NCBI RefSeq assembly: GCF_900108105.1
Contig: NZ_FNUR01000013.1
Span: 1 to 64,000 of the forward strand
DNA length: 64,000 nt
Reading direction: 5' to 3'
Source of the DNA: Butyrivibrio sp. Su6
GTDB taxonomy: Bacteria; Bacillota; Clostridia; Lachnospirales; Lachnospiraceae
Shown here: positions 1-64,000 of the stretch, piece after piece
Position numbering within the stretch: the stretch's first letter is position 1
Layout of the letters: every line of letters begins with the position of its first letter
Program-made: the position numbers and the translations under genes
The notes under the pieces: generated by a model
Told to the model about the DNA's origin: nothing
Seen by the model: the letters and a program-made list of their open reading frames with translations, nothing else
Database searches by the model: none

Positions 1-121
<121 letters not shown>

Positions 122-322
122 AAAAGTTTGATCAGGCTAGAACTAAGCTTGGCTTTTGTTCTGTCCGTTATTTACTAAATCTTTGTTCTGAATAAATTCT
201 CTTTTGCATTGGTCTTGCGAATTGCTTCGCAATGCTCATTGCTTTTTGGAATTTTTCAGGGTTGCATTACTGTTTATTTGTCAAGGTGCTTTGTTGTTGT
301 GCTCTTCAGCAGCAACTCATTT

Positions 323-351
323 AGTATATCGCAGCTTCAGATGTTTGTCAA
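323..351 (-). promoter_or_regulatory. rRNA promoter P2 (proximal)
   Basis: On the minus strand there is a TTGACA -35 box (346-351), 17 nt, then TATACT (323-328). This is close to the sigma-A consensus and faces 16S, giving a leader of roughly 195 nt. Confidence 0.85.
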
Positions 352-449
352 CAACTTTTTTAAATTATTTTTTTGAGTTTTTTCAAACTCATTTTTGAAA
401 ACCGCTTAATTCTCGGCTTTCTTGCCCCTCTCTCAAGCGGGCAAAAGTT

Positions 450-478
450 ATTATAGCAAAGGGCCATACCAAATGCAA
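450..478 (-). promoter_or_regulatory. rRNA promoter P1 (distal)
   Basis: On the minus strand TTGCAT (473-478), 17 nt, TATAAT (450-455), facing 16S. With P2 it forms the tandem promoter arrangement usual for rRNA operons. A T-rich stretch lies upstream at 481-515. Confidence 0.8.
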
Positions 479-570
479 CAACTTTTTTGAGAAATTTTTA
501 TAAATGTTTTTTATACATTATCTAGTAGCATTTTCTGGCTAAACTACTATTCTTTGTGGTCGCATAATCC

Positions 571-601
571 TTGTGCAATACATAGGCATAAATTGTATAA
601 T
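571..601 (+). promoter_or_regulatory. Promoter candidate for MATE gene
   Basis: A perfect -10 box TATAAT (596-601) lies 32 nt before the start codon. The only -35-like hexamer is TTGTGC (571-576) at a long 19-nt spacing, so the -35 assignment is weak. Confidence 0.45.
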
Positions 602-633
602 GAAGAAAATCAAAAGAATCAATAGGGTGATCT

Positions 634-1980
634 ATGCAAAACACAAGGACAAAAACAAGAAACATGACAGAGGGATCCATTATAAAGCAAATCCTTCTGT
701 TCTCAATACCACTGATGTTTGGAAACATTTTCCAGATGCTGTACAACACCGTTGACTCCATAGTTGTTGGAAATTATGTAGGAAAAGAAGCATTGGCTGC
801 AGTTGGTTCCACATCCATGATCGTCAACATGCTGGTGTTTTTCTTTAATGGCTTTTCAATAGGTGCAGGAGTTGTCATCTCAAGATTCTTTGGAGCAAAG
901 AATTCAGACAGACTACATGCTGCTATTGAGACTACCATTACCACAACTTTCCTATTCTGCATCATTTTTACAGCAATAGGGTACTTTGGAGTTGATCCAA
1001 TGTTAAGATTTATGAAGACTCCAGAAGATGTCTTTGGGCAGGCTCAGATTTATTTGCAGATCTATTTTCTGGGTTTTTCCGGGCTACTTATATATAATAT
1101 GGGAAGCGCTATACTCAGGGCTGTCGGAGACACTACCCGCCCTCTGCTGTTTCTAATGTTCACAAGTATAATGAATATTATTTTAGATATCCTGTTTGTT
1201 AAGTATTTCAGACTCGGCATCAGCGGAGCAGCTTATGCCACAATTATTTCCCAGTTTTTATCTGCTGTTATGGTCCTGATTCTTCTTACTACTTCAAATG
1301 AAATATATAAGTTTATTTGGAGAGATATGAGACTTGATAAGGATATCCTTAAGAGCATTTTCATAGTTGGACTCCCCGCCGGAATACAGTCCGTCATAAC
1401 GGCATTTTCAAATGTCTTTGTCCAGTCTTATATAAATCACTTCGGTTCCAGTTGTATGGCGGGATGGAGCAGTTACAACAAGCTTGATACTTTTATAATG
1501 CTGCCTATGTCGAGTATGGCAATGGCTGCAACCACCTTTGTAAGTCAGAATATAGGCGCCGGTAAAAATGAGAGGGCCTCAAGAGGAACCAGAGTAACTC
1601 TCTTATTGGCAGTTGGCGTTACCGTTGTTATTGCTGCCCTTTTATTTGCTTTTGCAGAACCTGCAATCGGCTGGTTTTCTAAAGACCAATCAGTTATAGA
1701 CTTCGGAGCTCTCTTCATTCACGCAAATGTCTTTTTCCTGATTGCAAACTGCGTGAATCACACACTTGCCGGTGCCCTGAGAGGACGCGGCGATTCCAAA
1801 GGGCCAATGTTCATAATGATTGGCTGCTTTGTTGTTATCAGACAAATATACCTCTTTGTAGTAACCAGGTATATAGACAATACACCTCTTCTTGTTGGCC
1901 TCGGATATCCTGTAGGCTGGGTTACCTGCTGTATTACAGAGCTTATATACTATCGTATCAAATGGGGAAAAAAAGACTAA
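634..1980 (+). CDS. MATE family efflux transporter
   Basis: A 448-residue integral membrane protein with about 12 hydrophobic segments. The N-terminal motif around residues 20-70 (IPLMFGNIFQMLYNTVDSIVVGNYVG) is typical of the MATE multidrug/toxin extrusion family, which exports drugs or metabolites in exchange for Na+ or H+. The repeated half-domain is visible: SIPLMFGNIFQ in the first half and VGLPAGIQSVITAFSNVF in the second. Length matches the family. The ATG at 634 follows AGGGTGA. The gene is monocistronic: it diverges from the rRNA operon and ends at a terminator before an opposing tRNA. Substrate cannot be predicted. A second MATE gene runs off the right end of the window. Confidence 0.93.
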   Translation: MQNTRTKTRNMTEGSIIKQILLFSIPLMFGNIFQMLYNTVDSIVVGNYVGKEALAAVGSTSMIVNMLVFFFNGFSIGAGVVISRFFGAKNSDRLHAAIETTITTTFLFCIIFTAIGYFGVDPMLRFMKTPEDVFGQAQIYLQIYFLGFSGLLIYNMGSAILRAVGDTTRPLLFLMFTSIMNIILDILFVKYFRLGISGAAYATIISQFLSAVMVLILLTTSNEIYKFIWRDMRLDKDILKSIFIVGLPAGIQSVITAFSNVFVQSYINHFGSSCMAGWSSYNKLDTFIMLPMSSMAMAATTFVSQNIGAGKNERASRGTRVTLLLAVGVTVVIAALLFAFAEPAIGWFSKDQSVIDFGALFIHANVFFLIANCVNHTLAGALRGRGDSKGPMFIMIGCFVVIRQIYLFVVTRYIDNTPLLVGLGYPVGWVTCCITELIYYRIKWGKKD

Positions 1981-1990
1981 AAGAGATAAC

Positions 1991-2022
1991 AAAAAAAGCT
2001 CGCAAAACTGCGAGCTATTTTT
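1991..2022. terminator. Bidirectional intrinsic terminator
   Basis: Perfect 8-bp stem AGCTCGCA/TGCGAGCT (1997-2004 with 2009-2016) and 4-nt loop, with an A-run on the left and a T-run on the right. It can stop both the MATE transcript and the opposing tRNA-Ser transcript. Confidence 0.85.
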
Positions 2023-2024
2023 AA

Positions 2025-2112
2025 CGGAGAAAGCGGGATTTGAACCCGCGCACCGCGCGAACGGTCTACACCCTTAGCAGGGGCGCCTCTTCAGCCACTT
2101 GAGTATTTCTCC
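2025..2112 (-). tRNA. tRNA-Ser (anticodon GCU)
   Basis: An 88-nt class II tRNA on the minus strand. Acceptor arms GGAGAAA and TTTCTCC pair, with discriminator G. The anticodon loop reads CTGCTAA (GCT, decoding AGC/AGU). A long variable arm is present, as expected for tRNA-Ser, and the T arm carries GGGTTCAAATCCC. No CCA is encoded. Confidence 0.95.
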
Positions 2113-2185
2113 ATGCCTGAATCCCTCTACCAATATGTGGTTTTGAATTCATGCGTCTATGTCTAATAACCAAGACGCAAATGTA

Positions 2186-2214
2186 ATTATACAAAGACCC
2201 AAAGGCTTTGTCAA
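2186..2214 (-). promoter_or_regulatory. Consensus promoter of tRNA-Ser
   Basis: Minus strand TTGACA (2209-2214), 17 nt, TATAAT (2186-2191): a perfect sigma-A promoter. It leaves a leader of about 65 nt containing a 7-bp stem, TGCGTCT/AGACGCA (about 2152-2180). Confidence 0.88.
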
Positions 2215-2232
2215 TTGTTTTCTCACTATTTA

Positions 2233-2850
2233 TTATATACCATATTTCTTTAAATCAACTTTTCCATTTATAACTTCAACGCCTTCTTTTAAAAGAAGAC
2301 TCTCCTGCACACCTTCTCCAAAAGCAAAATTGCCGGCAAGCTTTCCCTGTGAATTAACCACTCTAAAGCATGGTATGTTATCAGGGTCTGGGTTGTTATG
2401 CAAGGCATTCCCAACAGCCCTGCACATTCTCTTATTTCCCGCCATTTCTGCAACCTGTCCATATGTAGCAACATGACCTTTTGGAATTCTTTTCACAGCT
2501 TCATATATCCTTTTTGTAGGCGAGTCTGTAATAAGATCATAGCTGTGCCCTATCATTTTCTTTATTTCTTCATCCGGGATAGTGCCATCAAGTATTACCG
2601 TATTCCAGTGCTCTTTATTCTGATGATACGCAGGGATAACAGAATCATACGCCTTACGCCACAAATCCCGCCAGTCAGGGTCAACCTTCACGTTGATATT
2701 TATATATCCATCTTTTTCATATGTCCATAAAAAGGCTTTCTTACTACCCTTTACTCTGACAAGCTGCCAATTTTGCTCTCTAAATGGTGCTTCCTTATAT
2801 GTATCAGGAAAGGACAAACCATACTGTATAACTTCTTCTCTAGTCTTCAT
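2233..2850 (-). CDS. YjbR/MmcQ domain fused to MGMT-like DNA alkyltransferase domain
   Basis: About 205 residues. The N-terminal half (about 1-100) resembles the MmcQ/YjbR (CyaY-like) fold, with the FPDTYKEAPF start and the WRDLWRKAYDSVIPAYHQNKEHWNTV region. The C-terminal half resembles the DNA-binding domain of O6-methylguanine-DNA methyltransferase: KRIPKGHVATYGQVAEMAG followed by RAVGNALHNNP. The active-site motif, usually PCHRV, reads PCFRV near residue 160, so the acceptor Cys is kept but its His partner is replaced. The likely role is repair or recognition of alkylated guanine. I prefer the ATG at 2850, which has AGGGA about 8 nt upstream, over a TTG two codons earlier. It lies downstream of the fumarase genes and may share their transcript. 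Confidence 0.8.
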   Translation of the reverse strand: MKTREEVIQYGLSFPDTYKEAPFREQNWQLVRVKGSKKAFLWTYEKDGYININVKVDPDWRDLWRKAYDSVIPAYHQNKEHWNTVILDGTIPDEEIKKMIGHSYDLITDSPTKRIYEAVKRIPKGHVATYGQVAEMAGNKRMCRAVGNALHNNPDPDNIPCFRVVNSQGKLAGNFAFGEGVQESLLLKEGVEVINGKVDLKKYGI

Positions 2851-2874
2851 TTTCAATTCCCTAATCGCACAGTT

Positions 2875-3441
2875 TTAATCTAAATTATATTTCTTCCCTG
2901 CTGTCTCATAGAGGTTGTTTCCCATGGAGTCAATGACTACTATTGCCGGGAATCTCTCGACTTTGAGCTTTCTGATGGCTTCGGTGCCAAGGTCATCGTA
3001 AGCAATTACTTCTGACTCTACGATAGCTTTGGACAAAAGAGCTCCTGCTCCACCTATGGCAGCAAAATAAACTGCGTCGTTTCTGACTATGGCATCTATT
3101 ACTTCTTTTGACCTTTTTCCTTTGCCTATCATCCCACTAAGGCCAAGATCAAGAAGTGCCGGTGCATACTTGTCCATACGGCTTGCTGTTGTTGGGCCTG
3201 CTGAACCTATTGGTCGACCTTCTCTTGCAGGTGATGGCCCCATATAGTATATGAGGTTTCCCTCCATATCAATAGGGAGCTTTTCTCCTTTTGCAAGCGC
3301 TTCAGACATTCGCTTATGGGCTGCATCTCTTGCCGTGTATATAGTTCCTGTAATATAAACCATATCACCTGCCTTAAGTTCCTTCATTTTATTCTTATCT
3401 ACGGGAGCCTGAATTTCTATATCCATATTGTTATCTTCCAT
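2875..3441 (-). CDS. Fumarate hydratase class I, beta (C-terminal) subunit
   Basis: 188 residues matching the C-terminal domain of class I fumarase/L(+)-tartrate dehydratase. Visible signatures are GPTTASRMDKY, the KGKRSKEV segment and AIGGAGALLSKAI. With the alpha subunit encoded just upstream it forms the [4Fe-4S] enzyme that interconverts fumarate and L-malate in the cytoplasm. The split two-gene form is usual in anaerobic Firmicutes. The first ATG (3441) has a poor ribosome binding site; an in-frame ATG at 3426 has GGAAG 8 nt upstream and could be the real start. Tartrate dehydratase is an alternative reading, because the families are hard to separate by eye. Confidence 0.88.
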   Translation of the reverse strand: MEDNNMDIEIQAPVDKNKMKELKAGDMVYITGTIYTARDAAHKRMSEALAKGEKLPIDMEGNLIYYMGPSPAREGRPIGSAGPTTASRMDKYAPALLDLGLSGMIGKGKRSKEVIDAIVRNDAVYFAAIGGAGALLSKAIVESEVIAYDDLGTEAIRKLKVERFPAIVVIDSMGNNLYETAGKKYNLD

Positions 3442-3468
3442 ATTCTTTAAATTATGTGTTTTTCATTA

Positions 3469-4311
3469 TTACAGTGTCTTCGTCACATGTCTGTTCACAT
3501 GGCAGCATATATTTACTGCCACAGGAAGTCCTGCAATATGAGTTGCGTAGGTATTGATGTTTACTGCAAGAGCAGTTATCTTGCCGCCAAGACCAGCAGG
3601 CCCAATTCCTGTCATGTTGATCAATTCGAGAATCTCTTTTTCCATTTCACAGACGTATTCTATCTCAGAATGCTCTCCGACAGGTCTTGTCAGTGCCTCT
3701 TTTGCCATTTCAGCGCACTTCTCAAAGGTTCCACCAATTCCAACTCCCACTACCATAGGTGGACAAGCATTCGGCCCCGCATCTCTTACAGCCCTGACAA
3801 CTGCTGCTTTGACGCCTTCTTCTCCGTCAGCTGGTTTTAGCATGAATACACGGCTCATATTCTCTGAACCAAAGCCCTTAGGTGCACAGGTGATTGTAAC
3901 CTTATCACCAGGAACTATGTCATAATGAACGACAGCAGGTGTATTATCCTTTGTGTTCTCTCTTATCAGCGGATCTCCCACAACTGACTTCCTAAGATAA
4001 CCTTCTGTATATCCCTGGCGAACGCCTTCATTTATTGCGTCATTTAAGTCTCCACCTACAAAGTGTACATCCTGTCCTATCTTAAAAAAGAACACTGCCA
4101 TTCCGGTGTCCTGGCATATGGGAATCTGATCACTTTCTGCTATCTTCAAATTTTCCTGAAGCTGAGTAAAAATCTTCTTCCCAAGTTCAGAGTCTTCTTC
4201 CTTTTCTGCCTTATCAAGAGCTCTCTGCATATCAGGAGAAAGCCTGTAATTGGCGCTGATGCACATATCTTTTACTGTCTGTGTTATTTCTGAAACGTTG
4301 ATCTCGCGCAT
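3469..4311 (-). CDS. Fumarate hydratase class I, alpha (N-terminal) subunit
   Basis: 280 residues. It carries the cysteine motifs expected to hold the [4Fe-4S] cluster: ICQDTGMAVFF near residue 62, NACPPMVVGVGIGG near 190 and NICCHVNRH near the C-terminus. The enzyme hydrates fumarate to malate. Start ATG at 4311 has AAGGG 7-8 nt upstream. The beta subunit follows after 27 nt, so the two are almost certainly cotranscribed. In this kind of organism the enzyme serves the reductive or split TCA branch. Confidence 0.9.
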   Translation of the reverse strand: MREINVSEITQTVKDMCISANYRLSPDMQRALDKAEKEEDSELGKKIFTQLQENLKIAESDQIPICQDTGMAVFFFKIGQDVHFVGGDLNDAINEGVRQGYTEGYLRKSVVGDPLIRENTKDNTPAVVHYDIVPGDKVTITCAPKGFGSENMSRVFMLKPADGEEGVKAAVVRAVRDAGPNACPPMVVGVGIGGTFEKCAEMAKEALTRPVGEHSEIEYVCEMEKEILELINMTGIGPAGLGGKITALAVNINTYATHIAGLPVAVNICCHVNRHVTKTL

Positions 4312-4351
4312 ATAAAACCCTTCTATGTCGTTTTTTATTCTTTATTTATAC

Positions 4352-4387
4352 AAAAAATAAGTAGACCCACAATGTGTGAATCTACTT
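4352..4387 (-). terminator. Intrinsic terminator of the HIT/rhomboid unit
   Basis: Arms AAGTAGA/TCTACTT (4359-4365 with 4381-4387) plus an inner CACA/TGTG pairing, followed on the minus strand by a T-rich run. It lies just past the HIT gene stop. Confidence 0.75.
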
Positions 4388-4396
4388 AATATAATA

Positions 4397-4801
4397 TCAG
4401 CCAATAATTGTATCTTTTATCTGAACAAGTTCTTCTGCCGAAGGACTTGTAGGATTCCAAAGAATCTTTTGTCCGTCATTTTCATATCTTGGAATTACGT
4501 GAAGATGAAAATGCATAACAGTCTGACCTGCTACAGGTCCGTTGTTCTGCACAAGATTAAGTCCATCGCATGCAAGCTTCTCTTTCATAAGACCTGCTAC
4601 TTTTTTAGCAACTTTAATTGCTCCTGCTGCCTTTTCTTCAGGGATTTCAAAAAGATCTGCGTAATGCTCCTTAGGAAGGACCAATGCGTGTCCCTTTGTG
4701 GCAGGGCCGTTGTCCAAAATTACTCTGAAATCGTTATCCTCATATATTGTGTTTGATGGAATCTCTCCATTTGCAATTTTACAAAAAATACATCCGTCCA
4801 T
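4397..4801 (-). CDS. HIT family nucleotide-binding protein
   Basis: 134 residues. It opens with the CIFCKIANGEIPS motif of the HINT branch and has the histidine triad MHFHLHVIPRY near residues 97-107. Members hydrolyse purine nucleotide phosphoramidates such as adenosine 5'-monophosphoramidate; the in vivo role is usually unclear. Start ATG at 4801 has GGAGGG upstream. It overlaps the stop of the rhomboid gene by one base (TAATG), which indicates translational coupling. A terminator follows. Confidence 0.93.
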   Translation of the reverse strand: MDGCIFCKIANGEIPSNTIYEDNDFRVILDNGPATKGHALVLPKEHYADLFEIPEEKAAGAIKVAKKVAGLMKEKLACDGLNLVQNNGPVAGQTVMHFHLHVIPRYENDGQKILWNPTSPSAEELVQIKDTIIG

Positions 4802-5433
4802 TATGCCAAGCCCTCCATAACTTTATTATTGCTAAATACTACTATATTAATAACTCCCAGCACAAATCCTGTAAGGAATCCTCCCAGATGTGCCGGTGTA
4901 TTTGCCCCTTTTTGAAAAAAGCATGCTTCAACTACAAACACCAATAAAAACAGCATTCTTACAGCAGTTCCTCTATTCTTTAAAAAGGTCTTTCTGTTGG
5001 CTATGATCCAGGCAGATAAAAAACCTACGATTCCCATGATAGCACCGCTTGCTCCAATAGAAAACCATGTAAGATTATTTCTGACCTCATATGCCATGGA
5101 GAGGATGTTACCAAAGAATCCCGATAGCATGTAAAGAACTACATAATAAATATGACCTGTGTAATTCTCAACAACCGCTCCAACAAGAATCAAAATAGCC
5201 ATATTGTTGCAGATATGGTCGATATCTGCATGGAGAAACATGGCCGTGAAAATCCTGTAAAACTCTCCCTCGCCCAATATTCTCTCAGTTACCATGGCAC
5301 CGTCAGCATACATCCATTTGGCAAAGTGCTGACTCATAATAAATATGATCACATTCAAAAGAAATATGGCAATACTAATGTAAGCATGTTTATAGATTTG
5401 TTTCTGTCTTTCCCAAAATTCTTCTTCCTGCAT
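4801..5433 (-). CDS. Rhomboid family intramembrane serine protease
   Basis: About 210 residues with six hydrophobic segments. The catalytic serine motif GASGAIMG and a later AHLGGF histidine form the Ser-His dyad that rhomboids use to cleave transmembrane substrates within the bilayer. ADIDHICNNM supplies the conserved His/Asn of TM2. I prefer the ATG at 5433, which has a GGTGA about 7 nt upstream, over a TTG four codons earlier. It is the first gene of a pair with HIT. Its substrate is unknown. Confidence 0.9.
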   Translation of the reverse strand: MQEEEFWERQKQIYKHAYISIAIFLLNVIIFIMSQHFAKWMYADGAMVTERILGEGEFYRIFTAMFLHADIDHICNNMAILILVGAVVENYTGHIYYVVLYMLSGFFGNILSMAYEVRNNLTWFSIGASGAIMGIVGFLSAWIIANRKTFLKNRGTAVRMLFLLVFVVEACFFQKGANTPAHLGGFLTGFVLGVINIVVFSNNKVMEGLA

Positions 5434-5451
5434 ATATGTCACCAAAAATTA

Positions 5452-6468
5452 TCAGCCTTTTGTTTCCATAAGTTCAAAGAGTTGATCCATGCTTCTAAGG
5501 AGTTTAAAATCTCCCTTCATCTTTATGCTTCCGGCCATAAAGGCTCTTTGGAATGTCATATGACCATCAAGGATTTCTTCGAAAATTTTCTGGTCTGTGG
5601 AAATAACCACGTCGCACCCTTCCTCTTCAGCCACACGACAGCTGCACTTTGAATTGTTTATATCGATAATGATGGGTTTAAGTTTTCCTCCATCAATAAA
5701 GTTTATTCTGTACTTGGCATTTATGCCTGCCACAGGAGTAAACTTCTTTAAAAGAACTTTCGCATATTCCTCAGAATTACCTGATGCTGCGCCATCCTGG
5801 CCCATCTTATCCCTGAAGATGCTTGCAAGTTCCTGAAGATCTTCTTTTTGTTTTTTTACATATTTATCATCTGATGCATATTCAGAAAGTTGCTCAGACT
5901 CCTGAGGTGTCAGATCAATGCTGTTGGCGATTGCAACTTTATTGATAACCGCCTGATTGCTGGCAGGGAAAACAGGCATCTTTTGATTTATGGTCCTGTA
6001 AATGTTTTCAGCTTTTTTATCTATTATCTTGGTATACTCAGGGCTGTTCTCCAGCTTTGTTGTATCAGCGATGTATCCGCATATTCCCTCGCAAGGAAGT
6101 CCCCCAAGCATCTCCCAGGCAGCTGCAAGGCTCATCATGCCTTCGCGTTCTCCATGAGTTGTAGACATGACAACCGGTGCCATGTATATCTGCTTTATCT
6201 TCTCTTTGTCGCCATAGAGCCAGCAGGCATCCAAAAACTGCATCATGTAGCCGCCAACACCGAACCATTCAACTGTAGACGCGAGAATAACTCCATCTGC
6301 ATCCTTCAAGGTGTTGGGCAAAGCAGTAATGCCGTTTCTCTGCTCATAGAGATTGTACTGCTGTACCTTAACATTTAATTCCTGTAAAACTGCTGTAATC
6401 TGCGAGATAACGCATAAGGTGGGATCATCGATGATTCCTCGTCCACCGTAATAGATATTAATCTTCAT
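5452..6468 (-). CDS. Flavodoxin-fold oxidoreductase fused to SCP2 sterol-carrier domain
   Basis: 338 residues. The N-terminal part (about 1-180) looks like an NADPH-dependent FMN reductase/flavodoxin-type fold: MKINIYYGGRG, then DADGVILASTVEWFGVGGYMMQFLDACW. The C-terminal part (about 235-338) fits the SCP2 domain, with DGGKLKPIIIDI, a CDVVISTDQKIFEEIL segment and a closing MAGSIKMKGDFKLLRSMDQL. SCP2 domains bind hydrophobic ligands. The start at 6468 has a strong GGAGG. The combination suggests a redox protein acting on a lipophilic compound; the substrate cannot be told from sequence. Confidence 0.75.
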   Translation of the reverse strand: MKINIYYGGRGIIDDPTLCVISQITAVLQELNVKVQQYNLYEQRNGITALPNTLKDADGVILASTVEWFGVGGYMMQFLDACWLYGDKEKIKQIYMAPVVMSTTHGEREGMMSLAAAWEMLGGLPCEGICGYIADTTKLENSPEYTKIIDKKAENIYRTINQKMPVFPASNQAVINKVAIANSIDLTPQESEQLSEYASDDKYVKKQKEDLQELASIFRDKMGQDGAASGNSEEYAKVLLKKFTPVAGINAKYRINFIDGGKLKPIIIDINNSKCSCRVAEEEGCDVVISTDQKIFEEILDGHMTFQRAFMAGSIKMKGDFKLLRSMDQLFELMETKG

Positions 6469-6506
6469 GAATACCCCTCCAACCAGTTAAGGATAGTATA
6501 TCACAT

Positions 6507-7850
6507 TTATCGAAGGTCAAAACATATTCTGCCCAATTTAACTTCATCCCCTTCATCAATATAGGTCTTTTTCTGTGCCGCAATTTTAAGGCCGTTAACA
6601 AAAGAACCATTGGTAGATCCGAGATCGATAAGAGCAATTCCATTCTGATCCTTTACTATCCTGCAATGAAGTCTTGAAACGCTGCTGTCGGGTATAATTC
6701 TGTCAACGCAGCCCTCCATCTTTCCTATTGTTATAGGAAGCTTATCAAGCGCTATGCGTATGGTCTTATCAAGGTTTGTGCTGTATAGAGTCATCTCTTT
6801 TTCTTCATTATCTGTAAGAACTACTGTCTCTGCGTCGCAGTAATCGTTATGAGGTTTGGATGTCATCTCCCCGGAAAAAGAAGACGTTACTCTTACCGGC
6901 GCTCTGTAGGCTTCATAATCTTCGTCATCATAGTCCTCGTAATCTTCAAAGGAGTCGCTATCATCCATTTCTTCTGTAACCTTGTTTTCTTCTACAGACC
7001 TGGAGTCATTCATGGTCTTTATGCCTCCAATAAGCGCCACAGCTCCCGTAATTCCTGATATGAGCATGATGCCTATAGACAAAAGATTCTCTTCCTTAGT
7101 TAATATATAGTTCATTCTCACATACATTATTCCTGCAATAACAGCTATGAACATGAAAAAGAAAAGAATCTGAACCTTTCCACTAAGCTTCCTTTTTGAG
7201 CGCTCCATTCTGCTTTCTTCCACAGGGTCATCCTCAGGCTCATCAAAGCTATACTCATCCTCTGCGTAGAAATCCTCCTCAACCGGCTTTTGCTCTTTTT
7301 CTTCAACATTCTTCCCAAGAACATCTTCAAGAACATCCAAAAAGAGCATCTCTTTTATATGCGCTTTATCGCACAGCTCATAGATCATATCAACAGCGCC
7401 CTCGTCGTCATGATCCACAATATCAAGAAGCTGCTCAGCAAATTCCTCAAAGCTCTTTTGTTCCTTAAGATAGGGGTAATACATAAAGCTGTACTCGCCT
7501 GATGAGAGATTTACGAAAACATTTTTTGTATCCAGAACTATGCCCTCTTCTCCCATGAGAAATTCTGAGAGATTCTCCATCATTTCTTTCATATCTGAGA
7601 GGAGCTTTAAAAGCTGATCTTTACCAAGACCTTTAGCAGAAAACCTGTCAGCAATATTTATCATTGAAGTAATGTCATAATATAAGAAGTTTTCCTGATT
7701 GATTGCTCGTATATTGCACTTTAGAAGTCTTTTTACTCTCCCGCTTTCAAGGATTTTCAGCTGATACTTTGCGTCTTTGTTCTCTTCATCGTTATCACAG
7801 TTGCATACCATGTAGCTATGCTTTAGATCTCTGTAAAATTTAAATTCCAT
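6507..7850 (-). CDS. FHA domain protein with DUF6382-like N-terminus
   Basis: 447 residues, starting at the ATG preceded by AGGAGAAG. Residues 1-180 (MEFKFYRDLKHSYMVC onward) resemble the DUF6382 domain found beside Tad genes in Lachnospiraceae. An acidic linker and two membrane segments lie near 260-315 (ILFFFMFIAVIAGIMYV; SIGIMLISGITGAVAL). A second acidic stretch precedes a C-terminal FHA domain (about 365-447) with SRLHC and STNGSFVNG, the phosphothreonine-binding loops. It is the last gene of the Tad operon, 8 nt after the TadE-like gene, and probably links pilus assembly to Ser/Thr kinase signalling. No kinase gene is present in the window. Confidence 0.85.
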   Translation of the reverse strand: MEFKFYRDLKHSYMVCNCDNDEENKDAKYQLKILESGRVKRLLKCNIRAINQENFLYYDITSMINIADRFSAKGLGKDQLLKLLSDMKEMMENLSEFLMGEEGIVLDTKNVFVNLSSGEYSFMYYPYLKEQKSFEEFAEQLLDIVDHDDEGAVDMIYELCDKAHIKEMLFLDVLEDVLGKNVEEKEQKPVEEDFYAEDEYSFDEPEDDPVEESRMERSKRKLSGKVQILFFFMFIAVIAGIMYVRMNYILTKEENLLSIGIMLISGITGAVALIGGIKTMNDSRSVEENKVTEEMDDSDSFEDYEDYDDEDYEAYRAPVRVTSSFSGEMTSKPHNDYCDAETVVLTDNEEKEMTLYSTNLDKTIRIALDKLPITIGKMEGCVDRIIPDSSVSRLHCRIVKDQNGIALIDLGSTNGSFVNGLKIAAQKKTYIDEGDEVKLGRICFDLR

Positions 7851-7858
7851 TTCTTCTC

Positions 7859-8293
7859 CTATTCCAAAAGTCCTTCCCCAAGATCTTTGTATCTCTTTAT
7901 CTTTCTGATATGCCTGATGCAGTCCAGGTCTTTGGCTCTGCCTGCTGCCATGTAATCCCAACCGGTTTTTGGTTTCAGGAAAAAGTTGCCCATGGCACGG
8001 GTCCGCACATTCGCATATCCTCTGACAATCACTTCATTTCCATTTACCTCTGTCTTTATAACAGGCTTAGTACTCCCAAAATACTTATTTCCCAGCTTCT
8101 CATCTACCTTTAAATACTCTTTCGAATCGGCGATGCTTGTCCTGAATGCCAGAATATACGCATCCTGTGACAATATGCATCTTCCATATAAATAGTAGGC
8201 AAAAGATATTATGATTACGAAAACACATATGACCATAGGCACAATAAGTGAGGCCTCTAAGGTCATATATCCTTTTAATTTACGCAAGCACAC
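7859..8293 (-). CDS. TadE-like pseudopilin
   Basis: 144 residues. A short basic leader ending KLKG is followed by YMTLEASLIVPMVICVFVIIISFAYY, a type IV pilin-like N-terminus with Glu at mature position 5. This fits cleavage by an A24 prepilin peptidase and assembly into or beside the Tad pilus. The GTG at 8293 is needed to keep the leader; the nearer ATG would remove it. The start overlaps the upstream peptidase gene by 14 nt, which supports coupling. The C-terminal two thirds have no recognisable domain. Confidence 0.8.
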   Translation of the reverse strand: MCLRKLKGYMTLEASLIVPMVICVFVIIISFAYYLYGRCILSQDAYILAFRTSIADSKEYLKVDEKLGNKYFGSTKPVIKTEVNGNEVIVRGYANVRTRAMGNFFLKPKTGWDYMAAGRAKDLDCIRHIRKIKRYKDLGEGLLE

Positions 8294-8711
8294 TCACCAC
8301 CATTCCCGCAAATATAAATGGGACAAATGGGAATGTGTCATTTCTTTTTGCCTTTCTTATTGCTATAAGGAAGATTGACATGATTCCACTTGTAAAAAGA
8401 GCTATCGCTATTCCAACAGCAAGTTTACTGATCCCAAAGGTCATACCTATTGCCAGGATTATCAGTCCATCTCCGTAGCCTATGCTCTGACGGCTCAAAA
8501 GAGCCAAAAGCATCATTATCACTCCCGGAACAATGCATACTATAAGGTCATCTATAGTTCTTTTCCCGTTAAATAAAGCTATTGCTCCATCAGAAAGCGA
8601 TAAAAGCGCCATACAAATGACAATCCATATAGATATCTCTTTTTTCCGAATATCAGAAAAAGCGGATAGCAACAGTAAAAATAACTGAGTTATATAAAAA
8701 AACATTTCCAT
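8280..8711 (-). CDS. Prepilin peptidase, A24 family (second copy)
   Basis: About 143 residues, largely hydrophobic. The two catalytic aspartates are visible: SDIRKKEISIW near the N-terminus and the GYGDG motif in the middle (GxGD class). The protein removes leader peptides from prepilins at the membrane; it lacks an N-methylation domain, as is usual for CpaA/TadV types. The ATG at 8711 has GGAGG 5 nt upstream and starts 2 nt after the preceding stop. A second A24 gene heads the operon at 15728-16126. Confidence 0.85.
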   Translation of the reverse strand: MEMFFYITQLFLLLLSAFSDIRKKEISIWIVICMALLSLSDGAIALFNGKRTIDDLIVCIVPGVIMMLLALLSRQSIGYGDGLIILAIGMTFGISKLAVGIAIALFTSGIMSIFLIAIRKAKRNDTFPFVPFIFAGMVVSVLA

Positions 8712-8712
8712 A

Positions 8713-9615
8713 TTATCCTCCACATCCACTGCAGGAGTGCCTTCCTCCTACTTCAGAGATTGGTATTGTATATATCCTTCTTTTAAGCCCAGGGCAATCG
8801 ACCTTGCTGTGATATCTGTTTCCATAGTCAGTTATGAACACGTTTCCACCATGCACCTGCTGCCCGCAGTATTCACAGGGGTAGTATTTTGAGCCATCAT
8901 TATTTCTTGATTTCCCCAGTTCGTTATATGAAATGCTTCTGGTGCTTGTTTTCAGATATTTACAGTTTATGTCCCTGTGATAAACTTCTCCGTGCTCCGT
9001 GACATAGACCATTTCTTCTTCAAAAGAATCTTTATACCCCTCACTTTCAAGGTCATATCCAGTCCAGGCATGGCCAAAAAATCTTCCTTCCACCGGAAAC
9101 TCTCTAAAGCCCACAATTGGGATCATAGGCTTTACCTTGTAGGCCGCTACAATATCTATGTAGTCATTTCCTATGAGAATCTGAGAGGACAAAAAGCTAA
9201 GTTCTCCTCCCGAAACAATTCCCTTTTTGAGTTCTTCTCCAAGGTAGTTTTCCACATTATTTTTGGCATATAGTGTGGATACAGCTCCGACAGCTGTGGA
9301 AAGGCCTGTATTTTCTGCTCCTATCACTTCTTCAGCGCTCTTTTCATCAAAAGCAAGAAGCATCATTTCACTCCCAGTCTGGTGCAAAGCTGCTTCTACA
9401 TCACACTGGATCTTTATGATGTTAAAGAGCATCAGGATATTGGCAAAGAAGAACAAAAATAAGGGAAGCGCTATGGAAGCTTCAAGGGTCATAGAAGCAG
9501 TTAGAGACACTTCTTTTCTGATCACCTGGAGAAGCGACTGAATTATCCTTTTTATTTTTTTACAAGAAGTGCCTTTAGCTGCTCCTATTTTTGGTGTCTC
9601 ACTTCTCATAACCAT
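8713..9615 (-). CDS. TadE/pilin-like protein with duplicated Cys/His motif
   Basis: About 300 residues. After a basic segment, SLTASMTLEASIALPLFLFF forms a pilin-like N-terminus with Glu at +5. The C-terminal 90 residues contain two copies of a short motif: VYVTEHGEVYHRDINCKYL ending in CEYCG, and VFITDYGNRYHSKVDCPGL ending in CSGCG. The His and three Cys in each copy look like metal ligands. The start is uncertain: in-frame ATGs lie at 9645, 9615 and 9609, and I chose 9615 because AAAGAG lies before it and it keeps the overlap with the upstream gene short. It is probably a minor pilin or pilus-associated surface protein. Confidence 0.72.
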   Translation of the reverse strand: MVMRSETPKIGAAKGTSCKKIKRIIQSLLQVIRKEVSLTASMTLEASIALPLFLFFFANILMLFNIIKIQCDVEAALHQTGSEMMLLAFDEKSAEEVIGAENTGLSTAVGAVSTLYAKNNVENYLGEELKKGIVSGGELSFLSSQILIGNDYIDIVAAYKVKPMIPIVGFREFPVEGRFFGHAWTGYDLESEGYKDSFEEEMVYVTEHGEVYHRDINCKYLKTSTRSISYNELGKSRNNDGSKYYPCEYCGQQVHGGNVFITDYGNRYHSKVDCPGLKRRIYTIPISEVGGRHSCSGCGG

Positions 9616-11065
9616 ACACTCTTTCGATTGTTGCTCCATAACCATAACTTGTTCCTATTTCAATTTCTGCCCTAAAGCAGTCAAGGCAATGATCCATTCT
9701 AAAATCTGCATTTCCTGCCGTTTTCCTGATGTCCATCTCCATTATGTCCATTAGCCTCTGGGTCTTTTTATCAAAATCAGTCATAAAAACTATCATCCGG
9801 AGATAATCCCTGTAATACAGCCCTTCACCGCAGTCGCCTCCATCGCTGTCCCTGAAAGAGAACATGGCTTCCAGCCCAAGTCGCCAGGTGTCATCGCTTT
9901 TCATCAAAGGAACCCTTCCTCCACTGAACAGGATTCGGAGGTCCGAAATGCTCTCCGCAAAGGTCCATGCAAAAAGTATTGAATATTTCACCAGTTCTTT
10001 TAACTCCGGAACCATCATCACTGCGGTCAAAAGAGATGCCATAAGATCTGCCGCATCGACTTTGGGCCTGCAGTTAAAAAGGTAAAGCATATTTGAGGCC
10101 TGCCTCCAGAAAAGAAGCGTCTTTGCTACCTGTTCAAGGTTGGCGTAGTCGCTGCTCTCGCCATAAGCCAGATACTCCATCTGATATTTCAAGAGAGATT
10201 TATCCATCTCAGCGCCGAAATAACCGCACTTTTCATAGTAGTACTGCTCGATAAGAGCTCTTTTGGATAGTGACATATCAAGCCCATCATCAAGGCCAGT
10301 ACCTTTATTCTTTTCTCTGTGGGATGCATACTCAGAAAGATTCACTGACGCATCAGATATGCGGGATTTGTCGGGAATAGCCAGACTTAAAGCGCCAATT
10401 CCTCTTTGAGAATTGACTGTATCTGCAGGGTTTCCAAGGCTTATCTGTTCCTCTTCGCCCTCTTCATTAATAATAGTTGGAAGTTCAACCGCATCTATCT
10501 GTTCCTGATTTTCTCTTGCCATCTCATCTACATCCGTCGTGTCAAATCCAGATTCCTTAAGGCTCCTGACATTCTCCTCAACATCTGTAACAAGACTCCC
10601 GATCACGTCTGCACCCATATAGGCAAGGATCTGCCGGTTCAGCACTGCGCCATCATTATCTGTGGCAAAAGAGCTGCCGGTAATCTTAGCATCCTTGCAG
10701 TACATGCCAAGCATGGTGTTTCGGCCAAGCGCCTTGCCCTGAAGCGATAGCTCAAGATTTTTTTGAACATAATTTCTTAGATGTTCCTCTGTATTTACAA
10801 TCGTGTGCCTTCCCGTTCCATAAGAAGTATCTACCATTAAAAGGCCATACTGCTCATAAAGCTGCCTGCTGTATTCTGCAAGAACAGAATTCATGGAGAT
10901 GTCTGCCACGCATTCTGTCTTCATTTTTACTGCTCCGATCCTGGCTCCTTCATATAAAGCCAGGACCAGAGAAAGTATTATCGTAATAGAAAGGGATAGA
11001 TAGACGGTGAGATACCCTTTAGTTTGTAACCGCACGGGTTTCCTGTCTGATAGTTTTAAAGACAT
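9599..11065 (-). CDS. DUF5702 domain protein of the Tad locus
   Basis: About 488 residues. A basic leader precedes KGYLTVYLSLSITIILSLVLALYEGARIGAVKMKTECVAD, a pilin-like hydrophobic N-terminus in which position +5 is Tyr rather than Glu. The rest (EYSRQLYEQYGLLMVDTSYG onward) matches the DUF5702 family seen in Clostridia Tad operons. It is likely an extracytoplasmic pseudopilin or assembly factor. Possible starts are TTG 11074, ATG 11065 and GTG 11035; the GTG has AGGAA at ideal spacing and would still overlap the pilin gene by 17 nt. The exact start is unresolved. Confidence 0.75.
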   Translation of the reverse strand: MSLKLSDRKPVRLQTKGYLTVYLSLSITIILSLVLALYEGARIGAVKMKTECVADISMNSVLAEYSRQLYEQYGLLMVDTSYGTGRHTIVNTEEHLRNYVQKNLELSLQGKALGRNTMLGMYCKDAKITGSSFATDNDGAVLNRQILAYMGADVIGSLVTDVEENVRSLKESGFDTTDVDEMARENQEQIDAVELPTIINEEGEEEQISLGNPADTVNSQRGIGALSLAIPDKSRISDASVNLSEYASHREKNKGTGLDDGLDMSLSKRALIEQYYYEKCGYFGAEMDKSLLKYQMEYLAYGESSDYANLEQVAKTLLFWRQASNMLYLFNCRPKVDAADLMASLLTAVMMVPELKELVKYSILFAWTFAESISDLRILFSGGRVPLMKSDDTWRLGLEAMFSFRDSDGGDCGEGLYYRDYLRMIVFMTDFDKKTQRLMDIMEMDIRKTAGNADFRMDHCLDCFRAEIEIGTSYGYGATIERVYGYEK

Positions 11066-11237
11066 CTTCGACAATTCCTGAAATCTGCTCCTTGAACACG
11101 ATTACCAGGCCGATCAGAACCACGATTATCAGTATAACTTCTACTGTTCCCATTCCGGATTCATCATTCCAGAAATTTTTAATTCCTGTCATGATCCCTT
11201 CTCCGATTGCTTTTGTCTTTTTTACTAATTTATTCAT
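11019..11237 (-). CDS. Flp-type major pilin
   Basis: 72 residues. A 28-residue leader ends DESG and is followed by MGTVEVILIIVVLIGLVIVFKEQI, a hydrophobic pilin N-terminus with the invariant Glu at mature position 5. The mature protein of about 44 residues fits the Flp1-like family that polymerises into Tad pili. The start at 11237 has AAAGGAGGA just upstream, the strongest ribosome binding site in the operon, as suits an abundant structural protein. It lies directly downstream of TadC. Confidence 0.9.
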   Translation of the reverse strand: MNKLVKKTKAIGEGIMTGIKNFWNDESGMGTVEVILIIVVLIGLVIVFKEQISGIVEDVFKTIRQETRAVTN

Positions 11238-11291
11238 TTTTCCTCCTTTTGCGCTCTGCGCTATATTTGTAAAAGCAGTATCTGCTATTAC

Positions 11292-12749
11292 TCAAAATGC
11301 CATGTATGCCGGTATCATGATCATCACCATGACCACAAGAAGCATAAGTATCATGGGAAGAAGCAGCTTAGTTCCCGCTTCTTCACCAAGTTTCCTGACT
11401 GTATCCATTTTTTCATTGAAAGCGTTCTTTGATTCTTCATTAAGAACTTTTAATAGTTCTCCATTACCCTTTCTTAAGTTCTGTGAAAGAAGTGTGGAGA
11501 GTCTTGAGTATTGCTGGCTTGCGCACCTTGCGCCAAACCTTTCATAGGCTTCTGCTTCAGATATTCCACTTGCCAGCTCTCTGCAGGTTCTCACCAGCTC
11601 TTCGTAGACGAAGCGCTTTTCTTCACCTTTTTCTCTTTCTTTAATGTAGTTTTTCCCAAGCTTTTCAAAAATATTTCTGACTGTCATCCCTGCTCCAAGG
11701 TAAAGAACAAGCTCAGACACAAGCTGTGGATAGTCCGTCAGCATCTGCAGATTTCTTTTTTCCATTTCTGCCTTAAGTTCTTTATCTTTTACCATGTAGC
11801 ACAGGCAGGCGCCTATAATTGCCAGCGCCAGTATGAGGATACTATTATCCTCAACCTGCTCTGACCAGATGATCTTTTCTCCTTCAAGGTCTGTTGGGAG
11901 CTGTATTTTTTCATCATAAGTAGTCTTCCCGTCTGCTTCTTTCAGCAGATCTCCCAGATTTTTGGCTATTCTCTCCTTAGGCGAAAGAGCTTTTGGAAGC
12001 AAACGCATTACAAATTCCTGCTGCCATGTCTGTTCGTTATACTTGTAAATCGCCGTTACATTAACCAGTGCACCTTCGGCGGGAATCTTGTCCGTCTCAA
12101 GACTTCCGTCAGAATGCATGAGTTCAAAGTTATCAAGTTTCCACGAAATCAAAAATGGATATCCAGGAACGCTATCTATTAAATTTATGTCATCTCTTAT
12201 CTCATCAAACGTTGGATTATCTTTTAGTATTAGTTGTTCAGCCTCTATACTTGCTCTTTCAAAGAGCGCGTTTGCTTCCTCGGCTGAATAAAGTCTCTCA
12301 TTTACAAGGAAATCATATTCACCAATTTCCTCCCCGGTTTCATTTTGGGCCAAAAGTCTGGCCTCAAACTCACCTTCCCCATAGTTTTTTCTGTAAATAA
12401 TGCTTCCATCTTCCAGATACTTACTATTTCTGCTACTTATGAACACTGCCGCCGCCAAAAAGCTTCCGGCAAGCATCATCGCCAAAGCAATAGAGATTTT
12501 TCGTATAAAATACTCTGTCTCCATTTGCTCTATGTCTTTTCTGTTGTTTAGGGCCAAGAGATATCCTCTTATCTTTCCTTCCTCAATGGGCCTCTTTTTT
12601 CTGCTACTCTTTTCATATATAAAAAGAGCTATCTTAAGAAATTCTCTGCTTATACCTTCTTCATTTATTCCTGAAGGCAGAGTCATATCTTTTGCCTTGA
12701 TCCATAAGACAAAAAGGACTATCGGCGGTATAAAATATAAAACAATCAT
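11292..12749 (-). CDS. TadC-like pilus platform protein (T2SS F domain) with inserted domain
   Basis: 485 residues. The C-terminal part fits the type II secretion F domain: MLTDYPQLVSELVLYLGAGMTVRNIFEKL, then QYSRLSTLLSQNLRKGNGELLKVL and a final TM. TadC usually has about 300 residues. Here roughly 200 extra residues (about 107-305) sit between the early TM (ISIALAMMLAGSFLAAAVFIS) and the next (SILILALAIIGACLCYMV), and include VPGYPFLISWKLDN. The inserted part should face outside, given the topology. Start ATG at 12749 has AAGGAAG. TadB lies immediately upstream, and the two probably form the inner-membrane platform. Confidence 0.82.
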   Translation of the reverse strand: MIVLYFIPPIVLFVLWIKAKDMTLPSGINEEGISREFLKIALFIYEKSSRKKRPIEEGKIRGYLLALNNRKDIEQMETEYFIRKISIALAMMLAGSFLAAAVFISSRNSKYLEDGSIIYRKNYGEGEFEARLLAQNETGEEIGEYDFLVNERLYSAEEANALFERASIEAEQLILKDNPTFDEIRDDINLIDSVPGYPFLISWKLDNFELMHSDGSLETDKIPAEGALVNVTAIYKYNEQTWQQEFVMRLLPKALSPKERIAKNLGDLLKEADGKTTYDEKIQLPTDLEGEKIIWSEQVEDNSILILALAIIGACLCYMVKDKELKAEMEKRNLQMLTDYPQLVSELVLYLGAGMTVRNIFEKLGKNYIKEREKGEEKRFVYEELVRTCRELASGISEAEAYERFGARCASQQYSRLSTLLSQNLRKGNGELLKVLNEESKNAFNEKMDTVRKLGEEAGTKLLLPMILMLLVVMVMIMIPAYMAF

Positions 12750-12774
12750 CTTTTCTTCCTTGCTTTGGGTATAG

Positions 12775-13539
12775 TTAAACTACAATATTTATGATCTTTT
12801 CAGATAAAAGATATGCCGCAAGATATACGAGCATACAGATAGTCATAAGAACAATTCCAAATGGATTATGATATAAAGGATCAAAGAAGCCTTTGCTGGT
12901 CAAACCTATATAAAAGATAATGAAAAAGGGCACGCCATTCATTATTCTTGCTTCCATTCTCTTGGCACTCACCAGGACCTCGATTTCCTTTTCCACTTCT
13001 ATTTTTCTGGATATTACCGAAATGGTCCTGCTTATTATTTCTGTCAGGTTTCCACCGGTTCTTTTGGCAACAGAAAAGACGATCGCAAACTCCAAAATAT
13101 CTTTGTTTTCGCTTTCAACGCCAAAGTTATACAGAAGTTTTTCAAGTGGAATATTGTTTTTTAGTCCTTTGAGAATTCTGTGAAGATGATCACATATAAG
13201 ACTCTTTTTCCCATATAGAAGTTCTATGTCTCTTGTGGCCTCTTTAAAGGCATTTTCAACGGAATATCCCGCCTTAAGATTTGTTAGTACTGAGGCTATC
13301 GCGTCTTTAAACTGGATTCCTAAAAGTCTGCAGGCTCGCCTCTCTAAGATTTTTTTCTGATAAAAGAACCAGAAAAGAGAAAGGGGCGACAATATGGCCA
13401 TAGCCACGTACGAGTCATAAAAAACTTTTCCAAAAAGCACAACCACTCCTATGCCCTGAAGCGCAATAGGGATATCACTGACCTTGGGACGGTAGTTTAA
13501 AACCTGCTGCCACGAGCTTTTCAGTATTCTTAAGTTCAC
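12775..13539 (-). CDS. tadB: TadB-like pilus platform protein (T2SS F domain)
   Basis: 254 residues with membrane segments at both ends and the T2SSF core FKDAIASVLTNLKAGYSVENAFKEA followed by FAIVFSVAKRTGGNLTEII. It is the expected partner of TadC in the assembly platform driven by the TadA ATPase. The GTG start at 13539 has GGAGG 7 nt upstream and lies inside the end of tadA, giving an unusually long 65-nt overlap. Family assignment is firm; the TadB name follows from position next to TadA. Confidence 0.87.
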   Translation of the reverse strand: MNLRILKSSWQQVLNYRPKVSDIPIALQGIGVVVLFGKVFYDSYVAMAILSPLSLFWFFYQKKILERRACRLLGIQFKDAIASVLTNLKAGYSVENAFKEATRDIELLYGKKSLICDHLHRILKGLKNNIPLEKLLYNFGVESENKDILEFAIVFSVAKRTGGNLTEIISRTISVISRKIEVEKEIEVLVSAKRMEARIMNGVPFFIIFYIGLTSKGFFDPLYHNPFGIVLMTICMLVYLAAYLLSEKIINIVV

Positions 13540-14719
13540 CGGTTTTCCTCCATGATCCTACTATTCTCCCCTCTTTATCCACATCGTTTTCCTCAAACCT
13601 GAATAATTGGTTTACACATATTTTCCCGGTTAAAGGATCCAGTTCTTTTTCAAGCTCACATATTTCCAGCAGTTTCCTTGACCTGTCCCTGAGCCTTCCA
13701 AGATGTACAATAATGTCTATTCCAGAAGCTATCTGGCCTCTGACTGCGGACAAGGGGATTTCCATTCCCATAAGTACCATAGTCTCCAGCCTTGAGAGCA
13801 TGTCCCCCGCGCTGTTGGCATGGCCTGTCGACATTGACATGTGCCCGGTATTCATAGCCTGCAGCATATCAACCGTCTCCTCACCTCTGACTTCGCCCAC
13901 TACTATCCAATCCGGGCGCATTCGGAGGGAGGATTTAATAAGGTCTCTGATAGTTATCTCTTTGCAGCCCTCAACATTGGCATTTCTGGCTTCAAGCTGA
14001 ACCAGATTGGGAACCTTCCTTATCTGCAGCTCTGCATTATCCTCAATCGTTATAAGTCTTAGGTCCTTAGGGATAAAATTGGAAAGTGCATTCAAAAAAG
14101 TTGTTTTACCTGATCCGGTTCCACCTGAGATGAAGATGTTATACCCCGCCTTTACCAGGACTTTGAGGTATTCCTTAAGATATTCAGACAAAGCTCCAAG
14201 ATTTATCAGATCATCCATTGAAAAGGGATTCTCCGGAAATCGCCTTATAGTTATGATTGGGCCGTTTAAGGCTATGGGATTGAGAACCACATTGATACGT
14301 GATCCGGATATCCTTGCATCTACTATAGGCGATGCTTCATTTACTACTCTGTTACAGGAGGCAACTATCTGCTGTACAACATCCTGCAGTTTTTCTTCTG
14401 ACTCAAAGCGGCTTTCACTCTTAAATATTGAGCCATTTTTTTCAACAAAAATATTGTCTGTGCCATTTACCATGATTTCCGTGATATCTGGGTCATCAAG
14501 CAGCTCCTGAAGAGCGTCCAACTTTCTTATAGAGTAAAAGACCTGCATTCTTACTTGTTTTCTTTGATTGGTGGAAATTGATAAGTGCCTTATTTCATCA
14601 AAGAGGGCCTTATCAATAAGCTCCAGCATCTCATCATCGGTAATGTCTTTGGAAAAATCCATGTCTTCGATTACTCTTTGTCTGACCCGAAGTTTCAGCT
14701 CATCAGCCTGCTTTACCAC
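13475..14719 (-). CDS. tadA: TadA/CpaF pilus assembly ATPase
   Basis: 414 residues. An N-terminal domain (about 1-150) contains DPDITEIMVNG and the Walker-proximal IRRFPENPF. Walker A is SGGTGSGKTT near residue 200, the Asp box is VEGCKEITIRDL, and Walker B and His box are RMRPDWIVVGEVRGEE and GHMSMSTGHANS. This is the hexameric ATPase powering Tad pilus extension. It starts at GTG 14719 with AGGAGG 9 nt upstream, overlapping tadZ by 17 nt. All catalytic motifs are intact. Confidence 0.95.
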   Translation of the reverse strand: MVKQADELKLRVRQRVIEDMDFSKDITDDEMLELIDKALFDEIRHLSISTNQRKQVRMQVFYSIRKLDALQELLDDPDITEIMVNGTDNIFVEKNGSIFKSESRFESEEKLQDVVQQIVASCNRVVNEASPIVDARISGSRINVVLNPIALNGPIITIRRFPENPFSMDDLINLGALSEYLKEYLKVLVKAGYNIFISGGTGSGKTTFLNALSNFIPKDLRLITIEDNAELQIRKVPNLVQLEARNANVEGCKEITIRDLIKSSLRMRPDWIVVGEVRGEETVDMLQAMNTGHMSMSTGHANSAGDMLSRLETMVLMGMEIPLSAVRGQIASGIDIIVHLGRLRDRSRKLLEICELEKELDPLTGKICVNQLFRFEENDVDKEGRIVGSWRKTGELKNTEKLVAAGFKLPSQGQ

Positions 14720-15731
14720 TGATTATTTCCTCCTTCTTTAGAAGGTCACAGGTAAATCTGGAAAAAGCCGCAGTGTCCTTTAAATCAGGGAGGCTGATCT
14801 TTATGGTTGAAGCAAAGATATCTTCATATCCATTTTGCCTGAGTAAATCTTCATACATCTCAATTCTGTAGGAGTCTGCGCCTGTCTGCCTCGTAATGGT
14901 AAGCAGCTTGTCGCAGAGCTTTAAGATATCAAAAAACCCTTCAGGATATTCAGACAGATCAAGTAGTACATATTCATATCCTGCCTCTTGCACCAAAAGA
15001 TCAATGAGCATCTTTAATGATTCAGCAGTAATATCTCTGATCTGCAATGCTGTCCTTGCCGGCATGATAACATCAAGATTTCCGACTGTCTTTTTAATTT
15101 TTTCCAGATAAATGCAAAACTTGTTCTTATCACCTTCAGAATAATACATCAGATCGGTGATACATCCATCAGATTCAACATTCAGGATTTTGGGAAGAGA
15201 TGAGAAGCTGTCAAAGCTAAGCATGATGGTTCTTCCGTAAGACGAGAGAATTTCTCCCATTTTCAGAGTTAAAGATGTCTGTCCACATTTAGATATTGGT
15301 GAAAAAAGCCCGATTACTTTTCCTTTATCGCTGTTAAATCCAGCTGTCAGGCCATCAAAGGATTCAGCCTTTTCCGCACAGAAGTCAACTATCGTATCAA
15401 CTATCTTTCCAGCCTTTTGGTATTTTGTCGTATGGGCTATGTTCTGTTCGCCAAAAGAGCTTTCTTCCTCCTTTACGCCAACAAAGTCTTCATCAAGGAT
15501 CAGTATATTTTTAAAGTGCTCTGTTCCCGCTATTTTCTTAAGTTCCAACAGTGCTGACTCAGACACAACAAGAAGCGACGCCGTATTTTTTCTGGCGAAG
15601 TCCAGCAAAATATCCACAGACGTAAATGCTTCAATTTTAAATTTTAGTTTTAAGTTTTCTTTTAAATACTCGTAAAGCCTTCCGCAATAGGTCTCGTCAA
15701 GATCACAGAGCGTTAGCAGTGGCCTTGTCAT
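14703..15731 (-). CDS. TadZ/CpaE-like ParA-type ATPase
   Basis: 342 residues. The N-terminal 125 residues resemble a receiver-like domain without the full phosphoacceptor set (TLCDLDETYCGRLYEYL; ILILDEDFVGVK). The C-terminal part resembles ParA/MinD-type ATPases: KGKVIGLFSPISKCGQTSLTL in the P-loop position, then YEYVLLDLSEYPEGFF. The P-loop lacks the usual Lys before Thr (CGQTS instead of GKT), so nucleotide hydrolysis is doubtful. TadZ proteins place the pilus machine at a cell site. ATG 15731 has GGAGG. It overlaps the prepilin peptidase gene by 4 nt. Confidence 0.82.
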   Translation of the reverse strand: MTRPLLTLCDLDETYCGRLYEYLKENLKLKFKIEAFTSVDILLDFARKNTASLLVVSESALLELKKIAGTEHFKNILILDEDFVGVKEEESSFGEQNIAHTTKYQKAGKIVDTIVDFCAEKAESFDGLTAGFNSDKGKVIGLFSPISKCGQTSLTLKMGEILSSYGRTIMLSFDSFSSLPKILNVESDGCITDLMYYSEGDKNKFCIYLEKIKKTVGNLDVIMPARTALQIRDITAESLKMLIDLLVQEAGYEYVLLDLSEYPEGFFDILKLCDKLLTITRQTGADSYRIEMYEDLLRQNGYEDIFASTIKISLPDLKDTAAFSRFTCDLLKKEEIISGKAG

Positions 15732-16126
15732 AATGTACCTCCAATAATAAACAACGCACTAATAAGCACCGGTACCGCAAAGTGTATCGTTCTTTTTTTG
15801 TTTCTTTTAAAGATCAAAATAAAAAGTGAAATAATACCAGCTATCAGGAATGATAGAATGATGCAGGAAAATGTGTCCTGCACTGACATAAAGGATGCTG
15901 CCGTCATGAATAACTTAACGTCTCCTGCGGCAATGCCTTTAAAAAGATATACAGGAAGCAAGATAACAAACGAAAAAGCGATTGCTGTCATTGCAGCCAG
16001 TAGAGATTCCAGCCCGCCCAAGGCTGCTGTGATGATTCCAACAACTAATCCGGGAATCAACCAGAGATTATAAATCCTGTCTTTGTAAAGATCGGTAAAT
16101 ACCGCTCCAGACAAGAGGGTCAACAA
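15728..16126 (-). CDS. Prepilin peptidase, A24 family (CpaA/TadV type)
   Basis: About 132 residues with four or five hydrophobic segments. The first catalytic Asp is in FTDLYKDRIYNLWLIPG, the second in AAGDVKLFMTAA, where the usual first Gly of GxGD is Ala. It should cleave Tad prepilin leaders. No ATG is available: the reading frame offers TTG at 16126, far from the AGGAG at 16147-16151, or a GTG at 16147 lying on top of it. It is the first gene of the Tad operon and ends 4 nt inside tadZ. Confidence 0.8.
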   Translation of the reverse strand: MLTLLSGAVFTDLYKDRIYNLWLIPGLVVGIITAALGGLESLLAAMTAIAFSFVILLPVYLFKGIAAGDVKLFMTAASFMSVQDTFSCIILSFLIAGIISLFILIFKRNKKRTIHFAVPVLISALFIIGGTL

Positions 16127-16181
16127 AACCGTATCTATATAAGCTCACTCCTTTCTGTTTTTCTTCGAGCTCGCGAGTATA

Positions 16182-16210
16182 GAATTTATCAAATTTGAGT
16201 TTTGTTGTAA
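16182..16210 (-). promoter_or_regulatory. Promoter candidate of the Tad operon
   Basis: Minus strand TTTACA (16205-16210), 17 nt, TAAATT (16182-16187), about 55 nt before the peptidase coding region. An alternative -10, TATACT, lies nearby at 16176-16181 without a good -35. Confidence 0.4.
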
Positions 16211-16248
16211 ACCCCCTTTTTCTGAATCGTCACTTTGCATAAATTAAT

Positions 16249-16725
16249 TCATACTACATAGCCTCTGTTCATGGAAAGTGCTGTAACATCTTCGTTTAAG
16301 CTGTGTTTTCCGTATGTGAGGCCTGCATAGACTTTCTGAGTGTTGTTCATCATAGGTTCACTGTTATCATTTTTTTCCAGCTCCCTGTAGGCTTCGTGAA
16401 GAGCTTTGATATTTTTCTTCACTCTCCAAATTCTATGAAGACTATGATTTGCTCCGGAAACAATTAATTCTTTTTTCGAAAAAATGTAAATTTTATGGAG
16501 CATTTTTCCCAAATCTGTGTACAGATTTACTGAACGTATTAATTCATCCAAACAGTTCTGAGCTTTTAATAAGCTCTTTTCACCATCAGATTTCTGTCCG
16601 ACGCTTATCTCATCCAGCGCATCGTTGAGATAGTCAATGATCATCTCGTAAAGAATAGTTATCATCTGTGTTTTGTTGGCCTGAGTTATTTTTAATGTGA
16701 ATTCCTGTTTTTTCTCCTGAGTCAT
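16249..16725 (-). CDS. fliS: FliS-like flagellar export chaperone
   Basis: 158 residues, mostly helical. The segment TLKITQANKTQMITILYEMIIDYLNDA fits the FliS pattern, in which a helical bundle binds the C-terminus of newly made flagellin and prevents early polymerisation. Start ATG at 16725 has CGAGGTG upstream. It follows the flagellin gene by 37 nt, the classic FliC-FliS partnership. The last 30 residues extend beyond the common FliS length and have no clear role. Confidence 0.82.
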   Translation of the reverse strand: MTQEKKQEFTLKITQANKTQMITILYEMIIDYLNDALDEISVGQKSDGEKSLLKAQNCLDELIRSVNLYTDLGKMLHKIYIFSKKELIVSGANHSLHRIWRVKKNIKALHEAYRELEKNDNSEPMMNNTQKVYAGLTYGKHSLNEDVTALSMNRGYVV

Positions 16726-16762
16726 GTGGCACCTCGATTCGTTACAAGTCAGCGTTTACGGG

Positions 16763-17923
16763 TTACTGCAGAAGCTGTAACACCTGTGATGGTCTCTCAT
16801 TGGCCTGTGCCATCATAGATGTTCCTGCCTGTGAAAGAACCTGCTGAGTTGAATAAACAGTCATTTCCTCTGCCATGTCTACATCCATGATTCTTGAATA
16901 AGCTGCAGTCATATTCTCAACTGTTATATCAAGTCCGCTTACTGTGTGTTCAAGTCTGTTCTGATAAGCACCAAGTCTGCTTCGAATTGCGCTGATCTCT
17001 GAAATGGCATTCTTAATGCTGTCGATTCCCTCTCTTGCACCAGCTTCATTGGCAAGATCAAGGTTATAAAGTCCAAGGGTCGTAAGGGAAATCTTATTTA
17101 TTCTTATGTCAAGAGTCTGACCCTCGTTTGCGCCAACCTGCATTGTCATTGCTCCCGTTGTTGTAAGTTCCACATTGAGGTCACCGGCATATGGCTCATC
17201 AATCTGAATTGAGAGCTTTTTTCCTGTGCTGTCCGACAATGTAAGAACGTCCTCCTGGATTGAAACAAGCATATTGTTTGTCATATACTCTTCGCCGTCT
17301 TTATAGATCTTAATCTCTTTTAAAACTTCTTCTTCGCAGAAGATTCCTTTTTTATCAACTCCTGTTGTACCAACAAGATTGATATAGCTGACATTTAGAC
17401 CGGTTATCAGATAAGAGCCCTGATCCATGTTGTCAGAGTATGTGCTTACTTTAATGTTTGGATTGGTCTTTCCATCCTGATCTGTTACATATCCTTTCAG
17501 GTCAAAAGAGCCATCAAGAATGCTTTGACCATTGAACTGAGTTGTGTTTGCCATTCTTTCAATCTCTTCTTTCAAAAGAGTTACTTCAGCCTGAATAGTC
17601 TGACGATCAGAATCCGTAAGGGTTCCATTACTTGCCTGAACAGCAAGCTGGTTCATTCTCTGAAGAACTTCATGAATCTCAGATAGCGTTCCATCTGCAA
17701 CCTGAACAATTGAGATCGCATCATTTGAAGAAGCATTTGCTACTCCAAGTCCTTCTATCTGGGAATTCATTCTTCTGGACATTGCAAGGCCTGATGGATT
17801 ATCTTTTGCATTTGCAATCTTAAGACCACTTGATAATCTCTCTAGAGATTCAGAGAGGAGTTTGTCATTTTTCTGAAGTGAATTATTCGCAATCATAGCG
17901 GATACATTGTAGTTAACTTTCAT
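16763..17923 (-). CDS. Flagellin
   Basis: 386 residues. The N-terminal D0/D1 region (residues 1-130) is canonical: LERLSSGLKIANAKDNPSGLAMS and NDAISIVQVADGTLSEI. The C-terminal D0 region ends MDVDMAEEMTVYSTQQVLSQAG and a short LLQ tail. The central 150 residues (about 140-295) are variable, as expected for the surface-exposed D2 domain. The protein builds the flagellar filament. Start ATG at 17923 has GAGGT. Only 33 nt separate it from the DUF6240-like gene, so it either shares that transcript or has a promoter inside that gene. Confidence 0.94.
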   Translation of the reverse strand: MKVNYNVSAMIANNSLQKNDKLLSESLERLSSGLKIANAKDNPSGLAMSRRMNSQIEGLGVANASSNDAISIVQVADGTLSEIHEVLQRMNQLAVQASNGTLTDSDRQTIQAEVTLLKEEIERMANTTQFNGQSILDGSFDLKGYVTDQDGKTNPNIKVSTYSDNMDQGSYLITGLNVSYINLVGTTGVDKKGIFCEEEVLKEIKIYKDGEEYMTNNMLVSIQEDVLTLSDSTGKKLSIQIDEPYAGDLNVELTTTGAMTMQVGANEGQTLDIRINKISLTTLGLYNLDLANEAGAREGIDSIKNAISEISAIRSRLGAYQNRLEHTVSGLDITVENMTAAYSRIMDVDMAEEMTVYSTQQVLSQAGTSMMAQANERPSQVLQLLQ

Positions 17924-17956
17924 TTTTACCTCATTTCTGCACGTATCTGGCTCCTA

Positions 17957-20923
17957 TCAAAGAGCTTCAATAAATGCTTTTGCCATTTTAAGTAATGTAC
18001 CTGTATTTGTTATTTTTCTTTCGCCGTCCATGGCCTTTGCATCAACCGTGCTGCTAATTTGAGGTACCTTCACTCCATAAAGGATTCCTATCTGATTTTG
18101 GTCTACACCCAGATCCTTTATTTTTTCTGAAAGTTTCCTGCACAGCTTCTCTTTTACATTTCCAAGATATTCAGACTCTTCAGGGCTTTCCGACATGGAA
18201 GTGGTGATCATGCCTTTTATAGAACCACCATCCTCGTAGAGACTTGCTGTTAAAAGACCATACTCATAGGTCTGAATACTTGCGTCCATCCTTGTTTTTA
18301 AAGTGTCATCGCTTTTTAAGGTGACATGCATCGAAACGCTGGTTCCTTCTATTTCCACAGGAACATCGAAATCAGCATTACCCGATGCTTTTTTCATAAC
18401 TGAAATCTGTTTCTGCATGAGCGTGATAGCTTTCACATCGATGTAGCTATCTTCTGTGCTCATCAAAGCCTCTGTCAGTTTTTCTGAAATCTGATCCAGC
18501 TTTTGTCTGTAAGAATCTTCGTAATTATCTTCATCAAGAAGTGTCAAAAGATCTTCTTCGTCCTTCTTGATAGAGCCATCAATTTCCGAGGCTTTATCCC
18601 AAAGCTTTCCTCTTTTTCGCTCTCTCTTGTTTTCGATCATGGCTTCCAGGTTGTTGAAGTTTAACTCAACCTGCTCAGTTTCCATTTCATCTATAGCTGC
18701 CCCGGTTTCTTTGGAGGCGCCAACTTCTCTGATATTCCTCAGATTTTCTTTTGTATACGCCTTCTCAAGTTCCTCATCGATGTCGCTTTCACTTAGCTTT
18801 TGGGAGAGCTGTGTTAAAAGAGTATTCTTTTTAGGATTTGCTGCCTTAAGTTTTTCAGGTTCAAGATTCTCGTATACTATATCGGCATGAGCCTTATAAA
18901 ATATGAATGCCGAATTGATCTGTTCATCAATTTTTTCTCCTTGAGCGCTATTTATGCTATCAAGGCCACCAAACGCATCGTCTACTGTATAATCAATTCC
19001 GCGATCTGCCTTCTTCTGAGTTCTTGTGGCATCAAGAAGATTTCCTAAAGTCATCTCCTTTCCAGTCTTTAAAAGATCCCCTATTGCCTTGTGATCATTT
19101 ACCTTCAGGGTGTGAAAGAGTCTGTAGATTCCTATAAAAGTTTTTCTTTCTTCTTTAGTTATTCCATTGTTCTTTTCGAGCTTATATAAAAACTTTGAAT
19201 ATTTCTCATCGGATTTTTTTCCTGAGTCATTCTTATTATTTCCAAACTCATTTTGATCAAGACCTTTTGACAGTTCTTCTATGGTCATTCCGAGCGGATT
19301 TTTCCCGTTACGGATAAGATCCAGCACAGCTCCGGGTTTAAGTCTGTCCATAGTCTCTTTTAGTCTGAGATCATATGCTCTTACTTTTTCAAAATTCTCT
19401 TCATTTATTTCAAGAGAATTATAGCCAAGTATCCTTATTGCCCTTCTATTTTCATCAGAGATCTCTTTTCCAAGATCCGTAAGTATTTCATCAACATTTC
19501 TAAAGGCTTTTTTGATGCCGTCTCCAAGATCAGCCCTCGGAGCAGTCTCCATCTTTTCATAGCCCTCTTTTGCTGCCCTGAATTTCTGAGTAAGGTCAAA
19601 AGAAACACTGCTGATCTCTAAGAGACTTGCTGTCTCAATATGATCAAGCATAGCTCCGGTCACGTCTGCCGGTCCCTGCTTTATAATATCTACCCTGGTC
19701 ATGGTCATACTGAAAATGTATGCTTTGTTTTCAGAATTGACCTGAGTTTTTTCATCTATTACTTCTCCTGCCAACTCACCTGACAGGCCCTTTAGCTCTT
19801 CCTTTATGAGCTCTGCAAATTTCTCCATAGGCTTTAAGTCGATTTTGAAATCCTTATCAGCCATTTTAGAGTTTGCCTCAGCACTCATCTTTATCCTGCT
19901 TTCTTCAAGCTGTAATCTCTGGGTCAGAAGCTTTTTTGTTGAGCTTTCAGGATCATGAAGATTTGCTTCTTTGGCAGCTTTCCCATCAGCAAGAGCTGCT
20001 GCTATAGCCTTTGCTCCAAGCTCTGTTGTCACAGGAAATTCTATTTCGTTTATATCAATTACTGCTTCAAGATTCTCTTTTGTAAGAGGTATCCCCTGCT
20101 CAATAGTCCACTTTGCCTGCTCGATGTTAGTTTCATCACTCTCATCAAGGCCGCTTTCCTTAACTATCTTCTCTATCTGGGGGCGAACCTGCTCAAGATC
20201 AAGGTTATCAGCTTTTTTTGCGTAATACCCGTAGGAATCCTGGGCATAAAAGCCTCGACCATTTGCATTTTGTCCATTGGTACTATGCTGGGCCAAATAG
20301 ATATTGTTGATGGTAGGCTCTTTCCCATTAAGAACAAGGTATTTGACCGCAGAGTCATCTATTTTTTCAATATCAGATATCTGCTCAAATGCCTGCTTTG
20401 CTTCACTAACATTTTTAGTTGTGATTGGAATATCGTTTTCTGAAAAGCTCTTTAAAAGAGCTGATGCAAAAGACCTGTTTCCGGTGATCTTTTCAAGCTT
20501 ATCAAGGCTAAGATCATCGTTGTAACCTTCGATAACTGTCCCTGCTTCTAAGAGGACACTTTTTATCTTATCCATTATGGTTACAGTCTCTGCGCTATTT
20601 AGATTTCCAAAATCAAATCCACCTTCAAGGACAGCTGCGTAGTCCTCATCAGACATGGTATTTGATAAAAGAGCCATGTAATTATGCTTATTTTGAACAT
20701 CCGTGTTCTGTGCCAGATTCTTTACATCATCAAGGCTTTTTGTGCTCTGCGCATATGCATCGCTGCTAAAAAAGCTTGAATCCAGATCAACCATAAAAGA
20801 GTTTGCCTTTGTCTGCTCTGTTCTGTTTGATCCTGTATAAATCCTATTATCTGCTTCCGTGCTTTTGATAATCTGTTCATTAGCTGACCTCTTGTCGCTA
20901 ATAGTCTGAAAAGTTAAACTCAT
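17957..20923 (-). CDS. Large DUF6240-like protein in a flagellin operon
   Basis: 988 residues, hydrophilic, no signal peptide or membrane segment. I believe it belongs to the DUF6240 family of Lachnospiraceae. Most is helical, with charged stretches (for example ERKRGKLWDKASEID). Repeated short units of the type NIEQAKWTIEQGIPLTKENLEAVIDI and NVSEAKQAFEQIS occur in residues 110-300. The C-terminal 130 residues (VPVEIEGTSVSMHVTLKSDD, then LGNVKEKLCRKLSEKIKDLG) resemble the order of elements in the FliK hook-length control C-terminal domain, an inference only. It is first in a unit with flagellin and FliS. ATG 20923 has AAAGG. Confidence 0.65.
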   Translation of the reverse strand: MSLTFQTISDKRSANEQIIKSTEADNRIYTGSNRTEQTKANSFMVDLDSSFFSSDAYAQSTKSLDDVKNLAQNTDVQNKHNYMALLSNTMSDEDYAAVLEGGFDFGNLNSAETVTIMDKIKSVLLEAGTVIEGYNDDLSLDKLEKITGNRSFASALLKSFSENDIPITTKNVSEAKQAFEQISDIEKIDDSAVKYLVLNGKEPTINNIYLAQHSTNGQNANGRGFYAQDSYGYYAKKADNLDLEQVRPQIEKIVKESGLDESDETNIEQAKWTIEQGIPLTKENLEAVIDINEIEFPVTTELGAKAIAAALADGKAAKEANLHDPESSTKKLLTQRLQLEESRIKMSAEANSKMADKDFKIDLKPMEKFAELIKEELKGLSGELAGEVIDEKTQVNSENKAYIFSMTMTRVDIIKQGPADVTGAMLDHIETASLLEISSVSFDLTQKFRAAKEGYEKMETAPRADLGDGIKKAFRNVDEILTDLGKEISDENRRAIRILGYNSLEINEENFEKVRAYDLRLKETMDRLKPGAVLDLIRNGKNPLGMTIEELSKGLDQNEFGNNKNDSGKKSDEKYSKFLYKLEKNNGITKEERKTFIGIYRLFHTLKVNDHKAIGDLLKTGKEMTLGNLLDATRTQKKADRGIDYTVDDAFGGLDSINSAQGEKIDEQINSAFIFYKAHADIVYENLEPEKLKAANPKKNTLLTQLSQKLSESDIDEELEKAYTKENLRNIREVGASKETGAAIDEMETEQVELNFNNLEAMIENKRERKRGKLWDKASEIDGSIKKDEEDLLTLLDEDNYEDSYRQKLDQISEKLTEALMSTEDSYIDVKAITLMQKQISVMKKASGNADFDVPVEIEGTSVSMHVTLKSDDTLKTRMDASIQTYEYGLLTASLYEDGGSIKGMITTSMSESPEESEYLGNVKEKLCRKLSEKIKDLGVDQNQIGILYGVKVPQISSTVDAKAMDGERKITNTGTLLKMAKAFIEAL

Positions 20924-20950
20924 ATATGCCTTTCTACGGAAACTTGTTTG

Positions 20951-20985
20951 TACTAAAAAAGGTGATGGACATCATCCATCACCTT
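20951..20985 (-). terminator. Intrinsic terminator of glgB
   Basis: An 11-bp perfect stem (20959-20969 with 20975-20985; AAGGTGATGGA and its complement), followed on the minus strand by TTTTTTAGTA. It separates glgB from the flagellin unit. Confidence 0.9.
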
Positions 20986-21011
20986 CTATTTCGGCTCTTA
21001 GGAAAAAAATC

Positions 21012-22937
21012 TTAAGATTTCTTTTGGGTTTTCTTAGTCTGGAAAACAAAGACCTCTGCTCCATAGGGCGGCAGATCAAAGGTTATACTGTAGTCCTTGT
21101 AATCACAAAGTCCTTCAACCGCTTCTATCTTCTTTGGAATATTACTTCCAAATCCGCCATATTTCTTTTCCGCGCTGTCTAATATATGAGTGTAAGTACC
21201 AGCAAATGGAACTCCAACCATGAAGCCCTTTCTCTCAACAGGTGTCATGTTAAGAACAAACAGAACATTGTCCTTGCCATTTATTGCTCTTCTGTAGAAG
21301 CTGTAGGTACTGCGCTCCTTATCATCAGCATTTATCCACTCAAATCCGCCCCAGTCATCATCAACTTCATATAATGCAGGGTATTTTCTGTACATTTTAA
21401 GGAGCTCGCCCACATAGTCCTTCATTCCTCTGTTGAGATCGTTTTCAAGTAGGAACCAGTCAAGCTCTCGCTTTTCGCTCCATTCTCTCTCCTGTCCAAA
21501 TTCCTGTCCCATGAACAAGAGCTTTTTACCGGAATGTCCAAACATGAATGTGTATCCGGCACGAAGATTGGCGTACTTATCAACCTGATACCCCGGCATC
21601 TTCTCAACCATAGAGCATTTCAAATGAACAACCTCATCGTGAGATAGAGGTAAAATATATTTCTCAGAGCTGTTGTAACTCATGGCGAAGGTCATCATAT
21701 AATGCGCGCCCTGCCTGAAATATGGGTCAAGCTTCATATACTCGCAGAAATCATGCATCCATCCCATGTTCCATTTAAAGGCAAAGCCCAGTCCGTCCTC
21801 TTCAGGCGCAGCTGTAACCTTAGGCCAGGCTGTAGATTCTTCTGCTATTGTAAGAACCTGTGGATAAGTTCCTCTTACTACGCTGTTAAAGTGTTTAAAG
21901 AACTCAATCGCCTCAAGGTTCTTGTTGTCGCCATATTTGTTTGGAACCCACTGACCATCTTTCTTACCATAGTCAAGGTAAAGCATGGAAGCAACCGCAT
22001 CCACTCTAAGACCATCTACGTGGAATTTCCTTATCCAGAAAAGAGCATTTGCGATAAGGAAGTTTTTAACTTCCGGCTTTTCAAGATTGAATATCTTTGT
22101 ACCCCAGTCAGGATGCTCTCCCTTCCTTGGGTCCGGATGCTCATAGATACACTGGCCATCAAAGCAGGCAAGACCAAACTCATCTGTTGCAAAATGCGCT
22201 GGTACCCAGTCAAGGATTACACCAATGTTATTCTTATGAAGCTTATTCACAAGATACATGAAGTCTTTAGGCTCACCATACCTGGATGTCGGTGCATAAT
22301 AGCCTGTAACCTGATATCCCCATGAGCCATCAAAAGGATGTTCTGCAATTCCTATAAGCTCAACGTGGGTGTATTGCATCTCTTTTAAATACTCGACAAT
22401 TCTATCAGCAAACTGTCTGTATGTATAAAAACCATCTTCTGTGCCATCAGGATGTTTCATCCAAGATCCTATGTGGCACTCATAAATTGATAAAGGCTGA
22501 CGATTTATGTCTTTTCCCTTATTGTTGTCAAACCACTTTGAATCAGTCCACTTAAATCCGGAAAGATCTGTAGTTCTTGACGCATTGCCCGGACGAAGCT
22601 CTGCAAAATTAGCATATGGATCTGCCTTGTAAAGCTTTCTCCCATCCTGGGTTGTAATAAGGTATTTGTACAGTTCTCCTATTCCTACCCCCGGAATAAA
22701 TCCTGTCCAGATGTTTCCTGTCTTTGTCCTCTCAAGACGGTTTGCATTTTCATCCCAGTTGTTAAAAGAGCCAACTACATGAACATCTGCAGCATTGGGC
22801 GCCCATACGGCAAAGAAGTATCCCTTTTTCCCCTTTTCCGTTGAAGGATGCGCTCCAAGCTTTTCATATATTTCGTAATGCGTTCCCTGGCCAAACAAAT
22901 ACTCGTCTGCTTCGGAAATAAATACTTTTTCTGCCAT
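21012..22937 (-). CDS. glgB: 1,4-alpha-glucan branching enzyme (GH13)
   Basis: 641 residues. An N-terminal CBM48 domain contains YFFAVWAPNAADVHVVGSFN. The GH13 catalytic core has DWVPAHFATDEFGL, GLRVDAVASMLYLDY (nucleophile Asp), TIAEESTAWPKV (acid/base Glu) and LPLSHDEVVH (third Asp). The enzyme introduces alpha-1,6 branches into glycogen. The ATG at 22937 has GAGGGGG 6 nt upstream; a TTG five codons earlier overlaps this site and is unlikely. No other glycogen genes are adjacent; it follows the TPR/AAA-like gene by 28 nt and ends at a terminator. Confidence 0.96.
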   Translation of the reverse strand: MAEKVFISEADEYLFGQGTHYEIYEKLGAHPSTEKGKKGYFFAVWAPNAADVHVVGSFNNWDENANRLERTKTGNIWTGFIPGVGIGELYKYLITTQDGRKLYKADPYANFAELRPGNASRTTDLSGFKWTDSKWFDNNKGKDINRQPLSIYECHIGSWMKHPDGTEDGFYTYRQFADRIVEYLKEMQYTHVELIGIAEHPFDGSWGYQVTGYYAPTSRYGEPKDFMYLVNKLHKNNIGVILDWVPAHFATDEFGLACFDGQCIYEHPDPRKGEHPDWGTKIFNLEKPEVKNFLIANALFWIRKFHVDGLRVDAVASMLYLDYGKKDGQWVPNKYGDNKNLEAIEFFKHFNSVVRGTYPQVLTIAEESTAWPKVTAAPEEDGLGFAFKWNMGWMHDFCEYMKLDPYFRQGAHYMMTFAMSYNSSEKYILPLSHDEVVHLKCSMVEKMPGYQVDKYANLRAGYTFMFGHSGKKLLFMGQEFGQEREWSEKRELDWFLLENDLNRGMKDYVGELLKMYRKYPALYEVDDDWGGFEWINADDKERSTYSFYRRAINGKDNVLFVLNMTPVERKGFMVGVPFAGTYTHILDSAEKKYGGFGSNIPKKIEAVEGLCDYKDYSITFDLPPYGAEVFVFQTKKTQKKS

Positions 22938-22965
22938 AAACAGCCCCCTCAAATTTTTAAAGTAT

Positions 22966-25893
22966 TTAATGCATAAAGTCTTTTTCTCTTAAAATTACCA
23001 TGTCGTTCTCGTCATAGCGCTTGTTGACGATAACATCTACAAAATGAGATATTGATCTCTTCTCTGCATAGTAAATTGCGTCATCAATGATGTCTTTTAC
23101 CTCAGAAACAGTTACCTCATGGTCAAGTGTCTGTCTCTCTGAAATTCTGGTGTGAAGAGCCAGGATTCCGAGGTTATCGATAGAATACTCTTTCTCAAGA
23201 GCATACTGTCTTGCGTACGCTACAAGTGAATCATCGTCGAGAGCTTCTATGTCAACTCTTACGTTAAAGCTCTGTTTGAGAGATGGATTCTTATCAAGGA
23301 ATCTGTTCATATCTTCCTTGGTATCTTCCATTACGATGATAAGGCCCTTGTTCTCTTCCTGCAGTACCTTGAGAAGTTCATTTACTGTTTCAGGCTCAAG
23401 GTCCGCTGCTCTTTGTATGATCAATGCTCCGTTTGCAAGTTTATCAAAGATGCTTTCAACACTCTTTTTATTGAGAGTGTTTGCTGTTATCTTGGCAACC
23501 TTACCGCTGAAGTTGGAATCAGATGCCTGCACTGCCTTTATAAGGCCCTTAGCAAGATTAACTGTTCCCGCACCTTCTTCACCGGTCACTATAGCATTTC
23601 CGCTAAATGCATCCATGCTCATGTTATCGATAGCATTGATAATCTGGCGTCTTGACTTTTTATGATGGATATATGGTCCAAAGAGCTGCTTCTCTTCAGG
23701 GGTCATCGTCCTTACGCGCTCTTCAATCTCTCTGTTTCCAATATGTCTCTTAGCTGCGCCGTTCTCAGCTTTTTTATTCTTTTTGTCTTTTTTCTTATCT
23801 GCATTTTTGTTCTTTTGAGGCTCTTTTGACTCTTCAGACTTTTCAGGTGATTTCACTTCTTCCTCGTCATCATCCTGATCTTCTTCGTCTTTATCAGAAT
23901 CTTCTTTTTCTTCTGTAGCTTTCTCTTCTACAAGAGCTTCTTCCTCTTCTTCATCTTCCTCTTCTGAAGATTTATTTGAGGTTTCTTTTTCCTCTTCCTT
24001 AGGCTCTTCTACGTCCTCAGCTTCTCCGTCATCAAGCTCCTTGGAGTCTTCTTTTTCAGGCTCCTTAACATTTTTCTCTGCAGGCTTTTGGTCTTCTTTT
24101 GCCTCTAAAAGATCCTCTTCTACAATTTTCTCAAGCTCTGCTGTCTCGTCAAGGAATACCTCTTCCTTGGTATCTGAAGCCTCATCGAGTTCCTCGGATT
24201 TGATAACATCGTCAACTGCATTGTCGATTATATCTTCTTTATTCTTGGACCAGTCGCCTCTTCCTGACGCTTTTTCATGACGTTCTCTCTTCAAAGCATC
24301 AGCAATTGCCTTCTCCATTTTTTCCTGAAGGCCGACTTTTGTCTTTTCATCGAAGTCAGCAAAAAGATCTCCTGTCTCCTCAGCTACGAGTTTTTTAACT
24401 CTCTCAAGCTGCTTCTCCTGCTGGCTCTTTTTATAGGACTCCCAATTGAGCATGTATTCATCAATGCTGATCTGACCTGTTATCTGCTTTTCAACTTCAG
24501 GCTCAGGCTCAACAGCCATCGATATCTGACCGTCGTATTCCTGCGAAAGAAAACTATCAAAATGGCTTGGTGCCTGGTATGCAGCGTTAGGATGGATAAC
24601 CGCTCCCGGAACTTCATCCTCAAGTGGCTTCTCTTCATATACAGGAGTATGGCTTACTTTTTCCTCACCAAGAATAGGACCGTTGCCGCCATACTTTATC
24701 TCAATGTTCATGGAAGGCTCTTCCGGAATAGCACTGTCTTCCTGCTCCTCAAGATCTTTTTCTGCTGTTGCCTGTGCAAAGATCTCCTGCATTCCCATAT
24801 CAGATTCTTTTTCTACTTCAAAAATCTCTGATGTAATAGGCTGAACAAGGCTGACAGGGCTGGTTTCCTGATCTGTTACAGGAGTATAATTCAGCTCCTG
24901 ATCAGGATCGCTGTCGTTCATGACTGCCTTTAGATTCTCTGCAAGTGCCTCCTGAAGATTCATAGTGTTGTACGCACTTACATCAACAGATGGCTCTTTT
25001 ATTTCGCTGATATGTGGATAAACAATCCTGTCCATTTCTCTGGTAGGACTGTCTGAAGAAAGATCTGATGTATAAGTTTCCTCTGCAGGCTGACTCCGTT
25101 CTGCAAAAGAATCCTCGTGTTCTGAAGCATTATATGCTGCAATATCCGCATCTGTTACAGGTGGCATTTCTTTGGTTGGCTGTTTTATCTCAACAGTGCG
25201 TGGATCATCATTGCCGACCTGATCAAGAGCCTTGTCTATAACAACGCTCTTATCAACGTATCCGCCGTGAGCCTGTTTATATCTGACATATCTGTCCTGC
25301 TGTTCCTTGGAAAGAGGCTCATGAAGCGCCTTAAGTTCAAGGGCCTTCATAACATAATTGCCATCACCAAGCCACAAAAACATCTCATCACAGGTCTCGA
25401 TACACTCTGTTGTGAGACCTACGCGATGATACAAGTATGCCAGCTCATATACCCATTTTTCCTTGTAGTCGTGCTTTTTGTACTCTTCAAGAACAGCTAT
25501 TCTCTCTTCAAGGCTTACATCCTGTGCCTCATAAAGCTTGTACTGAAGGATATACCTTCCAGTATCCCTTGGAGCTATTCTTACGAATTCTTTGTAATAC
25601 TCAACTGCCTGAACAAACTCGCCCATTTTAATAGCAAGTTCGCACAAAGAGTAAACTATAGCCCTTCCTGTAGGGTGTCTATCGTAAGCCATAAGGAGAA
25701 CATCTCTGCTCTCTTCATAGCGCCTGTTTATCTTATACAGATCGCTTATCATGCAAAGCATCTGCACGCTTCTGACCTTTTTCCAGTCGATTGTGTCCGC
25801 AATCCTAACTGCTTCGGCAAATCTGCCTTCCCCCACCAGAGCTTTTATTTCGTCAGCTCTGATCTTGTACTCAACTTTATCCAAAATATCCAC
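22966..25893 (-). CDS. TPR - acidic linker - degenerate AAA+ protein
   Basis: 975 residues, no signal peptide. Residues 1-230 form TPR-like helical repeats ([53 protein letters not shown]). Residues about 230-700 are a long, highly acidic, low-complexity linker rich in Glu, Asp, Lys and Ser. Residues about 715-975 look like an AAA+ module: [18 protein letters not shown] at the Walker A position without the Lys, and [11 protein letters not shown] at Walker B with Gln-Arg in place of Asp-Glu. It is probably a non-hydrolysing scaffold. The GTG at 25893 has poor spacing; TTG 25884 with AGGTGG upstream is an alternative. Gene order is tatD-rsmA-this gene-glgB. Confidence 0.7.
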
Positions 25894-25924
25894 CTCTTTG
25901 GTGCCTAAAATACTATATATAGTG

Positions 25925-26803
25925 TTAGTTTATCATAGCACCACTGCTTTGTAAAATGTCTGAAAGCTCCGCAAACTGTGATAATGCAAGAACTTCGCCC
26001 CTTGCTTTTTCGTTAATCCCCATTTTTACAAGAGCTTCCTGAACCTGGTCTCTTGTAACTCTCAAAGAAGGGTTATTTGAAAGAGAATTAGACAGCGTCT
26101 TTCTTCGCTGATTGAAGGCTGTTCTAATGATCTCGAACATATACTTTTCATCTTTTACCTGAACCGGTCTGTTCTCGTGTCTTTTGAGATAGACAACTGC
26201 AGATCCGACTCCGGGCTGTGGAATAAAGCAACTCGGAGGAACATCCATGATGTTCTGTGCCTTTGCATAATATGCAACCGCAAGTGAAAGCGATCCATAA
26301 TCCTTGCTTCCAGGCCCCATTACCATCCTGTCTGCAACCTCTTTTTGTACCATTACTGTAACGCTCTCGATAGGAACTCCACTTTCAAAGAGTTTCATTA
26401 TGATCGGAGTTGTAATGTAATATGGAAGGTTGGCGACTACCTTGATAGGCTTGCCTCCATTGTACTCATTGACAATGGCCTCTATATCAACCTTTAGTAC
26501 ATCCTCATTTATGACAGTGACATTATCATACTCTGAAAGAGTATCTGCCAAAACAGGTATCAGTGTCTTATCTATCTCAACAGCAACAACCCTTCCTGCT
26601 GCCTCTGCAAGATACTGAGTCAAAGTTCCGATTCCGGGTCCTATCTCCAGAACACAGTCGTCTCTTGTAACACCTGCTGCCTCAACTATTCCATCCAGGA
26701 CATTTTCATTTATCAAAAAATTCTGACCAAACTTCTTTTTGGCACTCATATTGTATTTGGCCAATACCTCTTTGGTCTTTGTACTATTTCCTAAATATGC
26801 CAT
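25925..26803 (-). CDS. rsmA: 16S rRNA (A1518/A1519-N6)-dimethyltransferase
   Basis: 292 residues. The KsgA/RsmA signature is clear: [14 protein letters not shown]-binding [18 protein letters not shown], and the catalytic [10 protein letters not shown] motif (NLPY). It dimethylates two adjacent adenosines in helix 45 of 16S rRNA during 30S maturation. Start ATG 26803 follows GGAGGTG and abuts the stop of tatD, so the two are translationally coupled. The tatD-rsmA order is common in Firmicutes. Confidence 0.97.
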
Positions 26804-27580
26804 TTACACCTCCGCAAAAATACCATACATGCGCTTGGCATTCTCGGTTGTCTGTCTGATAACTTCTTCTTTTTCAATGCCCTTAATAGCTGCTATCGCA
26901 TCTATAACATAAGGCAGATTCAAAGAGCTGTTCCTCTTTCCCCTGAAAGGCTCAGGTGAAAGATATGGACAATCAGTTTCAAGTAAAATCTTTTCCAAAG
27001 GTGTCTGCTCAACAGCCTCTTTTAACTTCTTGCCATTTTTAAATGTTATTACTCCGCCGACTCCTATATAAAAGCCCATATCCACACAGATCTTAGCAAC
27101 TTCTTTGGAATATGAAAAACAGTGTACAACGCCGCCAATCTCCTCAGCGTGCTCACTCTTCATTATCTCGACAGTATCTGCAGCAGCGTCCCTTGAATGA
27201 ATGATCACAGGAAGTCTTTCCTGCCTTGCAAGCTGCAATTGCCTTCTAAACCACTTTTTCTGAAGCTCAGGTGAAGGATCAGGCCAATGGTAATCAAGCC
27301 CTATCTCACCTATGGCAACACACTTGGCATCTGTGCTCCATTCTCTTAAAAGCTCAATATTATCCTCATTAAGCTCTTCGACTTCACTGGGATGAACTCC
27401 AACTGCTGCATATATAAAATCGTATTTATGAGCAAGCTCTAAAGCCCTTGCTGTAGAATCTATACTTGCTCCCACGTCAACCACATGATCAACACCCGCT
27501 GTCTTAACAGCTTCAATAAGCTCTTCTCTATCTATATCAAATTGCTCATCATCGTAATGAGCATGTGTATCAAATATCAT
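26804..27580 (-). CDS. TatD family metal-dependent deoxyribonuclease
   Basis: 258 residues. Metal-binding motifs of the amidohydrolase-like TIM barrel are present: FDTHAHYDDEQFD at the N-terminus, GEIGLDYHW, IHSRDAAADTVEIM, VHCFSYSKEVAK and LETDCPYLSPEPFRGKRN. TatD enzymes act as 3'-5' exonucleases in DNA repair or quality control. I chose the ATG at 27580, which has GGAGAAATA upstream and places DTHAH at the N-terminus; longer in-frame extensions add unrelated residues. It heads the operon with rsmA. Confidence 0.95.
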   Translation of the reverse strand: MIFDTHAHYDDEQFDIDREELIEAVKTAGVDHVVDVGASIDSTARALELAHKYDFIYAAVGVHPSEVEELNEDNIELLREWSTDAKCVAIGEIGLDYHWPDPSPELQKKWFRRQLQLARQERLPVIIHSRDAAADTVEIMKSEHAEEIGGVVHCFSYSKEVAKICVDMGFYIGVGGVITFKNGKKLKEAVEQTPLEKILLETDCPYLSPEPFRGKRNSSLNLPYVIDAIAAIKGIEKEEVIRQTTENAKRMYGIFAEV

Positions 27581-27703
27581 TATTTCTCCATAAAAAACTT
27601 CATCTTTTGGGTTACCATAAATACAATACCACAAAAAAAGCACTCTGAAAACCGCATAAATACGCACTTTTTAAAAAAATTAAAAAAAAATTGAAAAAAG
27701 TAC

Positions 27704-27732
27704 TTGCATTAATGTTTATGACGTAGTAATAT
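27704..27732 (+). promoter_or_regulatory. Promoter of tRNA-Lys
   Basis: TTGCAT (27704-27709), 17 nt, TAATAT (27727-27732), about 35 nt before the tRNA. Confidence 0.75.
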
Positions 27733-27766
27733 ATCACTTGTCGTTAAGAACGGCACACAAATAAAT

Positions 27767-27839
27767 GCGCTGCTAGCTCAGTTGGTAGAGCACCTGACTC
27801 TTAATCAGGTTGTCCAGGGTTCGAGACCCTGGCAGCGCA
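27767..27839 (+). tRNA. tRNA-Lys (anticodon CUU)
   Basis: A 73-nt cloverleaf. Acceptor GCGCTGC pairs with GCAGCGC, discriminator A. The anticodon loop CTCTTAA gives CTT. D arm TAGCTCAGTTGGTAGAGCA and T arm GGGTTCGAGACCC are canonical. CCA is not encoded. Confidence 0.97.
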
Positions 27840-27844
27840 CGCCG

Positions 27845-27889
27845 AGTACTGTTTTCGCAGGTATATCCTGTGGGGATGGTACTTTTTTT
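27845..27889 (+). terminator. Terminator of tRNA-Lys
   Basis: Arms AGTAC/GTACT (27845-27849 with 27879-27883) close a long hairpin whose inner positions pair mainly through G-U pairs around CAGG/CCTG, followed by a run of seven T. It lies 5 nt after the tRNA. Confidence 0.75.
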
Positions 27890-27902
27890 CGCGTCAAAGT
27901 GA

Positions 27903-28041
27903 GCCACGCAAGATAAATAAACCGGATACGAGTTCGTGAGGAGTTTACTCATCTAAGAACTTGTATCCGGTTTATTTGGTTTATGCGGCGAACGCCGCGT
28001 AAACGAGAAATTTGCAAAGCAAATTTCGAGTCTTGCGTGGC
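27903..28041. other. 139-bp element able to form a four-way junction
   Basis: Outer 11-bp perfect inverted repeat GCCACGCAAGA (27903-27913 with 28031-28041) encloses three consecutive hairpins: 21 bp with one G-U (27915-27935 with 27957-27977, loop containing a small TGAG/CTCA stem), 10-12 bp GC-rich (27979-27990 with 27993-28004) and 9 bp GAAATTTGC/GCAAATTTC (28007-28027). Flanking CAAAG/CTTTG can extend the outer stem. Almost every base of the element is paired. It lies between the tRNA-Lys terminator and the end of the convergent radical SAM gene. It has no protein-coding potential that I trust. It could be a structured RNA, a cruciform-forming repeat or a MITE-like element. Confidence 0.8.
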
Positions 28042-28079
28042 CCTTTGTCTGCATGGCTCATTTCTTGGTCAACCGCGCA

Positions 28080-29570
28080 TCATGCGCCCTTTATACCTTC
28101 GTCACTTTCTGTTTTCGGCTTAGCTTTAAAAGCTGCTAAAGTTCCGTTTTCTCTCTTCTCTTTGATGTAATTCTCATACTTCTTCTTGGTATGTTTCTGA
28201 TGAGCCCAGATTTCATCAGCCACTGGTGCCCACTCTTTTGCATACTCATCACATTTTCCGCAAAGATGCTCTACATCCTCTTCAGATTCTTCATTTGTTC
28301 CATGCGCTCCCGATCTTTCAACCATTTCCCTAAGGAGCTGTGGATTCTCAAGCATTGGACAAGGTCTTAAGTGATTGCGATTAAATGGCTGGCCTTTGTG
28401 ATACTCCATGAATAACGGGCTCTGAAGCATCTCAAGTATTGAATGCGTATGAATGTTTGTATTAGAAAAATGAATAAATACGCAAGGTTCTGCATCTCCG
28501 CTTGAATTGATGTGGAAATAGTTTCTTCCGCCGGCAATACATCCTCCAACTGACTCTCCGTCGTTTTGGAAGTCCATTGGGAAGAATCCTATATCACATC
28601 TATCACTTCTTAAGTATCTTATCTGATCTACCATCTTACGCCTCTGCTCAACTGTCGGCATAAGTTCAGGAACAGCGTTATTTCCAACCGGCATGTAATG
28701 GAAGAAGAAGCCAAATCTTGCTCCTTTTTCAGCGATAAACTCTATAAACTTTGGATCTGTTACAGCTTCAATATTGTTTCTTGTATAACAGATTGAAGTT
28801 CCATAGACTATTCCATATTTCTTAAAAAGATCCATTGCTTTCATTACCGCATCGTAATGACCTATTCCTCGTCTTGCATCATTGGTTTCAGGTGTTCCTT
28901 CAATAGAAAGCTGGAATGTGATATTTCCCAGTCTTACTACTTCTTTACAGAAATCTTCATCAATGAGCGTAGAATTATCAAAAATTGAAAATTCCACATC
29001 GTTATGTTTCTCAGCAAGTCTTAGGACATCTTTTTTACGTACAAGTGGTTCGCCACCTGTCATCATATATAAGTAAACTCCAAGTTCTTTTCCCTGAGTA
29101 ACTATCTTGTCCATATCCTCAAAAGAGAGATTGTGCTTCGGGCCATATGTTCCAGACCAACAGCCTTCACAATGCATATTGCAGGCGCTGGTAGGATCGA
29201 AAAGAATAAGCCATGGAATATTACAATTAAATTTTTCTCTGTTAGCTCTTATCATCTTGGTTCCCCTGAAAAATGCTTCATATCCAAGATTGAGCATCAT
29301 CATTTTTGCTACATGTGGATCTGTCTCATCTACCACTCGATTAAGAAACTTAACCCATCTGTTATTCGGATCCTGAAATGCTTTTTTAACGAGTTCAAGT
29401 TTCTCCTTGTCTGCTCCCTCACCCCAGAATTTCCCCGCTTCATCTACAAGTTTAAGATAAGTTGCCGTCCTGTCCTCTGATTTATCCAGGTGTTTTAAAA
29501 ATCTGTCTATAAGAATACTAAACGCTTGCCTTTGAGCTTTGTGTGAAACTTTTTCCACAAATGTTGTCAT
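28080..29570 (-). CDS. Radical SAM protein with C-terminal extra Fe-S-type cysteines
   Basis: 496 residues. The radical SAM cluster motif CNMHCEGC (CX3CX2C) is near residue 130, preceded by IPWLILFDPTSA and followed by MMTGGEPLV. C-terminal cysteines (GGCIAGGRNYFHI, GDAEPCVFIH, LRPCPM, HLCGKCDEY) suggest a SPASM-like or twitch domain with one or two further clusters. An N-terminal helical region of about 110 residues precedes the barrel. The substrate is unknown; no precursor peptide gene is visible nearby. Its promoter region holds two inverted repeats, and a TetR gene lies directly upstream. ATG 29570 follows a GGAGG at 29578-29582, about 7 nt upstream. Confidence 0.85.
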   Translation of the reverse strand: MTTFVEKVSHKAQRQAFSILIDRFLKHLDKSEDRTATYLKLVDEAGKFWGEGADKEKLELVKKAFQDPNNRWVKFLNRVVDETDPHVAKMMMLNLGYEAFFRGTKMIRANREKFNCNIPWLILFDPTSACNMHCEGCWSGTYGPKHNLSFEDMDKIVTQGKELGVYLYMMTGGEPLVRKKDVLRLAEKHNDVEFSIFDNSTLIDEDFCKEVVRLGNITFQLSIEGTPETNDARRGIGHYDAVMKAMDLFKKYGIVYGTSICYTRNNIEAVTDPKFIEFIAEKGARFGFFFHYMPVGNNAVPELMPTVEQRRKMVDQIRYLRSDRCDIGFFPMDFQNDGESVGGCIAGGRNYFHINSSGDAEPCVFIHFSNTNIHTHSILEMLQSPLFMEYHKGQPFNRNHLRPCPMLENPQLLREMVERSGAHGTNEESEEDVEHLCGKCDEYAKEWAPVADEIWAHQKHTKKKYENYIKEKRENGTLAAFKAKPKTESDEGIKGA

Positions 29571-29625
29571 AATATACCTCCGTCCTTTTTACACACGTAT
29601 TGGTCAATCTCTCCCTATTATTTGA

Positions 29626-29631
29626 ATTATA
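29626..29631 (-). promoter_or_regulatory. -10 box of the radical SAM gene
   Basis: Perfect TATAAT on the minus strand about 56 nt before the start codon. No good -35 hexamer lies 16-18 nt upstream, which hints at dependence on an activator or on the inverted-repeat sites further upstream. Confidence 0.5.
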
Positions 29632-29662
29632 TAATCGGAATTTTGTTATTACATCGGACAAA

Positions 29663-29683
29663 AAAATGGTCATGTGACATTTT
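29663..29683. promoter_or_regulatory. Imperfect inverted repeat, operator candidate
   Basis: Arms AAAATG-G-TCA and TGA-CATTTT around a central TG. It lies about 30 bp upstream of the -10 box of the radical SAM gene, overlapping where a -35 region would be. Confidence 0.45.
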
Positions 29684-29684
29684 G

Positions 29685-29706
29685 GGACAAATCACTCGAT
29701 TTGTCC
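29685..29706. promoter_or_regulatory. Perfect inverted repeat, operator candidate
   Basis: GGACAAATC, 4-bp spacer, GATTTGTCC: a 9-bp perfect palindrome of a size typical for TetR operators. It is between the TetR gene and the radical SAM promoter. Related half-sites (GGACA, GTGTCC) occur on either side. Confidence 0.55.
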
Positions 29707-29789
29707 GTGTCCTTATAAATTTCATTTATCTACCATATTTTATTTGGGATTTTCCTTATGACAACAATCATATAAGTTCAATCATCTGT

Positions 29790-29832
29790 AAATAAATACA
29801 ACCCGTATAGGCTCTTTTAGTCTATACGGGTT
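29790..29832 (-). terminator. Terminator after TetR gene
   Basis: 11-bp stem AACCCGTATAG with its complement (29800-29810, 29822-29832), overlapping the TetR stop codon and followed on the minus strand by a T-rich tail. It likely ends the suf-tetR transcript. Confidence 0.65.
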
Positions 29833-30379
29833 AATTTATGTTCTCATCTTCTATTACTTTTTCAGCCAGCCCTAATGTGAGTTTATGAATCTTTTCCATA
29901 AGCTGATCCGGAGTAAGGTTCATTCCCTCTTTTACCCAACGCATAATTGCTGATAAAAAAGCATCGCCAAAAAAAGTTACAAAAAACTCTTCATCATCAC
30001 CAATAACCTTACTACCTTGTAAAAAGTATCGTGTTATTGGTTCAAAAGTCTCTAGAGCATACTCCCTTAACGAGTTCTGTCCATCAATTTGAAATGCTGT
30101 ACTATAAAATTCTCTATCAGCATAAAAGCTCTTGCAAAGGTCATACATAACGTCCCAGCCTCTTTCATATGCTGAAAAGTTGAGCTTCCCTATACAACCA
30201 ACATAGAATATCCAATTAACCAGATCATACTTGTCCTTGAAATGGTAATAAAAGCTCTTTCTGTTCATTCCACAGTCATCGCATATATCAGATACACTTA
30301 TCTTTTCAAAAGGCTTTTCCCGCATTAGCTTTTTTAGTGATGTAGCCAGTGCATTTTTAGTGATATTTGAATCTGCCAT
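29831..30379 (-). CDS. TetR/AcrR family transcriptional regulator
   Basis: 182 residues. N-terminal helix-turn-helix: KISVSDICDDCGMNRKSFYYHFKDKYDLVNWIFYV, typical of TetR proteins, notably the DhaS-like subgroup with short N-terminus. The C-terminal ligand domain is divergent. ATG 30379 has AGGTGGAAT upstream and starts 14 nt after sufU, so it is probably made from the suf transcript. The palindromes downstream of it, before the radical SAM gene, are plausible binding sites. Its inducer is unknown. Confidence 0.88.
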   Translation of the reverse strand: MADSNITKNALATSLKKLMREKPFEKISVSDICDDCGMNRKSFYYHFKDKYDLVNWIFYVGCIGKLNFSAYERGWDVMYDLCKSFYADREFYSTAFQIDGQNSLREYALETFEPITRYFLQGSKVIGDDEEFFVTFFGDAFLSAIMRWVKEGMNLTPDQLMEKIHKLTLGLAEKVIEDENIN

Positions 30380-30393
30380 ATTCCACCTACTAC

Positions 30394-30840
30394 TTAGCTG
30401 GTTTGCGTCTTTTCCGGATTTTCAAGCATCTCCTGCATGGTATGCCATCCAAGAACTGCACATTTAACCCTCGCAGGCATGTGTGCAACATCCTGAAGCG
30501 CGGCTGCCTCATCAAGCTCTTCAAGGCTCGCCTCGTCAGTGATATCGCCTTTGATCATGCCCATAAATAATCCGGCAAGTTTAATAGCCTCTTCTTTTTT
30601 CTTTCCAATGATCTGATCTACCATCATATCGACAGATGCCTGTGAAATTGCACAGCCACTGCCATCATACATTCCATCTTCGATAACTCCGTCTTTTAAC
30701 TTAAGCTGCAGTGTAATATCATCTCCACAGCTTGGGTTTACACCACGAAGCACCAGATCCGGATTCTCCATTTTGCCTTTGTGAACTGGATGAAGATTAT
30801 GCTCATTTACTATCTCACGATAAAGTTGCTTAAGCTCCAT
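30394..30840 (-). CDS. sufU: Fe-S cluster assembly scaffold / sulfur acceptor SufU
   Basis: 148 residues. The three ligand cysteines are visible: NPSCGDDI (about residue 38), GSGCAISQAS (about 63) and RVKCAVLGW (about 128), with Asp beside the first. Its length and insertion relative to IscU fit SufU, a zinc protein that takes sulfur from SufS in Gram-positive bacteria. It overlaps the end of sufS by 11 nt. TetR follows. Confidence 0.94.
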   Translation of the reverse strand: MELKQLYREIVNEHNLHPVHKGKMENPDLVLRGVNPSCGDDITLQLKLKDGVIEDGMYDGSGCAISQASVDMMVDQIIGKKKEEAIKLAGLFMGMIKGDITDEASLEELDEAAALQDVAHMPARVKCAVLGWHTMQEMLENPEKTQTS

Positions 30841-32050
30841 AGCCCATGACCTCTCTTACCTTTGAAAGCTTATCAAGGAAGATTTCCACTTCCTCTTCCG
30901 TATTGTAAAAATAAACACTTGCTCTTGCTGTTGAGCCCGCTCCTATGAACTGCATGAGAGGCTGTGCACAATGATGACCGGCTCTTATGCAAACATGGTC
31001 ATCATTAAGTACTGATGCCATATCATGTGGATGAACTCCTTCCATTGTGAAAGTAACAATTCCGCAGTGTTTAGCAGGATCCTCAGAACCATACACTTTG
31101 ATATAAGGCATCTTTTTAAGCCCTTCCATCAAAAGAGTTGTAAGTTTTTCTTCCTGCTCTTTTATTGTATCAAATCCTACGTTTTTAAGATACTTAATTG
31201 CTTCAGCAAGTCCTACTGCATCACCGGCATTAACTGTTCCAGCTTCGAACTTGTGCGGAATCTCTGCATATGTAGCATCTTCTCTTGTTACATATTCGAT
31301 CATCTCACCGCCTGTTAAAAATGGCTGCATCTTTTCAAGAAGCTCATATCTTCCGTAAAGCGCTCCTATTCCCATCGGTGCAAGCATTTTGTGGCCTGAC
31401 AGTGCAAAGAAATCTGCTCCGAGATCCTTAACATCAACATGCATATGTGGTGCGGACTGCGCTCCATCAACAACCATGATAGCGCCCTTTGAATGAGCAT
31501 AAGCTGCAATTTCCTTTATAGGGTTAGTTACACCCATAACATTTGAAACATGACCAACTGCAACTATTTTGGCTTTGTCAGTTATCTTGCTTTCGTATTC
31601 TTCTCTGGTGATTGTTCCATCTTCTGTAGGTTCCATATATACAAGGTTGGCCTTGCACTTTTTGGCAACCATCTGCCATGGAAGCATATTGCTGTGATGT
31701 TCCATAACAGTTATTACGATATCATCGCCTTCGTGAACGTTCTCAAGTCCATAGCTGTATGCAACAAGATTAAGAGACTCCGTTGTATTGCGGGTAAAAA
31801 TAATCTCTTCCGGTCTGCTTGCTCCAATAAAATCCGCAACAACAGCCCTGGCGTTTTCATACTGTTCTGTTGCCATCATACTAAGGTCATATAAGCCACG
31901 AAGCGGGTTTGCATTAGAAGTTTTATAAAAATTTGATACTGCATCCAGAACCTGCCTTGGTCTCTGAGAAGTTGCAGCATTGTCAAAATATACATAGTCG
32001 CCAGAATTTAAAATATCGAAATCCTTACGAAAGTCTCCCAAACTAGCCAT
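30830..32050 (-). CDS. sufS: Cysteine desulfurase SufS
   Basis: 406 residues, class V PLP-dependent aminotransferase fold. PLP Lys is in ALSGHKMLAPMGIGALYG, the catalytic Cys in RAGHHCAQPLM, and substrate-binding motifs EHHSNMLPWQ and VDGAQSAPHMHVDVK are intact. It releases sulfur from cysteine as an enzyme-bound persulfide and passes it to SufU. ATG 32050 has AGGAGAAAC. It follows sufD by 33 nt. Confidence 0.96.
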   Translation of the reverse strand: MASLGDFRKDFDILNSGDYVYFDNAATSQRPRQVLDAVSNFYKTSNANPLRGLYDLSMMATEQYENARAVVADFIGASRPEEIIFTRNTTESLNLVAYSYGLENVHEGDDIVITVMEHHSNMLPWQMVAKKCKANLVYMEPTEDGTITREEYESKITDKAKIVAVGHVSNVMGVTNPIKEIAAYAHSKGAIMVVDGAQSAPHMHVDVKDLGADFFALSGHKMLAPMGIGALYGRYELLEKMQPFLTGGEMIEYVTREDATYAEIPHKFEAGTVNAGDAVGLAEAIKYLKNVGFDTIKEQEEKLTTLLMEGLKKMPYIKVYGSEDPAKHCGIVTFTMEGVHPHDMASVLNDDHVCIRAGHHCAQPLMQFIGAGSTARASVYFYNTEEEVEIFLDKLSKVREVMGYGA

Positions 32051-32083
32051 TGTTTCTCCTATAATAACGAAATATTTTTACCC

Positions 32084-33253
32084 TTAGACAATTCCCTGAA
32101 TATAATACAGAACTTTCTGCATGATCTCTGGATCTGGGATCATACGTGCAACACTCTCAAGTCTTGCCTTGATAATGATCCTCTTTGCCTCTTCCTCATC
32201 AATGCCTCTTGTCTGCATGTAAAACAGAATGTCCTCGCCAAGCTGTCCAATGGTAGCTCCATGTCTTCCATCAACATCCTCTTCCTGGCAAAGAATTACA
32301 GGCATTGTCTTATTCACTACATCCTCGCTAAGAAGCAAAGCATCTTCCTGCTCATCACCTACAGAGCCAGAACTACCATTTTTAAAATCAATAGTTCCTC
32401 TGAAAGTTTTGGAAGCATTATCCATGAGAACACCCTTAAACTGCATGAGCGCTTCAGTCTTTTTGCCTCTGTGGTCAGATACATAGTTTATATCCAGTGA
32501 ATGGTCATCTCTGCAAAGATATCCCATATTGCTGTTAAATACAGACTCTTTTTCCACAAGATTTGTGTAGCATCCTGTCCAGCTCTTTTTAGCTCCAAGT
32601 TCAAGAGAAACCAGATCTATCTGACCCTTCTCAAAAGAGGCTCCGCCTATATCATCAAAATGAATAAATCCATTTCCAAGAAGCTGAACTTTAACAAGCG
32701 TGATCCTGGCTCCCTCTTCCGCAAGAAGCCTTGTACTAACACCATGGAATCCTGTAGCATCTTTTTCAGATGAATACTCCATGATGACAGTTACTTCAGA
32801 ATCCTTTCTTGCATGTATAACCTGTGAAGAAAGACTTCCCTGGCCATTTGCAAGATCATATCTGATCACGATAGGTCTTTTTGCTTTTACATTCTCAGGA
32901 ACAGTATAGACTACAGCTTTTACACCAGTAGATATCATAAGCTCATCTATATCTATTCCCATTCCCGTGCGAATCGCCTGCTTTTCATCTCTGTAGGTCA
33001 TATCGCCATTGGGTGTTCCCGGAACTCCTGTTGTCTTAAGGATTTTTTCCTTATTAGCCCTAAATATTTCTCCGGCTTCCTCGAAAGTCACATCTCTTTT
33101 TACTTCAATTTCATCAGAGATAACTGATTCTACAGGAGTACTAAGGCTATCTATTGTAATATCTCCGGCATTTAAAGTACTGTCATTAACATGCAAAAAA
33201 TTGTATGTAAGAACAGGCAGTACATTAACCTTCATATTTATGTCTTTATTCAT
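32084..33253 (-). CDS. sufD: Fe-S cluster assembly protein SufD
   Basis: 389 residues with the SufB/SufD beta-helix core. The C-terminal half carries the conserved pattern EDVDGRHGATIGQLGEDILFYMQTRGIDEEEAKRII. It forms the SufBC2D scaffold complex. I chose ATG 33253 with TGAGG 6-7 nt upstream; a GTG four codons earlier overlaps the sufB stop. It is shorter and more divergent than SufB, as usual. Confidence 0.93.
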   Translation of the reverse strand: MNKDINMKVNVLPVLTYNFLHVNDSTLNAGDITIDSLSTPVESVISDEIEVKRDVTFEEAGEIFRANKEKILKTTGVPGTPNGDMTYRDEKQAIRTGMGIDIDELMISTGVKAVVYTVPENVKAKRPIVIRYDLANGQGSLSSQVIHARKDSEVTVIMEYSSEKDATGFHGVSTRLLAEEGARITLVKVQLLGNGFIHFDDIGGASFEKGQIDLVSLELGAKKSWTGCYTNLVEKESVFNSNMGYLCRDDHSLDINYVSDHRGKKTEALMQFKGVLMDNASKTFRGTIDFKNGSSGSVGDEQEDALLLSEDVVNKTMPVILCQEEDVDGRHGATIGQLGEDILFYMQTRGIDEEEAKRIIIKARLESVARMIPDPEIMQKVLYYIQGIV

Positions 33254-33261
33254 AGCTATCC

Positions 33262-34674
33262 TCACATGTTTCCACTCATCTCAAGCTTGATAAGATTGTT
33301 CATCTCAACGGCATATTCCAAAGGAAGCTCCTTGGAAACAGGATTTGCAAAGCCGCTGACGATCATTGCCTTAGCATCTTCTTCTGAAATGCCGCGTGAC
33401 ATCAGGTAGAATACTGCTTCGTCGCTGATTCTTCCAATCTTAGCCTCATGTCCTACATCCGCATCGTTAGTTCTGATATCCATTCCGGGAACAGTATCTG
33501 CTCTTGAAATACTATCAAGCATCAAGGAATCACATGATACAGAAGCTTTAGCCTTTTTAGCGCTCTTCTGGATCACTACGCTGCTTCGGTATGTTCCGAT
33601 TCCGCCATCCTTTGAAATGGACTTTGTTGATATAACTGATGATGTATGTTTACCCTGATGGACAACCTTAGCTCCGGTATCAAGGTTCTGACCCTTTCCG
33701 GCAAATGTAATTCCTGTAAATTCCATCTGAGAATTATCACCCTTAAGTATTGTCATAGGATAAAGATATGATGTATGGGATCCAAAAGAACCTGATACCC
33801 ATTCCATTCTTCCGTTTTCCTCAACGATTGCTCTCTTGGTGTTGAGGTTATACATATTTTTGGACCAGTTCTCAATTGTTGAGTAACGAAGTCTTGCATT
33901 CTTACCAACAAAAAGCTCAACGCAACCAGCATGAAGATTGGCAACATTGTACTTAGGAGCTGAGCAACCTTCTATGAAGTGAAGATCTGCGCCCTCATCT
34001 ACTATGATAAGAGTATGCTCAAACTGTCCTGCTCCGGCAGCATTCAATCTAAAGTATGACTGAAGAGGGATCTCAACCTTTACTCCCTTTGGAACGTAAA
34101 CAAAAGATCCACCAGACCATACTGCTCCGTGAAGAGCTGCAAACTTATGATCAGTTGGAGGAACAAGCTTCATAAAGTGTTCCTTGATCATATCTGCGTA
34201 CTCACTGCGAAGTGCTGACTCTAAGTCTGTATAAATAACGCCCTGAGCTGCCACTTCATCTTTTACGTTGTGGTAAACAAGCTCTGAGTCGTACTGTGCT
34301 CCAACACCTGCCAGTGACTCTCTCTCTGCCTGAGGGATTCCAAGTCTTTCAAAAGTGTTCTTGATATCCTCCGGAACCTCTTCCCAGCTGCCCTTCATAT
34401 CTGACTTATGTCTTACATAAGAAGAAATCTTATCCATATCGAGTCCCTCTATGCTTGGGCCCCAATCAGGAATCTTGATATCGTTGTATAATTTCAGGCA
34501 TTTAAGTCTAAAATCCCTCATCCATTCAGGATCGTTTTTCTCTTCTGATACCTTTAAAACAGTTTCTTCTGTAAGACCTTCCTGAAGACGATAGAAATCT
34601 TTGTCATTCTCTACGTCTTTGAAATCATACATACTGTGGTCTATATCTGCCACAACCTGCTTGTTATCGCTCAT
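33262..34674 (-). CDS. sufB: Fe-S cluster assembly protein SufB
   Basis: 470 residues, a typical length for SufB. Signature segments are VPKGVKVEIPLQSYFRLNA, FIEGCSAPKYNVANLHAGCVELF and AKIGRISDEAVFYLMSRGISEEDAKAMI. It is the scaffold on which new [4Fe-4S] clusters are built with SufC and SufD. Start ATG overlaps the sufC stop by 4 nt (ATGA), showing tight coupling. Confidence 0.97.
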   Translation of the reverse strand: MSDNKQVVADIDHSMYDFKDVENDKDFYRLQEGLTEETVLKVSEEKNDPEWMRDFRLKCLKLYNDIKIPDWGPSIEGLDMDKISSYVRHKSDMKGSWEEVPEDIKNTFERLGIPQAERESLAGVGAQYDSELVYHNVKDEVAAQGVIYTDLESALRSEYADMIKEHFMKLVPPTDHKFAALHGAVWSGGSFVYVPKGVKVEIPLQSYFRLNAAGAGQFEHTLIIVDEGADLHFIEGCSAPKYNVANLHAGCVELFVGKNARLRYSTIENWSKNMYNLNTKRAIVEENGRMEWVSGSFGSHTSYLYPMTILKGDNSQMEFTGITFAGKGQNLDTGAKVVHQGKHTSSVISTKSISKDGGIGTYRSSVVIQKSAKKAKASVSCDSLMLDSISRADTVPGMDIRTNDADVGHEAKIGRISDEAVFYLMSRGISEEDAKAMIVSGFANPVSKELPLEYAVEMNNLIKLEMSGNM

Positions 34675-35417
34675 ACAAACCTCTCAAATCCGTGCTCGTT
34701 AATCTCATCTACAAGTGTTCCGTCACCGGTGTGAACTATGCTTCCCTTTACAAGAACGTGAGTATAGTCAACATGCAGTGACTCTAAGATCTTGGTACTG
34801 TGTGTAATAATAAGGAGCGCTCCATCCTTCTTTTTCTGGTATTCCTCAATTCCCTTTGAAACTGTACGAACTGCATCAACATCAAGTCCTGAGTCTGTTT
34901 CATCAAGGATTGCAAATTTTGGATTAAGCATAAGGAGCTGTAAGATCTCAGCTTTCTTTTTCTCACCGCCGGAAAATCCTACATTAAGATCTCTGTCTGC
35001 GTATGACTCATCCATTGAAAGAAGCTCCATTGCAGCCTTAAGTGACTTCTGGAAAGCCATAAGCTTAACAGGTGCTCCTGTCTGTGCGTGATAGGCGTTT
35101 CTGATAAAGCTGCTAAGAGAAATGCCAGGTACTTCATATGGGTTCTGGAAAGATAAGAACATTCCTGCTTTAGCTCTTTTATCAGCTGAAATGTGTGTGA
35201 TATCCTCTCCATTAAACATGATGTTTCCTTCTGTTACCTGATAATGAGGATTACCCATAAGAGTAAAACCAAGAGTAGACTTACCTGCACCGTTTGGTCC
35301 CATAAGTACATGTGTTTCTCCCGGTTTGATGTCCAGGTTTATCTTATTTAATATAGGAAGCTCATTATCAATTGAAACTGATAAATCCTTTACGGTTAAA
35401 AGAGACTGATCTGACAT
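34671..35417 (-). CDS. sufC: Fe-S cluster assembly ATPase SufC
   Basis: 248 residues, ABC-type ATPase. Walker A MGPNGAGKSTL, signature NVGFSGGEKKKAEILQ, Walker B FAILDETDSGLDVDAV and a switch His in LIITHSTKIL are all present. It drives conformational changes in the SufBCD complex. First gene of the sufCBDSU operon, the order usual in Firmicutes. ATG 35417 follows an AAGGG about 9 nt upstream. Confidence 0.97.
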   Translation of the reverse strand: MSDQSLLTVKDLSVSIDNELPILNKINLDIKPGETHVLMGPNGAGKSTLGFTLMGNPHYQVTEGNIMFNGEDITHISADKRAKAGMFLSFQNPYEVPGISLSSFIRNAYHAQTGAPVKLMAFQKSLKAAMELLSMDESYADRDLNVGFSGGEKKKAEILQLLMLNPKFAILDETDSGLDVDAVRTVSKGIEEYQKKKDGALLIITHSTKILESLHVDYTHVLVKGSIVHTGDGTLVDEINEHGFERFV

Positions 35418-35460
35418 GATAAAAACCCTTTCTATTTATGAAAAATCTTAAACTAATGTA

Positions 35461-35483
35461 ATTCCTAGTAAGTTAGTAGGAAT
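35461..35483. promoter_or_regulatory. Inverted repeat at suf promoter, Rrf2-type operator candidate
   Basis: ATTCCTA, 9 nt, TAGGAAT, located just downstream of the suf -10 box where a bound repressor would block transcription. GGAAT-ended arms are reminiscent of sites bound by Rrf2-family regulators (CymR, IscR-like) in Firmicutes. No such regulator gene lies in the window. Confidence 0.55.
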
Positions 35484-35484
35484 C

Positions 35485-35513
35485 ATAATAACACCACTAA
35501 AATTGTCTGTCAA
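35485..35513 (-). promoter_or_regulatory. Promoter of the suf operon
   Basis: Minus strand TTGACA (35508-35513), 17 nt, TATTAT (35485-35490), about 68 nt before sufC. Confidence 0.85.
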
Positions 35514-35546
35514 TCGACAAACACATAAAGTTTATCATAAAAGCCC

Positions 35547-35575
35547 TTGACATACCACATAAACTTAAGTAAAAT
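35547..35575 (+). promoter_or_regulatory. Promoter of tRNA-Gly
   Basis: TTGACA (35547-35552), 17 nt, TAAAAT (35570-35575), 19 nt before the tRNA. It is divergent from the suf promoter. Confidence 0.85.
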
Positions 35576-35594
35576 ACATACTTGTCAGCACCGT

Positions 35595-35665
35595 GCGGGT
35601 GTAGTTCAATGGTAGAACACTAGCCTTCCAAGCTAGATACGTGGGTTCGATTCCCATCACCCGCT
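35595..35665 (+). tRNA. tRNA-Gly (anticodon UCC)
   Basis: 71-nt cloverleaf. Acceptor GCGGGTG pairs with CACCCGC, discriminator T. Anticodon loop CTTCCAA gives TCC. T arm GGGTTCGATTCCC is canonical. No hairpin terminator follows, only T-rich sequence, so read-through into the transporter gene downstream is possible. Confidence 0.96.
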
Positions 35666-35693
35666 TTACTGATATTTTTTTTGCATTTTTTCT

Positions 35694-35714
35694 AAATGCT
35701 AATGATTTGCATTT
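35694..35714. promoter_or_regulatory. Fur-family operator candidate
   Basis: A 21-bp near-perfect palindrome: arms AAATGC and GCATTT, inner AAT/ATT around a central G; only one pair mismatches apart from the centre. Size and A/T-rich symmetric layout match Fur, Zur and PerR boxes. It ends 25 bp before the transporter start codon, and the second gene of that unit encodes a Fur-family protein. Confidence 0.7.
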
Positions 35715-35739
35715 GCATTTAACGAGACAGGAGGTCAAA

Positions 35740-36636
35740 ATGGATTTAATCATTGATGTTGTAATGGACGCTGTAATTGATTCGGTTAAGATATTGCCAT
35801 TTCTTTTTATCACATATCTGGTAATGGAATTTTTAGAGCATAAGACAGAGGAATTCACATCAGATGTGGTTCAGAAAACTGAGCATTTCGGGCCTTTGTG
35901 GGGCGGTCTTATCGGTGTATTCCCACAGTGTGGATTTTCTGCTGCCGCTTCAAACCTCTACGCCGGCAGAGTAATAACATTAGGAACTTTGATAGCTATC
36001 TACCTCTCAACTTCAGATGAGATGATTCCGTTATTTATATCCAATCAAGTTCCACTTAGCACCATGATACCTGTTCTGGCGCTCAAGGCAGTTATAGGAA
36101 TCATCGCAGGATTCATAATTGACGCTGTAGTTCATTATTATCACCGAATCCACAACAAAAGAGCTGATGATCCTGTAAGAATTGACGAGCTCTGTGAAAA
36201 AGAGCACTGCCACTGCGACGACGAAGAGTCTTCAGGAGTATGGGGCATCGTAAAATCAGCCTTTGTCCACACCATCCACATTTTTATCTTTGTACTTGTG
36301 TTGACACTGGCCCTCAATCTTGTAATTGAAGTGATCGGAGATGACAAGCTCTCAATGCTGCTTAAGACAAGTCCTGTTATCAGCCATATCCTTGCCGGAC
36401 TTATCGGACTTATTCCAAACTGCGCAGCTTCAGTTATTATTACTGAGCTCTACCTCGATCAGATGATCACACTTGGAACAATGATGTCAGGCCTTTTGGT
36501 TGGAGCCGGAATTGGACTTTTAGTTTTATTTAGAGTTAATCCTGAAAAAAAAGAAAACATCAATATAGCTCTTTTGCTTTTCGTGATTGGTACTGTGTGC
36601 GGTCTCTTGATCGATGTTCTGGGAATAACCCTTTAA
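35740..36636 (+). CDS. Putative metal (manganese-type) transporter, ArsP_2-like
   Basis: 298 residues with eight to ten membrane segments arranged as two repeats, each with a similar motif: GLIGVFPQCGFSAAASNLYAGRVITLGTL and GLIGLIPNCAASVIITELYLDQMITLGTM. This fits the family annotated as putative manganese transporter (PF11449, related to ArsP permeases). A cytoplasmic loop contains a Cys/His/acid-rich cluster, CEKEHCHCDDEE, likely to bind metal. ATG 35740 has AGGAGG; longer in-frame versions run into the tRNA. The Fur-family gene follows after 10 nt. Metal and direction of transport are inferred, not shown. Confidence 0.78.
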   Translation: MDLIIDVVMDAVIDSVKILPFLFITYLVMEFLEHKTEEFTSDVVQKTEHFGPLWGGLIGVFPQCGFSAAASNLYAGRVITLGTLIAIYLSTSDEMIPLFISNQVPLSTMIPVLALKAVIGIIAGFIIDAVVHYYHRIHNKRADDPVRIDELCEKEHCHCDDEESSGVWGIVKSAFVHTIHIFIFVLVLTLALNLVIEVIGDDKLSMLLKTSPVISHILAGLIGLIPNCAASVIITELYLDQMITLGTMMSGLLVGAGIGLLVLFRVNPEKKENINIALLLFVIGTVCGLLIDVLGITL

Positions 36637-36646
36637 TGGAGCGCTT

Positions 36647-37105
36647 ATGAATTGTAAGATACATGCTGAAAGCTATGATTCAATAATAGACAGAAACTGG
36701 CCTGAAGGCTTTAAAAAGACTCACCAGAGAAAAGACATATTCATTCTTTTATTTTGTAGTGAAGAACCCATCTCCGCCGCTGAGATCTATGATCAGCTAA
36801 ACTCCGGAGATTCAAAAGAAAAATATGCATTCTCCACTGTATATAGGAATCTTCTTGCTTTTGAAAAAGCCGGCATTGTCACAAAGACCATTCTCTCAAC
36901 AGAAGCTGAAGCAGTTTATGAGCTAAAAAAAAGCAGCCATAAGCACTACGCTATATGCACAGTCTGCCACAAAAAGATTCCGATAAAGACCTGTCCTTTA
37001 CATGATATCTCAAAGGTAGTTGAAGGTTCGCTTCCTGGATTTGAGATCACCGGACACCAGCTGGAGATATTAGGAATATGTAGCGAATGTCAGAAAAAAA
37101 GATAA
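36647..37105 (+). CDS. Fur family metal-responsive regulator
   Basis: 152 residues. The winged-helix part contains PISAAEIYDQLNSG and FSTVYRNLLAFEKAGIV, the standard Fur recognition helix. The C-terminal dimerisation domain has two CxxC pairs (CTVCHKK; CSECQKK) for structural zinc, and HKHYAICTVC. It senses Fe, Mn, Zn or peroxide; which one is not decided by sequence. It is translated from GGAGCGCTT ATG, 10 nt after the transporter, and ends at a terminator. Autoregulation through the 35694-35714 palindrome is likely. Confidence 0.92.
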   Translation: MNCKIHAESYDSIIDRNWPEGFKKTHQRKDIFILLFCSEEPISAAEIYDQLNSGDSKEKYAFSTVYRNLLAFEKAGIVTKTILSTEAEAVYELKKSSHKHYAICTVCHKKIPIKTCPLHDISKVVEGSLPGFEITGHQLEILGICSECQKKR

Positions 37106-37107
37106 TA

Positions 37108-37147
37108 AAAAAGCCTTTCAATCAAATGATTGAAAGGTCTTTTTTTA
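37108..37147 (+). terminator. Intrinsic terminator after Fur gene
   Basis: Stem CCTTTCAATC/GATTGAAAGG (37114-37123 with 37128-37137) flanked by A-run and T-run. Confidence 0.9.
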
Positions 37148-37191
37148 TTGTACTGGCTAAAGCAATTGATTATTAAAAAAATCTAATTGAA

Positions 37192-37503
37192 TTAGTTGTT
37201 AGCTGATGTAGCTTCTGTAGCAGCTTCTTCTACAGATGAAGCGTCTGCTGCAGCATCTTCTGAAGTAGCTTCTGTAGCTGCTTCCTCAACAGATGAAGCA
37301 TCTGCTGCTGCGTCTTCTGATGAAGCCTCAACTGAAGCGTCCTCAGATACAGCCTCTACAGCCTCTTCTACTGATACTTCTTCAACAGCCTCAACTGATG
37401 TCTCTTCTACTGCTGTCTCTGTTGTAGCTGCTTCGCCGCAACCAGCAAGAACTGCTGCTGAAAGTGTTAAAACTGAAAGTAATGTTACGATATTCTTCTT
37501 CAT
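37192..37503 (-). CDS. Small acidic repeat lipoprotein
   Basis: 103 residues. Signal peptide MKKNIVTLLSVLTLSAAVLAGCGE with lipobox LAGC predicts lipid anchoring outside the membrane. The mature part is nearly all Ala, Glu, Ser, Val, Asp and Thr, including two tandem identical 19-residue units (EDAAADASSVEEAATEATS). It has no fold I recognise and is probably disordered. ATG 37503 has GAGGAGAAA upstream. It has its own promoter at 37597-37625. The function is unknown. Confidence 0.8.
   Translation of the reverse strand: MKKNIVTLLSVLTLSAAVLAGCGEAATTETAVEETSVEAVEEVSVEEAVEAVSEDASVEASSEDAAADASSVEEAATEATSEDAAADASSVEEAATEATSANN
37205..37318 (-). repeat. Two tandem 57-bp repeats
   Basis: Units 37205-37261 and 37262-37318 differ at several bases but encode the same 19 residues, so the differences are silent. 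A shorter degenerate unit follows. They lie in the lipoprotein gene. Confidence 0.85.
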
Positions 37504-37543
37504 AATATTTTCTCCTCTTTTCGTACTAATTATTCTAGTCTGC

Positions 37544-37560
37544 ATAGCAACAATTGCTAT
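37544..37560. promoter_or_regulatory. Inverted repeat in lipoprotein leader
   Basis: Perfect ATAGCAA, 3 nt, TTGCTAT, between the promoter and the start codon of the lipoprotein gene. It could be an operator or a leader hairpin. Confidence 0.4.
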
Positions 37561-37596
37561 ACATAATAGTGTGCAATTGCTTCAGTACAAAAGAAG

Positions 37597-37625
37597 ATTA
37601 TATACTCCAAAAAGAATATTGTCAC
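37597..37625 (-). promoter_or_regulatory. Promoter of small lipoprotein
   Basis: Minus strand GTGACA (37620-37625), 17 nt, TATAAT (37597-37602), giving a leader of about 87 nt. Confidence 0.75.
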
Positions 37626-37636
37626 GGACATAACTG

Positions 37637-37679
37637 TGCATAATATCTTAAGATTTTCTTAAGATATTGTGCATTTTTT
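37637..37679 (+). terminator. Long AT-rich hairpin with T-run on the plus strand
   Basis: 17-bp arms (37637-37653 with 37657-37673, one G-T pair) and 3-nt loop, then six T on the plus strand. Both neighbouring genes are on the minus strand, so it faces the wrong way for their termination, though it may still stop the upstream lipoprotein transcript weakly. Confidence 0.5.
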
Positions 37680-37695
37680 ACAAAAACTGTCACAT

Positions 37696-38466
37696 TTACC
37701 CCTCAGAAGAGGCACTTGAAGCTTCAGATGGAGCCTCATTTTGGGCTTCTGTATCTTCTGAAGTTGTATCTCCGGAATCACTTACAAATAATGATACCGA
37801 TCCGGTTTTGGTCTCAGAATCGTATCTAAGTGTTATCGAAGTCTCATTTATTTTCAAACTTCCAAGATCGTCACAAGGCAGTGAAAAATCAGTGTTATTG
37901 TCATTGGTAACTACAAACTCATATTCAGTGCTGGCCTTTGTAAGATCAAGCACAACGCCCATAAGTGTGTATCCAGAATTAAGTGTTACATTATCACCTA
38001 AAAGGTTATCTGAATAGGTGTCCGTTGTTTTATCATGCAGGACAACGCTCACAAGATTCATTCCTGTTTTGTTAACAAGATAGCACTGAACATCTCTGTG
38101 CTTTTCAGCTTCCTTCTTTTCCTCAGTTTCTTTTGCAAGAACATCCTCAAATCCGCTCTGGAGGCTCTGATACTCTGCTGTTATTTCATTTATCTCAGCT
38201 ATTGCCTCATCTATCTTTGTATCATTATATTTTTTATGATCGATGTTCTCGTACTCTTTTGCCTTTTCCTCAAGCTCCTGGAGTTTCTGCTCCATAGATG
38301 AATCAGTAATATCGAGGTACGTTTCTTCCGCACTCTCTTTCGCCTCCATCATGATGCCAACTGCAGTTTCAAGCTCCATGAGCTTTTCATCAGTAGGTCC
38401 GCAGGCTGATAAAAGAGCTGATGACATGATTAGTATAGTTGCTATTATTCCAAACTTTTTCTTCAT
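37696..38466 (-). CDS. Lipoprotein, coiled-coil plus beta domain
   Basis: 256 residues. Signal peptide ends LLSACGP (lipobox). Residues about 28-120 are strongly helical and charged (EQKLQELEEKAKEY; EKKEAEKHRDV), probably coiled coil. Residues 125-230 look like a beta-sandwich (QCYLVNKTGMNLVSVVLHD; LNSGYTLMGVVLDL), and the tail is Ser/Glu rich. I do not recognise a named family. It follows the DUF3810 gene by 28 nt and is likely cotranscribed. Confidence 0.8.
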   Translation of the reverse strand: MKKKFGIIATILIMSSALLSACGPTDEKLMELETAVGIMMEAKESAEETYLDITDSSMEQKLQELEEKAKEYENIDHKKYNDTKIDEAIAEINEITAEYQSLQSGFEDVLAKETEEKKEAEKHRDVQCYLVNKTGMNLVSVVLHDKTTDTYSDNLLGDNVTLNSGYTLMGVVLDLTKASTEYEFVVTNDNNTDFSLPCDDLGSLKINETSITLRYDSETKTGSVSLFVSDSGDTTSEDTEAQNEAPSEASSASSEG

Positions 38467-38494
38467 TATAATTCTCCCTTTAGGGGATATTTTA

Positions 38495-39661
38495 TCACAC
38501 CCCCTCTGGGAAATTGTAATAGTAATCCATGATTAGTGCAACCACGTGTGAATAACTGCATTTACCGGAAGCGACTCCGTTTACCTTTAAATTGGTATCT
38601 ATAAATGTTTCAGCTGCCTTCTTCACTGTTTCTGTTTTTACAACAGCTTTTTCTTCCACCTTTACCCAGGCTTCATCTGTCATAAACTGATTATCATATT
38701 TAACTCTGGCTGATATTTTTACATGGGAATTGTACTCCGCCTTACTCACAGCATTGTAAAAATCATTGTTTATATAGTTTAAAACTCCCAAATAACCGCT
38801 GTACTGAAATACCGGATCGTCAGAACTAATGCAGGCAAGAAATCCAAGGAAATTTGCCTCGTCCTCATATATGTACCCGTGAGTGTGGGCAAGTTCATGG
38901 CACATGGTAAAGGGCTTGTTCATTATAGACATTGTGTCGTTGTAATTGGCTTCCATTGAAAACGGGAAATAGTAGCCTTGCATATATTGCTGGCTCATGA
39001 AATCAGAAAAATACAATGCCTTGGGAGTCACATAATAGCCACCTAAACGCGGAAATCTGTCCGAGATATTTGACATAGCTGCAATAGCTGTCGTTTGCAT
39101 GTTACCTTCATAAAGTACATTTCCGTACTCGTCATGTGGAACTTCTTTTGCAAGTTCATTGCACTTTTTTACCACATAATCTCTTAATTCTGCCAGCTGC
39201 TGAATATCACATTCTGTTGAGTCAGCACCGGAAAAGAGCTGAATCTTAGATGTATGATAAAGAATAAAGCAGTTAAGTGTCATAACTGTGCATATAATAG
39301 CCATTAGCACGGGGGAAATCTTATAAAGCGCATTAGAAATTCGCTCGAAAGCCTTCTGGGCTTTGAAATATCTTTTGCCAACAGAAGCTGCGCTGTTGCC
39401 ATAAATAAGGAAAACCGAATGAACCAAAACAAAGACTACAGAGAACAGCACAAAAAGAACTATGAACACAAGCATGATCTCGCCTACAGAAAACGGAAAT
39501 ACACTTGTCAGCCTTCCATATAATAATGTTATTGCCGGAAAAATATTTTTGACATAGAAGTCAGAAAAAGCCGCACTTTTCCATGCGACAAAGTTAAGCA
39601 AAACACAGATTAAGATAATGAATAAAACCGGAACTGGTATTATAGATTTTCTTTCCTTCAT
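38495..39661 (-). CDS. DUF3810 family membrane protein with HExxH motif
   Basis: 388 residues. Three membrane segments lie in the first 140 residues (VLFIILICVLLNFVAW; VGEIMLVFIVLFVLFSVVFVLV; ISPVLMAIICTVMTLNCFIL). The extracytoplasmic part has CHELAHTHGYIYEDEANFLGF, an HExxH zinc-peptidase motif with a downstream Glu. The family is annotated DUF3810; a membrane-anchored metalloprotease is a fair inference. ATG 39661 has GGGGGAG. It diverges from a two-component system and precedes a lipoprotein. Confidence 0.82.
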   Translation of the reverse strand: MKERKSIIPVPVLFIILICVLLNFVAWKSAAFSDFYVKNIFPAITLLYGRLTSVFPFSVGEIMLVFIVLFVLFSVVFVLVHSVFLIYGNSAASVGKRYFKAQKAFERISNALYKISPVLMAIICTVMTLNCFILYHTSKIQLFSGADSTECDIQQLAELRDYVVKKCNELAKEVPHDEYGNVLYEGNMQTTAIAAMSNISDRFPRLGGYYVTPKALYFSDFMSQQYMQGYYFPFSMEANYNDTMSIMNKPFTMCHELAHTHGYIYEDEANFLGFLACISSDDPVFQYSGYLGVLNYINNDFYNAVSKAEYNSHVKISARVKYDNQFMTDEAWVKVEEKAVVKTETVKKAAETFIDTNLKVNGVASGKCSYSHVVALIMDYYYNFPEGV

Positions 39662-39827
39662 GTAACGCTCCCCCGAGTATTATGTATTAATTCTAATAAA
39701 TAAATATGTACTCATGATGTCTAAAAAAAATCTAAAATGTTCATAATTTATACATATCTTTGTGATTTGTCCAAAAGTTCTTGTGTTAAAATTAATGAAA
39801 CATTTCTACTATATTAAGAGGTATTTT

Positions 39828-40502
39828 ATGAGACTATTATTAGCAGATGATGAAAAAGAACTGACTAACGCTTTAGTAGCAATCCTTAAGCACAGCAACT
39901 ACACTGTTGATGCGGTTTACAACGGAACTGACGCGCTGGATTATGCCCTAAGTGGCGAGTATGACGGCATTATTCTGGATATTATGATGCCCGGGCTCGA
40001 TGGCATGGAGGTATTAAAAAAGCTCCGCGAAAAAGGAATTTCTACTCCGGTTCTTTTCCTCACAGCAAAAACAGAGGTAGATGACCGCATACGAGGCCTT
40101 GATCTTGGAGCCGACGACTACCTGCCCAAGCCATTTGACATGGGAGAGCTGCTTGCGAGAGTCAGAGCCATGCTCAGAAGGAAAACTGATTTTGCCCCTA
40201 CAAACCTCACCTGTGGAAACCTGACTTTGGACCGCGCCGGCTATGAGCTGATCACTCCTGATCATGAAAAGATCCATCTGGCAAGCAGAGAATTTCAGAT
40301 GATGGAAATGCTCATGACCAGTCCTGGCAGAATCATCTCCGTAGATACTTTCATGGATAGAATCTGGGCCGACGGAGACGCCGATATCAACGTGGTTTGG
40401 GTATATATTTCAAACCTTAGAAAAAAGCTGACAGCACTTGAGGCCACCTGCGAGATCAAGGCTTCCCGAGGCGTTGGTTACTCCATCAACGAAACAAACT
40501 GA
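39828..40502 (+). CDS. Response regulator, OmpR/PhoB family
   Basis: 224 residues. Receiver domain: LADDEKEL (acidic pair), IILDIMMPGLDGMEVL (phosphoacceptor Asp about residue 51), FLTAKTE and LPKPFDMGEL (Lys). The C-terminal winged helix ends LRKKLTALEATCEIKASRGVGYSI. ATG 39828 has AAGAGG 6-7 nt upstream. It is paired with the histidine kinase 28 nt downstream. The signal is not known; the divergent DUF3810 gene could be a target. Confidence 0.95.
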   Translation: MRLLLADDEKELTNALVAILKHSNYTVDAVYNGTDALDYALSGEYDGIILDIMMPGLDGMEVLKKLREKGISTPVLFLTAKTEVDDRIRGLDLGADDYLPKPFDMGELLARVRAMLRRKTDFAPTNLTCGNLTLDRAGYELITPDHEKIHLASREFQMMEMLMTSPGRIISVDTFMDRIWADGDADINVVWVYISNLRKKLTALEATCEIKASRGVGYSINETN

Positions 40503-40530
40503 TTTCTTAATAAGAGGGCAGGTGTCATAA

Positions 40531-41937
40531 ATGGTAAAAAAACTCAGAAAAAAATTTGTAGTAACAGCCATGCTGTCACTTCTTTTGATACTGGTCATCA
40601 TGATCGGTGTAATTAATGTCATAAATGTCAGACATGTTATTTCCGAAGCAGACAATCTGCTGACAATGCTTGCTGATAACGACGGATACTTCCCGAATCT
40701 CAAAAAAAGTATGATGTTTGATCCTGAAAATCCGGATAATCCTGTTAATCAGAATATGCCGGCAAGTGATTCAGCATCTAGTGAATCCACGACAGATCAA
40801 GCTGCAAGTGAGGCGTCAAATAATGTTACTGTTCCGCGTCCCGGAGATCCTAATAACCCGTTTCAATTTGACAGATTAAATAATAACCGTGATGCAGAGA
40901 TGCCCTATCAGACCAGATACTTCTGGGTAAAGCTTGATTCTTCGGATAATATAACTGAAGTGAACTTCGGGCATATAGCCGCTGTCAGTGAGGAAATCGC
41001 ATCCGAATATGCTATAGATGTGGCAAAAGAAGGTAAACAGCACGGATACTACCACACTTACAGATACATTGTTTCAACCAAGGATGACGGCTCAAAACTC
41101 ATCATTTTTGCTGATCAAAGTGCTGCAATTCTAAATGCCCTTACTCTTTTGCTTCAATCCGTTTTGGTTGGGCTTTGCGCACTTATAGCAATGTTCATTT
41201 TAGTTTATATCTTTTCAAGTCAGGCTGTTGCTCCTGTTGTTGAATCACTTGAAAAGCAAAAACGCTTCATCACTGATGCAGGGCACGAATTAAAAACTCC
41301 TCTTGCTGTTATATCTGCCAATGTAGATGTCCTTGAAATTGAGTCAGGGAAAAGTGAGTGGACTACCAGCATAAAAAATCAGGTCTCCAGAATGAACGGA
41401 CTTGTTAAGAACCTTTTAACTCTGTCTCGAATGGACGAAGAAAGAATGCATGTTGTCTTTTCTGACTTTGACATGAGTAAGACTGTAAAAGATACTGCGA
41501 TTTCCTTTGAAGCCCTTGCGACCTCAAAAGGGAAAAAATATCAGATGGATATTGAAGATGGAATTCATATCACAGGAGATAAAAATGCAATAAATCAGCT
41601 TGCATCTCTCCTTTTAGACAATGCCATGAAATATTCTTCTGAAAACGGAAGCATACATGTACTGTTAAACAAAGGAAATAAATACATAACCTTTGAAGTG
41701 TCAAATACCTGTGATGCTATTCCAAGTGGTAACCTGGACAGACTGTTTGATCGTTTCTACAGAGCTGATTCTTCCAGAGCACGCGAAACCGGCGGCTACG
41801 GCATCGGTCTCTCCGTTGCCCGTGCAATTGCCACATCACACGGCGGCTCAATCGAAGCTCTAAGAGATGGTGACAAGATTATCCGCTTCGTAGTAACGCT
41901 ACCAAAGGAACTACCAAAGAACCTACAAAAAAAGTAA
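40531..41937 (+). CDS. Sensor histidine kinase
   Basis: 468 residues. Two membrane segments (about 9-31 and 205-228) flank an extracytoplasmic domain with a low-complexity Ser/Asn/Pro-rich stretch (about residues 60-115). The H box is FITDAGHELKTPLAV, N box LLLDNAMKYSSENG and G box ETGGYGIGLSVARAI. No clear HAMP domain is seen. It works with the preceding response regulator and ends at a bidirectional terminator. Confidence 0.94.
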   Translation: MVKKLRKKFVVTAMLSLLLILVIMIGVINVINVRHVISEADNLLTMLADNDGYFPNLKKSMMFDPENPDNPVNQNMPASDSASSESTTDQAASEASNNVTVPRPGDPNNPFQFDRLNNNRDAEMPYQTRYFWVKLDSSDNITEVNFGHIAAVSEEIASEYAIDVAKEGKQHGYYHTYRYIVSTKDDGSKLIIFADQSAAILNALTLLLQSVLVGLCALIAMFILVYIFSSQAVAPVVESLEKQKRFITDAGHELKTPLAVISANVDVLEIESGKSEWTTSIKNQVSRMNGLVKNLLTLSRMDEERMHVVFSDFDMSKTVKDTAISFEALATSKGKKYQMDIEDGIHITGDKNAINQLASLLLDNAMKYSSENGSIHVLLNKGNKYITFEVSNTCDAIPSGNLDRLFDRFYRADSSRARETGGYGIGLSVARAIATSHGGSIEALRDGDKIIRFVVTLPKELPKNLQKK

Positions 41938-41948
41938 TACATAAAAAT

Positions 41949-41983
41949 AAGCCAGGAAGTCACTGCCATTGACTCCCTGGCTT
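41949..41983. terminator. Bidirectional terminator between convergent genes
   Basis: Stem AAGCCAGG-AGTCA with TGACT-CCTGGCTT (one mismatch) and 7-nt loop. It separates the kinase from the convergent DUF4956 gene. Confidence 0.85.
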
Positions 41984-41993
41984 CTATATTTTA

Positions 41994-42686
41994 TTAAAGC
42001 TCGTCGCTCTTTACTGCTACTGGTCTTGAGCATGTGATCTCAAGATTTCCATTTCTCTGACGAATCTCGTCTATCATTCCCTTTGTTGATGCCTTTGCTC
42101 TCATTGCTACCTTATAGTTGAGCTTGTAGAGACTTCCCATTCCAGATGTCTTAACCTCCTGAAGTTCAGCTCTTGTTGTGTATCTCTCAAAGATGTCATC
42201 GAAGATTCCTTCAAAATCAAGGCTTTCAGGTACTGTGATCTTAACTGTCTTTTCCTCATTGGCACCTTCGCCAAAGCTGCAGTTTGAAAGGATAAGGTTT
42301 GCTACTGAAATGATAACTGCAAAGATTGCTGCAATTCCGATATATCCCATACCTGTTGCAAGACCAACTGCCATAGCAAGGAAGATAATAGCTATTTCTT
42401 TTCCTGAACCAGGTGCAGAACGGAATCTTACAAGTGAGAAGGCTCCTGCTACTGCAACACCAGCGCCAACATTTCCGTTAACCATCATGATAACTACGCC
42501 AACAATTGCCGGAAGTAATGAAAGTGTTATGATAAAGCTCTTTGAATAGCTGTTCTTGATCGTGTACATAAATGCGATGAAAATACCGATCGCAAGTGAG
42601 CAAAGAGTTGCTATAAGGAATGTTGCTCCTGTTATTGTTCCATTTGAAAAAATTGATCCAAAAATTAAATCTGTCTGTGTTGTCAT
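41994..42686 (-). CDS. DUF4956 family membrane protein
   Basis: 230 residues. Four membrane segments in the first 140 residues, with the central motif AGAFSLVRFRSAPGSGKEIAIIFLAMAVGLATGMGY typical of DUF4956. The cytoplasmic C-terminal domain (about 145-230) resembles a small alpha/beta fold. Its function is unknown, but family members occur next to VTC polyphosphate polymerases, as here: the VTC gene is 32 nt upstream. ATG 42686 has AAGGAGA. Confidence 0.88.
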   Translation of the reverse strand: MTTQTDLIFGSIFSNGTITGATFLIATLCSLAIGIFIAFMYTIKNSYSKSFIITLSLLPAIVGVVIMMVNGNVGAGVAVAGAFSLVRFRSAPGSGKEIAIIFLAMAVGLATGMGYIGIAAIFAVIISVANLILSNCSFGEGANEEKTVKITVPESLDFEGIFDDIFERYTTRAELQEVKTSGMGSLYKLNYKVAMRAKASTKGMIDEIRQRNGNLEITCSRPVAVKSDEL

Positions 42687-42718
42687 TTTATATAATCTCC
42701 TTCCAATTATCCGTTTGT

Positions 42719-43498
42719 TTAGACTGCTTTACGAAACACGGCCACCTTTGATTCCTCTTTTTTCTGATCAGGTACAATGCCCTTCATGATCATCTCATTG
42801 GTCTGTCCATACATATATTCGAGATACCCTCTTCCATATTTGGAAAAAGAAATCTTTCTGATATTAAGTTCGTCGAGAATTCTTGCAAGCTCCATTGACA
42901 TAGCTCCTGCAATCTTAAGCTCCATAAGGTGCTGGCCGGGAAGCAGGATATCTTTTCCCACATTTCCCTGTGAAAGGCTTAAGTTCTCTGTTCTCCATCT
43001 GATATTCCTATCAAATGTGATCCTGAGATCCGGATCTGAAATGCCTGCCATTGCTATTCTGTCGTAAGATATCGCCATTGCCGGTCTGATTCCCTTGTAG
43101 TACTGAAGGAAGTAATCGATCTCATTTGAGATCTGTGATCTGTTTTCAATTTCCTTTCCATTTACAAGATAATCAATTGCTTTGGCGTAAGGCATTGAGA
43201 TTCTTCTTTTATAGACAACTCCTGCATATTTTTTCTTGATCTCTATAAAAGCATTTGTGTCATCACTTGCAACGCCGTATGTACGAAGCCTTAGCTTTTC
43301 TTTGTACTTTGGTTTTTCAAGGGATCTTTCAATAAGCTTAAAATCAGGAGTGTCGAAATATATATTTAAAATGGAGGTCTCTCCATAGCTGTCTATAGCA
43401 GCCATTCCTTCAAGCCTTTTCATAAGCTCGTTGTACTGAATGTCATCCAGCAAATATTTAACTTCGATTCTCTGAAACACATCTTTGAAACCTGCCAT
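42719..43498 (-). CDS. VTC domain polyphosphate polymerase
   Basis: 259 residues. The VTC/CYTH-like tunnel domain shows RIEVKYLLDDIQYNEL, ILNIYFDTPDF, KEKLRLRTYG and AFIEIKKKY, then HLMELKIAGAMS: the basic and acidic residues that line the active tunnel. In fungi the domain makes polyphosphate from ATP; bacterial versions are predicted to do so. It forms an operon with the DUF4956 protein, which may be a membrane partner. ATG 43498 has TGGAGAAAAA. Confidence 0.88.
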   Translation of the reverse strand: MAGFKDVFQRIEVKYLLDDIQYNELMKRLEGMAAIDSYGETSILNIYFDTPDFKLIERSLEKPKYKEKLRLRTYGVASDDTNAFIEIKKKYAGVVYKRRISMPYAKAIDYLVNGKEIENRSQISNEIDYFLQYYKGIRPAMAISYDRIAMAGISDPDLRITFDRNIRWRTENLSLSQGNVGKDILLPGQHLMELKIAGAMSMELARILDELNIRKISFSKYGRGYLEYMYGQTNEMIMKGIVPDQKKEESKVAVFRKAV

Positions 43499-43652
43499 GA
43501 TTTTTCTCCATTTCTTTGCGTGTTGTTTTATCTTATGATGCCATTCTAAATTTGAAACCTAAAAATAACTTAAAACGAATCAGAGTTTATAATTTATTAA
43601 TAAATTATTGACAAAAGCCCATATTTTCTAGCTTTTTCGGGTACGACATGTA

Positions 43653-43661
43653 TGATATAAT
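43653..43661 (+). promoter_or_regulatory. Extended -10 promoter of 43722 gene
   Basis: TGATATAAT: a TGN extension on a perfect TATAAT (43656-43661), about 60 nt before the start codon. The -35 region is T-rich but has no clear hexamer. Confidence 0.55.
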
Positions 43662-43721
43662 GTCATTAAGTAACACCTAATTACATCAATTGTTTTCTAT
43701 TCACTAAAGGGGGAGGTGTCT

Positions 43722-44207
43722 ATGTACAAAAAGGGAGACAAGGTAATCATTCTCGATTACAACGGAAAACCCGCAATTCCAAAGGTTGTTGCAGAAATTG
43801 AAGATGTTTACGGAGAAGACAGAGTAAGACTTCATCTGCCTGATAATGCATGCTGTCTTGAATTTACAGATCGATTTGAAAAGATCGATGAAGACACTTA
43901 TGATGAAATCCTTCACTCCGTACACGAAAGAGAAAAAGAAATGCCTGTTGATCTTCAGCTTGATATCCGCAAGTTTGCGTCCAAGCATCCTCGCAGAAGG
44001 AAAGACGAGATCATAAAGATGTTTGATCAGGATAAACGCTATGTTTCAATCCTGAATGCCTATATGGGCAGAGTTATGATGTACGGAAAAGAAAATATCA
44101 ATGAGAGATTTCTTTTTGAATATAAGGAAGCTCTTTTCGGAATAGTTGAAACCAGGACCTTCTTCCATGAGCTTGATGATTCCATTCCTATTCCTGAGCT
44201 GACTTAA
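43722..44207 (+). CDS. Hypothetical protein, 161 residues
   Basis: I do not recognise this protein. It is soluble and charged. The N-terminus (YKKGDKVIILDYNGKPAIPKVVAEIEDVYGEDRVRLHLPD) could be a small SH3-like or KOW-like barrel; residues 60-161 look helical. ATG 43722 has GGGGGAGG 5 nt upstream, a very strong site, so it is probably well expressed. It is monocistronic, and its end overlaps the convergent O-antigen ligase-like gene by 20 bp with no terminator between them. Confidence 0.7.
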   Translation: MYKKGDKVIILDYNGKPAIPKVVAEIEDVYGEDRVRLHLPDNACCLEFTDRFEKIDEDTYDEILHSVHEREKEMPVDLQLDIRKFASKHPRRRKDEIIKMFDQDKRYVSILNAYMGRVMMYGKENINERFLFEYKEALFGIVETRTFFHELDDSIPIPELT

Positions 44208-45612
44208 GAGAAAGGCCAATTCCAATAGCCATAAAAAGAAATGTTGTTGATACGGTTGTGGAAAAAGACACAACGCTATTAAACAAATATGCGATTATAG
44301 GGAGCGAGCAGATAATAGCTGCTGGCTCCTTTTTTATTATTCTTTTTAATGAGTTTACGATAAATCCATAGTATAGCGTTGCACCCACGATTCCTCTTTC
44401 TATCAGAATTGTCAAAAATTCGCAGTGAGCGTTTGTAAGCCTGTTGCCATCAAGGACATTTAAGAGGGAATCTGCCCACATCGGATTGTGATAAGCATAT
44501 GAATAATAGCAGTCCTGACCTACTCCAAATATCTTTTGCCAGGATGACAGATTAAGGAACATGTCAAAAGAAATCTGCCAGATAAAAAGTCTTCCATTTC
44601 CAAAGTTGTAGGGAATCTTTCCGAGAGCAATAATCAAAATGGTAATTGCCGCAAAGGCCAGGAGCAATCCACAATACACCTTCTTATACAGATCCTTTTT
44701 CCAAAAAATACTGATCTCATCAAGAAAAGCTGACAATCTGTATATAAAAAATGAAAATGCAATAATAACAAGCCCTGTGTGATTGCTGCACAGAGTAATG
44801 AGATAGTTCTTTTCATAATTATATGCAGCTGGGTAAAAGAGCATTATAAGATTAACTATTTCTATAGAGAATCCCAAAACCGACAGCTGCACCAAAAATC
44901 TGTGAAAACTGCTTCTGTCAGAAAGTGACAGATAAAAAAGAAGACCATAGGTTCCAAGTAATACCAGTAAGCCACTGTCCGCTCCCTGTAATAAAAGAGC
45001 CAACAGCCCAACTACTGTATAGGCGCTGCATGCCAGAAAGCTTTTGCTTCCCGGCTTTTGAAGGTAAGCTAAGCCCACACCGGCAGGGACAAATATAGAC
45101 AAAAATCCCACATACCAGTTGATATTTCCTATGGTTGCAAGAAAAGATGTGTCGCTCCCGTAAATTTCAATCGGATAAATTCCAAACCTTCCAAGGACTC
45201 CCATGACAAATATAAGAAATGGTGTTATGAATACTGCCGCAAGGACGTACTCATCAACATACAGGCCTTTTGCCAGGAAGTAACAATCAAGGATCATTAT
45301 GACAGTGGTCAAAAAACCTACTCTCCACCCTTCAAGTCCAAGAAAAGAGGTTTTGATGTCGCAGGAAAAGATAAGAGTTACAAGATTTGTTAACAGAAGC
45401 GCTCTTAAAAGAATGTCATGGACGCCTTCACTTTTTTTAGTAAGTCCCACAAGAAAAGAGGCAGCAAGGATAAATGCTCCGCCGATCAGCATGTACATTA
45501 TTCCCTTTGCCTCGCCAAGTTTATAATACCCCTGCTCCATATATAAAGGCAGAATAGAGCACAGCATTATTACATGTATAGTTGAAAGTATTTTTAGTAT
45601 TTTAGTTCTCAT
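44188..45612 (-). CDS. O-antigen ligase/polymerase-like membrane protein
   Basis: 474 residues with about 12 membrane segments. The Wzy_C-type region is visible: a short loop GNGRLFIWQISFDMF, a large loop with FGVGQDCYYSYAYH and NRLTNAHCEFLTILIERGIVG. Such proteins polymerise or attach surface polysaccharides. The substrate in a Gram-positive host would be a wall or capsular glycan. ATG 45612 lies 11 nt inside the pseudouridine synthase gene. No glycosyltransferase genes are adjacent. Confidence 0.78.
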   Translation of the reverse strand: MRTKILKILSTIHVIMLCSILPLYMEQGYYKLGEAKGIMYMLIGGAFILAASFLVGLTKKSEGVHDILLRALLLTNLVTLIFSCDIKTSFLGLEGWRVGFLTTVIMILDCYFLAKGLYVDEYVLAAVFITPFLIFVMGVLGRFGIYPIEIYGSDTSFLATIGNINWYVGFLSIFVPAGVGLAYLQKPGSKSFLACSAYTVVGLLALLLQGADSGLLVLLGTYGLLFYLSLSDRSSFHRFLVQLSVLGFSIEIVNLIMLFYPAAYNYEKNYLITLCSNHTGLVIIAFSFFIYRLSAFLDEISIFWKKDLYKKVYCGLLLAFAAITILIIALGKIPYNFGNGRLFIWQISFDMFLNLSSWQKIFGVGQDCYYSYAYHNPMWADSLLNVLDGNRLTNAHCEFLTILIERGIVGATLYYGFIVNSLKRIIKKEPAAIICSLPIIAYLFNSVVSFSTTVSTTFLFMAIGIGLSLKSAQE

Positions 45613-46312
45613 GGTCTATGAATTCCGGTTTAATTTCAAAAAAGACTCTTTTTCCTGTTGTCGGATGCTTAAAGCCAAATTTATAGCAGGCAAGACATAC
45701 TGTCTTTATGCCTTTTTCCTCTGAATATCTCATGGACTCTTCGGTCCCATATTTGGTATCACCAATGATCGGATAGCCAAGCCCTGCCATCTGAACTCTG
45801 ATCTGATGAAATCTTCCGGTGAGAAGTTTTATTTTCAAAAGAGATGTTCTTTCATCTGAAGATACAACTTCATAATCGAGCTCGGCTTTTTTGACATCGC
45901 CACCTATGAGCCTTACTTTTTCCTCTTCAGATACAATAACCGCCAATCCACTATCTTCTCTTCTGCCAAGATAGTTTTCCACATGTCCTTCCTTTGGTTC
46001 CACAGCTCCATAGCAAAGAGCATAATAATACTTATCTGTAGTGTGCTTTTTGATCTGCTGTGCAAGACTTGATGTTGCTTTTTTGTTTTTGCCCATCACA
46101 ACTACACCCTCTACAGGCTGATCAAGCCTATAGACAGTTCCTACGTAAGCAGGGCCTTTTTTGCCTTCCTGTCTGCTTTTTCTGGTGAGATAATTTCTTA
46201 CCTGACTTACAAGGTCCATTTTCCCGGGGCCTGCCCCCTCTGTGGCAATCCCTGCGGGTTTATGGCATACAATTATATCTTCGTCTTCGTATATATACTC
46301 TATTTTTTTCAT
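45602..46312 (-). CDS. RluA family pseudouridine synthase
   Basis: About 236 residues. The catalytic Asp sits in YVGTVYRLDQPVEGVVV, where the family usually has HRLDR. GRFHQIRVQMAGLGYPIIGDTKYG near the C-terminus is canonical. No S4 domain precedes it, so it belongs to the shorter RluA type. It isomerises uridine to pseudouridine in rRNA or tRNA; the target site is not predictable. ATG 46312 has only a weak ribosome binding site (GATAAGA). Confidence 0.88.
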   Translation of the reverse strand: MKKIEYIYEDEDIIVCHKPAGIATEGAGPGKMDLVSQVRNYLTRKSRQEGKKGPAYVGTVYRLDQPVEGVVVMGKNKKATSSLAQQIKKHTTDKYYYALCYGAVEPKEGHVENYLGRREDSGLAVIVSEEEKVRLIGGDVKKAELDYEVVSSDERTSLLKIKLLTGRFHQIRVQMAGLGYPIIGDTKYGTEESMRYSEEKGIKTVCLACYKFGFKHPTTGKRVFFEIKPEFIDHEN

Positions 46313-46357
46313 TCTTATCAATAAAAATTACAATCCTATAGATTTTCTAAATATATG

Positions 46358-46383
46358 AAAAAAGCGGCAGTGTTACCTGCCGC
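46358..46383 (-). terminator. Intrinsic terminator after response regulator
   Basis: Stem GCGGCAG/CTGCCGC (46364-46370 with 46377-46383), loop TGTTAC, then a T-run on the minus strand. Confidence 0.88.
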
Positions 46384-46400
46384 CACAAAATCAATGGTTA

Positions 46401-47090
46401 TCAAACTTTAAATCTGTAACCGACGCCCCAAATTGTCTCAATATACTGAGGGTTTGAGGTATCATATTCGATTTTCTCACGGATCTTTTTGATGTGGACT
46501 GTTACAGTCGCAATATCTCCGATTGAGTCCATGTTCCAGATCTTACGGAAAAGTTCTTCCTTGGTAAACACGTGATTAGGGTTTTCTGCAAGGAAAGTAA
46601 GAAGATCGAACTCCTTGGTTGTAAAGCTCTTCTCCTCGCCATCAACATACACTCTTCTGGCTGTCTTATCAATTCGAAGTCCTCTGATCTCTACATAGTC
46701 ATTAGACTCATGGCCTGATCCAACAAGCCTTGAATATCTTGCCATGTGTGCCTTAACACGAGCTACCAGCTCTGATGGGCTAAATGGCTTTGTAATATAG
46801 TCATCTGCTCCAAGACCAAGACCTCTGATCTTATCGATATCATCTTTTTTAGCTGATACCATAAGGATCGGCACATCTTTCTTTTCTCTGATATGTTTGC
46901 AAACCTCGAATCCGTCCATGCCCGGAAGCATTAGATCCAATATAATAAGATCAAAATCCTCTGCAAGGGCAGTCTGAAGACCTGCATCTCCTGTGTTCTC
47001 GATTGCTACCTCAAAATCACTAAGTTCCAGATAGTCTTTCTCGAGGTCAGCAATAGCCTCTTCATCCTCAACAATAAGAATTCTACTCAT
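46401..47090 (-). CDS. Response regulator, OmpR/PhoB family
   Basis: 229 residues. The receiver domain has LIVEDEEAIADLEKDYLELS, LIILDLMLPGMDGFEVC (phospho-Asp about 53), MVSAKKDDIDKI and ITKPFSPSELVARV. The winged-helix domain ends IREKIEYDTSNPQYIETIWGVGYRF. It pairs with the kinase encoded 27 nt upstream. It resembles VanR/ResD-like regulators; the regulon is unknown. Confidence 0.95.
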   Translation of the reverse strand: MSRILIVEDEEAIADLEKDYLELSDFEVAIENTGDAGLQTALAEDFDLIILDLMLPGMDGFEVCKHIREKKDVPILMVSAKKDDIDKIRGLGLGADDYITKPFSPSELVARVKAHMARYSRLVGSGHESNDYVEIRGLRIDKTARRVYVDGEEKSFTTKEFDLLTFLAENPNHVFTKEELFRKIWNMDSIGDIATVTVHIKKIREKIEYDTSNPQYIETIWGVGYRFKV

Positions 47091-47117
47091 ACACGTTTCT
47101 CGCCTTTCTTTGGATTT

Positions 47118-48629
47118 TTATGTTTCGTTATCGACTGTAACTGCTTCTGAACCATTTGCAAACTCTATATACTTTCTGAGTACAAAGTGCATGCAGGTTC
47201 CTTCTCCCTCATGACTGGTCGCCCAAATATAACCGCCATGATCTTCTATTATCTTTTTAACTATAGATAAGCCGATTCCGCTTCCGCCCTGCTTGGAATT
47301 ACGGGAAGCATCTGTTCTGTAGAACCTGTCGAAGATATTTGGAATATCTTTCTGTGCTATTCCTTTACCGTTGTCTTCAAGCTCTATTCTTATAGAATCA
47401 ACTTCATCCAAAATCCTTATATCAATCTGCTCTTTTCCATCGCTTCTCTGCATGTACTTGACACTGTTGCTGACAATGTTATTAACTACACGCTTGATCT
47501 GCTCAGGATCTGCAACAATCTGTGTATCAGGTCCTGTGAGGTTGGAATAATTTAGTTTGATCTGTTTACTCTCAAGATCAGCACCAATCTCCTCAATACA
47601 GTCCCCAAAATACTCTGCCACATTAAGCTTAACAAAGTTATAAGGTATTCTGTTATTATCAATACTGGAGTACAAGGTAAGTTCATTAATAAGGTTGTTC
47701 ATATCATTGGCCTTACTATTAATGATCCTTATGTACTTCATCTGCTTCTCAGGGTTGTCTGCAACGCCTTCCAAAAGGCCCTGTGAATATCCCTTGATAG
47801 CAGTAATAGGTGTCTTCAAATCGTGAGAGATATTACTGATAAGCTCTTTGTTTTGCTTTTCTCTCTCAATCTTTTCATCAGCAGATTCTTTTAACCGAAG
47901 TCTCATGTCTTCGTAATTGCGATACATGGCTCCAAGCTCCCCTTTTTCCATAACGTTGGTAGGAAGCATGTAATCAAAGTTTCCATCCTTGATATGCTGC
48001 ATCGCCACATTGAGTTCGCTGATAGGTTTAAATATACTTCGTCCGATCCAGGTAGTTAAAAGAACACTCGTAACCAGCAGGATAAGCACTATCGCAATGG
48101 TCATATAAACTACAAGTGATGTAGTAAGACCAGTTCTGATGCCGGATATGATATAAAGGCTACCTTCATCACCATCTGAAAAGTAAAAATCAAGCTGCCT
48201 AACAAGATGCTTAGAGGTGGTATAATAAATACCCTTAATATCAGTTCCAAATCCCGGAAGTTCATAAATAACTTCTTTCGCCTTGTTCTTATCTGCTACG
48301 TAGTAGACCGTAAAGCCTTTTTTTACAATTATAAATGAATAGCTTGGTGCAACTTCTTCATCCAATTGCTGAAGATAGTTCTCATCCTCCAAAATAAATG
48401 GATCAGCCAGCATAGTAACCAGAATTTCTTTTACCAGCTGCTCTGTCATCTCGGAGAAGGTTCCTCCGGGATCCGAGATCATTCCATAATCTACCACTTT
48501 GGAATACTGATCAATCTGTTGATCATATATCAGATACCTTCCAACAGCAAAATATGTCGCCATTGCAAGTATTATCGGTATGATTACTATCGCCAGTGAG
48601 GTAATTAAGAGTTTTGTACGGAATCGCAT
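47118..48629 (-). CDS. Sensor histidine kinase with HAMP domain
   Basis: 503 residues. TM1 (about 7-29) and TM2 (about 171-195) flank an extracytoplasmic sensor of about 140 residues. HAMP follows (IGRSIFKPISELNVAMQHIKDGNFDYML), then the H box ELISNISHDLKTPITAIKGYSQG, N box NNIVSNSVKYMQ and G boxes GKGIAQKDIPNIFDRFYR and GGSGIGLSIVKKIIEDHGG. ATG 48629 has AGGAGG. First gene of the two-component operon. Confidence 0.95.
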   Translation of the reverse strand: MRFRTKLLITSLAIVIIPIILAMATYFAVGRYLIYDQQIDQYSKVVDYGMISDPGGTFSEMTEQLVKEILVTMLADPFILEDENYLQQLDEEVAPSYSFIIVKKGFTVYYVADKNKAKEVIYELPGFGTDIKGIYYTTSKHLVRQLDFYFSDGDEGSLYIISGIRTGLTTSLVVYMTIAIVLILLVTSVLLTTWIGRSIFKPISELNVAMQHIKDGNFDYMLPTNVMEKGELGAMYRNYEDMRLRLKESADEKIEREKQNKELISNISHDLKTPITAIKGYSQGLLEGVADNPEKQMKYIRIINSKANDMNNLINELTLYSSIDNNRIPYNFVKLNVAEYFGDCIEEIGADLESKQIKLNYSNLTGPDTQIVADPEQIKRVVNNIVSNSVKYMQRSDGKEQIDIRILDEVDSIRIELEDNGKGIAQKDIPNIFDRFYRTDASRNSKQGGSGIGLSIVKKIIEDHGGYIWATSHEGEGTCMHFVLRKYIEFANGSEAVTVDNET

Positions 48630-48665
48630 AATTCCTCCTATGCTCTTTTAGTATACCATATTTTG

Positions 48666-49604
48666 TTAATTGTTTGGATAGTTCTCTTTTAACCTTTTAT
48701 ACTCTTCATCAGTAATTTCCATAACTGTTCCATGTTTGAAACCATACGGAAAACTGAATACTTTGTCTGAACGCACGAATTTTCCTGTAGAAATATCCTT
48801 TGCCACGAATGGAACATAACCCTGTTTTTCTTTTTCACATCCGTAAAAATCAAGCATCAGACACCAGCTTCCATCAGGAAGTTTATAGCAAGTAGGTGCT
48901 TCGTACTGTCCATCCTCAAGTTTGTTCATCTCTTCATCAAAAAGAGGCATTCTCTCATATTCGCCTGTAAGAGATGTTCCTCTCTCGAGAATTATGTGTG
49001 CAGGATTGAAATCGCTCTTTGTAAATCTATAATAGTAGCCATTTTCATATACAATGTTTGAGTCGATTATTCCTGTATCTGACTTATGACAAAGCTCTTT
49101 GGGCTGAGTATAGGTCTTGAAATCTTTGGTCTTGGCATAATATATAGCCATTTCGTTAGAAGAATCTGCCGGGTATCTTGATGACCAGTGAACCATATAG
49201 TCCTGATTCTCCTCATCATAGATGATGTCAGGAGCCCATGCGCATCCATAATTGTCATCAACAACTTTTATAAGTTCCTGCTCTGACCAGTGAACAAGGT
49301 CGTCAGATTCCCATTTTGAGAGGTATTTACTGCCCTCTCTGTTTACTTTATTCCAATTACTTTCATATTTTTCCTTGAAATTATAAGCAAGAGAAAGATC
49401 TGTAGCCAGAATAACAAAGGTGTTGTCTTTTTTTCTGGTGATTGTAAAATCTCTTACTCCCTTCTCACCCATAGTGCTCTCCAGAACAGGTTTCCCATTA
49501 TTTACCTGTTCCCAGTTAAAACCATCTTTAGAAATACCGAAATAGACCTGTTCCCCATCCGGTGTAACTTTTTCTCTAAAGTGTGCAAATAAATATGCGC
49601 TCAT
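48666..49604 (-). CDS. Glycoside hydrolase family 43-type enzyme
   Basis: About 312 residues forming a five-bladed propeller with no signal peptide, so cytoplasmic. The N-terminus AYLFAHFREKVTPDGEQVYFGISKDGFNW and GEKGVRDFTITR, ILATDLSLAYNF match GH43-type arabinosidase/xylosidase proteins; ACAWAPDI-like WAPDIIYDEENQDYMVHWSS and the later QYEAPTCYK (likely acid Glu) support this. I chose ATG 49604 with GGGAGGG; an upstream extension adds non-family residues. It likely trims arabinose- or xylose-containing oligosaccharides taken up by the cell. Confidence 0.82.
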   Translation of the reverse strand: MSAYLFAHFREKVTPDGEQVYFGISKDGFNWEQVNNGKPVLESTMGEKGVRDFTITRKKDNTFVILATDLSLAYNFKEKYESNWNKVNREGSKYLSKWESDDLVHWSEQELIKVVDDNYGCAWAPDIIYDEENQDYMVHWSSRYPADSSNEMAIYYAKTKDFKTYTQPKELCHKSDTGIIDSNIVYENGYYYRFTKSDFNPAHIILERGTSLTGEYERMPLFDEEMNKLEDGQYEAPTCYKLPDGSWCLMLDFYGCEKEKQGYVPFVAKDISTGKFVRSDKVFSFPYGFKHGTVMEITDEEYKRLKENYPNN

Positions 49605-49651
49605 GTAACCCTCCCAAGACTGATCATAATGTATTTCATAATTATACAATA

Positions 49652-49682
49652 TAAAAGACTTCTCCTTCAACGGAGAAGCCTT
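49652..49682 (-). terminator. Intrinsic terminator of pgi
   Basis: 11-bp stem (49655-49665 with 49672-49682, one G-U) built on CTTCTCC/GGAGAAG, with a T-run on the minus strand. Confidence 0.85.
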
Positions 49683-49701
49683 TATAGTATATATTTCTTT
49701 A

Positions 49702-51282
49702 TCAGATATTTAAAAGTTTGCTGTACTCAGCAAGTGCGCCATCTGTCTCGTGTGCGAGAACTTTCTTGGCAAGAACCTTACCAAGCTGAACGCCTTCCTG
49801 GTCAAAGCTGTTGATGTTCCATACAAAGCCCTGGAACATAACCTTATTCTCGAAGTGTGATAAAAGAGCTCCAAGAGACTTAGGGTTAAGCTCTTCACCA
49901 ATGATGATGCTTGATGGTCGTCCACCCTTGAAGTTCTTGTTAAGATTCTCATCTTTTTTACCACATGCAAATGCAACGATCTGAGCAGCAACGTTAGCGC
50001 AGAGTTTCTGCTGGCTTGTGCTGTCCTGGATGTTAACATCATTCTGAAGCTGACTGTTCTTGAAGCCAATGAACTGAAGAGGAATGATATCAGTTCCCTG
50101 GTGAAGAAGCTGGTAGAATGAATGCTGTCCGTTTGTACCAGGCTCACCAAAGATGATAGGTCCTGTTACATAGTTTATAGGCTCGCCGAAACGGTTAACG
50201 CTCTTACCGTTAGACTCCATGTCAAGCTGCTGAAGGTGTGCAGGGAAACGGCTAAGTCCCTGTGAGTATGGAAGTACAGCTGTGCTGCCATATCCAAGGA
50301 TATTTCTCTCATAAACACCGATCATAGCATCGAGCATAGCAGGGTTATCGAAGATGTTCTTATTTGCTGCAAGCTTATCCTCTTCTGCAGCTCCATCAAG
50401 GAACTGAGCAAATACGTCAGGTCCGAATGCAAGAGAAAGAACTGCTCCGCCTACGCCTGATGTTGAAGAATATCTTCCACCGATGTAATCATCCATAAAG
50501 AAAGCTTCAAGATAATTATCACTCTTAGCAAGTGGTGATGTCTCTGAAGTTACGGCGATCATATGCTTTGAAGAATCAAGACCTGCCTTCTTAAGAGCAT
50601 CGATAACAAATGACTCGTTTGTAAGTGTCTCAAGTGTTGTACCTGACTTAGATACAAGGATAAAGATCGAATGAGCAACATCAATTCCGTTGAGAACAGC
50701 AGATGCATCATCAGGATCTACGTTACTGATGAACTTAGCTTCCATCTTGAAGTTGCCTGTTCTGCGTGCCCAGTTCTCAAGAGCAAGGTACATAGCTCTT
50801 GGGCCAAGGTCTGAACCGCCGATACCAATCTGTACTACTGTTGTAAACTTCTCGCCCTTAGTGTTTGCAATCTCACCTGAGTGAACTTTGTTTGCAAACT
50901 CTGCGATTCTCTTCTGTTCATTTAAATAGAAATCGCGCTTGTTAACTCCGTCAGCCATAACGTTCTCGCCAAGCTGACCTCTTGTTAACTGGTGAAGGAC
51001 CATTCTCTTTTCACCGGTATTTATTACTTCTCCGTTGTAGAGTGCTTCAAATTTCTCTGAGAGCTCAGCTTCTTTTGCAAGAGCTTCAAGAGCCTTTAAT
51101 ACATCATCATCAACTTCTTTTGCAGCATAGTTGTATGAAAGACCGGCAGCCATTTTTACAGAATAGTTCTTTACTCTGTTTGCTCCGCTCTCACCAGACA
51201 TAGCTGATACAAGATCTACATGTTTAACATTTTTTAAATCATCAAAAGTTTTTAGTGTGTCAAGATTTTTCCAATTGGCCAT
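49702..51282 (-). CDS. pgi: Glucose-6-phosphate isomerase
   Basis: 526 residues. SIS-fold signatures are IGIGGSDLGPRAMYLALE, VSKSGTTLETLTNE, GGRYSSTSGVGGAVLSL, and GEPGTNGQHSFYQLLHQGT. It interconverts glucose 6-phosphate and fructose 6-phosphate in glycolysis and gluconeogenesis. ATG 51282 has TAGGAGGA. Length is typical of the longer bacterial form. It is flanked by terminators, hence a single-gene unit. Confidence 0.97.
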   Translation of the reverse strand: MANWKNLDTLKTFDDLKNVKHVDLVSAMSGESGANRVKNYSVKMAAGLSYNYAAKEVDDDVLKALEALAKEAELSEKFEALYNGEVINTGEKRMVLHQLTRGQLGENVMADGVNKRDFYLNEQKRIAEFANKVHSGEIANTKGEKFTTVVQIGIGGSDLGPRAMYLALENWARRTGNFKMEAKFISNVDPDDASAVLNGIDVAHSIFILVSKSGTTLETLTNESFVIDALKKAGLDSSKHMIAVTSETSPLAKSDNYLEAFFMDDYIGGRYSSTSGVGGAVLSLAFGPDVFAQFLDGAAEEDKLAANKNIFDNPAMLDAMIGVYERNILGYGSTAVLPYSQGLSRFPAHLQQLDMESNGKSVNRFGEPINYVTGPIIFGEPGTNGQHSFYQLLHQGTDIIPLQFIGFKNSQLQNDVNIQDSTSQQKLCANVAAQIVAFACGKKDENLNKNFKGGRPSSIIIGEELNPKSLGALLSHFENKVMFQGFVWNINSFDQEGVQLGKVLAKKVLAHETDGALAEYSKLLNI

Positions 51283-51400
51283 TATAAAATCCTCCTATAG
51301 TGATGCACGGAAAACGTATTCCGCCATCAGCTAAAAGTGTATCAAAGAACTTTTTTCATATCAAGCGCATAACTATAAAAAATAGGTTAAAACATTATAT

Positions 51401-51436
51401 AAAAAAGACTTCCCTGATCATCTCAGAGAAGTCTTT
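51401..51436 (-). terminator. Intrinsic terminator of mtnN operon
   Basis: 14-bp stem with minor wobble (51404-51417 with 51423-51436), then a T-run on the minus strand. It is nearly the same sequence as the rubrerythrin terminator at 54260-54297. Confidence 0.88.
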
Positions 51437-51444
51437 GACTTTTT

Positions 51445-52140
51445 TCAAAGATTCTTTATAAGTTCCATTGTGAGGGCAGCGCAATCCTTTGCTGCTTTTG
51501 CTTCGAATGTAGGATAGTCTACATCTGCAGTTCCATCAGCCTTATCGGAAATAGCCCTGATGATAAGGTATGGAATATTGTTAAGGTAGCAGGCCTGAGC
51601 AATTGCTGCGCCTTCCATCTCCGCACACATACCGCCAACATCAGCGATTATTCTTTCTTTTGTTTCTTTTCCACTGATGAATTGATCGCCGCTGGCAACT
51701 CTGCCTTCAAAAACTCCGATATCAGGAGCAACCTTCTTTATAGCGACTTTTGCTTTTTCTCTCATGTCAGAATCAGCTACAAATGACTCTACTCCAAGCT
51801 GAGGAACTACGCCCATCTTATAGCCAAATACCCTTACGTCCATATCGTGGTAAATAGCATCTGTTGAAAGAACCACGTCACCAATGTTTATATCGTTGTT
51901 AAGTGAACCTGCTATTCCTGTGTTGATGATTCTTTCAACTCCAAAGATATCTGCAAGGATCTGGGCGCAGATTCCGGCATTGACTTTACCTATGCCGCTT
52001 CTTACGACTACAACCTCAGTATTTTCAATTGTTCCTTCATAAAATTCCATGGAAGCTTTTTTTACCACGTTTTTAACGTTCATGGCGCCTTTGAGTGTCT
52101 CAACTTCGACTTCCATAGCTCCAATTATTCCAATTTTCAT
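51445..52140 (-). CDS. mtnN: 5'-methylthioadenosine/S-adenosylhomocysteine nucleosidase
   Basis: 231 residues. MKIGIIGAMEVEVETLK carries the catalytic Glu region; SGIGKVNAGICAQIL, NTGIAGSLN, AEMEGAAIAQAC and RAISDKADG (catalytic Asp) are intact. It cleaves adenine from S-adenosylhomocysteine, giving S-ribosylhomocysteine for LuxS, and from methylthioadenosine. ATG 52140 has GGAGAGA. It is the last gene of the rpiR-luxS-mtnN operon, 23 nt after luxS. Confidence 0.96.
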   Translation of the reverse strand: MKIGIIGAMEVEVETLKGAMNVKNVVKKASMEFYEGTIENTEVVVVRSGIGKVNAGICAQILADIFGVERIINTGIAGSLNNDINIGDVVLSTDAIYHDMDVRVFGYKMGVVPQLGVESFVADSDMREKAKVAIKKVAPDIGVFEGRVASGDQFISGKETKERIIADVGGMCAEMEGAAIAQACYLNNIPYLIIRAISDKADGTADVDYPTFEAKAAKDCAALTMELIKNL

Positions 52141-52163
52141 TAGGCTCTCTCCAATCAATTACA

Positions 52164-52643
52164 TTATTCAGGGTATACAAGGTGCTTTTCATCAATGCCG
52201 TAAAGAGTGTTATCAAGATATTTTTTGGCAAGATATTTGGCCATTCCAAGGTTCATATCAAGATAATTTCCACAATCTCTTGGGCTCGCTCCCGGGACTT
52301 CACCTTCAAAATCTCTTATAAACTCATACATTCTGGTGATAAGAGAAACTATATCCTTTGAGCTGAGATCTCCGGCAAGTACCACATAAAATCCAGTTCT
52401 GCATCCCATAGGTCCAAAATATATTGTTTTGTCTTTATATTCCGGATCATTTCTTAAGAACGTTGCTCCAAGATGCTCCATAGTATGCACTTCTGCAGTG
52501 TTCATTACAGGCTCCTTGTTTGGGGCAGTCATTCTAAGGTCAAATGTGGTGATTGTCTCCTGTCCTACTTTATCTTTTCTTGAAACATAGATTCCCGGTT
52601 CAAGATCCAGGTGATTAACTGTAAAACTTGCTATTTTTTCCAT
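52164..52643 (-). CDS. luxS: S-ribosylhomocysteine lyase LuxS
   Basis: 159 residues. The metal site HTMEHLGATFLR (HxxEH), catalytic Cys in GPMGCRTGFY and the third ligand Cys in RDCGNYLDMN are present. It splits S-ribosylhomocysteine to homocysteine and DPD, the AI-2 precursor. ATG 52643 has AAAGGA upstream and starts 4 nt after the RpiR gene. Together with mtnN it completes the two-step recycling of SAH. Confidence 0.97.
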   Translation of the reverse strand: MEKIASFTVNHLDLEPGIYVSRKDKVGQETITTFDLRMTAPNKEPVMNTAEVHTMEHLGATFLRNDPEYKDKTIYFGPMGCRTGFYVVLAGDLSSKDIVSLITRMYEFIRDFEGEVPGASPRDCGNYLDMNLGMAKYLAKKYLDNTLYGIDEKHLVYPE

Positions 52644-52647
52644 TTCT

Positions 52648-53514
52648 TCAATCCTTTGGCACATCATTGAATACCTCATAAGAATCTCTGAGATACTCTC
52701 TTATATTATCATAATCTCTATTGGCAATGGCAGTATAAAGTGTATCAACTAAGAAAAGTTGAGCAAAACGTGAGCTGGTGATGCCACTCTTTTTGTCAAT
52801 TTCAGGAGAAGTTGCAAAAAGAACATGGTCACAACCCGTCGTGAGAGTGTTATTTCCGAGCTTTGTAATCGCAATCGTTGTAGCACCTTTGTTCTTGGCA
52901 ATGCCATAAAGCTGCATGATCTCTTTATTCTTGGCATTGTCACTAAAGAATAAACATACATCGCCCGGTGCTGCCTGAGATACTGTCATTAAACTCATAT
53001 GAAAATCCTGATTAAAGACAACATTATAATGGATTCTCAAAAGCTTACAATATAAATCATAAGCAGCTACGCTGGCAGTTCCTATTCCAAAAAGCTGAAT
53101 CTGTTTAGCACCAACAATCTTGGTTACCACATCATTAAAGGTTCCCACATCGAAAAGTCTATAGGTTGTCTGAACAGCCTGTACACTTGTTGCACAGATA
53201 TTATCAGCAATTGACTGCAGTGATGTGTATTCATTTACATCCTTAAATGCAATCTTTGGTCCTTTGTCTGCCTGTTTTAATGATGTATTAGCCTCAGCAT
53301 AATAAGCGTTTTTCAGGTCCTTAAGACCATCATATCCTATTGCCTGGGCAAAGCGGGTCCATGACGCCTGTGTTGTGCCTGATTTTTGAGCAAGCTCTTT
53401 TATAGGGAAAAGAAACAGATCGTCCTTATTCTGCAAAACATAATCAGCAACCAGTTTTTCTGAAGCTGGGAGAGAGTTATAGCAACTTTTAATTCTTTCA
53501 CTTACAACGTTCAT
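52648..53514 (-). CDS. MurR/RpiR family transcriptional regulator
   Basis: 288 residues. N-terminal HTH_6 domain (about 1-77): SLPASEKLVADYVLQNKDDLFLFPIKELAQKSGTTQASWTRFAQAIGYDGLKDLK. C-terminal SIS domain (about 125-260) with IQLFGIGTASVAAYDLYCKLLRI, LFFSDNAKNKEIMQL and ATTIAITKLGNNTL, which normally binds a phosphosugar. ATG 53514 has TGGAGG. It heads the operon with luxS and mtnN, an uncommon pairing. Repeated AAACCATTT sites and a palindrome lie in its promoter region. Confidence 0.93.
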   Translation of the reverse strand: MNVVSERIKSCYNSLPASEKLVADYVLQNKDDLFLFPIKELAQKSGTTQASWTRFAQAIGYDGLKDLKNAYYAEANTSLKQADKGPKIAFKDVNEYTSLQSIADNICATSVQAVQTTYRLFDVGTFNDVVTKIVGAKQIQLFGIGTASVAAYDLYCKLLRIHYNVVFNQDFHMSLMTVSQAAPGDVCLFFSDNAKNKEIMQLYGIAKNKGATTIAITKLGNNTLTTGCDHVLFATSPEIDKKSGITSSRFAQLFLVDTLYTAIANRDYDNIREYLRDSYEVFNDVPKD

Positions 53515-53528
53515 AAAAATTGGCCTCC

Positions 53529-53615
53529 AAACCATTTCAATACTATATTTCTAATTGTAAACCATTTTGAAATAAAATTTCATAAGTAATTATAAAATAT
53601 TTGTGAAAACCATTT
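53529..53615. promoter_or_regulatory. Repeated AAACCATTT sites and palindrome
   Basis: AAACCATTT occurs at 53529-53537, 53559-53567 and 53607-53615 in the same orientation, and a perfect 15-bp inverted repeat TGAAATAAAATTTCA spans 53568-53582. All lie in the divergent rpiR/rubrerythrin promoter region. They are candidate sites for the RpiR protein; the palindrome is the more typical form for that family. Confidence 0.55.
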
Positions 53616-53705
53616 AATTTTCTGACTATTATGATATGCTCGATGTAGGCAATTTAATTGTGGGTAGCTAGTTTTTTTGTTTCGCACGAAAGGAGATTTT
53701 AGTTT

Positions 53706-54245
53706 ATGAAATGGGTATGTCAGGTTTGTGGATACATTCATGAAGGCGATCAGCCACCAGAGAAGTGTCCTGTATGTAACGCTCCAGCTTCTAAATTCCA
53801 GAAACAGGAAGGTGAGAAGGTTTGGGCATGCGAGCATGTTGTTGGTGTAGCTAGTGAAGCTCCGGAAGAGATCAAGAATGGTCTCCGTGAGATGTTCAAC
53901 GGTGAGTGCTCAGAAGTTGGTATGTATCTTGCAATGTCAAGAGTTGCCATCAGAGAGGGTTACCCTGAAATCGGTGCTTTCTATGAGAAGGCTGCCTGGG
54001 AAGAGGCTGAGCACGCTGCTAAATTTGCAGAGATGCTTGGTGAAGTATTAACTGATTCTACAAAGAAGAATCTTGAACTTCGAGCAGAAGCAGAATATGG
54101 CGCTACTCAGGGCCGTGCAGACCTTGCTAAGAAGGCAAAAGAGCTCAATCTCGATGCGATCCATGATGCAGTTCATGAGATCGGCCGTGATGAAGCAAGA
54201 CACGGAAAAGGCTTCCAGGGACTTCTTGATAGATATTTCAAATAA
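53706..54245 (+). CDS. Reverse rubrerythrin
   Basis: 179 residues. The rubredoxin-type Fe(Cys)4 domain comes first (CQVCGYIHEG and CPVCNAPASKF, residues 5-30), followed by the four-helix diiron domain with Glu/His ligands (ECSEVGMYLAM; EAAWEEAEHAAKFAEML; EIGRDEARHGKGF). Domain order is opposite to classical rubrerythrin, hence reverse rubrerythrin, an NAD(P)H-linked peroxide reductase in anaerobes. ATG 53706 has AAAGGAGA. It diverges from rpiR and ends at its own terminator. Confidence 0.95.
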   Translation: MKWVCQVCGYIHEGDQPPEKCPVCNAPASKFQKQEGEKVWACEHVVGVASEAPEEIKNGLREMFNGECSEVGMYLAMSRVAIREGYPEIGAFYEKAAWEEAEHAAKFAEMLGEVLTDSTKKNLELRAEAEYGATQGRADLAKKAKELNLDAIHDAVHEIGRDEARHGKGFQGLLDRYFK

Positions 54246-54259
54246 TTAAATAGAATGCG

Positions 54260-54297
54260 AAAGGCTTCTCTGAGGTGATCAGGGAAGTCTTTTTTAT
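54260..54297 (+). terminator. Intrinsic terminator of rubrerythrin
   Basis: 13-bp stem with wobble (54261-54273 with 54279-54291), then a T-rich run. The convergent CapA-like gene ends inside its T-run. Confidence 0.88.
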
Positions 54298-55745
54298 TTC
54301 ATATCATCCTTCCAATATGCATTTATTTCTTTGGTTTCAAAGCCCGTTATCCTGATTCCGTCATAGGTATGCTCAGCAGTAAAAAGAGCTTCTTCTCCAA
54401 TTTTAGTTTCTTCAGAAAAACCCTGATCAGCTCTGAAATTTCCAAGAGAATAAAAAACTATCATTTTTTTGCCGTCAGGTCTTGTTATCTCTTTTGTCTC
54501 CTGGACCACATGCGGGTGCGTGCCTATAACTACGTCAGCATTTCCTTCTGCAAAGAGCTCCGTAAAATGTTCCTGAAAACTGCTTATTTCTGTCTGATAC
54601 TCTTCTCCCCAATGGACGAACACAACTACAATATCCGCTTCTTTTCTGCTTTCTGTCAGGTCTTTGACCAGCTCTTTTTCGCCATCTTCATCCTGTGGAA
54701 GGTAATGGACCAGATTTGGATATTTCTCAGTAGCTTTTTCCACATTAGTATCATAAGTATAGGCAAAGAGCGCGAATTTTATGCCATTTCTTGATATCAA
54801 TTCATAGGGCATGTAAGTTTTGTCAGTACTTTTCTGAATTCCAACAGTTTTTAATCCACAATCCTCGTAGAAATCCTTTGTAAAATCAACAGCTCCTCTG
54901 CCTTTATCCAGAATATGGTTATTTGCACACACTGCTATATCAAATCCTGTATCAGCCAGAGCTTGTCCCATTTCTTTGGGTGAACCAAATGTGGGATAAC
55001 CGCTTACCATGGATTTTTTATCCACAAGTACTGTCTCAGCTTGAAATGCCGCTATATCAGCATTCTCAATTTCTTTTTTGAAAGGTTCATATAAAAAGTC
55101 AAAGCTTTCATTTTCATTGGCATAGGCGTGTTTATAAATCTCTTCGTGGATGATATTATCGCCAAAAGCTATGAACCTTACCGAGTTATCCACATTCTTA
55201 AGTCCAAATCCATCCCATCTCCACAGGGAATTGGTTTTATCTACATCTTCTACGAGGATTATTTTTCCGCTTTCATCCTCAAGCTTCATCCGCCTGATAA
55301 GGTGCCCTGTTTCAGAGGCAAACCACTTGGGCCTTACCTTATTTTCATCCTCGATCTCATATATGAAGATGTGCTGCGAATAGTTTCTTTCATCTTTATC
55401 AATCCAAAAAGGTCTGTACTTTCCGTACTTTCCTCTTTTCCACACAAGGGCAATTATATCCTCATGCCCATTTCCATCAATATCAGTCAAAAGAAAATCC
55501 TGTACCTTAACAGTTTTCTCTGTGGAAAAGATTTTATTTCCCTGCTCATCATATAAAGTGAGCATTTTATCTTTAAGCACTAAACGGCCTTCATTCATGG
55601 CCTTTTCATTCCATGTAACCCAGCGTGGAATGTAATTATCCTTTATCAGGAAAAAGAGTATACAAAGAACTACTGCCACTCCAAAGAGCAGCAGCAGTCC
55701 AATAGATATTCTTAATTTGGTTTTACTATTGTTTGTAACCTGCAT
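54294..55745 (-). CDS. CapA-type metallophosphatase with N-terminal FG-GAP-like part
   Basis: 483 residues. One N-terminal membrane anchor (ISIGLLLLFGVAVVLCILFFLI). Residues about 50-185 contain DIDGNGHEDIIALVW, a calcium-loop motif of FG-GAP/VCBS propeller repeats. Residues 190-480 are the CapA/PgsA-like phosphatase fold: FIAFGDNIIHEEIY, FQAETVLV, CANNHILDKG, VVFVHWGEEY and IGTHPHVVQ. CapA proteins act in capsule (poly-glutamate) anchoring or transport, though many homologues have other roles. ATG 55745 overlaps the DUF3160 stop by one base (TGATG). Confidence 0.83.
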   Translation of the reverse strand: MQVTNNSKTKLRISIGLLLLFGVAVVLCILFFLIKDNYIPRWVTWNEKAMNEGRLVLKDKMLTLYDEQGNKIFSTEKTVKVQDFLLTDIDGNGHEDIIALVWKRGKYGKYRPFWIDKDERNYSQHIFIYEIEDENKVRPKWFASETGHLIRRMKLEDESGKIILVEDVDKTNSLWRWDGFGLKNVDNSVRFIAFGDNIIHEEIYKHAYANENESFDFLYEPFKKEIENADIAAFQAETVLVDKKSMVSGYPTFGSPKEMGQALADTGFDIAVCANNHILDKGRGAVDFTKDFYEDCGLKTVGIQKSTDKTYMPYELISRNGIKFALFAYTYDTNVEKATEKYPNLVHYLPQDEDGEKELVKDLTESRKEADIVVVFVHWGEEYQTEISSFQEHFTELFAEGNADVVIGTHPHVVQETKEITRPDGKKMIVFYSLGNFRADQGFSEETKIGEEALFTAEHTYDGIRITGFETKEINAYWKDDMK

Positions 55746-57931
55746 CAATTATTTTTTATCCTGTAGCTCTGAGTCCATGAAGGCTGCTCAGGTGCTCTCT
55801 CAACTTCAACCCAGTTCCATTCATCGTCCAAATATCCACCGGACAGAGCATTTTTCCATTCTTCGTCTGTCATTCTGTCTGTAATCGAAGTTGTAAACTG
55901 ATAAAAACTATATGCACTTCCTCTTCCAACGTGTAGCTCTCCATCAATTGGGAAGACCACATAAATTGTTGCAGCATAACCTGAACCAACTTCAAGGACA
56001 CTGCCGTTTGGATCAGTTGCAATATCAGCAATTACAGGGCATGGGGCCTGTGTGCTGTCAATCGCATCCTCGCCTAAGGAGTCTTTAGTAACTTCTTCCC
56101 AGAAGTGCTCAATATATCCACCATAGCATCTGATAAATTCATACTCATCATCTGTAATTGTGTCATTAGTCAGCTCTTTTTCAGAAATCGTAATAAGCGT
56201 TCCGGCTATCTCTGACAGTTTATCAAGGTCATCACTTGCTCCATCTGACAGCATATTGCAGCTACTAAGCATTTCTTTTGTCTTCTCAGAAAGAGCCTTG
56301 AATCTGCTGTATACTACCGGCTGTGTATCAACATAACCTCTGTCATCAAGTGGTTCAAAATCAGGTCCACCCATCTCAGCCATAGGCTGTTTGGTATAAA
56401 GAATTGTGTCATGTTTAAGCTCAGCGTAGGAGCCCGCAAAGGTCTCAAGATTCTTTTTATCCCATTCTTCGCTCTGCATATATGAAGGATAGCCATCTCT
56501 CTTTTCTTCAAAAAGAGGTCTTAAGGTATACAGCCATCCTGAATAGAGGCTTGCGTTCCACAAATCCTGCTCATCGTTATTAAATACTGCCTTAAGAGCC
56601 TGAATATTCTCGTTGTAATTCTCATATTTTGTATCGCCCTGCTCATCAAGGATCTCGTAAGCTTTTTCTGAACCGAGAACTGCTGCTGTATCAAGGGTAT
56701 CAGGTAAGTTCCTTCTTTCACCCTCCGTGTTTTCTTTTACTGAGCTGTATATAAGTCTCTGCATTATTGCAGCATCAATAGTAAATCTCTGTCCCATGAA
56801 TCTGTAGGATGGAATTATTGGGTCTTCTCCATCGTAGACAGGAATTGAATTGACTGCAGGTGGATCGATCTTCTTTAAAGCAGGCAAAATGCTGTCTTTA
56901 AATGTCTTTTCATCTGTTACTGTCTGGATTGATGGAGCCTCTGAGCAGCATTCCTCCAAAACATCAAAGATTTCCTGAAATCCCGCATCATCAGATTTTC
57001 CTGCAAAAAAGCTTGTGACTTCGTAGATGTTACTCCACTCTTTATTATCTGCTGAAAGCGCAATAGTCTGAAGGATCGCGCTCTTTGCCATCTCATCGTT
57101 ATCAAGCTCAAATGCAATTCGTCCGTACCACATCATTGCACGGAAGTAGTGCTCTAGCTGGTCATCTCCGTCGTAGTAGCCTCTTGGTTTGTACTGGGTA
57201 TAATCCTCATTCAAATCTGTCAGAGCGCATACCTCAATTCCTTCTGCAGCCATAACCTTGTCATATTCGCCCTTAACTAACAGATCAAATTGAGGGTCGC
57301 TTACAGGTGCTGTAACGCTTTCGTCCTGCAACAGACTTCCTACATAGAAAAATGCAAGGTTTCTGAATGCCGCATTTTCCCAATCTGTTCCCTTCAGCTC
57401 CTCATACTGTTTTGCAGATTCTGCCAGCATATTTGAGCTGACTTTTTTTAATTCATCAGACAGATACTGCTGCTCGCACTTTTTCATAAGATGGGCAAAA
57501 TACAGATGATATGTATGCATCAGTGAATCCACTGTTATAAAATTAGGGAACATAACATATCTGTTATCCTCATAAATGTCAAAAAACTCTCTGCTACCGT
57601 CAGCTGTAACAGCAAAATTATTTTTGATAAGTGCATTTCTGAGAATTGATGGATGATTATATTCGCTTTCATATTCATCACTAAAAAGATAAGCAAAATC
57701 AGATGCATACACTACATTAGAAAAATCTTCATTCACGCTGTAAGGTGCAATTGAAGGAATAAGATTTGCAGGCTCACTGCTTTCTTCAACGGCCGCATTC
57801 TGCTCGTTTCCTTCAGAAACTTCTGTTGTTTCCTGCGCTGACTGCGCGTCAGGGCTTTCAACTGGGGTTGAAGCACAAGCAGATAGAATCATCGTCAGTG
57901 CCATAATTAAAGCCACATATCTTTTCTTCAT
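55745..57931 (-). CDS. DUF3160 lipoprotein
   Basis: 728 residues. Signal peptide MKKRYVALIMALTMILSACAS with lipobox LSAC. A Glu/Ser-rich spacer (to about residue 60) precedes a large helical domain fitting DUF3160: MFPNFITVDSLMHTYHLYFAHLMKK, RFMGQRFTIDAAIMQRLIY and GYVDTQPVVYSRFKAL. The C-terminus has the ATIYVVFPIDGELHVGRGSAYSFYQF region. Function is unknown. It is cotranscribed with the CapA-like gene, and both are predicted to act at the outer face of the membrane. Confidence 0.85.
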   Translation of the reverse strand: MKKRYVALIMALTMILSACASTPVESPDAQSAQETTEVSEGNEQNAAVEESSEPANLIPSIAPYSVNEDFSNVVYASDFAYLFSDEYESEYNHPSILRNALIKNNFAVTADGSREFFDIYEDNRYVMFPNFITVDSLMHTYHLYFAHLMKKCEQQYLSDELKKVSSNMLAESAKQYEELKGTDWENAAFRNLAFFYVGSLLQDESVTAPVSDPQFDLLVKGEYDKVMAAEGIEVCALTDLNEDYTQYKPRGYYDGDDQLEHYFRAMMWYGRIAFELDNDEMAKSAILQTIALSADNKEWSNIYEVTSFFAGKSDDAGFQEIFDVLEECCSEAPSIQTVTDEKTFKDSILPALKKIDPPAVNSIPVYDGEDPIIPSYRFMGQRFTIDAAIMQRLIYSSVKENTEGERRNLPDTLDTAAVLGSEKAYEILDEQGDTKYENYNENIQALKAVFNNDEQDLWNASLYSGWLYTLRPLFEEKRDGYPSYMQSEEWDKKNLETFAGSYAELKHDTILYTKQPMAEMGGPDFEPLDDRGYVDTQPVVYSRFKALSEKTKEMLSSCNMLSDGASDDLDKLSEIAGTLITISEKELTNDTITDDEYEFIRCYGGYIEHFWEEVTKDSLGEDAIDSTQAPCPVIADIATDPNGSVLEVGSGYAATIYVVFPIDGELHVGRGSAYSFYQFTTSITDRMTDEEWKNALSGGYLDDEWNWVEVERAPEQPSWTQSYRIKNN

Positions 57932-57992
57932 AACATTTCTCCCTCATATAAATTTACGCTAATTCAATAATACACCAATTCTCTGATAAATG

Positions 57993-58022
57993 AAAAAGCC
58001 CCTCCATCTTTATGGAGAAGCT
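57993..58022 (-). terminator. Intrinsic terminator of murG
   Basis: Stem pairing CTCCAT/ATGGAG extended by G-U pairs, 4-nt loop, T-run on the minus strand (57993-57997). Confidence 0.82.
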
Positions 58023-58027
58023 CTCTA

Positions 58028-59107
58028 TTACTGGATCTGTTCATCAATAAGTTTGACGATTGTATTTGTTGCGCTGTGAAGATTACTCTTGTTCATGTTC
58101 TCAATGAATTTCTCGCGGTTTTTGTAGAGATCTTCGATTGTTTCCACAAGGATGTCCTCATCAAGATCATCGTTATCAATTACAAGTGAGAATCCCTGCT
58201 GCTCAAAAGACCTTGCATTAAGCATCTGGTCTCCTCTGCTTGATTTAGTTGAAAGCGGAATCAAAATGTTAGGCTTTTTAAGTGCAAGCAGTTCGCAGAT
58301 TGAGTTAGCGCCTGCTCTTGAGACTACTATGTCCGCCATAGCAAATATGTCTTTTAACTCATTTTTAACGTATTCAAACTGCTTGTAGCCCGGAACGGTA
58401 AGTTTCAAATTGTCCATCTTTTCTTTTCCGCAGATGTGAACAACATTGAAATACGGAAGGAGTCTTGGAAGGGCATATCTTACAGTCTCATTAACTGACT
58501 GTGCGCCAAGGCTTCCGCCAATTACCATAAGTACAGGCTTATCATCCTCGAATCCGCAAAGCTCTTTTCCCACTTCTTTATCGCCAAGTCCAAGCTCTTC
58601 TCTTATTGGTGTTCCAGTAAGAACAGCCTTATCAGCAGGTAAAAGACGCATTGTTTCCGGGAAGTTACAGCAAATTTTTTTGGCTCCTGACATGCTAAGT
58701 TTATTGGCAAGTCCGGGAGTCATATCTGATTCGTGAACAAGGTATGGAATCTTTAATGCTCCTGCAGCTCTTACAACAGGAACGCTTACAAATCCGCCTT
58801 TAGAAAATACAACGTCAGGTTTAATTCTTTTAAGAAGTTTAACTGCCTCTGTGAATCCCTTTAATACTCTGAAAGGATCTGAAAAATTCTTTGGATCAAA
58901 ATATCTGCGAAGCTTACCTGTGGCTATTCCAAAGTAAGGAATGTTGTAGTCCTCAATAAGCTTTTTCTCGATTCCGTTATATGAACCAATATAATAAATT
59001 TCATATCCAGCTTTCTTCAGTGCTGGGATCAATGCGATATTAGGTGTTACATGTCCGGCACTTCCGCCACCTGTAAGCACTATTTTTTTGATCGGTTTAT
59101 CGCTCAC
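58028..59107 (-). CDS. murG: UDP-GlcNAc:lipid I GlcNAc transferase
   Basis: 359 residues, GT28. N-terminal IVLTGGGSAGHVTPNIALIPAL has the GGxxGH loop; VVFSKGGFVSVPVV and LVHESDMTPGLANK follow. The C-terminal part has VIGGSLGAQSVNE and VVSRAGANSICELLALKKPNILIPL for UDP-GlcNAc binding. It makes lipid II on the inner membrane face. The start is GTG 59107. It is outside any mur/dcw cluster here and lies alone between a DUF3160 gene and the SGNH gene. Confidence 0.96.
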   Translation of the reverse strand: MSDKPIKKIVLTGGGSAGHVTPNIALIPALKKAGYEIYYIGSYNGIEKKLIEDYNIPYFGIATGKLRRYFDPKNFSDPFRVLKGFTEAVKLLKRIKPDVVFSKGGFVSVPVVRAAGALKIPYLVHESDMTPGLANKLSMSGAKKICCNFPETMRLLPADKAVLTGTPIREELGLGDKEVGKELCGFEDDKPVLMVIGGSLGAQSVNETVRYALPRLLPYFNVVHICGKEKMDNLKLTVPGYKQFEYVKNELKDIFAMADIVVSRAGANSICELLALKKPNILIPLSTKSSRGDQMLNARSFEQQGFSLVIDNDDLDEDILVETIEDLYKNREKFIENMNKSNLHSATNTIVKLIDEQIQ

Positions 59108-59161
59108 TTTTTATTCCTTCTTCCAATTCTAAAATTATTCTGCACAACATTATACCATAAT

Positions 59162-60256
59162 TTACCTGATTTCGTAGGTGAGCATATCCTGTTCTTCATA
59201 TGGCACAATAAGCTCATTTACTATTTTGTCTGAGAACTCTTTTACTCCATCAAGGACTTCCTCGTAGTTATCAAGAGTCATCTCATACTCACCCTTAATC
59301 ATCTGATCAAGCATAAGCTTATTGATCTCAGGCGAGAAGTGGATTGAATCCATGTAATTGTACAGATTTGTTATTACATCCGGCTCATTTTGGAAGCAGA
59401 AAATCCTGACATTATCATATTGCAAAAGAGCTTTCGTCATCTCTTTTTCACAATAGATATAGGCATCTCTTTCTCCTGTTCTATAAACACCGTCCCACCA
59501 GAGCATTGAATAGGCTGGGTAAAAGAACATGAACTGTGTCTCAGGGTGATCAGCTACCTCTTTTGTCAAAAGAGCTATATTAGCAACGAGCTTATCATTA
59601 TATATTGTCTCATCCTGCATTTCTACTACATCGATCGGTCTGTAGTAAAGTCCAAGCGCCATCTGAATATCAAAAGTTTTCCACTTGGCCCAGTTATATG
59701 AAAGTCCCTCATCGTAATCTCCAAGATAGGAATTGGCTATCATATATGGAATCTTTTCAAAGAGCACATCCTTATTAAAAAGATATTGCACATCATTAAA
59801 AGGATTGTGATCATACAGGTACATTGGGCAGCCTGTTGACTCATAGGTAGTCTCCGCATCTGCTGAAAGTGATGAAGGATCGATGTTGTAAAAGACATAC
59901 TTTATATCATGGTTTTCATAGGCTTCATCCATGAGGTAACAAAGGTCTGCGGTGGCGCCATATGAGCGGATTGCCTTTATCGATTTTACGCCATAAGCCT
60001 CATCATACCAGGCATTGTCATTGTTCTCCATAACAGAGGAACCAACTAAAAGAGTGTCATAGTCAAAGTGCCTTAATGTGCCTATGCACTGGTATTCCTT
60101 GTCGTTAAGGACTTCCTTAAGTCCAAGCCATGGCTTGTGGTAGTGGTAAAAGGGGTCAAAAATATAGACCACTGCTCCAACTGCAAATATGAGAACAAGA
60201 ACTGTTATTATCAGTTTTTTTATAAACTTTTTTGATGACATTTTTGTATTATCCAT
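59162..60256 (-). CDS. Membrane-anchored SGNH-type protein, partner of MBOAT
   Basis: 364 residues. One N-terminal membrane segment (KKLIITVLVLIFAVGAVVYIF), the rest extracytoplasmic. DTLLVGSSVMENNDNAWY supplies a Ser nucleophile in a GSS block, and MDSIHFSPEIN near the C-terminus gives the DxxH pair, as in DltD/AlgJ-like proteins. It probably helps transfer an acyl group moved by the adjacent MBOAT protein to a surface glycan. ATG 60256 has AAGGAG. It lies 8 nt after the MBOAT gene. Confidence 0.75.
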   Translation of the reverse strand: MDNTKMSSKKFIKKLIITVLVLIFAVGAVVYIFDPFYHYHKPWLGLKEVLNDKEYQCIGTLRHFDYDTLLVGSSVMENNDNAWYDEAYGVKSIKAIRSYGATADLCYLMDEAYENHDIKYVFYNIDPSSLSADAETTYESTGCPMYLYDHNPFNDVQYLFNKDVLFEKIPYMIANSYLGDYDEGLSYNWAKWKTFDIQMALGLYYRPIDVVEMQDETIYNDKLVANIALLTKEVADHPETQFMFFYPAYSMLWWDGVYRTGERDAYIYCEKEMTKALLQYDNVRIFCFQNEPDVITNLYNYMDSIHFSPEINKLMLDQMIKGEYEMTLDNYEEVLDGVKEFSDKIVNELIVPYEEQDMLTYEIR

Positions 60257-60264
60257 TAAACTCC

Positions 60265-61782
60265 TTAGAACTGGAAGTATATGAAGGTGCTGACATTTGA
60301 CAGTGATATGAATGACCATACAAATAAAAGCGCCAGTCCAAGAATCATCTTTTTACTATAACTTGCTTTTTCAACAATTTCCTGTGTGTTTTTCCTTGTC
60401 ATTATATAGGCTGAAATAGCGATATATATTACAAGAGTTGCTACGTATACGGTATTGTCAGCGTTCATACCAAGCTGGGAAAAGAGCTGTCTTGGTATGT
60501 AGTTTTCTGCAATCTCGAGTTTTGATGCTGTTCTGTACAAGAATCCCGGATATGTCCAGAAAAACAGTCTCTTAAACATTCCTATGGCATGCGCCATATC
60601 CTCTGATCTGAAGAATACAAGGGATATAACAAACATCAAAAAGGTAAGCGCATTTCCTAGAGCTCTTGGAATAACTAAAAGAGGCTTTTCAAAAAACAGG
60701 TATCTTGCTTTTGATTCTTTCCCTTTTTCCGGAGCTACGCTCATGATTCCGAGGTCATCCCAAACAACTAAAAGTCCCTGCATAAGTCCCCAGCAGATAT
60801 AGGTCCATCCGGCTCCATGCCAGAGTCCGCTGAGCACAAATACTATCAAAACGTTTACTACTGTTCTTACTTTTCCTTTTCTGCTTCCACCAAGCGGAAT
60901 ATACACATACTTAATGAAGAATCTTGAAAGTGTCATGTGCCAGCGCTGCCATAGCTCTTTTGCACTGGATGCTTTATAAGGAGAATTGAAATTCACAGGG
61001 AGCTTAAAGCCAAGCATCATGCTGACGCCATTTGCCATATCGCAGTATCCTGAGAAATCAAGATATATCTGAAATGTATAAGCCAGCATTACGGCTATTA
61101 CTGTTACTGTATCCAAATAGTAGGTCTGCTGAAAGCCGTAGTTCACTGCGCCTGCAAGTGTATCTGCCAGGATGACTTTTTTGGCAAGACCTATTATGAA
61201 TGAAGTAAGTCCACTGGCAAAGTTATCCACATTTAAACGCCTTAAATCCTTGTTTTCGAACTGATCTATCATTTCTTTGTGGAAAGCTATTGGTCCCTGG
61301 ATCAGTTTTGGGAAATACACTGTGTATAATGCGTATTGCAAAAATGGATAGTGGGGTGCCTCGTTATTGGCTCTGTCCACAATAAATGATATCTGTCCGA
61401 AGGTAAAAAAGCTGATTCCTATAGGCATAAGAATTTCTTTTGCCGATAGATGAGCCCCTGAAATCGCATTGACATTGTCGATAAAAAATCCCAGGTATTT
61501 GAAATAAAATAAAAGTATCAGGTTAAATATTACACCTATTATCTTTATGACTCTTGATATTTGTGGTCGCTTTTTGATAATAAAACTCAGGCAATAATTT
61601 ACAGCAATGCTAAGCAATAGGATCAGTAAAAAAGACACTCCAAAAGTGTAATAGAAATACAGTGACATAAGTGTTAAAAAGCCCTCTGCCACCGTATATT
61701 TTTCTAATTTATTCAGTGCAAACCACCCAATAAGAAGTATGGGCAGAAACACTAATATAAAAGTAAACGAATTAAAACCCAT
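60265..61782 (-). CDS. MBOAT family O-acyltransferase
   Basis: 505 residues, about 11-12 membrane segments. Typical AlgI/DltB-like motifs: MPIGISFFTFGQISFIVD, FPKLIQGPIAFH, FQIYLDFSGYCDMANGVSMMLGF, NSPYKASSAKELWQRWHMTLSRF and the catalytic His in LSGLWHGAGWTYICWG. It transfers acyl (often acetyl) groups across the membrane to surface polymers. ATG 61782 overlaps the surE stop (TGATG). Confidence 0.93.
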   Translation of the reverse strand: MGFNSFTFILVFLPILLIGWFALNKLEKYTVAEGFLTLMSLYFYYTFGVSFLLILLLSIAVNYCLSFIIKKRPQISRVIKIIGVIFNLILLFYFKYLGFFIDNVNAISGAHLSAKEILMPIGISFFTFGQISFIVDRANNEAPHYPFLQYALYTVYFPKLIQGPIAFHKEMIDQFENKDLRRLNVDNFASGLTSFIIGLAKKVILADTLAGAVNYGFQQTYYLDTVTVIAVMLAYTFQIYLDFSGYCDMANGVSMMLGFKLPVNFNSPYKASSAKELWQRWHMTLSRFFIKYVYIPLGGSRKGKVRTVVNVLIVFVLSGLWHGAGWTYICWGLMQGLLVVWDDLGIMSVAPEKGKESKARYLFFEKPLLVIPRALGNALTFLMFVISLVFFRSEDMAHAIGMFKRLFFWTYPGFLYRTASKLEIAENYIPRQLFSQLGMNADNTVYVATLVIYIAISAYIMTRKNTQEIVEKASYSKKMILGLALLFVWSFISLSNVSTFIYFQF

Positions 61783-62501
61783 CAGCAAAGATTCTCCACA
61801 AGTCCAATTGAAACGTAATTATCCAAGATTGCACCATAATCAGTGCCTTCTTCAGGAGTTGGTGAGAAAGCACCATCTACCATGTATCTCACTCCATCGT
61901 TTGGGAGTTGTTCTATTTCTTTATAACTGTCTTTGTAAAATGCACTTCTTGATACTACCCTGTCTTTTAAAACGCCTTTGCATTTTTCAAGCTTACATCC
62001 CGGGAAATTCACGTTATAGATAAATCCCGGAGTATATTCTTTTTCCACAAGCTCAGCCATTATGTCTCTTAAATATTTATCAGTTGTTTCATGAATGCCA
62101 TTCATTCCCTCAGAAAAAGCAATGGAGAGATATCCCTGAAACTCACCTTCAAGTGCTGCTCCAACAGTTGCTGAATACTGTATATCTGACGCAACATTAT
62201 ATCCAAAATTTATTCCTGACATTACAATAGCGGGCTTTTTGGGCATCACGCTAAGACTGCCTACTCTTACGCAATCAGCAGGTGTTCCGCTACATGAATA
62301 TGCCTTAACTCCTTCAACAGGAAAATCATATGGATAAACGTCTATACCATGTCTCAAAGTTATGCTGTGAGATGCTGCGCTTCTCTGATCATCAGGCGCA
62401 ATTACATACACCTCGCCAAACTCCTTTGCAGCCTCTGCAAGTCTTATTATTCCATCTGATTTAATTCCATCATCATTTGTTATTAATATTCTCTTAGCCA
62501 T
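61782..62501 (-). CDS. surE: 5'/3'-nucleotidase SurE
   Basis: 239 residues. RILITNDDGIKSDGI (metal-binding NDDG), VIAPDDQRSAASHSIT, CSGTPADCVRVG and VMSGINFGYNVASDIQYSATVGAALEG are the SurE signature motifs. It dephosphorylates nucleoside monophosphates in a metal-dependent way. ATG 62501 has AAAGG. It is coupled to the MBOAT gene by a one-base overlap, an association without an obvious biochemical reason. Confidence 0.95.
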   Translation of the reverse strand: MAKRILITNDDGIKSDGIIRLAEAAKEFGEVYVIAPDDQRSAASHSITLRHGIDVYPYDFPVEGVKAYSCSGTPADCVRVGSLSVMPKKPAIVMSGINFGYNVASDIQYSATVGAALEGEFQGYLSIAFSEGMNGIHETTDKYLRDIMAELVEKEYTPGFIYNVNFPGCKLEKCKGVLKDRVVSRSAFYKDSYKEIEQLPNDGVRYMVDGAFSPTPEEGTDYGAILDNYVSIGLVENLC

Positions 62502-62532
62502 TCAAAAACCTTTCTTATCCAATATTACTATC

Positions 62533-63639
62533 TTATAGAATTAGCTGCAAAATCACCAGCATTATTAAAAAGAAAATATTGAATAAAGTAAATGTAACTA
62601 CGTACTTTCCTGTGTTTTCTCTGTACTCTTTTGTATAAGCCTTAAATGAGATAAGGCTTGCCATTGAAGCAATAAGTGTACCCAGTCCGCCAACGTTTAC
62701 TCCAATTAAAAGTTCCTTATAATTAGTTGTAAATCCTGACAGCATTAATGTGGCAGGGACATTACTGATAAATTGACTTAAAACTATTGATATAGCAAAC
62801 TCTTTTCCATCTATTGTATTTCTGAAAAAGTCACTAATAAAGCCAATTCTGCCCATATTTCCAGTGAACACAAAGAATCCTATAAAAGTGAGTAATAAAA
62901 CATAATCAGCTCTAAAAAGTATTTTGTAATCCATTCCTAATATTACTAATAAAACGATAATTACAAAAATATACCATGGAATAAAAATTCTCAATACCGT
63001 CAAAATAGCTATTGTAAAAAGTACTCCATATACTAAAATTTGAATTTTGCTGCCAAAATTCTTTGTAACGAGCGTTGAGTTTTTTGTCGAAGGTGTTACA
63101 TTTTTGAACGATATTGCGATAACAGTGCAAAACAGCATAATTGCTGATAATAAGCTATATGGCAGCATAGTTGCAACAAATTGAGGAAGTCCCATACCGG
63201 CAAGTCCGTATAGGTACAGATTTTGAGGATTACCAATTGGAGTTAGCATACTTCCAAGGTTTGCAGCAATTGTCTGAAGAACGATCACAGGTATCATCAT
63301 ATCTTCCATATCGCAGTTATGTAGGATCATGATTGCAAACGGAACAAATGTTATAAGTGCTACGTCGTTGGTTATGAGCATACTTCCCACAAAGCACATA
63401 AACACCAACACGGCCGCCAGCTGCCAGCCCTTTTTTACCTTAGCTAAAAGAGCTGATGCTATCTTCTCAAATACGGAGTTTTCTTTAAATCCTTGGATAA
63501 TGACCATAAGTCCCCAAAGGATTCCTAATGATCTAAAGTCTATGTATGAAATATACTCTTTTCCCGGATGTACAAAAAATGCTGATATTATCGCAAGTAT
63601 CCAGGATATTACAAGAACTTTATCAATCTTTTTTAACAT
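62533..63639 (-). CDS. SLC13/CitMHS-type permease
   Basis: 368 residues, about 11 membrane segments. Motifs of the ArsB/NhaD/SLC13 superfamily are seen: SMLITNDVALITFVPFAIMIL, NLGSMLTPIGNPQNLYLYGL and ISNVPATLMLSGFTTNY. It probably moves an anion or dicarboxylate with cations. ATG 63639 has GAGGTGATAGG and starts 6 nt after the MATE gene stop, so the two may be cotranscribed. Confidence 0.85.
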   Translation of the reverse strand: MLKKIDKVLVISWILAIISAFFVHPGKEYISYIDFRSLGILWGLMVIIQGFKENSVFEKIASALLAKVKKGWQLAAVLVFMCFVGSMLITNDVALITFVPFAIMILHNCDMEDMMIPVIVLQTIAANLGSMLTPIGNPQNLYLYGLAGMGLPQFVATMLPYSLLSAIMLFCTVIAISFKNVTPSTKNSTLVTKNFGSKIQILVYGVLFTIAILTVLRIFIPWYIFVIIVLLVILGMDYKILFRADYVLLLTFIGFFVFTGNMGRIGFISDFFRNTIDGKEFAISIVLSQFISNVPATLMLSGFTTNYKELLIGVNVGGLGTLIASMASLISFKAYTKEYRENTGKYVVTFTLFNIFFLIMLVILQLIL

Positions 63640-63645
63640 TACCTA

Positions 63646-64000
63646 TCACCTCGTAAGGTCTTTTACCCATTTATATTTTCTAAATCTGTGCATAACCCAT
63701 GGAATCTTTCCTACTTCGTCAAGACAGGTACAAGCATATACTACAAGCGGCGACCAGTGAAATATAAATGCTCCTGCAAAAGCCAAGGGTATTGCTATCA
63801 TCCACATGCAGACAATAAGACTATACATATCAAATAGTGTGTCTCCGCCACCATCCAATACTCCATTTATGGTTACTGTATTAACTGCTCTTCCTATCAT
63901 ATAAACAGACATTATAACCATCATTCCTATGAGGTATTCTCTTGCTGAGTCGGTAAGTATCACGCCTCTAACAACTATCGGTGTAACTGCAAGAACAATC
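63646..64000 (-). CDS. MATE family transporter, C-terminal part (runs off right edge)
   Basis: 118 codons are visible; the reading frame stays open to the window edge. The segment RAVNTVTINGVLDGGGDTLFDMYSLIVCMWMIAIPLAFAGAF and the closing FRKYKWVKDLTR are typical of the last two or three helices of MATE transporters. It resembles the end of the gene at 634-1980 (ALRGRGDSKGPMF) only at family level. Confidence 0.85.
   Translation of the reverse strand, partial: IVLAVTPIVVRGVILTDSAREYLIGMMVIMSVYMIGRAVNTVTINGVLDGGGDTLFDMYSLIVCMWMIAIPLAFAGAFIFHWSPLVVYACTCLDEVGKIPWVMHRFRKYKWVKDLTR

Follow-up and report, generated by a model that had tools for sequence, protein, structure and literature searches.

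The nearest described system is Clostridiales-1 (RF01699), which Weinberg et al. (2010; PMC2864571) present as a probable RNA, not cis-regulatory, occurring in Clostridiales and in the human gut; in the open-licence literature of PMC no work on its function or mobility was found. Two classes of intergenic DNA invite comparison as well. REP/BIME and RUP/BOX/SPRITE repeats are palindromic and often located at gene 3′ ends (cf. PMC10969869), and the MITEs driven by bacterial insertion sequences, here those of the IS1182-like kind with PF13751/PF05598 transposases, are short, non-coding, multi-copy and intergenic. The element described here, which lies downstream of a tRNA-Lys gene in a 64-kb stretch of Butyrivibrio sp. 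Su6 DNA (the window), resembles both. It differs from the former in the biased orientation of its family to the upstream gene and in its defined three-arm junction. With the latter it also shares an extended outer inverted repeat in some copies, whereas neither a target duplication nor a partner transposon was found for its own subfamily, whose internal fold is conserved on the RNA strand.

The element behind tRNA-Lys and its fold

The plus strand of region 27893–28051 folds at −89.2 kcal/mol (z = −12.6) and the minus strand at −76.5 kcal/mol (z = −11.8), and on either strand none of 200 shuffled sequences folded equally well. The minimum-energy fold of the plus strand is a four-way junction composed of the parts listed in Table 1. 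A previous sequence-only reading of this locus had proposed a 139-bp four-way junction, and both its coordinates and its arms were correct. The outer repeat, given there as 11 bp, is a helix of 12 pairs, one of them U-G; the three hairpins of 21, about 11 and 9 bp fold as arms of 21, 11 and 9 pairs; and the small stem placed in the loop of the longest arm corresponds to the apical stem GAG-UUUA-CUC of five pairs (27936–27940 with 27948–27952). The CAAAG/CTTTG flank extends the outer stem as predicted, 27895–27899 pairing with 28043–28047.

Table 1. Positions of the element, its parts and the adjoining features in the window.
Feature	Position	Strand	Remarks
Element	27903–28041	+	four-way junction, type A of the window family
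Outer stem, 5′ strand	27903–27914	+	pairs with 28030–28041; minimum-energy fold and covariation
Outer stem, 3′ strand	28030–28041	+	minimum-energy fold
Arm 1	27915–27977	+	21 pairs (27915–27935 with 27957–27977) and apical stem
Arm 2	27979–28004	+	11 pairs (27979–27989 with 27994–28004); conserved GCGGCGAACGCCGC hairpin
Arm 3 hairpin	28007–28027	+	9 pairs (28007–28015 with 28019–28027)
Left leader CGCGTCAAAGTGA	27890–27902	+	just 5′ of the outer stem
TGTCTGCATGGCTCATTT	28046–28063	+	28040–28063 share 18 of 24 letters with the right end of type B
tRNA-Lys (CTT)	27767–27840	+	ARAGORN; RF00005, 69.1 bits; insertion spot in its 3′ flank
tRNA-Lys intrinsic terminator with T-run	27844–27889	+	hairpin 27844–27884; sole terminator-like match in 27650–28150
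Radical SAM protein gene, convergent	28080–29570	−	3′ end faces the element

As had also been noted, the element sits between the tRNA-Lys terminator and the end of a convergent gene. The latter encodes a radical SAM protein whose nearest named records belong to Butyrivibrio sp. AE2015 (98%) and B. proteoclasticus P18 (97%); the genes on either side of tRNA-Lys plus element are TatD and radical SAM. A query composed of tRNA-Lys and its terminator gave matches in 78 of the 79 genus genomes, some of them to the tRNA part alone. The window copy has no T-run and thus lacks the hairpin followed by a T-run that defines an intrinsic terminator; the sequence-only reading, which held that it is not an ordinary terminator, is borne out by the only terminator-like match between 27650 and 28150 being that of tRNA-Lys. 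No sigma-70-like promoter was found in the same interval. The outer 11-mer does not occur elsewhere in the 64-kb window with up to one mismatch allowed, and no target-site duplication was detected by eye at this copy, again in line with that reading. Leaders of the CGCGTCAAAGTGA kind (GCGCGT..TGA) precede many copies, including copies away from tRNA-Lys.

The terminator stretch itself (27841–27889) retains a small stem surrounded by an internal loop (TGTTTTCG/GGGGATG), also in L282–L321, and this stem changes pairwise among the relatives printed (GCAGG/CCTGT, TGGG/CCCA, TAGG/CCTA); from its sequence, the tRNA-Lys terminator may be more than just a terminator.

Rfam searches of the whole window at the gathering threshold returned three tRNAs and the end of a 16S rRNA gene, and nothing else. 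The latter gene (1–121, minus strand) is cut by the left edge of the window and has its 5′ end inside it; positions 37202–37330 contain short direct repeats, about 57 nt long and rich in GCT/TCT. Weak Rfam matches of the window copy, to microRNAs and others, were read as chance matches of a long hairpin. A guide-like function of arm 1 was likewise discarded, as blastn against its own genome yielded only arm 1 itself, apart from matches at E > 0.3.

Relatives, covariation and the folding strand

Full-length relatives were found by blastn across 79 genus genomes, tRNA-Lys lying within the fetched stretch for 27 of the 31 loci printed. The relatives fall into two subtypes. In type A, to which the window copy belongs, the outer stem reads GCCACGCAAGA, arm 2 is TTTATGCGGCGAACGCCGCGTAAA and arm 3 is short; in type B the stem reads GCCATGC or ACCATGC, arm 2 is short, and arm 3, closed by CGACA/TGTCG, is long. 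Two covariance models with overlapping matches were built from 15 copies (R1) and 13 copies (R2). At E ≤ 0.01, R1 had matches in 72 and R2 in 77 of the 79 genus genomes; at E ≤ 0.001, R2 had matches in 167 of 299 Lachnospiraceae genomes, drawn evenly from a larger group. Per-genome R2 counts ranged from 0 to 19 among the matches listed. The blastn and covariance searches that the sequence-only reading had called for thus yielded homologues across the genus and the Lachnospiraceae, with covariation. The genome of the window itself carries eight copies at E ≤ 1.2e-9, two of which are mutually inverted behind the convergent rplQ and D-alanyl-D-alanine carboxypeptidase genes, and blastn of plasmids and phages gave no match to the element at E ≤ 0.01. 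A further subtype was observed outside the genus, in which a long hairpin replaces arm 3 (L214, L274–L276, L278, L368, L371, L379 and L380); in genomes G184 and G248 it has outer repeats resembling GTAACAGTTC, and in G184 it is arranged in tandem.

In an alignment of 75 R2 matches, 96.9% of the cells were paired, changes on both sides were seen at 41 of 44 pairs and in all arms, and the covariation score was 0.706, as against 0.181 for shuffled alignments and at most 0.122 with slid partners; as this alignment was fitted to the model, the slid controls weigh more than the raw pairing percentage. Double changes were likewise present at 35 of 51 pairs among 21 type-A R1 matches. In the nearest relatives (G008 and G053), C27923-G27969 is replaced by A-U and U27914-G28030 by C-G, and across the relatives the letters of arm 1 change while its pairing is retained. 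The arms are therefore conserved and covarying, where a lack of covarying homologues or of conserved arms had been named beforehand as grounds for giving the proposal up.

In order to define the strand that folds, arm 1 was scored as a palindrome in which G-T and A-C come at equal cost; the conserved apex and arms nearly identical to one another were excluded. The 78 copies so scored contained 64 G-U pairs and 12 A-C mismatches, G-U being commoner in 39 copies and A-C in 10, with 29 tied; the raw count before these exclusions was 113 versus 20 (94 of 96 rows). When the tRNA-Lys copies were removed, 41 G-U as against 10 A-C remained in 55 copies, and the copies favouring either were 22 versus 9 (p = 0.03). 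Since a role of double-stranded DNA predicts equality, this excess of G-T over A-C indicates that the sense RNA, or the plus single strand, folds. Compensatory changes with a preferred strand are thus found together, and of the options left by the sequence-only reading the structured RNA is supported, by covariation in every arm and by the predominance of G-U over A-C on the plus strand, whereas a cruciform or recombination site is disfavoured, as no preference for G-T over A-C would be expected of double-stranded DNA. The four-way junction is real and conserved as a sense-strand RNA structure and, as judged from the aligned copies, is under selection on the RNA strand.

The RF01699 model, which has a curated cut-off of 48 bits, did not match the window copy at E ≤ 10, although the tRNA-Lys ortholog of this copy in G065 (L129) scored 51.5 bits and thus above the cut-off. 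Full-length matches below the cut-off were obtained for L134 (41.7 bits), L130 (38.9), L171 (38.0), L206 (32.1) and L185, a copy in the window's own genome (37.1). Altogether 6 of the 29 distinct window-family loci scanned were matched and the other 23 were not; L315, L319 and L321 gave no match. RF01699 itself exceeded the cut-off in 76 of the 79 genomes of the genus and in none of 14 control genomes, four of which had sub-cut-off matches at E ≤ 10. As many as 31 matches (E ≤ 1) were counted in a single genus genome, although per-genome copy numbers are rough because no more than 30 candidates were scored in each. Six places in the window's own genome lie above the cut-off, none of them in the 64-kb window.

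The two groups have much in common. In both, an outer stem encloses three arms, both occur in Lachnospiraceae, and the fold shows the long arm 1 with an apical loop of the GCUUGC type (the window copy has GUUUAC, and 11 of the 15 sequences in alignment A1 have GCUUGC). They further share a GAGGAA..UUCCGA hairpin motif, read here as tandem G.A, a mostly sense position behind genes (27 of 36 loci, the ends of four being approximate) and, in G056, occupation of the same tRNA-Lys spot. They differ in the outer stem, which is GCCAYGC in the window subfamily and UGAUNNN in Clostridiales-1, in the location of the GAGGAA motif (arm 3 and arm 2, respectively), in the additional conserved GCGGCGAACGCCGC arm of the window subfamily, and in that most tested members of the latter do not match the RF01699 model. 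In Clostridiales-1, arm 2 is formed by AUGAGGAAG..GAUUCCGAAU and arm 3 by GAUUGCGAGAG..GGAGCAAUC, neither of which the window copy has; sequence comparison assigns to it GCGGCGAACGCCGC and GAGAAAUUU..AAAUUUCGAG instead. The G-U excess in arm 1 of the window subfamily was also absent from Clostridiales-1, where 23 G-U stood against 17 A-C in 32 copies (41 loci, of which seven were skipped by the script and two dropped for identical arms). On these grounds we class the window element as a divergent sister of Clostridiales-1 and not as a member of it.

Position, turnover and movement

Most copies of the window family occupy the 3′ end of a transcription unit, in the sense orientation. Their context was tallied for 96 rows, five of which had no upstream feature, with genes taken as longest ORFs and not as curated calls; as the original tally had doubled some loci matched by both R1 and R2, the following numbers are a recount of distinct rows. 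Of 53 distinct copies away from tRNA-Lys, 39 have an upstream feature on the same strand, which in 28 cases ends at most 17 nt from the outer stem, and 14 have one in opposite orientation. The upstream features include tRNA-Arg, tRNA-Gly, tRNA-Pro and tRNA-Leu as well as protein genes that, as identified by Pfam, encode ribosomal proteins S9 and L17, rubrerythrin and carboxypeptidase; at L163 and L179 the gene is NifU-like, so named via a C-terminus common to the NifU of the window. The TGA directly 5′ of the stem is the stop codon in 7 of the 22 ORF ends read (L147, L148, L152, L163, L171, L186 and L213), and at tRNA-Lys the stem begins 60–67 nt after the tRNA, right behind the T-run.

Of 95 copies, 56 had T-runs of at least five residues on the 3′ side of arm 1, as against about 25 expected by composition. 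The share was as high behind tRNA-Lys, where a terminator is already present (20 of 33), as elsewhere (36 of 62), and a terminator role specific to copies without an upstream terminator is thus unsupported.

The tRNA-Lys spot was surveyed at 71 sites from 70 genus genomes, 31 taken from the element searches (the window's included) and 40 fetched. A window-family element was present at 40 sites, some divergent or partly decayed and scoring down to 34 bits, and Clostridiales-1 at one (L316 in G056; 74.6 bits, above the cut-off). At seven sites visual inspection showed no more than relics (a bare outer stem, for example), and 19 had no element (R2 at E ≤ 0.1, RF01699 at E ≤ 0.01); of the remainder, two were weak or doubtful and two at a contig edge. 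In the near relative G009 the spot carries a full type B element followed by the 3′ half of type A. Beside the window copy, the TGTCTGCATGGCTCATTT stretch is, from its likeness to type B, probably what remains of an element that occupied this spot earlier, and the same tail is present in G008 and G009. The tRNA-Lys spot has thus been filled repeatedly. At L295 (G022) and L299 (G034) all that the spot holds is a bare hairpin formed by the two strands of the outer stem, as though the three arms were excised.

Evidence of transposition was obtained for Clostridiales-1 copies of one Butyrivibrio clade. Near-identical copies lie in unrelated surroundings in G016, G018 and G019, and all eight copies fetched from these genomes and G014, which were chosen for their alike scores, carry direct repeats of 5–6 bp at their ends, with T first and A last. 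Genome G026 contains seven complete copies (L352–L358) of a transposon of 1854–1857 bp with Clostridiales-1-like ends (TGATRTAGGTGTCAAAAG). The copy read, L352, encodes a DDE transposase of 551 amino acids (PF13751 and PF05598) whose best NCBIfam match, below the cut-off, is IS1182, and all seven copies show the same kind of target duplication. Duplications of at least 5 bp were found in all 15 end pairs (eight of Clostridiales-1 and seven of the insertion sequence) as against 9 of 210 swapped pairs; L266 and L267, a single locus on two contigs, were left out of this test. Another Clostridiales-1 copy, L268 in G022, had no target duplication by eye, and no signal was obtained from 31 other Clostridiales-1 loci, a set that left out L221 and four of L222–L256 as contig-edge loci.

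The same analysis gave no signal for 53 window-type copies, in which the longest direct repeat was 5.15 as against 5.13 when swapped. No transposon-sized pair of window-type ends was found in the 79 genomes using a narrow pattern that misses the window's own end, nor an IS1182-like transposase in 30 genomes, the window's included, in a search run without a positive control. Window-type copies with unrelated surroundings were nevertheless found. In G155, copies 98.2% identical over 166 bp have unrelated left flanks, as do contig-edge copies in G221 that are 96.6% identical over 179 bp. The copy behind rpsI in G028 (L166) is 93% identical over 165–167 bp to L172 in G030 and L173 in G004, which are not behind rpsI and have other sequence upstream. 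This likeness begins 32 nt before the stem, within the last rpsI codons, and the moved unit therefore carries the tip of rpsI, that is its last codons and stop. The copies in G030 and G004 have more upstream sequence in common (91% over 224 bp) and, on that basis, may represent one insertion. Within the window's own genome, blastn at the DNA level revealed no near-identical copy beyond part of one copy. The sequence-only reading had also offered a MITE-like repeat, and this holds in so far as the element is dispersed, multi-copy and represented by near-identical copies with unrelated flanks (G155, G221, and G028 versus G030 and G004), and as the eight related Clostridiales-1 copies have target duplications; it fails in that neither the window copy nor its subfamily shows any.

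A second kind of copy is local. Partial self-copies within 260 nt downstream were present at 40 of 102 window-family loci and upstream at none of the 102; loci with such downstream-only copies include L377, L375, L369, L202, L207 and L199. The 5′ part is missing from most of these copies, many of them extending to the 3′ end (e.g. L377, 31–131 of 131, 99%), and those of L370, L373, L374 and L368 hold the 5′ part instead. For Clostridiales-1 the corresponding numbers were 4 of 31 downstream and none upstream. In several arrays (e.g. L369, L202, L132, L386 and L207) the spacer is repeated as well, which fits a tandem duplication of the 3′ part with its flank and lowered our estimate of these copies as retro-truncations. 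A symmetric process would, however, give upstream partial copies too; strand-biased slippage, selection on the gene side and RNA-templated copying are candidate causes of the 40-to-0 polarity.

Explanations weighed and their meaning for the family

We consider the element to be a divergent Clostridiales-1-like, non-autonomous 3′-end RNA repeat that lodges mostly behind stop codons, tRNAs or a tRNA terminator and has a putative role in the cell, a reading to which we assign a probability of roughly 0.55. The transcript of the upstream gene would extend 3′ through such a small repeat, whose sense transcript would fold into the four-way junction. The fold would act in cis at the RNA 3′ end, arm 1 possibly serving as a terminator-like or protective hairpin, and this action would render insertion at that place harmless or useful. 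The window subfamily may be moved by a transposase supplied in trans.

The most serious competitor, which we regard as a good deal less probable, is a 3′-end RNA domesticated by the host as a terminator, a stabiliser or a processed trans-acting RNA, in which case the window subfamily would now move little or not at all. Its conserved fold on the RNA strand and the lack of target duplications at window-type copies agree with this, as does the recurrence of certain spots: in different genera, behind rpsI in G028, G181 and G356 only and behind a rubrerythrin gene in G237, G200, G287 and G092; behind rplQ in G000 and G062; and behind tRNA-Lys in much of the genus. Domestication is difficult to reconcile with the empty and relic-only tRNA-Lys sites (19 and 7 of 71), with R2 matches varying from 0 to 19 per genome among those listed, and with the near-identical copies that have unrelated left flanks (G155, G221, and G028 versus G030/G004). 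In particular, the moved copies that carry the rpsI tip raise the non-autonomous RNA repeat and lower a domesticated element that does not move.

Two explanations at the DNA level appear unlikely, and to a similar degree. If the element were a plain MITE, of which only the ends matter to the transposase, the internal arms would be passive; the Clostridiales-1 duplications in G014, G016, G018 and G019 and the matching IS1182-like ends in G026 would be expected, but passive arms would decay, whereas here all arms pair with differing sequence across genera and G-U is preferred over A-C. A folded-DNA element, such as a cruciform, a single-strand recombination site or an attC-like or REP-like structure, would suit the near-perfect palindromes, the hot spot adjacent to a tRNA and the turnover of copies. 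The asymmetry of G-T versus A-C misfits double-stranded DNA, even if single-stranded plus-strand DNA could fit it, and the sense orientation to the upstream gene fits RNA.

That the RNA takes part in its own spread by RNA-templated copying, as a bacterial analogue of a short retroelement, seems very improbable, for although the downstream-only and mostly 5′-deficient partial copies (40 versus 0 of 102), the sense position at transcript 3′ ends with its strand asymmetry, and the donor gene's 3′ tip on moved copies all speak for it, the spacer is repeated in many arrays, as DNA-level tandem duplication gives, and the target duplications observed belong to a DNA transposase system. Retron msr-msd RNAs consist of an outer stem that closes short hairpins and one long variable hairpin. 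The window element likewise closes short hairpins and a long variable one, but its long arm comes first on the supported strand; with this strand order, and flanked by TatD and radical SAM with no reverse transcriptase, it was rejected as a retron.

Clostridiales-1 gains from these data a large sister group that is mostly unannotated, a bias of position, in sense and at the 3′ ends of genes and tRNAs, and evidence for the movement of at least some of its copies with an IS1182-like transposase. A more speculative proposal, to which we give little weight, is that Clostridiales-1 and the window subfamily form one mobile-RNA superfamily of Lachnospiraceae whose folded sense RNA, produced as a 3′ extension of tRNA or protein genes, helps to target or copy the element to gene 3′ ends; if that were true, the 40-to-0 polarity and the carried gene tip would be traces of RNA-templated or transcription-directed copying. 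For the non-autonomous RNA repeat favoured here, a 'ncRNA' so far without explanation in a major family of the gut and rumen becomes a testable matter, being either a selfish repeat that codes for RNA and has a safe place to land, or a 3′-end regulator that spreads, and counts of such 'ncRNA genes' would in part be counts of mobile repeats.
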